NCBI GenBank assembly: GCA_001714685.2
Contig: MDTP02000063.1
Location: 1-36,359 of the forward strand
Direction of reading: 5' to 3'
Length of the DNA: 36,359 bases
Source of the DNA: Methanosarcina sp. Ant1
GTDB taxonomy: Archaea; Halobacteriota; Methanosarcinia; Methanosarcinales; Methanosarcinaceae
How positions within the stretch are numbered: the first letter of the stretch is position 1; each line of letters starts with the position of its first letter. The notes beneath the pieces are model-generated. The model was given only the letters and a program-made list of their open reading frames with translations. It was not told the DNA's origin and did no database searches. Shown here piece after piece: positions 1-36,359 of this stretch. The position numbers were made by a program, and so were the translations under genes.

Positions 1-109
1 ATTCGGTTAAGAGATAAAATGCATGAAAGTGTTATTTTTTATGCTAAAATCTCAACATTCAAGTCGGAAAATCACTACACGTGGTATTCGAAGTTGTGCA
101 TAAAATTCG

Positions 110-274
110 TTAACCGATGACAAATGAAGAGAAGTTAGAAATTAGTTTTTCGAGCTGGATTCTCTCATTGGCAGCATCTTTAAGAAGAGCATCAGTTTCG
201 GAAATCTTCACAAAAAGACGAGCAATAGCTTCATCAGTTTCTCCTGCATCTACGATGGCTTCGGAAAGCCCTTC
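110..274 (-). pseudogene. Unrecognised coding remnant without a start codon
   Basis: On the reverse strand an open frame of about 54 codons runs from just after a TAG (275-277) to a TAA (110-112). Its composition looks like real protein: Glu-, Ala- and Leu-rich, containing ETDEAIARLF and ISETDALLKDAANE, and probably helical. It has no start codon and is closed upstream by stops, so if genuine it is the C-terminal end of a decayed gene. I do not recognise the family. The overlapping forward frame starting at 117 is probably its shadow. Confidence 0.25.
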
Positions 275-380
275 CTATTATACAACGCGATACATAATGA
301 CAACTGGATATAAATTAACGGCCTTCCTACAAAACAAAAGTAAATTGGCAGAAAAGAGAAAAAAGTTCATAAACGCTTGA

Positions 381-1058
381 AAAGTTCTCGAGGCATCGTA
401 AAAAATGTATTTGATTTGGAGGCACCCAAAAGCTATGACGTTCCCACATGCCATAACTCTCAGGTACATTTTGTAATGCGTTGCTAGGGTTGGAGCAGAA
501 GAAATTCATGCAGTTTCAAGCCTGAAATCTTCCTTTTAGCTCTCTTTTCTCAGAGATAACGTGAGTCACACCATATTCCAATGTATAGAGGTAAAACTCA
601 AGTAACTCTCTGCAAATTTTCACTTCTTTAGAGGATGCGATAACTTTTTGGCTTTTATTAAATATTCGTCCTTCTTTTATTTTTAACCTGTTTTTATCCC
701 GTTTTTAATCCGTTTTTAATCCGTTTTTAGTGCCATTTTTAACCCTCTCTGAATAAATGGTGGTTATTTCCCATGCAATTGCCTTTGTTGGACTTGTTTT
801 AATTCGCAAGTAAGCAACTTATTTTATAGCTACAATAATATATAGCCCAATCCACGTAGTTCTTTCGAAACTTTCATGTAAAAGAAATAGGTATATGCCA
901 ATTCAAGAGTAAAGAGATTTTTAGATGCTTTTAAAATTTTCAATTGCTTTAAATTACGAGCTCAAAATCTTTTTCAGATATAGTCTGCTTTTTAAATATA
1001 TTTTGCATTTCTAACAGAATCTATTAATAAAAGAGTTTCTAATAAATGTAGAATAGCA
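381..1058. other. Gene-free stretch with a short tandem repeat and the promoter of the next gene
   Basis: No convincing gene is seen. At 699-731 an 11-bp unit (CCGTTTTTAAT) is repeated three times, the last copy slightly changed, in an AT-rich context. A TATA-like TTTAAATATA lies near 990-1000, about 60 nt before the regulator gene at 1059, and is its probable promoter. Reverse-strand frames between 278 and 509 contain protein-like stretches in different frames, possibly an old decayed gene, but nothing identifiable. Confidence 0.4.
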
Positions 1059-1844
1059 ATGAGCTCATCATTATGCGATACTATCTGGCTTTCTGAAAAA
1101 AGGAAAAACCTCCTGCTTTTGCTTATGGAAGGGCCTCGGGACATCGAGCAAATAAAAACTTCTCTTAACGTGACCTCAAAAGCGATGATGCCCCAGATTA
1201 AAATCCTTAAAAAGCAGGGGTTAGTTCTCCAGAAAGATGACACCTATATACTTTCGGAGATTGGAACACTTGTTGTAGGAAATATGCTCCCTCTCCTGAG
1301 TACACTGGAGGTTCTCGAAGAGAATAAGGAGTACTGGGCAAGTAGGGACACAGGTGTGGTGCCCAGCGAATTGTTTATGAGGCTTGGAGAACTGGGGGAA
1401 TGCAGGGTAATCGAGCCTGACCTGAACCATCTATTCGATCTCCCGAGGGAATTTACTGAGAATCTTATAAAATCCAGATACATAATGAGTTCTCTTTCTT
1501 ACTACCATCCTCTTTATCCATCTCTTTACTCCAAGCTTGCAAAAAGTGAAGCTGAAATGGAAATAGTGCTTACCAGAGCAGTATTCGAGAGACTGAAAGA
1601 GGACTGCAGAGATGAACTAGAAACCTTGCTGAATTCCAAAAATACCATTATTAAGGTATGCGAGGAAAGGCTGCAGCTTCCGACTATTGCTGTTACTGAA
1701 AAGTTCATGTACCTTTGTCTTTTTGATAAACAAGAAAAATATGATCATAGACTAGTGATGAGTTTCGATCTGAGTGCTCTTCGCTGGGGCAGGGAACTTT
1801 TCATGCATTACAAAAACCTGTCCAGAGAAGTGACTGGAATCTAA
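1059..1844 (+). CDS. Winged-helix transcriptional regulator with FilR1-type C-terminal domain (DUF1724)
   Basis: The product has 261 residues. The N-terminal ~90 form an ArsR-like winged helix (the segment containing IEQIKTSLNVTSKAMMPQI is the HTH, followed by a wing with GLVLQKDDTYILSEIG). The remainder matches the FilR1/DUF1724 domain found in methanogen regulators, including Methanothrix FilR1 and FilR2, which act with a histidine kinase. This family is greatly expanded in Methanosarcina and its ligands are mostly unknown. ATG 1059 has no good Shine-Dalgarno sequence, suggesting a short or weak leader. A sensor kinase follows 78 nt downstream on the same strand and a response regulator after that, so the three genes may form one signalling unit. 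The target genes cannot be read from the sequence. Confidence 0.85.
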   Translation: MSSSLCDTIWLSEKRKNLLLLLMEGPRDIEQIKTSLNVTSKAMMPQIKILKKQGLVLQKDDTYILSEIGTLVVGNMLPLLSTLEVLEENKEYWASRDTGVVPSELFMRLGELGECRVIEPDLNHLFDLPREFTENLIKSRYIMSSLSYYHPLYPSLYSKLAKSEAEMEIVLTRAVFERLKEDCRDELETLLNSKNTIIKVCEERLQLPTIAVTEKFMYLCLFDKQEKYDHRLVMSFDLSALRWGRELFMHYKNLSREVTGI

Positions 1845-1922
1845 GGGCTGTCGACCTTTTCCAGGCAGAAAAAGAGCAAATATACCTTTTCTGTTCCTGC
1901 ACAACTGGCTGGAGTTTAGACT

Positions 1923-4517
1923 ATGAGATTCAAAGATTTCCCCCTCGAATCAAAGCTGGTTATCTATATTGTTGTGGGGGTTTTTCTTGTTCTGGCTGTC
2001 TCTACGGCTGTAATTATAAACACGGTAACTTCTCAGGAAGAAAAGCTGGCTTACCAAAAATCAACTGAAATGGCAAGCAGTTATGCAAACCAGTTTGATT
2101 CCGACATGAAAGCAAACAGAGCAATTGCAAAAACTCTTGCCCATACAATGGAGAATTACGAAGCTTCCAACAGGAGTGAAGTAATCAATATCCTTGAAAA
2201 TATTCTTGAAAAAAACCCGAATCTTATAGGGGTCTACGTAGGCTATGAGCAGAATGCTTTTGATGGCAGAGATGCAGAATATGTGAATGCCACAGGGCAT
2301 GACGCAACAGGCAGATTCGTTCCATACTATAATATGATTGGAGGCCACCCTATCGTTGCGCCCCTGGTGCACTATAATTCTTCTGATTATTACCAACTGC
2401 CAAAATCAAGAGGAGCAGATGTCTTAACAGAGCCTTACTTTTATGAAGGGACATTCATGGTAAGCCTTGTTTCTCCGATTTTCAAGGATGGGAAGTTCGT
2501 AGGGATAGGAGGAGTGGATGTCCCTCTGGACTATGTTGACGAGGCAGTAAGCAAAGTCCGAGCTTTTGACACAGGATATGCTTTCATGGTAAGCAATACC
2601 GGAGTTCTGCTCTCTCATCCTACACGCAAGGACTGGATTGGAAAGAAGGGCCTCTATGATTTCAATTCGGAAGAGATTACCAGTGCAGCAAATGATATAA
2701 AAAAAGGAACAGGAGGATATATTGAGGTAAAAGACTCTACAACAGACAAAAATGTTGTAATGTTCTACGAGCCTGTACGAACCGGAAATCTCGCATTTAT
2801 CCTTGTAATTCCGAAAGAAGAAATGCTGGCAGGTGTTATTGATCTCCGGAACAGGCTTCTTGTTATCTCTGCAATATCAATCCTGTTCATGGCTGCCCTT
2901 GCTTACTTAATTGCACGTTCTATCACAAGGCCAATAGATGAAATTGTTGAAGATTTTAAGAGTATTGCCCAGGAAGCAGTTAAAGGAAACCTCGATGTCA
3001 GGGCGGATACTGATGTGGAAATAGATTTCAGAGAAATACCTACAGGCTTGAATGAAATCCTTAAAGCGGTAATTGTTCCCATAAGAGAGACTATGAGAGT
3101 GACCAATGCCCTTGCAGAAGGAGAGTTAAAAGAAAGGTTCAATGTAGACTTAAAAGGAGAGTTCAGAGAACTTGGAGATACCCTTGATAAGTTTTCCGAA
3201 ACTTTAAACCGTATTATTGACGATTCAAACACAGTCCTTACAGCATTTCAACATAATGATTTTAAACGGCATATTCTGGTACAAGGGCACGGCGATTTCA
3301 AGCTGCTTACTGATGGCATAGAAGAGACGCGCCAGGCTCTTGATATGGTCACTACTCAGCGAGTAGAGGCAGAAAAATCCCTCCTCGACTATGCAAGGGA
3401 ACTTGAGCACTCTAACCAGCTTAAAGAGGAAATGGAAAGAGTTATCCATAACAGTCCTGTAATTGTCTTTTTGTGGAAATATGAGCCTATGTGGCCTGCA
3501 GAATTTGTCTCTAAGAATATCTCGAGGTTTGGATACGAAGTAGAAGATTTCACTTCCAAAAGGGTCCTTTATGGAGACATAGTTCACCCTGAAGATCTGG
3601 ATAATATCCAGGAAAAGCTCTCGAAAAATGTGGAATTAGGTTGTAATGCGTACACTTCGGAATATCGGGTTTTTACTAAATCGGGAGAAATCCGCTGGGT
3701 GGACGAAAGGACTGTTATCCAGAGGAATTCAACAGGAGAAATTAATCTTCAGGGGATTATTTTGGACATAACCGAGCATAAAAAAGCCGAAGATGCACTC
3801 CTGCAGATGGAGGAAATCCGCAAAAAGGAAATCCATCACCGTATCAAAAATAATCTGCAGGTGATTTCCACTCTTCTGTACCTTGAGTCAGGGAATTTTA
3901 CGGATGAGAGCGTGATCGAAGCCTTCAGGGACAGTCAGCACAGAGTCAAGTCAATGGCACTTGTCCATGAGAAGCTTTACCAGTCAGAGGACATGGTAAG
4001 TGTGGATCTTGCAGATTATATCCAGAACCTTGCTAATTACCTTTTGCAATCATATTCCCTGGGTAATGGGAAAGTGAGTTTGAGACTGGATGTTGAAAAG
4101 GTTTTCCTGGGAATGGACACTGCTGTTCCTCTCGGAATAATTATAAATGAACTGGTCTCCAATTCCCTAAAGCATGCTTTTACTAAAGAGAAGGAAGGGG
4201 AAATTTATATTAAGTTGCAAAGCAGCGAAGAATATCCTGCCTGGCAGGGAAAAAGCTTAAAAAATGCTGTGGATAAAGTGGCCGGAAACGAGAATGCTAA
4301 GAAGACCGGTTTTAGAGGAATAACAAGGAAGAAGGAAGATAAGTTAACACTTACTGTAAGAGATAATGGCATAGGGTTCCCGGATAAACTGGACTTCCGG
4401 GAAACGACTTCCCTGGGGCTTCAGCTTGTGACCACTCTTGTGGACCAGATTGAAGGAGATATTGAACTTAACAATACAGCGGGAACAGAATTTAAAATTA
4501 GCTTTTTCAGAGGCTGA
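1923..4517 (+). CDS. Membrane sensor histidine kinase: Cache, HAMP, PAS and HisKA_2/HATPase domains
   Basis: The product has 864 residues. A first membrane helix lies at about 12-35, followed by a large extracytoplasmic sensor (about 36-300) of the double-Cache type, as in chemoreceptor-like kinases. The segments VSPIFKDGKFVGIGGVDV and DTGYAFMVSNTGVLLSHP are typical. A second membrane helix (about 303-325) leads into HAMP-like sequence (SITRPIDEIVEDF), a linker, a PAS domain (about 505-620, ending ILDITEHKKAEDAL), then a HisKA_2 phosphoacceptor region (EIHHRIKNNLQ, His around 638-639). The C-terminus is an HATPase with N box INELVSNSLKHAF, G1 DNGIGFP and a later GLQLV. It presumably binds a small external ligand, identity unknown, and phosphorylates the adjacent response regulator. 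Start ATG 1923 is supported by an upstream GGAG. Confidence 0.92.
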   Translation: MRFKDFPLESKLVIYIVVGVFLVLAVSTAVIINTVTSQEEKLAYQKSTEMASSYANQFDSDMKANRAIAKTLAHTMENYEASNRSEVINILENILEKNPNLIGVYVGYEQNAFDGRDAEYVNATGHDATGRFVPYYNMIGGHPIVAPLVHYNSSDYYQLPKSRGADVLTEPYFYEGTFMVSLVSPIFKDGKFVGIGGVDVPLDYVDEAVSKVRAFDTGYAFMVSNTGVLLSHPTRKDWIGKKGLYDFNSEEITSAANDIKKGTGGYIEVKDSTTDKNVVMFYEPVRTGNLAFILVIPKEEMLAGVIDLRNRLLVISAISILFMAALAYLIARSITRPIDEIVEDFKSIAQEAVKGNLDVRADTDVEIDFREIPTGLNEILKAVIVPIRETMRVTNALAEGELKERFNVDLKGEFRELGDTLDKFSETLNRIIDDSNTVLTAFQHNDFKRHILVQGHGDFKLLTDGIEETRQALDMVTTQRVEAEKSLLDYARELEHSNQLKEEMERVIHNSPVIVFLWKYEPMWPAEFVSKNISRFGYEVEDFTSKRVLYGDIVHPEDLDNIQEKLSKNVELGCNAYTSEYRVFTKSGEIRWVDERTVIQRNSTGEINLQGIILDITEHKKAEDALLQMEEIRKKEIHHRIKNNLQVISTLLYLESGNFTDESVIEAFRDSQHRVKSMALVHEKLYQSEDMVSVDLADYIQNLANYLLQSYSLGNGKVSLRLDVEKVFLGMDTAVPLGIIINELVSNSLKHAFTKEKEGEIYIKLQSSEEYPAWQGKSLKNAVDKVAGNENAKKTGFRGITRKKEDKLTLTVRDNGIGFPDKLDFRETTSLGLQLVTTLVDQIEGDIELNNTAGTEFKISFFRG

Positions 4518-4537
4518 AGTATAAAAAGGTGTAATAA

Positions 4538-4927
4538 ATGGCCGAAGGAAGAATTCTGATTGTAGAGGATGAACATATCGTTGCAATGGGAATAAAACGA
4601 ATGTTAAAGAGTTTGGGGTATACGGTTACAGGTGTAGCCTCCTCTGGAGAGGACGCCATAAGCAAGGCAGAAAGTACTTTTCCTGATATTGTGCTTATGG
4701 ATATTATGTTGAAGGGGGATATGGATGGTGTGGAAGCTACAAGGGAAATCAAAGCAAGGCTTGATATCCCAGTAGTTTACCTGACCGCGTATTCTGATAA
4801 TAACATTCTTGAGCGGGCAAAGATAACCGAACCTTTCGGTTATATCATAAAGCCTTTTGACGAGAAAGATCTCTATAGCAGTATTGAAGTAGCCCTGCAC
4901 AGGCAGAGGAAGGAAAAAGAAAAATAA
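4538..4927 (+). CDS. Single-domain response regulator (CheY-like receiver)
   Basis: This 129-residue protein consists only of a receiver domain. The acidic pocket is VEDE near residues 9-12, the phosphoacceptor is Asp55 (IVLMDIML), and the switch residues are Thr83 and Lys105 (YIIKPF). There is no output domain, so it must act by protein-protein contact, possibly on the FilR1-type regulator at 1059 or as a phosphate shuttle. It starts 20 nt after the kinase stop with AAAGGTG upstream of the ATG, so the two genes are surely cotranscribed. Receivers of this type are common partners of archaeal HisKA_2 kinases. Confidence 0.92.
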   Translation: MAEGRILIVEDEHIVAMGIKRMLKSLGYTVTGVASSGEDAISKAESTFPDIVLMDIMLKGDMDGVEATREIKARLDIPVVYLTAYSDNNILERAKITEPFGYIIKPFDEKDLYSSIEVALHRQRKEKEK

Positions 4928-5132
4928 GGGGAAATAATTAAAGAGGAAAAATGATTTCAGAGCTATCTGGAAGAAAGTTCATTTCTGACAGAAAGGCATC
5001 AAGAAGGTAATTTTAAGTATCATCCATAGATAAATTCCCACCCGAACAGTGAGCAAAAATTTATTTACTTTAAGAGACCAGGTGCAACGTCAGAAACTCT
5101 AATCCTATAACTAAAAAGGATACTGGATCCTG

Positions 5133-5396
5133 ATGAAACAAAACGGTAGTGAAGCGGAAATAGCTCCTAAATTACAGGACATTCTTAGTTATCTCTTGCC
5201 AGTAATTATATTTTCCCTGGCTTTATGGACTCTGGATAAACAGCTGCAACATTTGCGTTCAAGCTATATTGTACAAAATATTGCTAGTGTCCCGCTGAGC
5301 CATATTGGAATTGCTGTATTTTTAACTTTTTTAAGTTACGTTGCGTTAACAGGCTATGATTACCTGGCAACCCGGGATCTTCGCTGTTTTATGTGA
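5133..5396 (+). pseudogene. Truncated MprF-like (lysyl-phosphatidylglycerol synthase-type) membrane protein fragment
   Basis: The 87-residue frame begins like an MprF-family protein: a short cytosolic start, a hydrophobic helix (about 18-35), a second helix (about 56-75) and the family-like LSYVALTGYDYLATRD. It then loses similarity and stops after CFM. Intact members continue through many more helices. A second frame (5356-5553) overlaps the end but does not look like the missing part. I read it as the 5' remnant of a truncated gene. A GGAT-rich sequence precedes the ATG. The family assignment rests mainly on the SY.ALTGYDYLA motif. Confidence 0.5.
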
Positions 5397-5821
5397 GTTG
5401 AAAGTAATTATACCGTTGAAACGTGATCGAGCCAAAAAGAAAATGTCAATTCTGAATGTGGTTTCCCACATTAAATATTTTCAAATATTATATATGTTGT
5501 ATCACAATCAGAAAGTGGCTCTAAATTACCCACTCGAAATAGTTAAGAGCTGAAATTTCTTTCTACTCATTTATCCCAAAATATCTTGGCACTACATCCA
5601 CCAAATAATAGAGAACGACCAATATATTCCAAAGTATGGGTTTTGATTGTGCTTTTGAATCGCAGTCCTAGTTTGGAAAGTACAAATTTATACTATAAAT
5701 GCTAAAACTAATTGTACAAAAAGACATGAATAGGATCACAAAGGGACAAGCTCCTCAAAGAATTAGAAGCAAAAATTAAAAAGTTTATTATCGTACATGC
5801 TGTAGTGTCGAGGCTTTTTTA
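5397..5821. other. Non-coding gap between the MprF remnant and prsW
   Basis: No gene or recognisable MprF continuation is visible. The stretch is AT-rich. TATA-like sequences around 5686-5698 (ATTTATACTATAAAT) could drive the protease gene at 5822. Confidence 0.3.
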
Positions 5822-6538
5822 ATGGAAACTCTGGAATGTGAAAGTGAAGAAAGAGATCTTATTACCCTTATTCCAGAGATTATCGCTTTATTAGGGGGAA
5901 TTGTTTCCGCAGTTCTCATCGCCCTGCCTCTAAGTTCCCTACTAAATGTGGTACCCAGTTTAGGACCAATTATTATAGCTCCCTTAGTAGAAGAACCCAC
6001 CAAGATCATTGGAGTAATTCTTCTGGCTTTATATTACCCGAATTCGATAACTAGTAAAAAAAGAGGTTTGATACTCGGAATAATGGCAGGGATAGGATTT
6101 GCGTTCACGGAAAATCTGCTGTATTTCCTAGTATATCCACAAGCAGTTCTCGTGAGAGCAGTTATCCCGGTACTTATACACATATGTGCTTCCGCGACAG
6201 CAGCTCTTGGTGTGGCACTTTTATCTAAAAAAGTAGATAGATCCTCAGCAGGCTTTGCAAGATTTAAACAGGTTAACTCGAAAGAAACAAGGGTCTTTCT
6301 TATCATCGCGATGTCATTCCACTTTATAAATAATTTCATACTTGTCATTGGATTGGGAGATTTATTCTGGGTAGCAAATATGATCCTGGATTATTTCATA
6401 CTTTACAAACTCTATTCATACCTCCCGGAAAAATTAACCGGGATAAAAATCACAGGCACAAAAGAACTGCTTAGTAAAGCAATCTATTCAAAAAGAAAAA
6501 AAGAAGAACACCAAACGAAGCTCTTTGATTTTAAATGA
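5822..6538 (+). CDS. PrsW-family intramembrane metalloprotease
   Basis: The product has 238 residues and about seven predicted membrane segments. The PrsW signature is present: LVEEPTK near residue 60, FAFTENLLYF near 100, a His in HICASATAALG and SFHFINNF around 160. These Glu and His residues are the metal-binding and catalytic positions of the PrsW/CPBP superfamily. Bacterial PrsW cleaves an anti-sigma factor. Archaea lack such sigma factors, so the substrate here is unknown. The C-terminus ends in a Lys-rich cytosolic tail. A GAGG about 12 nt before ATG 5822 supports the start. It stands alone: a truncated gene lies upstream and 880 nt of non-coding DNA follow. Confidence 0.82.
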   Translation: METLECESEERDLITLIPEIIALLGGIVSAVLIALPLSSLLNVVPSLGPIIIAPLVEEPTKIIGVILLALYYPNSITSKKRGLILGIMAGIGFAFTENLLYFLVYPQAVLVRAVIPVLIHICASATAALGVALLSKKVDRSSAGFARFKQVNSKETRVFLIIAMSFHFINNFILVIGLGDLFWVANMILDYFILYKLYSYLPEKLTGIKITGTKELLSKAIYSKRKKEEHQTKLFDFK

Positions 6539-7418
6539 CTATATTTTATATAGAGTTTGGCTGAAAGTAATCGTTGCTTGCCTGATGTGAGCACGCTAAT
6601 TTCTTGGAAGGTACATTGACAGCAACATTCTAAGTTAAAGCATTGTTGGAAATGTAGAGATCTCGGCTTAATATTTTCAGTAACCTACTCAACTGTCAAA
6701 ATCCTTGACTTTTTTTATCTGATCTGATTTTCGAGTTTTCCCATTACGTTTTTAACCAACCAACTTTGTTATTTTTATCAATATGCCCTTCTATTAGATT
6801 CGGATCCCGGACTAAATCATCTTAAATTAGGGGGTACTGTAGATCAAGGTCGCCCCCCATAGTTGATGTTTCAGAATCCCTGTATCGTCATTGTTGCAAA
6901 TTTGCTGTAGTTCATGATTCAACTTTACTGAATTTGAATTTAAGTTCAGAGGCTTTTAGAAATTTGTGATTTTACAGCAAATTTGATCCGCTTTTTATAT
7001 TTTAGGCAGGGGTCACAAACGATTTCAGGACATTAAAGATGATTTAGAAAATCACTCTATTTCGTCCTATAAGTGCAGTTCTTTTTAATGTTAACTAGTT
7101 TTCCTATACTTATTAAATCTAAGGAAATTTTATTCTCTTAAATTTATCTATGTTCTGATTGGTAGTATATATGATAAGAATGGTGAAAATTTGGATACGA
7201 TGTTTTACAAACAAATGTATGTGACCAAAACAATTTAAAAAATTATTTGCTGAGAGTATCACATATACCCACATTTAGGGATTTTAGTACATCAATCGTG
7301 TAATAGTGGACGACCATAGAGTTAAGATTTCAAAGAAAAGGTTTAAAGATTATTAGCAAGTAATGAGTATTAAGATTTTTTGAATGAATATATAAATTAG
7401 GGTACGTAAGGAAAAAAA
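6539..7418. other. 880-nt non-coding region with an inverted repeat and the surface-protein promoter
   Basis: No open gene is supported. A perfect 13-bp inverted repeat lies at 6897-6909 (CAAATTTGCTGTA) and 6973-6985, separated by 63 nt, and could fold into a hairpin or mark a decayed element. A G-run and C-run pair (about 6831-6858) is another possible stem. A TATA box (TATATAAAT, about 7389-7397) sits about 25 nt before the surface-protein ATG, implying a very short leader. Confidence 0.35.
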
Positions 7419-10400
7419 ATGAGAAATAAAGAAAAGCTTTTTTCAATAGCCTTAGTTTTTGTTTTTTTAGTTTCAATCTCAGCTACGGCATCGGCAAAGG
7501 AAATTGTAGTAGGCAATGACTCTGAAGCAGATTTCAGATCAATTCAGGAAGCAGTAAACAGTTCTTTTCCTGGAGACACGGTTATCGTGGGATCTGGAAA
7601 TTATACGGAAAATGTTGTTGTTAATGTCAGCAACCTGACGATCATGTCGGAGTCGAAAAACTATGATGTGCTTGTAGAACCTCTGAATGAAAGTAATGCC
7701 AGCAACCTGACGATCATGTCGGAGTCGAAAAACTATGATGTGCTTGTAGAATCTCTGAATGAAAGTGAAAGCGTTTTTCTTATAAAAGTCGACAATGTAA
7801 CGATCAGTGGCTTTAACATCACAGGAGATGGGGAGACTTTTAACTCTTCGTGTGGAATCTGCCTTGAAAATGCTAGTAATTGCAACATTAAGGGAAACAA
7901 TGTCTTTGAAAAACGACTGGGAATAACCCTTGTTAATGCCAGTTATAATACAATTTCCGAAAACTTTCTCTTCAACGATAGGATCCCTCTCGACGAAAAC
8001 CGCGGGAGCGGGATCTCTCTGGAGGAAGGGAGCGGGATGAACAATCTGACAGGCAATGCCATTGAAAACGGTTATATTATACTGGGACCCAGTTCCTCAG
8101 GGAATTTAATAGCCGGAAATGAAATCTTAAACGGCGGGGGTATAGTCATTGCCTGCTGCGGGAGCGACAACGTAGTTTCCAGTAATACGATTTCAAATTG
8201 CTCCAGTGGAATCGATGCATATGATCAGAGAATAGATATTCGCGACAACAGGATTACGGACTGTCATCACGGGATAGATCTTTCTTTTACTAGCGGAACC
8301 GGAATTTCTGGTAATACAATCTTAAACTGCAGCATCGGGATTAGTTTTGTAGAGGCTTGTTCCAGCATTGAACTATTCAATAACACAATAATTTCCAGTG
8401 CAGAATGCGGGATTTTTATTCCTGACTTCGAAGGTAATGAGAGGATCTACAACAATTACTTTAATAATACTCTAAACGTAAAGCTGGGAATCAGCGGAGG
8501 AAATACCTGGAACAGTTCACTTACCTCAGGTACTAACATTGTCGGAGGTCCATATCTCGGAGGTAACTTCTGGGCAAAGCCTGATGGAACTGGTTTTTCC
8601 CAGATGAGTGAGGATTCGGATGAAAATGGGATTGGCGACCTGCCCTATAACATCAATGGGAATGATTTTGACTATCTCCCACTTGTATCTATTTCCAGCC
8701 CACAAGACTCAAAATTCGACAAAATAATTGTCCAAGGACCAGCCGGATTTCCTGAAGCAGACTTCAGCGCAAATCCTAAGAGCGGCTCTGCTCCTCTTTC
8801 CGTGCATTTTACAGACAGTTCTCAAAATGCAACCGAATGGGACTGGGATTTTGGAGACGAAGCTACTTCCACTTCGCAGAATCCAGAGCATACTTACACT
8901 GAAGCAGGGGATTATACCGTTAATCTGACCGTAACAAATGAAAACGGCACAGACTCAACAACTCAAGAAATAGTTGTGCAGGAAGCAGAGAATGAAGATA
9001 AAGTCCTTCCCGTAGCAAACTTTAACGCCCATCCTAGGAGCGGCAATGCTCCCCTTTCCGTGCATTTTACAGACAGTTCTCAAAATGCAACCGAATGGGA
9101 CTGGGATTTTGGAGACGAAGCTACTTCCACTGCGAAGAATCCAGAGCATACTTACACTGAAGCAGGGAATTATATCGTTAATCTGACAGTAAGCAACGGA
9201 AACGGCACAGACTTAAAAACTCTCGAAATAATTGTGGCTGAAGCATCGAGTGAAGATAAAGTTCTTCCTGTAGCAAACTTTAACGCCAATCCTACGAGTG
9301 GCTATGCTCCCCTTTCCGTGCGGTTTACAGACATTTCTCAAAATGCAACTGGATGGAACTGGAACTTTGGGGATGGAAATACTTCAATCGCTAAGAACCC
9401 AATAAATACTTACTCTAAGGCAGGGAATTATACCGTTAATCTGACAGTAAGCAATGAAAACGGTACAAAATCAAAAATTCTAGAAATAATTGTGCAGAAG
9501 GCACAGAATGAAAATAAGGTTTATCCTGTAGCAAACTTTAACGTCAATCCTACGAGTGGTTATGCTCCCCTTTCCGTCCTGTTTACAGATCTTTCACAAA
9601 ATGCAGCATCAAGGGGATGGGACTTCAATAATGACGGGATCGTTGACACAAGCGATGCGAGCCCTGTTTATGTTTACACTGCTCCCGGTACTTATACTGT
9701 TAACCTTAAAGTGAGCAATGGAAACGGAACTGCCTCAAAAAATGCTACAATAACCGTACTGAAAGATAGCAGCTCAAGCGGCGGCAGTAGTAGCAGCGGC
9801 AGTAGCCGCAGCAGCGGCGGAAGCGGTGGTGGAGGTGCAGGTGGCTCTCCTGAGCCTCAAAACAATGTAGAGACTAAAGAGATTTCACAGACCTTCGTTA
9901 CAAGTGGAAACCCTGCAAAATTTGATTTCCCAAGGAATGCTACTTCTGTTATATATGTGAGCTTCGATTCAAAGAAGACAGCTGGAAAGACAACAACCAT
10001 TGTCGAGTTGCTGAAAGGAAAATCCACCCTTGTTTCAGGGCTGCCTTCTGGCGAAGTCTACAAATCTCTCAATATCTGGGTTGGAAACAGCGGATTTGCA
10101 ACTTCAAAGAATATCGAAAACGCAGTTGTATGCTTCAAGATTGAAAAGTCCTGGATAAAAGATAGAAAGATCGACCAGTCTTCCATCACTCTGAACAGGT
10201 ACAGTGATAAGAAATGGAATCAGCTGCCAACCAGCCTGTTAAGCGAAGATGACAAATACCTGTATTTCACAGCAAAAACCCCTGGATTCTCTCCCTTTGC
10301 AATAACGAGTAAGACCACAGCAACCGGGAGTGGAATACAGACTGGGACTGGGAATAAAACACAGCTTGCAACTGTGAATGAAACACAGACTAAACCTAGC

Positions 10401-10547
10401 ACTCAGAATCTTGAACAAAACAGTACAGGCTCAGGAGCTGAACAGAAGTCTAAACAGGAAAAAAATGCGAACTTACCTGTATTTGGAATGATTTGCATGA
10501 TAGCTCTTCTGCTTGTTGCATTCCTTTTTAAAATAGATAAACCATAG
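7419..10547 (+). CDS. Secreted surface protein: beta-helix, four PKD domains, PGF-pre-PGF domain, C-terminal anchor
   Basis: The product has 1042 residues. An N-terminal signal peptide (about 1-26, ending SATASA) is followed by a NosD/CASH right-handed beta-helix (about 30-430) rich in NTISN/GNTILNCS-type turns. Four PKD domains follow, near 446, 532, 617 and 703, each with WxW/WDFGD or a variant and an AGNYTVNLTVSN-like end. Next come a Ser/Gly-rich linker (about 783-812) and a PGF-pre-PGF domain (about 825-965, ending TPGFSPFAI). The C-terminus is a Thr/Gln/Ser-rich stalk and a hydrophobic helix with a short basic tail, as in archaeosortase-processed proteins, although the motif reads PVFG. 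Many N-x-S/T sequons suggest heavy glycosylation. The likely role is as a cell-surface or matrix structural or adhesive protein. DNA repeats inside the gene are listed separately. Confidence 0.88.
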   Translation: MRNKEKLFSIALVFVFLVSISATASAKEIVVGNDSEADFRSIQEAVNSSFPGDTVIVGSGNYTENVVVNVSNLTIMSESKNYDVLVEPLNESNASNLTIMSESKNYDVLVESLNESESVFLIKVDNVTISGFNITGDGETFNSSCGICLENASNCNIKGNNVFEKRLGITLVNASYNTISENFLFNDRIPLDENRGSGISLEEGSGMNNLTGNAIENGYIILGPSSSGNLIAGNEILNGGGIVIACCGSDNVVSSNTISNCSSGIDAYDQRIDIRDNRITDCHHGIDLSFTSGTGISGNTILNCSIGISFVEACSSIELFNNTIISSAECGIFIPDFEGNERIYNNYFNNTLNVKLGISGGNTWNSSLTSGTNIVGGPYLGGNFWAKPDGTGFSQMSEDSDENGIGDLPYNINGNDFDYLPLVSISSPQDSKFDKIIVQGPAGFPEADFSANPKSGSAPLSVHFTDSSQNATEWDWDFGDEATSTSQNPEHTYTEAGDYTVNLTVTNENGTDSTTQEIVVQEAENEDKVLPVANFNAHPRSGNAPLSVHFTDSSQNATEWDWDFGDEATSTAKNPEHTYTEAGNYIVNLTVSNGNGTDLKTLEIIVAEASSEDKVLPVANFNANPTSGYAPLSVRFTDISQNATGWNWNFGDGNTSIAKNPINTYSKAGNYTVNLTVSNENGTKSKILEIIVQKAQNENKVYPVANFNVNPTSGYAPLSVLFTDLSQNAASRGWDFNNDGIVDTSDASPVYVYTAPGTYTVNLKVSNGNGTASKNATITVLKDSSSSGGSSSSGSSRSSGGSGGGGAGGSPEPQNNVETKEISQTFVTSGNPAKFDFPRNATSVIYVSFDSKKTAGKTTTIVELLKGKSTLVSGLPSGEVYKSLNIWVGNSGFATSKNIENAVVCFKIEKSWIKDRKIDQSSITLNRYSDKKWNQLPTSLLSEDDKYLYFTAKTPGFSPFAITSKTTATGSGIQTGTGNKTQLATVNETQTKPSTQNLEQNSTGSGAEQKSKQEKNANLPVFGMICMIALLLVAFLFKIDKP
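7628..7771 (+). repeat. In-frame 72-bp tandem duplication within the surface-protein gene
   Basis: Two almost identical copies, offset by exactly 72 bp, encode two 24-residue repeats containing NLTIMSESKNYDVLVE. Almost no substitutions separate the core, so the duplication is recent. It adds about one turn to the beta-helix. Confidence 0.9.
8758..9270 (+). repeat. 258-bp repeat: nearly identical PKD domains 1 and 2
   Basis: The DNA of the first two PKD domains is offset by 258 bp (86 codons). It is nearly identical over the core from CTCC(T/C)CTTTCCGTGCATTT to the AGCATACTTACACTGAAGCA stretch. PKD 3 and 4 are clearly more diverged. This indicates recent duplication or gene conversion of one domain. 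Confidence 0.85.
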
Positions 10548-10596
10548 TTAATTTAAAAAAGTGAATCATAATCAGGTCGTGTCTGCAGTTAGTGAT

Positions 10597-10641
10597 CAAA
10601 TCTGACAAAACGGGCATATTTGCCTTGTTTGGTCAGGTTTG
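10597..10641. terminator. Long hairpin between convergent genes, possible bidirectional terminator
   Basis: A 15-nt arm (10597-10611) pairs with 10627-10641 with about two mismatches (G-U on one strand), and an inner GGCA/TGCC extends the stem around a TATT loop. It lies between the forward surface-protein gene and the reverse metX end, where a terminator acting on both strands would be expected. It lacks a clear T-run. Confidence 0.4.
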
Positions 10642-10729
10642 AGAGCTCCTCTTCTGTTCGCAGTTTTCAGTAACTGGCCTCGCCACCTGCTACTATAATT
10701 TCAAACTTAAATATTTACACTTAAGTTAC

Positions 10730-10924
10730 TCAGATTTCTGTGACTATAGAAACAGCAACAGCATGAGAAAGACTGTCCTCATCGATTTTCTCAGCACGGC
10801 AGAAAAGGACGACTCCTTCTTCCATATAATCTCTTTTTACATTTATTGGCTCTGCTGTTTTTGTTTTCTTTTTGGCACAGTACCGTACATAATCGACGTG
10901 AACAAAAACAATTCTAATTTTGAG
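10730..10924 (-). pseudogene. Remnant of an archaeal threonyl-tRNA synthetase N-terminal editing domain
   Basis: The reverse frame reads KIRIVFVHVDYVRYCAKKKT, then about ten residues later MEEGVVLFCRAEKIDED, and stops at 10730-10732 after about 65 codons. This pattern resembles the start of archaeal ThrRS, whose N-terminal DTD-like editing domain opens with a (M)xLLxIHxDYxEYxxKxKTKxAE motif and continues with an xxEKxDE segment. No ATG is present: ATT follows CTC-AAA, with GGAGG just upstream. Nothing of the catalytic body follows, so it is a fragment or, less likely, a tiny free-standing relative. It lies 19 nt beyond the metX stop on the same strand. Confidence 0.45.
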
Positions 10925-10943
10925 CCCTCCAGTAACCTCAAAA

Positions 10944-12461
10944 TTAACTGAACCTTCCGATAAGAGCACTTATGCTTTCACTTGTAACCATACCTATTAT
11001 CCGGTTCTCGGAGTCGATTACGGGAAGTGCGGAAATTGAATACTTTTCCATTATTGACGATGCAGTCTCAATCCTTTCGCCTTCATGTACATATTTTACA
11101 TCGCGTGTGATTATCTCATTCAGTTCAGTGATTTTGCAGGCGACTGCTTTTGTAATATCCCAGGAAGTGACAATGCCTTCAAGCTTTCCATCCTCTGATA
11201 CGACCGGGAGATGACTCACTTTCTTTTTTACCATGAGTATTGATGCGTTTTCTATTGTTTCGTCTCTGGAAACAGAATAGAAATTCTGGTTCATGATGTC
11301 ACTTACAAGAATCTGTGAGAGAAAACCTCTTATCAGGTAATTCAGCTGTCCTTCTTCAAGCAAGAAAGCATCATGCCCATACTGAGACCTTATTTCTTCA
11401 TATTTTGCGTCAACCCCGTTTGCAGTAAGAGCAGATACGATTTCCTGGGATTGATACGGAGGATAGAGCCAGTCTGATGTTATGGAAATTACAAGATATT
11501 TTGCAGTAACCCCGGCAAATCCCTCTATAAGGGATCCATTCTTTGAAAGATCAAAGAAATCTACTGCTTTTGTAATATATAGGTATGAATTGGCATCAAA
11601 ACGCTTTGTAAAAGTGTCTCCCTGATGATTCAGGTAGCTTTCAACCTGAAAATTCGGTGAGCGGTCTATGTCCGCCTCTTCCTGCTGAATAACTCTTCCG
11701 AACTTTTTTTGCATCGAAGCATCGCTTAGGTATGTAATATGCCCTACCATTCGTGCAAGTGCCAGTCCCTGTACAGGTCTTTCTTTCCCGTAGTAGTTTC
11801 CTCCATTCCATTTCGGGTCATCGGTTATAGCTTTCCTTCCGATTGCGCCGAATGCAATTTGCTGCGGGGTTGAGGACGCAGTTGTAGCTATTGCAATTGC
11901 CTTCTTTACCATTTCAGGGTAGCTGACCGTCCAGTGAAGCACCTGCATTCCACCCATTGAACCGCCTGCAACTGCAAAAAGCTGTTTTACTCCTAGATGC
12001 TCGATCAGTTTCTTCTGGGCGTTCACCATATCCGCTATAGTAATTACAGGAAATGAGATTCCGTAGTTTTTTCCGGTTTCAGGGTCTATGGAAGAAGGAC
12101 CTGTGGACCCCTTACAGCCCCCTAGTATGTTTGAACAGATGACGCAGTATTTCTCGGTGTCAAATGCCTTGTTTGGGCCGATTACTATGTTCCACCAGCC
12201 TGGTTTTCTATCGCCCGCATGAAACCCTGCAGCATGAGCATCACCTGTCAAAGCGTGGCAGATAAGGATAACATTGCTCTTATCAGCGTTCATCTTCCCG
12301 TACATCTCGTACTCAATCCTGATGCGGGAAAGAGTCTTTCCACTATCGAGTCTGAAGATTCCGGGGATTTCGTAGTTCGTCGAGCGAACTACCCCTATAT
12401 TCTGGCCTTTTTTTTCCGAAAAGAAGTTTTTAAAGGAAGGAATCTGGGCCGAAATTTCCAT
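10944..12461 (-). CDS. metX: Homoserine O-acetyltransferase with C-terminal CBS-domain pair
   Basis: The 505-residue enzyme transfers an acetyl group from acetyl-CoA to homoserine, the first committed step of homocysteine/methionine synthesis by direct sulfhydrylation. The alpha/beta-hydrolase core occupies about 20-375: oxyanion region HALTGDAH, nucleophile elbow AGGSMGGMQ (Ser168), catalytic Asp in TSDWLYPP and His in YGHDAF. Residues about 385-505 form two CBS motifs (DIMNQNFYSVSRDETI and ISALPVIDSENRIIGMVTS), an adenosyl-ligand sensing module absent from most bacterial MetX proteins. AMP/ATP or S-adenosylmethionine feedback is therefore plausible but inferred. The gene starts 2 nt after the metY stop, so the two are translationally linked, and it is last in the tRNA-Cys/SepCysS/metY/metX series. 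Confidence 0.93.
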   Translation of the reverse strand: MEISAQIPSFKNFFSEKKGQNIGVVRSTNYEIPGIFRLDSGKTLSRIRIEYEMYGKMNADKSNVILICHALTGDAHAAGFHAGDRKPGWWNIVIGPNKAFDTEKYCVICSNILGGCKGSTGPSSIDPETGKNYGISFPVITIADMVNAQKKLIEHLGVKQLFAVAGGSMGGMQVLHWTVSYPEMVKKAIAIATTASSTPQQIAFGAIGRKAITDDPKWNGGNYYGKERPVQGLALARMVGHITYLSDASMQKKFGRVIQQEEADIDRSPNFQVESYLNHQGDTFTKRFDANSYLYITKAVDFFDLSKNGSLIEGFAGVTAKYLVISITSDWLYPPYQSQEIVSALTANGVDAKYEEIRSQYGHDAFLLEEGQLNYLIRGFLSQILVSDIMNQNFYSVSRDETIENASILMVKKKVSHLPVVSEDGKLEGIVTSWDITKAVACKITELNEIITRDVKYVHEGERIETASSIMEKYSISALPVIDSENRIIGMVTSESISALIGRFS

Positions 12462-12463
12462 GC

Positions 12464-15185
<2,722 letters not shown>

Positions 15186-15220
15186 CTTTCTATTCTACCT
15201 CTTTTTAAGCCGTTTTTCCA

Positions 15221-15292
15221 AGTCAGAAGTGAGAATCGAACTCACATAATTCCGGGTTGCAGCCGGAAGCATAGCCACTCTGCCATTCTGAC
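15221..15292 (-). tRNA. tRNA-Cys (anticodon GCA)
   Basis: A full cloverleaf is visible. The acceptor stem GTCAGAA/TTCTGAC has discriminator U (the tRNA-Cys identity base), the D stem is GCA/TGC, the anticodon stem TCCGG/CCGGA encloses loop CTGCAAC with anticodon GCA, and the T stem is GTGAG/CTCAC. It spans 72 nt with no encoded CCA and no intron. It is the first gene downstream of a promoter carrying two palindromic operators and is immediately followed by the SepCysS gene, whose substrate is this tRNA once charged with phosphoserine. Confidence 0.95.
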
Positions 15293-15314
15293 ATACATTC
15301 AGTTATTACATAAA

Positions 15315-15348
15315 TTCACAATTGTGACAGCATCATCACAATTGTGAT
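15315..15348. promoter_or_regulatory. Double palindromic operator in the tRNA-Cys/SepCysS promoter
   Basis: Two copies of the 14-bp palindrome lie at 15315-15328 (TTCACAATTGTGAC) and 15335-15348 (ATCACAATTGTGAT), 20 bp apart centre to centre, so on the same helix face. Reading in the tRNA direction, a TATA-like AAATATTTATA (about 15352-15364) precedes both sites, so they cover the region from just below TATA to around the start of transcription. That is a repressor arrangement. The same palindrome precedes nifS, the HTH regulator and cysK. Confidence 0.75.
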
Positions 15349-15431
15349 GTTAGTATAAATATTTATCTCTTAATATGAGAAAACAGATTACAGAGTCGAT
15401 AATTTCAAAAAATTTCGCGAAAAAATCAAGG

Positions 15432-15451
15432 GAAGGATCCTGCAGTCCTTC
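15432..15451 (-). terminator. Probable terminator of the nifS-iscU-thiF-nadA unit
   Basis: GAAGGA pairs with TCCTTC around an 8-nt loop just after the nadA stop. In the direction of transcription the stem is followed within a few bases by a TTTTTT run. It lies before the tRNA-Cys promoter and separates the two reverse-strand units. Confidence 0.5.
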
Positions 15452-15458
15452 TTCGACT

Positions 15459-16373
15459 TCAATTTCCGCTGATCTCAAGCATTCTGTCCAGAGCTTTTTT
15501 TGCTTTCACTCTTATATGCTCAGGAACATGGATCTCGTATTCCATATTTTGAAGACTGTTAAGGATGGACTCGAGAGTGATTTTTTTCATATTATAGCAA
15601 AAAGCCTTCTCTGACGCAGGATAAAATTTTTTGTCCGGATATTTTCTTTTCAGATTTTGAACAACTTCTCTTTCGGTTCCTATTATAAATTCCGTAGAAC
15701 CTGATTTTTCAGCCTCTTTTACAATTCCGGAGGTGCTGAGAATGTTGTCTGCAAGGTTCAGGACTTCAGGCCTGCACTCAGGATGTGCAAGAAATTCTGC
15801 ATCAGGATGCATTTTTTGCAATTCTTTTATATTCTCATCACTGATGTTGTCATGAACATGGCAGAATCCGGGCCAGAGATGTATCTTTTTGTCGGTGTGG
15901 AGGGATACAAATGCTCCCAGATTTTTGTCAGGGATAAAAATAATTTCCCGGTTTTCAATAGAATTTACCACATTTATTGCATTTGCAGACGTGCAGCAGA
16001 TATCAGATTCCGCTTTTACTGCGGCCGAACTGTTTACATAGCACACGACAGCTGCTTCCGGATTTTTTTCTTTTGCATCCCGGAGAGCCTGCACAGTGAC
16101 CATATCCGCCATCGGACAACCTGCATCTGGTACAGGTAAAAGGACTAGCTTTTCAGGGGAAATAATTGATGCCGACTCTGCCATGAAATGGACACCTGCA
16201 AAGACTATAACCTCAGCTTTTGAATTCACTGCTGCCCTGCAGAGGGAAAGGGAATCCGCAACAAAATCCGCAACTTCCTGTACTTCCTTGCGTGTGTAAA
16301 AATGTGCAAGGATTATCGCGTGCCTTTCTTCTTTAAGTTTTTTTATTTCTTCTGTAATTTCCCAATTTTCCAT
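15459..16373 (-). CDS. nadA: Quinolinate synthase
   Basis: The 304-residue [4Fe-4S] enzyme condenses iminoaspartate with dihydroxyacetone phosphate to quinolinate in NAD synthesis. Cluster and active-site cysteines are in ESDICCTSANA, LAHPECRPEV and EKAFCYNMKK. AIILAHFYTRKEVQEVADF, VFAGVHFMAES and WPGFCHVHDNI complete the family pattern. ATG 16373 is chosen because GAGGAA lies 9 nt upstream. The frame is open 6 codons further, but only to a TTG. No nadB or nadC is nearby. Instead it closes a reverse-strand series with a cysteine desulfurase, an IscU scaffold and an E1-like protein, suggesting that cluster assembly for NadA is one purpose of that unit. Confidence 0.95.
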   Translation of the reverse strand: MENWEITEEIKKLKEERHAIILAHFYTRKEVQEVADFVADSLSLCRAAVNSKAEVIVFAGVHFMAESASIISPEKLVLLPVPDAGCPMADMVTVQALRDAKEKNPEAAVVCYVNSSAAVKAESDICCTSANAINVVNSIENREIIFIPDKNLGAFVSLHTDKKIHLWPGFCHVHDNISDENIKELQKMHPDAEFLAHPECRPEVLNLADNILSTSGIVKEAEKSGSTEFIIGTEREVVQNLKRKYPDKKFYPASEKAFCYNMKKITLESILNSLQNMEYEIHVPEHIRVKAKKALDRMLEISGN

Positions 16374-16392
16374 AATAATCTTATTCCTCAAG

Positions 16393-16412
16393 CTGCAGGA
16401 GCAAACCTGCAG
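16393..16412 (-). promoter_or_regulatory. Perfect 7-bp hairpin in the thiF-nadA gap
   Basis: CTGCAGG and CCTGCAG enclose a 6-nt loop, about 20 nt before the nadA start codon. It may be a processing or attenuation structure between thiF and nadA in the shared transcript. No T-run follows, so it is not an obvious terminator. Confidence 0.35.
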
Positions 16413-16443
16413 AAAACCTGTTTTTCAATCTGTTGCTTCTTTT

Positions 16444-17175
16444 TTACCGTTTTTCATTAATTCCACATACCGGACAATTTTCTGTCTTATTAACATTTAG
16501 TTCGCTAAAAGAGCACGAAAGACCGTCCCACAACAAGAGGCGATTTTCCAGAAGCTTTCCCTGTCCCGTTAAGTATTTAATCGCTTCATTTGCCTGAATT
16601 GTGCCTATTACTCCTGGGGTTGTTCCCAGTACCGGAAATACTTCTTTTTTAAATGAACTAGGGAAAATACAGTAAAGGCATGGGGTTTTTCCTGGGATTA
16701 TTGTTGTTGCCTGACCTCTGTACCCTGAGACCGCACCGTGAATAAGGGGTATTTTTCGTTCAACTGCAAGCCTGTTCAAAACATGCCTTGTATCAAAATT
16801 GTCCAGCGCGTCTATGATCAGGTCACAAGGAGGAACTAATGAGCCTGCATTTTCATCCGTTATCTTTTCCTTGATTGTCTCTACTTTTATTTCAGGATTC
16901 ATAGAAAGCAGTTTGTCTGCTGCGGATTTTATCTTATCTCTTCCAATATCCCTTTCATGGTGGAGAAACTGTCTGTTTAGATTGCTGGGGTCTACTGTAT
17001 CAAAATCTGCAATTATTATTTTCCCTACCCCTGCAACCGCAAGGTAGGTTGAGATCGGAGACCCTAATCCCCCTGCCCCAGCAACAAATACCCTTGCTTT
17101 TCTTAGTTTTTCCTGGCCCTCTTCCCCAAAAAGCATTATCTGCCGGATATACTTTTCAGATGCAATTTTCTCCAT
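16444..17175 (-). CDS. ThiF/MoeB/HesA-family E1-like adenylyltransferase
   Basis: The 243-residue protein adenylates the C-terminal Gly-Gly of a ubiquitin-fold sulfur carrier. The nucleotide-binding motif is AGAGGLGSP, with the catalytic Asp/Arg region in DFDTVDPSNLNRQFLH and DALDNFDTRHVLN. Two Cys pairs, TPCLYCIF and NCPVCG, form the structural zinc site. There is no C-terminal rhodanese domain. The sulfur-carrier partner (SAMP/ThiS/MoaD-like) is not in this window, so thiamine, molybdopterin or tRNA thiolation cannot be distinguished. GGAGAG precedes the ATG. It lies 47 nt after iscU, and sulfur supplied by the neighbouring desulfurase is the natural donor. Confidence 0.87.
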   Translation of the reverse strand: MEKIASEKYIRQIMLFGEEGQEKLRKARVFVAGAGGLGSPISTYLAVAGVGKIIIADFDTVDPSNLNRQFLHHERDIGRDKIKSAADKLLSMNPEIKVETIKEKITDENAGSLVPPCDLIIDALDNFDTRHVLNRLAVERKIPLIHGAVSGYRGQATTIIPGKTPCLYCIFPSSFKKEVFPVLGTTPGVIGTIQANEAIKYLTGQGKLLENRLLLWDGLSCSFSELNVNKTENCPVCGINEKR

Positions 17176-17222
17176 TTGTACTCTCCAGGATTTTGATTCG
17201 TGATATTTTTCAAATAGCGGAT

Positions 17223-17612
17223 TTAGTCATTCCAGGGCTCAAGTCCTTTTTTTCTGAGATGATCGTTAATCGCCTCATGGATTGCTTCTTCTGCAAGCAT
17301 TGAACAGTGCATTTTTATCGGGGGGAGTCCATCAAGCGCTTCTGCAACTGCTTTGTTTGAAAGTTTCCAAGCTTCTTCCAGAGTCTTTCCTTTGATGAGT
17401 TCAGTTGCCATACTGCTTGATGCAATTGCAGCTCCACACCCAAAGGTCTGGAACTTCACGTCCGCAATCCGATCTCCTTCTACTTTAAGGAATATCTTCA
17501 TTATATCCCCGCACTTCGCATTTCCAACCTCTCCTATTCCGTCACTGTTTTCAATGCTCCCCATGTTTCTGGGATTTGAAAAATGGTCCATCACTTTAGC
17601 ACTATAATCCAT
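17223..17612 (-). CDS. iscU: Iron-sulfur cluster assembly scaffold IscU/NifU N-terminal type
   Basis: The 129-residue scaffold builds Fe-S clusters from sulfur delivered by the cysteine desulfurase encoded upstream. All three conserved cysteines are present: GNAKCGD, TFGCGAAIASSS and IKMHCSMLAEEA. SNPRNMG near the start is also characteristic. ATG 17612 is chosen because AGGAG lies just upstream and homologues begin MDYS.KVMDHF. The frame extends 9 codons further without support. It lies downstream of nifS, from which it is separated by the displaced nifS tail and about 110 nt, and precedes the E1-like gene. Confidence 0.95.
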   Translation of the reverse strand: MDYSAKVMDHFSNPRNMGSIENSDGIGEVGNAKCGDIMKIFLKVEGDRIADVKFQTFGCGAAIASSSMATELIKGKTLEEAWKLSNKAVAEALDGLPPIKMHCSMLAEEAIHEAINDHLRKKGLEPWND

Positions 17613-17628
17613 GAGTTCTCCTACATCG

Positions 17629-17712
17629 CTATTTTTCAATTTTCAGATTATTCAATAACAAGTTTTCTTCTTTCTCAAAGTTCCTCTGTAATTCTTCTGT
17701 TTTTCTTTTCAC
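17629..17712 (-). CDS. Possible 27-residue small ORF between nifS and iscU
   Basis: A GTG-started reverse frame, with GGTGAG about 4-9 nt upstream, encodes a highly charged, Lys/Glu/Leu/Asn-rich peptide (starting VKRKTEELQRNFEKEENLL). It sits within the transcript linking nifS and iscU and ends 16 nt before the iscU ATG. It may be a small helical peptide or chance. No family is recognised. Confidence 0.2.
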   Translation of the reverse strand: MKRKTEELQRNFEKEENLLLNNLKIEK

Positions 17713-17724
17713 CTGCTCACCATT

Positions 17725-17812
17725 TCAAAGAGTCCTGTATTCCTTAGGGGTCAATGGTGACATATTTCTGAGTTTCTGCACTATTTCAGGAAGAACTTCA
17801 AGTACCCTATTC
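17725..17812 (-). pseudogene. Displaced original C-terminal coding sequence of nifS
   Basis: Read on the reverse strand this segment encodes VLEVLPEIVQKLRNMSPLTP and a few more residues before TGA (17725-17727). That is the standard C-terminal tail of NifS/IscS-type desulfurases. It is no longer joined to the enzyme, because a 123-bp palindromic element sits between it and the rest of nifS. As it stands it could only be translated as part of a 42-codon ORF whose ATG (17853-17851) overlaps the current nifS TGA as ATGA. Confidence 0.75.
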
Positions 17813-17935
17813 CAGTACTTCACCAACTGGATCGAGAAATCATTTAGCTTCATTCCGATTTCAAAATACTTTCGGTTAAATGTTTGAAATCGTAATGAGG
17901 ATAGATGATTTTCTGATCCAGTTGGTGAAGTACTG
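17813..17935. mobile_element. 123-bp MITE-like palindromic element inserted in the 3' end of nifS
   Basis: The ends are perfect 21-bp inverted repeats (17813-17833 and 17915-17935, beginning CAGTACTTCACC). The inverted similarity continues imperfectly through almost the whole element to a short central loop. It is flanked by 5-bp direct repeats, TATTC at 17808-17812 and 17936-17940. It has no coding capacity of its own, as expected of a non-autonomous element mobilised in trans. Removing the element plus one TATTC joins the codons for EDVN directly to RVLEVLPEIVQ, recovering a normal desulfurase C-terminus. Confidence 0.85.
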
Positions 17936-19037
17936 TATTCACGTCTTCTTGGGTATTCATCTTTCCAAGGCTCAACCTCAAAGAACCGTGAACTATTTCA
18001 TGCGGAACTCCACAGGCTGTAAGCACATGCGAGGGTTCGAGAGAAGAAGAGTTACAAGCGCTTCCTGTGGATGCAAAAACCCCTTTCGCGTTTAAAAGAA
18101 GCAAGAGAGATTCCCCCTCTATATATTCAAAAGTTACATTTACGTTGTTTGCAAGCCTTTTTATGGGATGTCCATTGAGATGGGTTTTAGGGATCTTCAG
18201 AAGGTCCTTTATGAGGCGCTCTCTCATCTCCAGCAGGGTTTTATCCGATTCTCCAATTTCGCCCACAGCAAGCTCTATAGCTTTCCCAAGACCTGCAATA
18301 GCTGGGACATTCTCGGTTCCTGCCCTGCGTTTTCTTTCCTGAGCCCCGCCGTGAAGAAGTATTTCTATTTTTGTCCCTTTTCTTATGTAGAGCGCCCCGC
18401 AACCCTTAGGTCCCTGGAATTTATGTCCTGAAAGGGATAGAAGGTCAATATTCATTTTTTGGACATCTATAGGGACGTGGCCTATTGCCTGAACCGCATC
18501 CGTATGGAAATATATCCTGTTCTCTCTTGCGATTTTTCCTATTTGGTCGACAGGCTGAATTGTCCCTATCTCGTTGTTTGCAAGCATTATGGAAATGAGT
18601 ATCGTATCATCCCGGATTACGTTCTTCAGATCCTCAGGCGATACCATTCCATATTTATCCACAGGGAGGTATGTTACCTCAAATCCCTGTCCTTCCAGCC
18701 ATTTACAGGCATGCAGGACGGCATGGTGTTCGATTGAGGAGGTAATTATGTGTTTTCCTTTATTCCGGTTTGCAAAGGCTATCCCCTTTATTGCCCAGTT
18801 ATCGGATTCGGTACCTCCTGATGTAAAATAAATCTCATTTTCTTCAGCACCGATGGCATAAGCAACCCTTTTTCTTGCTTTTTCGACTGCATGTTTTGAG
18901 GTTTTCCCCAGATCATATATAGAAGAAGGATTTCCGAAATTTTCTGTCAGGTAGGGAATCATCTCTTCGACAACCTCTTTCCTTACAGGAGTTGTAGCAG
19001 AGTTATCCATGTAAATGGTCATATTTTCAACTGTCAC
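17850..19037 (-). CDS. nifS: Cysteine desulfurase (NifS/IscS) with element-derived C-terminus
   Basis: This PLP enzyme takes sulfur from cysteine as a persulfide for Fe-S assembly and thiolation. The start region MTIYMDNSATTPV, the PLP lysine in LSLSGHKFQGPKG and the catalytic cysteine loop GVFASTGSACNSSSLEP are intact. The last 28 residues (after EDVN) are encoded by an inserted 123-bp element. They replace the family tail, whose sequence survives just downstream. The length is about 395 residues, nearly unchanged. GTG 19035-19037 is chosen because GGTG lies upstream; ATG 19022 is the alternative. The frame is open to 19079, but that would run through the palindromic operator, so the longer start is unlikely. 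First gene of the nifS-iscU-thiF-nadA unit. Confidence 0.9.
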   Translation of the reverse strand: MTVENMTIYMDNSATTPVRKEVVEEMIPYLTENFGNPSSIYDLGKTSKHAVEKARKRVAYAIGAEENEIYFTSGGTESDNWAIKGIAFANRNKGKHIITSSIEHHAVLHACKWLEGQGFEVTYLPVDKYGMVSPEDLKNVIRDDTILISIMLANNEIGTIQPVDQIGKIARENRIYFHTDAVQAIGHVPIDVQKMNIDLLSLSGHKFQGPKGCGALYIRKGTKIEILLHGGAQERKRRAGTENVPAIAGLGKAIELAVGEIGESDKTLLEMRERLIKDLLKIPKTHLNGHPIKRLANNVNVTFEYIEGESLLLLLNAKGVFASTGSACNSSSLEPSHVLTACGVPHEIVHGSLRLSLGKMNTQEDVNTVLHQLDQKIIYPHYDFKHLTESILKSE

Positions 19038-19046
19038 ACCTACACC

Positions 19047-19079
19047 TTCACAATTGTGAATAATCATAACAATTGTCAC
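19047..19079. promoter_or_regulatory. Double palindromic operator in the nifS promoter
   Basis: A perfect TTCACAATTGTGAA lies at 19047-19060 and a weaker copy, ATAACAATTGTCAC (10 of 14 matches), at 19066-19079, 19 bp apart centre to centre. In the nifS direction an A/T-rich TATA-like stretch (GATAAAACTTAAATAG, about 19079-19096) lies immediately before them. The sites therefore overlap the expected transcription start, as in the tRNA-Cys promoter. Confidence 0.75.
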
Positions 19080-19170
19080 TATTTAAGTTTTATCGTGGAA
19101 TGCATCGGGTGAAACCGACAAACTCTTAAAAGCTGGCCGTTTTTTAGAAATCATTAATATGCGATCAATC

Positions 19171-19286
19171 TTGTTGTTATTATTGTTATTGTTATCGTTA
19201 TTGTTATCGTTATTGTTATCGTTATTGTTATCGTTATTGTTATCGTTATTGTTATCGTTATCGTTATCGTTATTGTTATTATTATT
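19171..19286. repeat. Hexanucleotide repeat (GTTATY)n between divergent promoters
   Basis: About 115 bp consist almost only of GTTATT and GTTATC hexamers, largely alternating as a 12-bp unit (GTTATCGTTATT). It lies exactly between the divergent TATA boxes of nifS (about 19083) and the HTH regulator (about 19301-19312). The forward frame through it would encode a run of leucines and serines, which is not a credible protein. Confidence 0.9.
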
Positions 19287-19300
19287 TTTTACACTGATAA

Positions 19301-19343
19301 TAAATATATATGTACATAAGATATATTCGTTCTCAATTGTGAA
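19301..19343 (+). promoter_or_regulatory. Promoter and palindromic operator of the HTH regulator
   Basis: TATA box TAAATATATA (19301-19310) is followed about 30 bp later by TTCTCAATTGTGAA (19330-19343), which differs from the consensus palindrome at one base. The operator covers the predicted start of transcription and ends about 20 nt before the regulator start codon, suggesting autorepression. Confidence 0.7.
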
Positions 19344-19363
19344 ACTTCAAAGTGATGGTGATT

Positions 19364-19720
19364 ATGGAAACTCCGTGTCAGAAGATTGTGTGGGATCTGG
19401 TCCCCGCAATAAGGGCCAGTCTTGCAATCGAACTTGTAAAAAAAGGACAGTCACAGGCAACGTCAGCAAAGTTGCTGGGGATTGCTCCGTCGGCAGTTTC
19501 CCAGTATATTTCGGGAAAAAGAGGGTACAGGATCGAGTTTCAGGGCGAGACGAAAGAATTGATCGAAAAACTCGCTCAGGACTTGATCGACAATAAAGCC
19601 GAAGATTTTGTGGTAAGGATATGTAAGATCTGTGTAAGTGCAAGAGGAATTGAGAGTAACTGCAATAGCAGTTGTGGTCCCGAAGAGTCAGACAATAAAA
19701 CAGTGGAACCTGAAAAATAA
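19364..19720 (+). CDS. Small HTH transcriptional regulator with C-terminal four-cysteine motif
   Basis: The 118-residue protein resembles the archaeal HTH family of COG2522. The start PCQKIVWDLVPAIRASLAIEL precedes an HTH (about 28-54) containing SQATSAKLLGIAPSAVSQYI and SGKRG. The C-terminal part has Cys87-x2-Cys90-x9-Cys100-x3-Cys104, a plausible Fe-S, zinc or thiol-sensing site, with Cys5 also available. ATG 19364 is chosen because GGTGATT lies directly upstream; GTG 19352 and ATG 19355 are in frame. It is divergent from nifS and upstream of cysK. The palindrome in its own promoter recurs before nifS, tRNA-Cys and cysK, so I infer it is the local cysteine/sulfur regulator. The ligand is unknown. 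Confidence 0.8.
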   Translation: METPCQKIVWDLVPAIRASLAIELVKKGQSQATSAKLLGIAPSAVSQYISGKRGYRIEFQGETKELIEKLAQDLIDNKAEDFVVRICKICVSARGIESNCNSSCGPEESDNKTVEPEK

Positions 19721-19795
19721 AAGCTTATTTTTTACAGTTCCATATCGTATTTTGACTATTTTCTATTCTATTAGGTACAGAAGCTTCTCGATAAC

Positions 19796-19831
19796 TATAT
19801 ATTTAAGGTAAGATAAATTCACAATTGTGAA
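19796..19831 (+). promoter_or_regulatory. cysK promoter with palindromic operator
   Basis: TATA box TATATATTTAA (19796-19806) is followed by a perfect TTCACAATTGTGAA (19818-19831) centred about 24 bp downstream, directly on the expected start of transcription. The leader to the cysK start would be about 210-250 nt, unusually long for this organism. Confidence 0.75.
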
Positions 19832-20074
19832 TCTTCCATAAATTGCTTTATGTTACTATGTGATTAGTAGTTCTGAATTGCAAAATTTCACGCGATTTGA
19901 AATGCTCAAGATAAATGTAGTGAAGCCTGAAAAAGGTTTGAGTGACAAAACATACATGACTGGCAATTTATAATATAGCCTGGAACTTAAGCTCTGGAAC
20001 GAATTAAATTACATAGAATGAACGAATAAAATTACATGGAATCTAAAAACAAACTGTGGGAAGAAGGCGATGGT

Positions 20075-21001
20075 ATGGGACGAATTTACTCCGACATAAC
20101 CTGGACAATAGGTAGCACGCCCCTCGTTCGGTTAAACCATATGACAAAAGGTCTACATGCTGATGTGATAGTTAAAGTAGAGTCCTTTAACCCGTTGGGA
20201 AGTGTAAAGGACAGAATTGGATTGGCAATGATCGAAGAAGCCGAACGCGAAGGGAAGATAAAAGCTGGCACTACCATAGTTGAACCCACTAGCGGTAACA
20301 CTGGTATTGCACTCGCAGGCGTGTGCGCTGCCCGTGGCTATAAGCTCATACTGGTCATGCCTGAGACAATGACTATCGAAAGGAGAAAACTGCTAAAGGC
20401 TCTAGGAGCAGAGCTCGTCCTGACACCCGGAACTGAAGGAATGAGAGGCGCGATCAGTAAAGCAGAACAAATGGCTGCAGAAGATCCAACGCTCTACTTC
20501 ATACCCCAGCAATTCCGGAACCCTGCAAACCCGGAAATCCACCGCAGGACGACGGCCGAGGAAATATGGAAAGATACTGACGGCAAGGTGGATGTGATTG
20601 TAGCAGGCGTGGGAACAGGTGGAACCATTACAGGTGTTGCCAGCGCTATCAAAAAAAGGAAACCTACTTTCAAGGCGATTGCAGTCGAACCTGCCGAATC
20701 TCCAGTACTCAGCGGCGGAAGTCCGGGGCCGCACAGGATCCAGGGAATCGGTGCAGGGTTCATTCCTGAAGTACTCAAGCTTGACCTGGTCGATGAAATA
20801 ATTGAGGTTACTGGAGACAATGCCGCTGCCACAGCCAGACGATTGGCAAAGGAAGAAGGCATCCTTGCAGGCATATCTTCAGGCGCAGCTACATATGCAG
20901 CACTGCAGATTGCATCCAGGGCGGAAATGAGCGGGAAAATGATTGTTGTCATCTTACCGGATACGGGAGAGCGTTATCTGAGTACCGATCTTTTTGACTG
21001 A
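20075..21001 (+). CDS. cysK: Cysteine synthase A (O-acetylserine sulfhydrylase)
   Basis: This PLP enzyme makes cysteine from O-acetylserine and sulfide. It has 308 residues from the chosen ATG. The PLP lysine is in [12 protein letters not shown], the substrate loop is [10 protein letters not shown], the phosphate cup is [10 protein letters not shown] and the C-terminal [10 protein letters not shown] is conserved. ATG 20075 (MGRIYSDI) matches the usual start of CysK proteins. The frame is open to ATG 20036, which has no Shine-Dalgarno sequence. cysE follows after 32 nt. CysK/CysE are mostly bacterial enzymes, and in Methanosarcina this pair has been regarded as acquired from bacteria. With SepCysS nearby the cell has two routes to cysteine. 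Confidence 0.95.
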
Positions 21002-21033
21002 TCTTTTTGATTATTAATACTGGAAGATTTCAA

Positions 21034-21990
21034 ATGGGAATCAGGGAAGATATCAGGACAGTTTTTGAAAAAGACCCTGCAGCAATGTCTACATTGGAGG
21101 TAATCTGCTGCTATCCCGGTCTGCACGCTATCTGGATGCATCGGATAGCGCATTTTCTCTGGGACAAACACTTCTTTTTTCTTGCCCGTTTGCTGTCCCA
21201 TATATCGAGGATGCTTACAGGGATTGAAATCCACCCCGGAGCAAAGCTTGGAAAACGGGTATTTATTGATCACGGATCCGGAGTGGTAATTGGGGAAACT
21301 GCTGAGGTCGGCGATGACGTCCTCATATACATGGGAGTTGTACTTGGCGGGACAGCCCTTGAGAGGACAAAACGCCATCCTACTATTGAAAACGATGTCG
21401 TTCTCGGTTCAGGTGCGATTGTACTCGGGCCAATTACTATCGGAAGAGGGGCTAAAGTAGGCGCTGGTTCGGTTGTGATCAGGCCAGTTCCACCTGGAGC
21501 TACTGTCGTAGGAGTCCCTGCCAGAATTGCAGAGCCACAACCCTCCGTATCTGCAGGGCAACTGGATCATAATAAGTTACCTGACCCCATGCTTAGCGTG
21601 GTAAGCCAGATGCTTGACAGATTGAGCAGGCTAGAAGAAAAGTTTCAGGCACAAAGATATACATCCGTGTATAGAACACCTTTACAAAAGAGCGTTCCTA
21701 AAAAAGATGAGCAAATTTATTCCCAGCTAAGAGAAGTAATCGATCCTGAAGTAGGTATAGATATTGTCAAGATGGGTATGGTCAAAGAGGTAATTGTGGA
21801 CGGAGTAAATGTAGAAGTAAACCTTGTATTGACAACAAATATCTGCCCTATGGCAGAATACCTCAAGGATCAGGTAAGGCGGAAAGTTCTGAGCGTTGGC
21901 GGGATAGAAAAAGTGAGTGTTAATATCCTTGACGAGCCCTGGAGTTGGGATCGATCCAAAGAACAAACACAAGATCAACAGTCCACCTGA
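21034..21990 (+). CDS. cysE: Serine O-acetyltransferase fused to a C-terminal DUF59/MIP18-like domain
   Basis: The protein has 318 residues. The N-terminal ~180 are a complete CysE: helical start ([14 protein letters not shown]) and a left-handed beta-helix with [33 protein letters not shown] and [16 protein letters not shown]. It acetylates serine for CysK. After a linker (about 185-225), residues about 228-310 form a DUF59/MIP18/PaaD-like domain ([20 protein letters not shown], with a cysteine in [11 protein letters not shown] and a C-terminal [16 protein letters not shown]). Such domains act in Fe-S cluster maturation. The ORF is open to a TTG at 21007, but GGAAGAT before ATG 21034 fixes the start. 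It is cotranscribed with cysK. Confidence 0.93.
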
Positions 21991-22050
21991 AAATGTCGGT
22001 ATGCAGGAGAATGAGGGATTCCGAAACTTAATACTCAGCATCTCCCTCAA

Positions 22051-22084
22051 TGACTGAAATACGCTGACTGAAATACGCTGACTG
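22051..22084. repeat. 14-bp tandem repeat downstream of cysE
   Basis: TGACTGAAATACGC is present twice in tandem, followed by a partial third copy (TGACTGA). Short, non-coding and of unknown role. Confidence 0.7.
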
Positions 22085-22166
22085 AGGTAAAAAGAAGCTC
22101 TTTACAGGCGAGCAGAAATTAAAATCGACCTGAATTTTGATGGCAGTCTAAGAAGAATTTCCATAA

Positions 22167-22298
22167 AGTTGGCTGGCTGATATTGCTGACCTAATTCAAT
22201 GGAATTTAACAGATAACGGCTCTCCGCTGTTTCGTGTGGATATCATCACAAAAACCAATGTGGGTAAATTGAAAAAGCATCTTATCCATAAGGAATAG
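22167..22298 (+). pseudogene. Vestigial C-terminal fragment, perhaps of an AMP-forming acyl-CoA ligase
   Basis: An open frame of about 43 codons without a start, preceded by a stop at 22164-22166, reads SWLADIADLIQWNLTDNGSP and ends with RVDIITKTNVGKLKKHL plus four residues. The KTNVGKLKK part resembles the (P)KT(S/N)VGK(I/L)xK motif closing adenylate-forming acyl-CoA synthetases. The rest is too short to confirm. It lies between convergent cysE and thiE and is probably a gene relic. Confidence 0.3.
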
Positions 22299-22318
22299 TG
22301 AAGAGTCCAGATAACCTC

Positions 22319-22981
22319 TTATTCCTTTTTTATTCCCCGGATGATATCAATAAAAATTTTAGTTTCTCTTTTTACGTCATCACTGCAGACTACTGCAGAG
22401 ATTGCAACCAGGCTGTCAGCTCCATTCTGAATAACACTCTCGCAGTTCTCTTTGTTTATTCCGCCAATAGCAACTACAGGAATTTTTATTGCTTTTTTGA
22501 CTTCTCTTATTTTCCCGGGGCCAATTCCGTCTCCTGCGTCTTTTTTAGTAGCTGTGTCAAATATAGGACCAAGGCCGATGTAATCAGCACCACTTTTTTC
22601 TGCTTCGATCGCTTCGTCAATGTTGTAAACACTAAGACCGATGATCTTATCTGTGCCTAGAAGTTTTCTTGCAGTTTCGATTGGCATATCATCCTGGCCT
22701 ATGTGGACTCCATCCGCATCAACTGCTAAAGCAACATCAATCCTGTCGTTCACCAAAAATATTGCTCTATCACCGCATATTCTCTTGATTTCGGATGCTT
22801 CACAGATCATCTCTTTTGTGCTCTTGTCTTTCTCTCGGTACTGAACAATTTTGCAGCCTGCTTCAACTGCTTCCTTTACATCGGATAAAGTCCCTTTATT
22901 TGAGAGTCCGGAATCTGTCACAAGATAGAATTCTATCTCTTTTAAAAGATCGTTTTTAGGGTCGAGATTTTTCTGGCTCAT
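22319..22981 (-). CDS. thiE: Thiamine-phosphate synthase
   Basis: The enzyme joins the pyrimidine pyrophosphate and thiazole phosphate to thiamine phosphate. It has 220 residues from ATG 22981. Motifs are [57 protein letters not shown] and [11 protein letters not shown], covering the pyrophosphate, Mg and phosphate sites of this TIM barrel. The start is uncertain: ATG 22996 and TTG 23014 are in frame, and only 22981 has a weak GGATG upstream. It lies about 100 nt after thiM on the same strand, so the two probably form an operon for thiazole salvage and coupling. Confidence 0.93.
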
Positions 22982-23078
22982 ACTGCTTAAGTCCATCCAG
23001 CATACGCGTTTCAAAAATTACTTTCTTCTTTTGTCTTTCTTTTAAATTTACTTTTTAAAAAATTCATCTTTTTTGAAT

Positions 23079-23864
23079 TCACTTCTCTTCGACATTCATC
23101 ATATTTTCTACTTTCTCATCTGACAGATTGAATACTTCGTCATATAAATTAACTTTAAAACTTCCCGGCCCATTTGATTTTGCAGCCGCGAGTTCTCCTG
23201 CAACTCCAAAGTAGCATAATGCATCTTTGGATGCATCAAAATAATTAGAATTGACTGAAGCAAATAAGCCTATTACTGATGCAGCCATGCACCCGGTTCC
23301 GACAATTGAACCCATTTGCTCGTGACCGTTCTTTACAATATATGTCTTTTTTCCATCACTTATTATGTCTTCTTTTCCTGTCATCACGACAATAGAGGAT
23401 TTTGATTTTGCGAGTTCTTTTGCAACTTTTTCAGGGTCAGCATCAATTGAAGTTGCTTCAACTCCTTTTGTTTCAGCGTTTTCGCCTGCCAGCTTTGCGA
23501 TTTCAGAATAATTACCTTTGATTATGTCAATGTGAACAGAGTTCAGAATTTTTTCTGCCATGTCATCTCTGAACTTAGTAGCACCCACACCGACTGCATC
23601 AAGTATTACAGGTATTTTCTTTTTGTTTGCAGCAACAGCAGAAATGATCATGGAATCGATGATTTCAGATGTCAGAGTTCCTATATTAAGTACAAGAGCT
23701 GATGAAATACCTGTCATATCTGCACATTCCTCAGGGGCATGCGCCATTACAGGGAGTGCACCAAATGCTCTTGTCATGTTTGCGCAGTCGTAAATAGTTA
23801 CCCCGTTAGTGATATGATGTATGAGTGGTTTTGTTTCCCTTATTGTTTTTAGTGGGTTTTTCAT
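23079..23864 (-). CDS. thiM: Hydroxyethylthiazole kinase
   Basis: The 261-residue ribokinase-fold enzyme phosphorylates 4-methyl-5-(2-hydroxyethyl)thiazole, feeding thiE. The N-terminal [20 protein letters not shown], the mid-protein [11 protein letters not shown] and [12 protein letters not shown], and the catalytic [12 protein letters not shown] are all typical. ATG 23864 is preceded by GAGGAAT. A 160-bp palindromic insertion lies only about 30 nt upstream, so the promoter either lies inside that element or was separated from the gene by it. Confidence 0.95.
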
Positions 23865-23896
23865 TAGTATTCCTCAAAGCTTTTTGAGCGCTTTTA

Positions 23897-24056
23897 GAGA
23901 GCGTCGTAAAAGTCTATTTGATTCTACAAATAGGATAAATTTATCCTTAATAAGGTAGCGATTGTCTGAATTTAATGTAAAAATTTTATATCCATATTTA
24001 AAGTCAACGTTCAGATTATCCAATTGTAGAATTTCTTTGACTTTTGCGACGCTCTC
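23897..24056. mobile_element. 160-bp MITE-like element upstream of thiM
   Basis: The ends form imperfect inverted repeats of about 45 bp. One end starts GAGAGCGTCGTAAAAGTC and the other, read inward on the opposite strand, GAGAGCGTCGCAAAAGTC. A shared ATTCTACAA lies further in. It is flanked by 6-bp direct repeats, CTTTTA at 23891-23896 and 24057-24062. It has no open frame. It is unrelated to the element in nifS by sequence of its ends, so at least two such families have been active. Confidence 0.75.
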
Positions 24057-24136
24057 CTTTTAATACTTATTTATCTCACTTTTCATTTTTGAAACAGCAA
24101 TCTAAAATAATATTCTTCCATATAATAATATAGGAT

Positions 24137-24334
24137 TCAAGCAATTTTAGGCTCTGAATCTCGCTTTTTCCACAACTTATTTAATATTACTATAAGTTGA
24201 GTGTATCTTGATCGGTTTTGATCATTCCTTATTTTGTTTTGGATTTGTTCTGGATTTACATCATATATATGAAACGCGACAGGTAAGACTGTAGTATCAT
24301 TTGTCCAAACTAAGGTAATCAGGCCAATCGTCAA
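24137..24334 (-). pseudogene. Fragment of a DDE-type transposase
   Basis: The 65-codon reverse frame contains ITLVWTNDTTVLPVAFHIYD, resembling the segment around the second catalytic region of IS4/IS701-like transposases in Methanosarcina (L(V/I)W(T/S)xxxxxLPVxFxIYD), followed by a Lys/Arg-rich helical part. It is far shorter than a transposase (usually 300-450 residues) and lacks the remaining catalytic residues. No terminal repeats are evident, so it is an isolated remnant. Confidence 0.5.
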
Positions 24335-24460
24335 GACCTTAAATTATTGTATAAGATGTATAACATGAAATCTTTTTTAGAATATGGGCATAGAATGCCA
24401 TAGGACAGAAGTGATAATTAAAAACTGATATGCAGATACGGAACTTCCAAAAAAGAAAAA

Positions 24461-24545
24461 CGACGAGAGGGGGACTCGAACCCCCGGGATGCGGGGCATC
24501 ACGGGATTAGCAATCCCGCGCCATACCGGGCTTGGCTATCTCGTC
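24461..24545 (-). tRNA. tRNA-Ser (anticodon GCT)
   Basis: An 85-nt class II tRNA. The acceptor stem is GACGAGA/TCTCGTC with discriminator G, the anticodon stem CGGGA/TCCCG encloses loop TTGCTAA with anticodon GCT, a long variable arm (GTGATGCCCCGCATC region) is typical of serine tRNAs, and the T arm is GGGGG-TTCGAGT-CCCCC. No CCA is encoded and no intron is seen. It lies downstream of the SRP RNA gene on the same strand. Confidence 0.93.
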
Positions 24546-24683
24546 ACAAAGGACATTAAGAAGCGCGTCCCCTTAAACGCATTTCAGGTATTTAACCTTT
24601 TCCGGGGAGGGAGTTTCATATAAAATATATCCACTCAAAAAACTTTGATTGTATTCTAAAACTAAGCCCACGAAAAGTGTTAA

Positions 24684-25000
24684 GTGATGAGCACGCCTCA
24701 GGTCGTTGTATCTTGGAGATTTCAGGAGACTGGAACCTCTTCTCCACCCCGCAACCCCGCAAGCGACAGTTGCCCACGGTGAGTCTGCTCCCTTCCGGGC
24801 CTCGACCGGTTTCCGCAGTTAGGGTACGAAGATCTGTTCTCCAGCAAATCCGCATACCTGCACCATCCAAGCAGGACGTAGCTTCTCAGTTGAGACTCCA
24901 GGCTGGGATCTCTTTGACGCATCTTCCTTCGGCTTCGTCCCCCGCATATCGGCGATTTCGGGTTACAGGTAACGCCGGGCTACCCGGACTAGCTCATCAG
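24684..25000 (-). ncRNA. Signal recognition particle RNA (archaeal 7S RNA)
   Basis: Read on the reverse strand the RNA is about 317 nt. The 5' TGATGAGC pairs with the 3' GCTCATCA (helix 1, present in archaea). The domain IV signature GGCCCGGAAGGGAGCAG, the SRP54-binding hairpin, is exact. The segment TGGATGGTGCAGGTATGCG and the paired long helix 5 strands fit the archaeal fold. It scaffolds SRP19 and SRP54 for cotranslational targeting. Ends are set from helix 1 and the upstream TATA box and may be off by a few bases. The forward open frame across it (24677-25111) is a chance frame. Confidence 0.92.
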
Positions 25001-25020
25001 CTATACAAAGACACTTGTAA

Positions 25021-25029
25021 TTTATATAA
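25021..25029 (-). promoter_or_regulatory. TATA box of the SRP RNA gene
   Basis: TTATATAAA in the direction of the SRP RNA, centred about 25 nt before the inferred 5' end at 25000, which is the normal archaeal TATA-to-start distance. Confidence 0.65.
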
Positions 25030-25348
25030 CTATCCCCACCGATATGCATTTTTTGCAAAGGAATCTGAAAGATTTAAATCGTTTGACAAAAAAGGGAAAA
25101 AATATGCATGACAAGCCTTTTTGATAAATCCTTATCAGAAGAATCCTTCCAATAAATTTAATTTTAAATGTTATTATTAAAAGGCCAAAGTGATTGGGGC
25201 AGGCGTTCATTGGTCTTAAACGTATATAGGAATAGAACACTCTATTTATTTATATGTCATTTTTCACAATAATGTATACATAAAATCTCAAATGGCTTAA
25301 ATGATATATCAAAACACCCGAAAAACTAAAAAAAATAGGGGAGTTTAT

Positions 25349-26974
25349 ATGAGATATGGAGTTGCAATTGACCTGGGAACAAGCGGGTATCGAGCTCAGA
25401 AGATTAACCTTGATACTGAAGAGATCCGAAGAACGGTAATGACTTTAAGGAACCCTCTTCCCGGAGCGAATGTGATGGACCACATGGACTTCGCAATTCA
25501 CTATGGTCAGGATCTTGTGCACGGGCTTTCCATAAATGCAGTAAAGAATCTAATTCAGGCTCTTGATTTGAAAAGCGAAGAACTTAAGAGACTTTCAATT
25601 TGTGGAAATCCTATCCAGCTATCCATCTTCCAGGGAATCAGCATTGAAGACCTGGCCTACGCAGGGGAACGAAAGAAAAAGAAGTACAATATACAGGAGC
25701 AGAACAGGGATGCGAGAATCGTACATAGCGATAAAATTCCGGGGCTTGAAGATTTTGATTGTGAGGTCGTAGTCCCCCCCTCAATAAAACACGAAGTCGG
25801 GGCCGACGCTCTTGCCTTAATAGAAAAATCGGGAATGCTCGATAGTGACGAAATTTCAATTGCTACGGATTACGGAACAAATGCAGAGATGGCCCTTAAA
25901 GTAAACGATATAATTTACACGGGTTCTGCGGCTGCCGGCCCTGCCCTTGAGGGGCAGCAGATAAAACATGGAAGCCTTGCATCTCCTTACTCAATTTCAG
26001 ACTTTGAATTCGAGGACGGAGCATTAAGGAATTACGTATTGAATGAAGAGATGGAACCTGCCCTTGGAGATCTTGTAGATCCGGCAACCGGAAACATCCT
26101 TGAAAAAGGTATTATCGAAGCCAAAGCGATTACAGGCACAGGCGTTATAGCCTTGATAGAGGAAGCAATAAGGCACGGCCTTGTAGAGCTTCCCAAAGTT
26201 AAGACTCCGGACGGACTCATCCACATGCAAAACAGGATAAATTTCTCTGAAAATGATCTGAAAGAAGCCGGAAAAGCTATAGGTGCAATTCGTGCAGGGC
26301 ATATTACGCTCTGTGCAGCTGCAGGTATCGAACTGAAAGACATCGATGTTGCTTACATGGCAGGAGCTGCAGGCACCTATATGGACGCAGCAAAAGCCCA
26401 GAAAATCGGTTTGATCCCGTACTCCACAGGAAGAATTTGCCAGATCGGAAATACTTCACTTGCATTAGCCCGCGAAGTCCTGCTTTCGGAAGAGAGACTT
26501 TGGGAGCTCCAGGGTATTGCAAACAAGATATTAGACACACATATAATGTTTGCGACTTCCCCGCAATTCAGTGATGTGTATGTTCTCGAACTTGCATATT
26601 GGGAAGAAGGTATGCCCTTTAAAATGTTTAAGAAATTCCTTAAAAAGAAAGGGCTTCCCGGTCTCGATGATCCTATAGAAAATCCTGTTATTGAGAGGCG
26701 TGTAAAGAAAGACATCCCTGTGCTTGGAGAAGAGGGGCTGCATATACTGGAAAGAGTCGGGACATATATGACTATGGTCGTCGACTGCCCCGAATGCAAG
26801 AAGTGCATAAAAGTCTGCCCCAATGATGCCATAACAATTGACGAAGAAAACAGGGTTATGATAAGTACTGATCTCTGTGAAGGTTCCCACTGCCAGAAGT
26901 GCATAAGGGCCTGCCCTCCGGATAAATTCAACTGGGAAAATCTTAAAGTCTTCAAACCGCAACAGCAAGAATGA
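25349..26974 (+). CDS. ramA: RamA-type corrinoid protein reductive activase (copy 1)
   Basis: The 541-residue iron-sulfur ATPase reductively activates the Co(II) corrinoid of methyltransferase corrinoid proteins to Co(I), as RamA does for methylamine methanogenesis. The N-terminal part is an ASKHA/DUF4445-type ATPase (MRYGVAIDLGTSGYRAQKIN; TDYGTNAEMALKVND; YMAGAAGTYMDAAKAQKIG). The C-terminal ~60 residues hold two [4Fe-4S] ferredoxin motifs (CPECKKCIKVCP and CEGSHCQKCIRACP). ATG 25349 has GGGGAG upstream; the open frame extends 16 codons further, without support. A TATA-like TTTATTTATATG lies at about 25245. No methyltransferase genes are adjacent, so its client corrinoid protein cannot be named. 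A paralogue follows 1.1 kb downstream. Confidence 0.9.
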   Translation: MRYGVAIDLGTSGYRAQKINLDTEEIRRTVMTLRNPLPGANVMDHMDFAIHYGQDLVHGLSINAVKNLIQALDLKSEELKRLSICGNPIQLSIFQGISIEDLAYAGERKKKKYNIQEQNRDARIVHSDKIPGLEDFDCEVVVPPSIKHEVGADALALIEKSGMLDSDEISIATDYGTNAEMALKVNDIIYTGSAAAGPALEGQQIKHGSLASPYSISDFEFEDGALRNYVLNEEMEPALGDLVDPATGNILEKGIIEAKAITGTGVIALIEEAIRHGLVELPKVKTPDGLIHMQNRINFSENDLKEAGKAIGAIRAGHITLCAAAGIELKDIDVAYMAGAAGTYMDAAKAQKIGLIPYSTGRICQIGNTSLALAREVLLSEERLWELQGIANKILDTHIMFATSPQFSDVYVLELAYWEEGMPFKMFKKFLKKKGLPGLDDPIENPVIERRVKKDIPVLGEEGLHILERVGTYMTMVVDCPECKKCIKVCPNDAITIDEENRVMISTDLCEGSHCQKCIRACPPDKFNWENLKVFKPQQQE

Positions 26975-27147
26975 GGAAATCAACCGAAAGTCTCTGGTGA
27001 CTGTACAACACTTTCTTTTATGGCCTTCATACTAATTTGAGTATTATTGAGTTAGTCCTTGAAATGGCCATAAAATAAATTATCAATTAGAGGATATTGC
27101 CAATATTTTGAGTGCAACTAGTCACCGTAAATAACTGCTCATCTCGT

Positions 27148-27566
27148 GCCACTGAACATTGGGAAAAGGTACAGGAAGCAAAAATGAAAAATATGGATTT
27201 GACCAGGTAGAAATCGGATGAATTGTGCGTAATAATCCAAAAGATAGTTCCTAAAATGAAAGATTATGATGATAATGGACCATGGGGCAGGTAGCTTTTT
27301 CCCCAGGTTGCAGTTGATAGTTGCCTTTTTCACAGGTCCAAGAAAACTATATTTTGCAGATAAATTAACGGAGTTAACATCCAAATTTTTCAGTACATTT
27401 TCTTTTTTGCTACTGATGGTCTAAAATTTTATTCAGAATTATTTTTAAAGAATAGGGAGAATTGGGAGTTTTTCCTACAAAGGGAGAGAATGGGAGACCA
27501 AGGAAACCAAAACTTGTTCCTGCTACATATTTGAGATTACTAAGGCAGCAAAAAGCATTAGGTTGA
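27148..27566 (+). pseudogene. Degenerate IS1-like transposase
   Basis: One frame, interrupted by three stops and then a frameshift, still reads EHWEKVQEAKMKNMDLTR, KSDELCVIIQKI, NGPWGR, LFHRSKKTIFC, FATDGLKFYSEL and, in the next frame, KGENGRPRKPKLVPATYLR before a final stop. The order DEL(W) - W(I/L)GR - TDGLKFY - GRP(R/K)KPKLVP matches IS1-like DDE transposases common in Methanosarcina. It fills part of the gap between the two ramA copies. No clear terminal repeats were found. Confidence 0.6.
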
Positions 27567-28119
27567 TACTGAATCCAAAAATTAAAGCTTATTATTTATT
27601 AGTCTTTAAATAACTAATCATTTTTTGAAGATCCTGAGGAAAGATGGTCCATCAATAATGGATTTATTTTTTCAAGATTCTTAAATAATGGTATTCAGCT
27701 CCCATTTTCCTCTTTGCGTACGCTTTAATTTTCTGTACACAGGTAAGCTTAGAAACATTTGCGAATAAATAAAATTACTCAAAATGAAATTAAAACATTT
27801 AATAACATTTATGTCTTTTAGAACATCAACCATATTAATGCATGATTATTAGCTGTCTGAAAAAGGGAAAACGGGCAGGACAAGCTATTTTCAATAATTG
27901 TATCAGAATAAGTCTCTTTAAAAAAGAATTTTTTCATATTATTATTAAAAGGCTAAAAAGTGATTATTAGATGTATTAATTGATTTTAAAAATATATAGA
28001 AGAATAAATCGATCTATTTATTTATATGTTATTTTCAAAATAATACATACATAAAGTTTCAAATTGCTTGAATAATGCGTCAAAATACTCGACAAAATAA
28101 GAAAAATGGGGGAGTTTGT
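27567..28119. other. Non-coding DNA with the copy-2 ramA promoter
   Basis: No gene is seen up to about 27938. From 27939 (TTATTATTAAAAGGC) to the start codon the sequence is recognisably homologous to 25171-25348 before ramA copy 1, including the TTTATTTATATG TATA region (28017-28027) and the GGGGGAG ribosome-binding site. The duplication therefore covered promoter and leader. Confidence 0.6.
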
Positions 28120-29739
28120 ATGAGGTATGGAGCTGCCATTGACCTGGGAACAAGCGGGTACAGAGCTCAGAAGATTAACCTTGATACTGAAGAAATCCAA
28201 AGAACGGCAATTACTTTAAGGAACCCTCTTCCCGGAGCGAATGTAATGAACCACGTGGATTTCGCAATCCAGTATGGACAGGACCTTGCGCACGGGCTTT
28301 CAATAAATGCAGTAAAGAATCTAATTCAGGCTCTTGATGTGGAAATAGGAGAAATTGAGAGACTTTCAATCTGTGGGAATCCTATCCACCTATCCATCTT
28401 CCAGGGAATCACCATTGAAGACCTTGCCTATGCAGGGGAGCGAAAGAAAAAGAAGTACGATATACAGGAACAGAACAGGAACGCGAGAATCGTACATAGC
28501 AATGAAATTCCGGGACTTGAAGAATTTGATTGTGAAGTTGTAATTCCTCCCGCAATTAAACATGAAGTTGGAGCCGATGCCCTGGCCCTGATAATCAAAT
28601 CGGGAATGCTTGATAGGGATGAAATTTCAATTGCTACGGACTACGGGACAATTTCGTTGAAAGTAAACGATATAATTTATACGGGTTGTGCAGCTACCGG
28701 CCCTGCCCTTGAGGGACAGCAGATAAAACATGGAAGCCTTGCATCCCCTTACACTATCTCGGACTTTGAATTCGAGGACGGCGCATTAAGGAATTACGTA
28801 TTGAATGAAAAAATGGAATCTGTTCCAGGGGATCTCGTAAATCCGATAACTGGAGACACCCTTGAAAAAGGTAACATCGAAGCAAGAGGGATTACAGGTA
28901 CAGGCGTTATAGCTCTGATTGAGAAGGCAATAAGATACGGCTTTGTAGAGATTCCCAAGGTTAAGACTCCGGACGGACTAATCCACCTCCAAAATGGGAT
29001 CGATTTCTCTGAAAGAGACCTTAAAGAAGCCGGAAAAGCTATAGGTGCTATTCGTGCAGGACACATTACTCTCTGTGCAGTTGCAGGTATCGAAATGTCA
29101 GATATTGAGACTGCTTACATGGCAGGAGCTGCAGGCACTTATATGGACGCGGCAAAAGCCCAGAAAATTGGTTTGGTCCCTTACTCCACAGGAAAAGTCT
29201 GCCAGCTTGGAAATACTTCACTTGCAGTGGCTCGTGAAATCCTGCTTTCAGAATCGAGGCTGTGGGAACTCCAGGATATTGCAAATCAGATGTCAGATAC
29301 ACACATAATGCTTGCGACTACCTCCGAATTCCGGGATGCGTATATTCTCGAAATTGCATATTGGGAGGAGGGTATGCCTTTTAAAATGTTTAAGAAATAC
29401 CTTAAAAAGAAAGGGCTTCCCGGTCTCGATGATCCTATAGACAATCCTGTTATTGAGAGGCGTGTAAAGAGAGATATTCCTGTACATGGGGAAGAAGGGC
29501 TGCATATACTGGAAAGAACAGGGACATATATGACCATGCTTGTCGAGTGCCCCGAATGCCGGAAATGTATCAAGGTCTGCCCCAATGACTCCATAACAAT
29601 TGATGAAGAAAATAGGTCTATTATAATAGCTACTGATCTCTGTGAAGGTGTCCACTGCCAGAAATGCCTGAAGACCTGCCCTCCTGACAAATTTAACTGG
29701 AAAAGTCTCAAAGTTTTCGAACCACAACAGCACAAATGA
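28120..29739 (+). CDS. RamA-type corrinoid protein reductive activase (copy 2)
   Basis: The 539-residue close paralogue of the preceding gene is identical at 52 of the first 60 residues. The ATPase motifs (IDLGTSGYRAQKIN, YMAGAAGTYMDAAKAQKIG) and both ferredoxin clusters (CPECRKCIKVCP and CEGVHCQKCLKTCP) are intact, so it should be functional. Relative to copy 1 a three-residue stretch after ATDYGT is missing and one residue is gained near the second cluster. Start ATG 28120 has GGGGGAG upstream. It stands alone with its own promoter. Methanosarcina keep several activases of this family for different methyltransferase systems; which one this serves cannot be told here. Confidence 0.88.
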   Translation: MRYGAAIDLGTSGYRAQKINLDTEEIQRTAITLRNPLPGANVMNHVDFAIQYGQDLAHGLSINAVKNLIQALDVEIGEIERLSICGNPIHLSIFQGITIEDLAYAGERKKKKYDIQEQNRNARIVHSNEIPGLEEFDCEVVIPPAIKHEVGADALALIIKSGMLDRDEISIATDYGTISLKVNDIIYTGCAATGPALEGQQIKHGSLASPYTISDFEFEDGALRNYVLNEKMESVPGDLVNPITGDTLEKGNIEARGITGTGVIALIEKAIRYGFVEIPKVKTPDGLIHLQNGIDFSERDLKEAGKAIGAIRAGHITLCAVAGIEMSDIETAYMAGAAGTYMDAAKAQKIGLVPYSTGKVCQLGNTSLAVAREILLSESRLWELQDIANQMSDTHIMLATTSEFRDAYILEIAYWEEGMPFKMFKKYLKKKGLPGLDDPIDNPVIERRVKRDIPVHGEEGLHILERTGTYMTMLVECPECRKCIKVCPNDSITIDEENRSIIIATDLCEGVHCQKCLKTCPPDKFNWKSLKVFEPQQHK

Positions 29740-29837
29740 GATAATCAACCTAAATGACCTTTTAAGTTATTCACACATATTCATTAGATACCTCAATCAC
29801 CCGAATGAGATTAAACTTTAGTAAAGTGTTCTTAGTA

Positions 29838-29897
29838 TAACTGAGTTTATACGAACTGAGTTTATAAGAACTGAGTTCACATGAACTGAGTTCACAT
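29838..29897. repeat. 15-bp tandem repeat, four units
   Basis: Units of the form (G/T)AACTGAGTTYAYAN follow each other at 29838, 29853, 29868 and 29883. The last two are identical. It lies between convergent ramA copy 2 and purB and is non-coding. Confidence 0.85.
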
Positions 29898-29970
29898 GAA
29901 TATAGAGTATCTGGCGATTTTCTTTAAAATAAAAAATTTCAATAAGTTTGAGAGGGTAAATCCACCATCT

Positions 29971-30022
29971 TGAGAACTAAATTACGTTTGAGAACTAAAT
30001 TACGTTTGAGAACTAAATTACG
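29971..30022. repeat. 18-bp tandem repeat, about three units
   Basis: TGAGAACTAAATTACGTT is repeated at 29971 and 29989, with 16 nt of a third copy at 30007. The copies are identical, so the expansion is recent. It is non-coding and lies downstream of purB. Confidence 0.88.
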
Positions 30023-30206
30023 TACAGTACGCAAAAATTCGGTTTCAAATTTTAGCAAATTCGCGGCACTGCCTTATCTAAAAACTCATATTTTCTCCTA
30101 TGCACAAGTAGAAAATGGTTAGCAGCTTTTCCTTTTTTGCATAAAACTCCTTTTTAGGGCAGAATTTCTAAACACGTTAATTATTAGTTTCGAAGAAAGG
30201 AGAAGA

Positions 30207-31553
30207 TTAGAGGTTATAAGCCTCACGAAGTTTTACAACTAATACTTCAACCTGTTCCACTGCGGTTCCTATATATTTATCGGGATTCACGAGATTCTCG
30301 ACATCCGTAGCAGTTAGATATTTTGCAACAGCAGGAGTTTCCAGAAGTACGTTTTTGAAATGCTGTCCGGTTTCATGGGCTTTCATTGCCGCAGTTCGGA
30401 CAAGTTCATGAGCTTCCTGCCTGCCCACGCCTCTTTTTGCAAGTTCGATCATTACAGCCTCTCCCATGTTCAGACCCTTTAGCAATTCCAGATTCCTCCT
30501 TATATTTTCAGGGTAGAACCTGAGATTCTCAAGCACGTTTATCCCGAGCTTAATGATGTGGTCAGTCAGCACACAGGCTTCAGGGAAAACCACTCTCTCG
30601 CAGGAGGAATTGGTAAGGTCCCTTTCGTCCCAAAGGGTATTATTAAGAAGTTCGGGCTCGACCATGGCCCTTACGATCCTTGCAAGCCCGCAGATCTGCT
30701 CTGACTTTATAGGGTTGCGTTTATGAGGCATGGTGGATGAACCTACCTGCTTTTTTCCGAAGCTTTCCTCAAGCTCAGCGATCTCGCTGCGCTGGAGAGT
30801 CCTGATTTCGGTGCCGATTTTATCCAGTGTAGTGACCGTATTTGCCATCCACATTACAAATTCGGCGTGCCTGTCCCTCTGAATTATCTGGTTGGAAACG
30901 TCCACAGCTCCAATTCCAAGGCATTGCATAGTGAGTTTCTGGATCAGAATCCCGGATTTTCCAAATGCGGCCTGGGTCCCGACAGCTCCGGTCATTTGTC
31001 CTACAGTCACTCTAGGAGTAAGTTGATACAGGCGATCCAGATGCCTTGATATCTCCGCCGCCCATATAGCAAAACGGAGTCCATAGGTTGTTGGAATCCC
31101 GATCTGCCCGTGAGTCCTGCCACAACAGACAGTATTCTTATGGGCTTCTGCCTGATTGACCAGAGTTCTTAACAGAACTTTAAGCTTATCTTCGAAAATC
31201 TCAATTGCATCTTTTATCTGGAGAGCGGTTGCCGTGTCCAGGATATCATTTGAAGTGGCTCCGAAATGTACCCATTTACCGGCATCATTTCTGCACTGTT
31301 CAGAAATAGCAACAACCACAGCCATCATATCGTGGTGGATTTCAGCTTCGATCTCATCAACCCGCTCAGTCTTTACGGAAGCAATACTTTCAAATATTAT
31401 TTCAGCCGCGTCTGCGGGAATCAGCCCCATATCCGCCTCGGCCCTGGCAAGGGCTGCTTCGGTTTGCAGTATCTTGGCAAGTCTATTTTCCTGACTCCAC
31501 ACACGTTTCATTTCTGCCGTACCATACCGATAGTCTATAGGATGAATAGCCAT
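30207..31553 (-). CDS. purB: Adenylosuccinate lyase
   Basis: The 448-residue enzyme cleaves SAICAR to AICAR and adenylosuccinate to AMP in purine synthesis. The fumarase/aspartase-superfamily signature GSSTMPHKRNPIKSE is exact. The N-terminal YRYGTAEMKRVWS, GRTHGQIGIPTTYGL and VHFGATSNDILDT motifs fit PurB. ATG 31553 (MAIHPIDYRYG) is chosen because GGTGAT lies directly upstream; ATG 31565 is in frame but has no ribosome-binding site. It is monocistronic, with repeats both upstream and downstream. Confidence 0.95.
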   Translation of the reverse strand: MAIHPIDYRYGTAEMKRVWSQENRLAKILQTEAALARAEADMGLIPADAAEIIFESIASVKTERVDEIEAEIHHDMMAVVVAISEQCRNDAGKWVHFGATSNDILDTATALQIKDAIEIFEDKLKVLLRTLVNQAEAHKNTVCCGRTHGQIGIPTTYGLRFAIWAAEISRHLDRLYQLTPRVTVGQMTGAVGTQAAFGKSGILIQKLTMQCLGIGAVDVSNQIIQRDRHAEFVMWMANTVTTLDKIGTEIRTLQRSEIAELEESFGKKQVGSSTMPHKRNPIKSEQICGLARIVRAMVEPELLNNTLWDERDLTNSSCERVVFPEACVLTDHIIKLGINVLENLRFYPENIRRNLELLKGLNMGEAVMIELAKRGVGRQEAHELVRTAAMKAHETGQHFKNVLLETPAVAKYLTATDVENLVNPDKYIGTAVEQVEVLVVKLREAYNL

Positions 31554-31608
31554 ATCAATCACCATTTATGAAATAGGGAATTAGGTAATCCCAGAATTGC
31601 TTGAACTT

Positions 31609-31646
31609 TAAGCGATTTAGCATTAAGTAAGCGATTTAGCATTAAG
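31609..31646. repeat. 19-bp direct tandem repeat upstream of purB
   Basis: TAAGCGATTTAGCATTAAG occurs twice without spacing, about 55 nt upstream of the purB start codon, in the likely promoter or leader region. The rest of 31566-31937 is AT-rich and holds the rpl40e promoter (TATA-like CATTATATCT near 31860). Confidence 0.85.
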
Positions 31647-31856
31647 TAATCTTTAGCCTTATGTAATTTCAATGTTAACTTTGCCACAGTACAATGTTAA
31701 CTCAACTGCATCTTTAGTACTCTTTTAAGTTTACAGAGCATGGATTAAACAACATAACCAATAAATAAACTTTGAGTTAGCAGGCAGGAAAACTGAAGTT
31801 GTGAAATACAAAGAGAAAAAGGTTTCAAACTCTGCAGGCAGCGGATTTTTTGATGA

Positions 31857-32087
<231 letters not shown>

Positions 32088-32093
32088 TCTTTT

Positions 32094-32837
32094 TTGCAGG
32101 TGGAAGCACACCTCCAAAAAATTATTGATCGGGACGGAAAAGTTCATCTTACCCTTATCGACCCAGCATCTCAAACGCCTGAACAAGCCGCTGAAATCTC
32201 CCTTGCCGCAGTTGAGGGAGGTACTGATGCCATCATGATAGGAGGCTCAACGGGCGCGTCGGGAATCCTGCTTGATGAAACCGTCATAAGGATAAAAGAG
32301 AAGGTAGATGTTCCAACCATCCTTTTCCCGGGAAGTTCGGCCGGGCTCAGCAGGTATGCAGATGCCGTATTTTTCATGAGCCTTCTTAACTCCAGAGATC
32401 TAGGGTATGTGATCACAAACCAGGTGCTCGGAGCTCCGCTTGTATACAAGAGTCAGATCGAACCGATCTCCATGGCATATCTTGTGGTCGAACCTGGAGG
32501 GACTGTCGGTTGGGTGGGGGACGCGAAACTGATCCCCAGAAAGAAGCCTGAAATTGCCATAGCCTACGCCCTTGCAGGCAAATACCTGGGCATGCATTAC
32601 ACCTACCTTGAAGCCGGATCCGGAGCCGATACGCCTGTTAATCCTGAGATGATAGGAGCTGTCAAGCATGTACTCGGGGAAAATAAACTTATCGTCGGCG
32701 GTGGAATCAGAGATGCAAAAACTGCAAAAATCTGTACTTCTGCAGGTGCGGATATGATCGTCACAGGCACAATTGTTGAAGAAGTAAATGACGTTGCTGC
32801 AAAGGTTTCTGAGATTGTATCAGCCATAAAGAGATGA
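32094..32837 (+). CDS. Geranylgeranylglyceryl phosphate synthase
   Basis: This 247-residue TIM-barrel prenyltransferase joins geranylgeranyl diphosphate to sn-glycerol-1-phosphate, the first ether bond of archaeal membrane lipids. Family motifs include HLTLIDPASQTPEQA, AIMIGGSTGASG, ILFPGSSAGLSRYADA, YTYLEAGSGAD and LIVGGGIRDAKTA, the last two binding substrate phosphate. The start is a TTG at 32094 (MQVEAHLQKI); GTG 32100 is possible. The ribosome-binding site lies inside the end of rpl40e, so the two are translationally linked. Confidence 0.94.
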   Translation: MQVEAHLQKIIDRDGKVHLTLIDPASQTPEQAAEISLAAVEGGTDAIMIGGSTGASGILLDETVIRIKEKVDVPTILFPGSSAGLSRYADAVFFMSLLNSRDLGYVITNQVLGAPLVYKSQIEPISMAYLVVEPGGTVGWVGDAKLIPRKKPEIAIAYALAGKYLGMHYTYLEAGSGADTPVNPEMIGAVKHVLGENKLIVGGGIRDAKTAKICTSAGADMIVTGTIVEEVNDVAAKVSEIVSAIKR

Positions 32838-33143
32838 TGTCTTTAAAAGATATTTCGGAATTTGCTGCCTGCTTTTCAGATTAGAAAGAATCTCGTTTAA
32901 TTAAACTGTCCTTTTTAAATATCTATCTTTAACCATTCTTTTTTCAAGAGCATAAGAATTAATCTCTCCTTTTAGTCTTCTTCTCCAGGCAGGGGTCGTG
33001 GGTGTGAGTTATTGAAAACCGTAAGCACGAGAATCTCTCTACATTTTCCTCAAATACAGGAGATGTACTCGTTTTTCAGAATTGATCAATAAACGTGTAC
33101 AAGACCAAAATTACTAAATCATAAAAACAAGATAGGAGGAAAT

Positions 33144-33382
33144 ATGAACGTAAGGGAAGAAATCTATGAACAGATCCTTGCAATACTTAAAGATGCAAAA
33201 TTTCCGCTCAACACGCTGGAAGAGTTGATTGCTGCTTTATCTGAAGGGCTGGATACTACATGCAGGATCGGGATGTTGAGGTCACTGCAGCAGAGGCAAG
33301 AAGCCTGATCACTGACAAGGATTTCCCGTTCAAAGATGCAAAGCAAGTGGCTGAATTAATTGTTGAAAAAGCAGGACTTTAA
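33144..33382 (+). pseudogene. Frameshifted MTH865-like protein gene
   Basis: The ATG has a strong GGAGG upstream. The first frame reads NVREEIYEQILAILKDAKFP and continues to CRIG, then is thrown out of frame and stops at 33306-33308. The next frame continues DVEVTAAEARSLITDKDFPF and ends IVEKAGL at 33380-33382. Adding one G to the GGG at about 33270-33272 rejoins them into a ~79-residue MTH865-family protein (small EF-hand-like fold, function unknown, common in methanogens). A single-base deletion, either real or a sequencing error in a G-run, explains it. The intact ribosome-binding site argues for a recent event. Confidence 0.75.
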
Positions 33383-33805
33383 CTTATTTTATTTCTTTTA
33401 AGATATTTAGGATGTATTAAATGAAACAATCAGCCTTAAACGCAAAAATGTCCGGTGAATTGTAATAGTTACACTTTCTTTCAGACTTTCTAATACCAAA
33501 CTTTTTTTTCATTACCCAAACTTTTTATTTTAGAAACTATTTATATACTTGACTTCTAAAATCTGTTCCAGCAGCAATTTATAAGCAGACGATTGTAATA
33601 ATAGTTCTAAAGGAGAATACTGACTCCTGTTATAAATAGTTCTAAAGGAGATACTGACTGCTATTTCAGTATCTTTACTAATACTAATGGATCTGGAAAA
33701 TTCAATAGTTCAGAATTGGCAAATCTTTCATGAAGAAAAGACTACCGAATCTTGCAGAATCAAGGATCCGGTGTCAACTTGCAATCAACACTAAGAGGTA
33801 TGATT
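33383..33805. other. Leader region of atwA with a direct repeat and a possible upstream ORF
   Basis: A 24-bp sequence (ATAGTTCTAAAGGAGA.TACTGACT) occurs at 33601-33625 and again at 33636-33659, each with a ribosome-site-like AAAGGAG. A 35-codon frame from ATG 33687 to TAA 33794 ends exactly at the atwA ribosome-binding site. It has no ribosome-binding site of its own and may be chance. TATA-like TATTTATATAC lies near 33538-33550. Confidence 0.35.
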
Positions 33806-35560
33806 ATGCTCAAGATTTCAAATTTGGTAAAAGATTATGAGGTGCGTTCCGAAAACATAAGAGTATTGGACCATATCGACCTCACAGTGGAGGATGGAGA
33901 AATCCTCGGGATTACAGGCCGGAGCGGGAGCGGAAAATCGACGCTTCTTCGCATCATACGCGGGGTAGAACCTTTTCAAGAAGGGACTGTGGAAATAGAC
34001 GGGGAAATTGTAACCCCCGATTCCGGGATTGAAGGGGAAAAATTCCTGAAAAGCGTGACTGCAATACACCTCCAGCGGAATTTCGGGCTATGGAACGGGC
34101 CTGCAATTGAAAATATAATAAGAAAACTAAATTACCTTAGAACAGGGCATGAAGCTCTTCCACAGAGTGAACTCATGCCGCACAGTGTATCTAATGATTA
34201 CGACGACCTCTTCGAAGAGGCAATGGAATATCTGAAACTTGTGGGCCTGGAACACAAAGCTCTTCATTCCACCAACCTCCTGAGCGGAGGGGAAAAACAG
34301 AGACTTATAATGGCAAGGCAGCTTGCTGCAAAGCCCAGGGTCCTTCTTCTAGATGAACCCGTTACAATGACCGGGCCTGATACGAAGCAGGAAGTGCTTG
34401 ATGTAATAAAAAACCTGAAAGATAAATTAAACATACCGATCATAGTAGTTTCTCACCTTCCGGAGATTCATGCTTATCTTGCTGACAGGTTGATTTTCCT
34501 TGAAAATGGAAAAATAGCAGCCGAAGGGAAACCTTCCTGGGTGCTTAAAAATTTCCTTAAAGATATGAAACCGAGGGAAGAGCTTACAGAGCCTGAAAAT
34601 AAGGAGATTTGTATCAAAGTAAGGGATATTTCAAAACGCTATTCCATTATCCGGATGGGAGAAGTTCTGAATATTAAAAATTTCTCTCTCGACGTCTACA
34701 AGGGAGAGATTCTGGCTTTTATAGGTTCTTCCGGGGCAGGAAAAACAACAATTATGAAGCTCATGGAAGGGCTTGTCAAGCCAAAGAGCGGGACTGTTGA
34801 GTACCTCTGTAATGGAGAATGGGTAGATGTTATCGAGTATAGCAAGAAGCGCATGGAACTCCGGCGGATTATGAGTATCATGAATCAGGAATTCTCAATG
34901 TCAGTTAACTCCACAGTCAGGGACCAGATTCGATTCAGGTTAAGTATCAAAAAGAAAGGTGCAATCGAATACGCAAGGAACAAAGCCACGGAAATGGGGC
35001 TATCGGACGAGACCCTTGATACTGTGTATCGGCTGCCAGATATGCCTGAAGAGGAGAAAACGACGGCATTGCAGGAGCTGAATCTTAATGACTCTATTTA
35101 TTCCGAGCTTTTCCCCGTAGTTCCGGTAACTGACGTTGATACCTATGCAAAACCCGTCTTTGAAGCCCTTGACCTGCCAATGGAAGTCCTTGACAAAACT
35201 CCTTACCAGATCAGTGGAGGCGAGCATGTTCGGGCTTTCATTGCCCTGAGCCTTTCGACCTCCCCCGAGTACCTAATGCTTGACGAACCTTTCGGTGACC
35301 TTGATCCGGTAACCCTCAGGGATGTCACAAACTCCTTAAAAAGGATCAATGAGCGTTTCGGCACGACCATTGTGCTTGTGAGTCACCACATGGATTTCGT
35401 CCGGGAAGTTGCCCATAGGGCTATACTGATCGAAAACGGAGCCATTCTAATGGACGGAAACACAGATGAGGTCTGCCAGGAACTGACCAACAGGAGCAAT
35501 GCTCCTTATCTGGAGCACGGTCTGGAATACCTGGTAGAAGGTAGCCCGGGAATTGACTAA
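33806..35560 (+). CDS. atwA: Methyl-coenzyme M reductase activation component A2 (ABC-type ATPase)
   Basis: The 584-residue soluble twin-ATPase uses ATP to help reductively activate methyl-coenzyme M reductase (F430 nickel) in methanogens. Domain 1 (about 1-250) has Walker A GRSGSGKST, signature LLSGGEKQR and Walker B LLLDEP. Domain 2 (about 285-575) has Walker A GSSGAGKTT, signature ISGGEHVR and LMLDEPFGDLDP. There are no membrane segments, and no permease gene is adjacent, which fits AtwA rather than a transporter. ATG 33806 is preceded by AGAGGT; the frame is open to 33752 without support. An insert between Walker A and signature in each half is typical of the family. Confidence 0.9.
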   Translation: MLKISNLVKDYEVRSENIRVLDHIDLTVEDGEILGITGRSGSGKSTLLRIIRGVEPFQEGTVEIDGEIVTPDSGIEGEKFLKSVTAIHLQRNFGLWNGPAIENIIRKLNYLRTGHEALPQSELMPHSVSNDYDDLFEEAMEYLKLVGLEHKALHSTNLLSGGEKQRLIMARQLAAKPRVLLLDEPVTMTGPDTKQEVLDVIKNLKDKLNIPIIVVSHLPEIHAYLADRLIFLENGKIAAEGKPSWVLKNFLKDMKPREELTEPENKEICIKVRDISKRYSIIRMGEVLNIKNFSLDVYKGEILAFIGSSGAGKTTIMKLMEGLVKPKSGTVEYLCNGEWVDVIEYSKKRMELRRIMSIMNQEFSMSVNSTVRDQIRFRLSIKKKGAIEYARNKATEMGLSDETLDTVYRLPDMPEEEKTTALQELNLNDSIYSELFPVVPVTDVDTYAKPVFEALDLPMEVLDKTPYQISGGEHVRAFIALSLSTSPEYLMLDEPFGDLDPVTLRDVTNSLKRINERFGTTIVLVSHHMDFVREVAHRAILIENGAILMDGNTDEVCQELTNRSNAPYLEHGLEYLVEGSPGID

Positions 35561-35720
35561 AATAGCTAAGAAGTTTATAGGAGGGTAAAATATTCTCTCC
35601 TCTTCTTTAGTTAATTACAGGATGTTACAGGTTTACTGATCTACTAACCTTTAAATTTTTCTCATTTATTCCTGGTCATCCACAACGCTTGCAGTTTCTT
35701 TTTACTTTTTGCAGCCTTTC

Positions 35721-36359
35721 TCAATCGGCCCTACCTTCCTCAGACTGCCGGTCCCATTCCTCGTTTCCGAATTTTATATACAGGCTTGGAGGCACGATTT
35801 GTTTTTCGAGTTCTTTAATTGTTTTTTCCGAGAGCATCCGATATTCAACAATCTCTTTTCCGGCGTACCTGAGCAATTTTTTGTACTTCCCCAGCAGAGG
35901 CTTTAGCATGATATTGTCCTTGCCTCTGAAAATCTCCCCTTCTCCTCTGTATATTTCGGCAATAAGTTCGGTGTGAAAAGTTCTTGCCAGCCTCCTGAAA
36001 AAAAGGCTTTCGACCTCAAAATTTGTCTGGCCCGGCAGCCCGGCGTTAGAAATCACGACTATTTTCGGACATTTCTCATAGCGCTTTGCGTGCCTGTACT
36101 CACCATTCTCATCTTCCTCAAAATGAGGCAAAAGGATAGGAGAGAGTCGATCTATGAAGTTTTTCATTACAGCCGGAACATTGTCAAAGTACACAGGGCA
36201 TGCAAAAACCGCAATATCCGAGTCAAGGAATCTGGGAAGAAGGTCGTCCATATCATCATGGATACTGCATTTTCCAGGCGTCTTGAGCCAGCATTCAAAC
36301 TTTCCCTTGCAGTACCTTATGTTCTTCTCAGCAAGGATAACATTCTCGGTTTCTGCACC
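35721..36359 (-). CDS. NADPH-dependent FMN reductase / iron-sulfur flavoprotein-like (partial, runs off window)
   Basis: The reverse frame stays open to the window edge. The part seen is 212 residues and its N-terminus lies outside. Near the edge it reads YCKGKFECWLKTPGKCSIHD, a cysteine-rich segment typical of flavodoxin-fold FMN reductases and Isf-like proteins. It then continues with the flavin-binding VFACPVYFDNVPAVMKNFID and VVISNAGLPGQTNFE. It is likely an electron-transfer flavoprotein, homodimeric, in the cytosol. Whether a cluster is bound depends on cysteines in the missing part. The ATG at 36251 inside the frame is not the start. It is convergent with atwA. Confidence 0.85.
   Translation of the reverse strand, partial: GAETENVILAEKNIRYCKGKFECWLKTPGKCSIHDDMDDLLPRFLDSDIAVFACPVYFDNVPAVMKNFIDRLSPILLPHFEEDENGEYRHAKRYEKCPKIVVISNAGLPGQTNFEVESLFFRRLARTFHTELIAEIYRGEGEIFRGKDNIMLKPLLGKYKKLLRYAGKEIVEYRMLSEKTIKELEKQIVPPSLYIKFGNEEWDRQSEEGRAD

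Follow-up and report, generated by a model that had tools for sequence, protein, structure and literature searches.

A cysteine-containing helix-turn-helix protein as a candidate autorepressor of sulfur and Fe-S genes in Methanosarcina and other archaea

A DNA stretch of 36,359 nucleotides from Methanosarcina sp. Ant1 (the window) encodes a small cysteine-containing helix-turn-helix (HTH) protein that probably represses its own gene together with genes that mobilise sulfur, assemble Fe-S clusters and supply cysteine. Its four-cysteine site most likely holds an Fe-S cluster, and we give this reading as a whole a probability of about 0.55. Sequence comparison places the regulator in a widespread archaeal family that has no Pfam or NCBIfam model, and identifies a palindrome as the predicted operator of this family. 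The regulator is likely to be an archaeal counterpart of bacterial Fe-S sensors such as IscR. Iron and sulfur are needed by methanogens in very large amounts, and the literature that we searched names no transcription factor that controls isc, suf or cysteine genes in these organisms. The family is a testable candidate for this role, with a defined operator, cysteines and target genes, in Methanosarcina strains that are tractable.

The regulator and its fold

The regulator gene and the protein features discussed below are:

19364–19720, plus strand: cysteine-HTH regulator, 118 residues (open reading frame and homologue comparison)
19376–19378, plus strand: codon of Cys5, the best-conserved cysteine of the family (147/150 homologues)
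19454–19513, plus strand: helix-turn-helix, residues 31–50 (sub-cutoff Pfam HTH_3 match, AlphaFold2 model and covariation of residue 41)
19622–19633, plus strand: Cys87-x2-Cys90 (each 141/150)
19661–19663, plus strand: Cys100 (123/140)
19673–19675, plus strand: Cys104, mostly lineage-specific (24/127)

The gene is real and occupies exactly the reading frame that had been proposed for it. Homologues with approximately 83–93% identity are found throughout Methanosarcina. The start METPCQ is the same across the genus, and therefore the ATG at 19364, not the upstream GTG at 19352, is the correct start.

The HTH named in the original prediction is real, though remote. The match to HTH_3 (PF01381, the XRE/Cro-CI HTH) scores 17.9 bits, below the Pfam gathering score of 23, and the AlphaFold2 model contains helices 31–38 and 42–50 arranged as an HTH. 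A fold search against the PDB returned no match with an E-value below 0.001. The best structural alignment (VIA-align), with a Z-score of 6.6 over 48 residues, was to the DNA-binding domain of DeoR, and in the model this similarity reflects the common HTH arrangement only. A sequence search of the PDB gave a single hit, a designed repeat protein that matched weakly (E 0.035). None of the curated Pfam and NCBIfam models describes the family.

Conserved cysteines

The translation of the gene contains cysteines at positions 5, 87, 90, 100 and 104. Their conservation was counted in 151 distinct short family members, with denominators of 150, 150, 140 and 127 according to the alignment column. The cluster originally proposed, residues 87, 90, 100 and 104, is present in the protein, but Cys104 does not belong to the conserved set and Cys5 had been overlooked. 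The conserved four are Cys5, Cys87, Cys90 and Cys100, which, judged from the alignment, are likely to form a four-ligand site. An N-terminal cysteine and a CxxC are retained in all 29 homologues that carry the ACAATTGT core at most 100 bp upstream, and this check of cysteine conservation among homologues with the palindrome does not refute the original prediction.

The features typical of the family, namely a cysteine near the N-terminus, an HTH resembling SAVSQYxSGKRG, a CxxC tail and a third cysteine about ten residues further on, are all present in the regulator. Many lineages have a second CxxC further along, and the spacing of the cysteine pairs varies widely. The suf-linked copies from Micrarchaeota lack the first CxxC and have Cys5, a cysteine near position 65 and a late CxxC, again four cysteines; the ligand set therefore shifts between lineages. 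In the AlphaFold2 model, the cysteine tail (residues 97–116) is disordered, with pLDDT below 50.

A paralogue in the same genome (G000:C9:7552–7833; L002, L083) is 35% identical to the regulator and contains Cys5 and two CxxC pairs. It has no operator upstream, and similar copies occur in relatives (L123, L126). At another locus (L030:634–1827, minus strand), the regulator frame continues into a downstream LarE-like gene as a fused open reading frame of 397 residues, which may reflect either a genuine fusion or an error in the frame.

A predicted palindromic operator at the probable transcription start

The predicted operators of the window, which are palindromic and listed without a strand, and the probable TATA box of the regulator are:

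15315–15328: predicted operator copy 1 upstream of tRNA-Cys and SepCysS, a close variant of TTCACAATTGTGAA (palindrome scan)
15335–15348: predicted operator copy 2 at the same promoter, a close variant of TTCACAATTGTGAA, 20 bp from copy 1 (palindrome scan)
19047–19060: predicted operator upstream of nifS, exact TTCACAATTGTGAA (palindrome scan and genome count)
19067–19078: second, weaker palindrome at nifS that resembles the operator, TAACAATTGTCA, 19 bp from the exact site (palindrome scan)
19303–19312, plus strand: probable TATA box for the regulator gene, AAATATATAT, with its centre about 29 bp upstream of that of the operator (sequence and family-wide spacing)
19330–19343: predicted operator in the promoter of the regulator itself, TTCTCAATTGTGAA, with one mismatch (palindrome scan)
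19818–19831: predicted operator upstream of cysK, exact TTCACAATTGTGAA (palindrome scan and genome count)

The shared palindrome that had been reported in the regulator promoter is present there, though with one mismatch. The 12-mer TCACAATTGTGA occurs in six exact copies in the 4.29-Mb genome, four in the window and two on contig C3, where a control count gives an expectation of about 0.16 (P ~2e-8). These exact whole-genome counts replaced a count within the window at three mismatches, which was not significant (7 found, 3.6 expected). Other palindromes of the genome with one mismatch are mostly intragenic and were excluded from the targets. Exact sites also occur in seven other genomes, where almost all of them are near the regulator gene. 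Many predicted targets have two operators, approximately 19–29 bp apart.

The palindrome accompanies the regulator gene in distant lineages. The ACAATTGT core is located at most 100 bp upstream of 20 of the 43 other Halobacteriota regulators (0.36 in dinucleotide shuffles) and of 7 of the 20 regulators found by a search of the phylum Micrarchaeota (0.07 in shuffles). Five micrarchaeal genomes contain a single copy of TAACAATTGTTA, at the regulator promoter, against a background of about 0.07 per genome in 146 genomes of the phylum.

The outer base pair of the operator differs between lineages: it has the form TTCACAATTGTGAA in Methanosarcina and Methanomicrobiales, and TTAACAATTGTTAA in Micrarchaeota and some others. 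Residue 41, where the recognition helix (42–50) begins, is alanine in all 32 proteins with the C-type operator TCACAATTGTGA, and threonine or serine in all 17 with the A-type operator TAACAATTGTTA, so that it covaries with operator type in 49 of 49 cases. A tree built without the column of residue 41 implies about three changes of this residue; one of them is a nested reversal (L204, L252, L253), and the operator changes with it. An independent-pairs test provides one or two pairs only, too few to reach significance. The covariation is suggestive of direct recognition of the operator by the protein; with only two or three changes in the phylogeny, it is not a statistically independent proof.

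TATA-like hexamers in 57 distinct promoters peak 20–29 bp upstream of the operator centre. Archaeal transcription starts about 25 bp downstream of the TATA box, and the operator is therefore predicted to sit on the transcription start. Repression, including that of the regulator's own gene, is the natural reading of this position. A simple repeat of TTATTGTTATCG-like units occupies positions 19170–19290, between nifS and the regulator, and was absent from those promoter sequences of relatives that were inspected.

Predicted regulon

The genes surrounding the regulator are:

13818–15185, minus strand: SepCysS, Sep-tRNA:Cys-tRNA synthase, predicted target (domain match)
15221–15292, minus strand: tRNA-Cys (GCA), flanked by the operator pair and SepCysS (sequence)
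15459–16391, minus strand: NadA, quinolinate synthase, a [4Fe-4S] enzyme family (domain matches)
16444–17175, minus strand: ThiF/MoeB-like adenylyltransferase (domain matches)
17223–17639, minus strand: iscU/nifU scaffold, downstream of nifS (domain matches)
17850–19079, minus strand: nifS/iscS cysteine desulfurase, predicted target (NCBIfam NifS equivalog; conserved start MTIYMDN at 19022)
20036–21001, plus strand: cysK, cysteine synthase A, predicted target (cysK equivalog)
21007–21990, plus strand: cysE with a fused C-terminal FeS_assembly_P (MIP18/SufT-like) domain (domain matches)

The regulator thus lies between nifS and cysK, as had been described. The cysE fusion is unusual in connecting a serine acetyltransferase with Fe-S assembly.

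A sulfur or Fe-S gene is found within 3 kb of 115 of the 151 family members and of 12 of 74 control centres, a small control whose SufC class may also pick up other ABC ATPases. The neighbours within this distance include nifS (50), larE (41), nadA (29), fdhD (28), iscU (27), thiF/moeB (26) and cysK (21), among others. The 36 members with no listed sulfur gene within 3 kb include Thermoplasmata copies and the paralogue from the same genome. Genes of isc, suf, larE, fdhD, thiI and cysK adjoin family members in several archaeal groups, and the Methanomicrobiales copies are positioned opposite nifS-iscU and ahead of larE-fdhD. The predicted targets in methanogens mainly belong to cysteine and sulfur metabolism (cysK, SepCysS, O-acetylhomoserine sulfhydrylase, nifS, larE and thiI). 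In Micrarchaeota, the regulator is located directly upstream of sufC-sufB-sufD, in some loci also with sufS. In two such genomes, the only other exact site is either 11 bp before an FTR1 iron permease gene or before a superoxide dismutase-ferritin pair.

On contig C3 of the Methanosarcina genome, a radical SAM gene and an open reading frame of 100 residues with no Pfam match (L081:3551–4582 and 5436–5738) have operator pairs ahead of them, and SufS-like, FdhD and NifH-like genes are nearby. Both genes are probable further members of the regulon.

The operator core is present at most 80 bp upstream of 21 of 31 tRNA-Cys genes, none of 16 other tRNA genes and 1.5% of random windows; the tRNA genes come from loci chosen for the regulator or the operator, and the 31 may include near-duplicates, so that the fraction is not a genome-wide estimate. 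A BLAST search with tRNA-Cys over 30 genomes found matches in five and was too insensitive, and therefore the comparison rests on tRNA genes within the collected loci. Several of the remaining ten tRNA-Cys genes have degenerate palindromes, for example TTCACACATGTGAA. We speculate, at slightly less than even odds, that the regulator represents an ancient family of minimal Fe-S-sensing repressors in Halobacteriota and Micrarchaeota that would control Fe-S assembly and the tRNA-Cys gene, so that the supply of the tRNA used for decoding and cysteine synthesis would be set by Fe-S or sulfur status. Such control would be an unusual link from metabolic state to a single tRNA, and it fits lineages that make cysteine on tRNA-Cys via SepCysS.

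Proposed mechanism and alternatives

From the gene, its conserved cysteines, the operator and its position relative to the TATA box, the gene associations and the covariation of residue 41, all of them read from sequence, a mechanism of regulation can be put forward; its dimerisation, direct DNA binding, repression, Fe-S cofactor and direction of switching are what we infer. A dimer of the regulator would bind TTCACAATTGTGAA where transcription of the regulator gene, nifS-iscU, cysK-cysE and tRNA-Cys-SepCysS begins, and would block RNA polymerase. Cys5, Cys87, Cys90 and Cys100 may form one metal site beside the HTH, most likely with an Fe-S cluster. As long as the cluster is present, the target genes would stay repressed. 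Under a shortage of iron or sulfur, or after damage to the cluster, the apo form would release the operator and the genes would be turned on. The gene context strongly supports the earlier suggestion that the protein senses sulfur supply or Fe-S status, in that the operator is common to nifS, cysK, tRNA-Cys/SepCysS and the regulator's own gene, the neighbours are sulfur and Fe-S genes, and the micrarchaeal associations extend to sufCBD, superoxide dismutase-ferritin and iron permease; the ligand set then proposed is to be corrected, with Cys5 in place of Cys104.

It is unlikely that the same repressor, acting at the same operator, reads sulfur supply directly, with its cysteines serving as a thiol or persulfide switch or binding sulfide-derived sulfane sulfur. 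Such a sensor would agree with the predominance of cysteine and sulfur genes among the predicted methanogen targets and with the effect of deleting the orthologous iscSU2 of M. acetivorans, which lowers persulfide and not Fe-S content (PMC7585200). However, at least four conserved cysteines, including the distant N-terminal one, suit a metal site better than a two-cysteine switch. The micrarchaeal sites before SufCBD, superoxide dismutase-ferritin and the FTR1 permease point to iron and Fe-S biology, and because of these predicted targets an Fe-S cluster is favoured over a pure sulfur signal. The same association with suf, ferritin and iron permease argues for iron or Fe-S over structural zinc, in which case the HTH repressor would sense a small molecule such as cysteine, O-acetylserine or phosphoserine, or repress constitutively. 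The CxxC...CxxC spacing of many homologues does resemble zinc sites, and the haloarchaeal HTH-ThiN relatives, which presumably sense via ThiN, partly or wholly lack cysteines. Nevertheless, 118 residues leave no other domain for a ligand, and such wide variation in the spacing of the cysteine pairs is unusual for a structural zinc knuckle, which makes zinc quite improbable.

The operator is also found at many genes besides the regulator's own, and its binding by the regulator is a prediction; the palindrome might therefore belong to a different transcription factor, of which the cysteine-HTH protein would be merely one target. This is very improbable, given that the palindrome follows the regulator gene across lineages, down to the sole genomic copy in five micrarchaeal genomes, and that the residue at the start of the recognition helix tracks the outer base pair in every case, the nested reversal included.

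Relation to known regulators

The regulator is likely to work like IscR but by sequence is not a member of the IscR/Rrf2 family, and it shares the HTH, not the ThiN domain, with ThiR. The parallel to IscR that had been drawn for an unrelated archaeal family is upheld as a functional likeness based on the predicted regulon. The Rrf2 domain (PF02082) has no match in the regulator in Pfam or NCBIfam at E-values up to 1. IscR is likewise a small, cysteine-containing, autoregulated HTH protein of bacteria, encoded beside isc or suf genes, with a regulon of Fe-S assembly and iron genes, which here is predicted. The operator before the regulator's own gene and at nifS-iscU, and the regulator-sufCBD arrangement of Micrarchaeota, would correspond to IscR-like autoregulation and control of Fe-S assembly operons. 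Unlike IscR, the archaeal regulator has a different HTH and is predicted to control cysteine synthesis and tRNA-Cys. The cluster site of IscR is Cys3His, whereas the candidate ligands here are Cys5, Cys87-x2-Cys90 and Cys100.

The archaeal thiamine regulator ThiR, an HTH-ThiN protein, has a homologous N-terminal HTH. A search with the family profile finds haloarchaeal HTH-ThiN proteins of 300 residues with E-values of 1e-18 to 1e-9. In contrast to these, the 118-residue regulator lacks the ThiN domain (PF10120) in Pfam, which is present in one relative (L139), and its operator and gene context relate to sulfur and Fe-S, not thiamine. The haloarchaeal ThiR-like proteins lack Cys5 and the first CxxC, and have three late cysteines or none at all. 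SufR and SurR are winged-helix proteins that exert cysteine-based control of sulfur, Fe-S or redox genes. The regulator differs from them in its HTH and operator, and has no ArsR- or DeoR-type Pfam match.

In the literature searched, no paper uses COG2522 or arCOG00017, two possible names for the regulator's family. The regulator is undescribed in the literature searched, including papers on Fe-S, sulfur and expression in methanogens; most subscription journals lay outside this search. The nifS-iscU locus is orthologous in gene neighbourhood to the isc2 cluster of M. acetivorans (IscS2 MA2718, IscU2 MA2717), which is described as grouped with methionine and NAD biosynthesis genes; iscSU2 functions there as a desulfurase and scaffold pair, and persulfide levels change when it is lost (PMC7585200). 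The text consulted does not discuss the regulator or the operator. From gene numbering only, we infer that MA2719 is the M. acetivorans counterpart of the regulator.

Further observations

Contig C3 also encodes an HgcA-like corrinoid protein (L081:7838–9313) that scores 450 bits against an NCBIfam cutoff of 275 and is followed by a ferredoxin-like HgcB. The pair may represent mercury methylation genes in Methanosarcina, or contamination of the bin, which is estimated at 1.9%. In the window, positions 25301–26974 and 28075–29739 encode similar proteins of about 555 residues with ferredoxin-like cysteine motifs at their C-termini, apparently the result of a tandem duplication.
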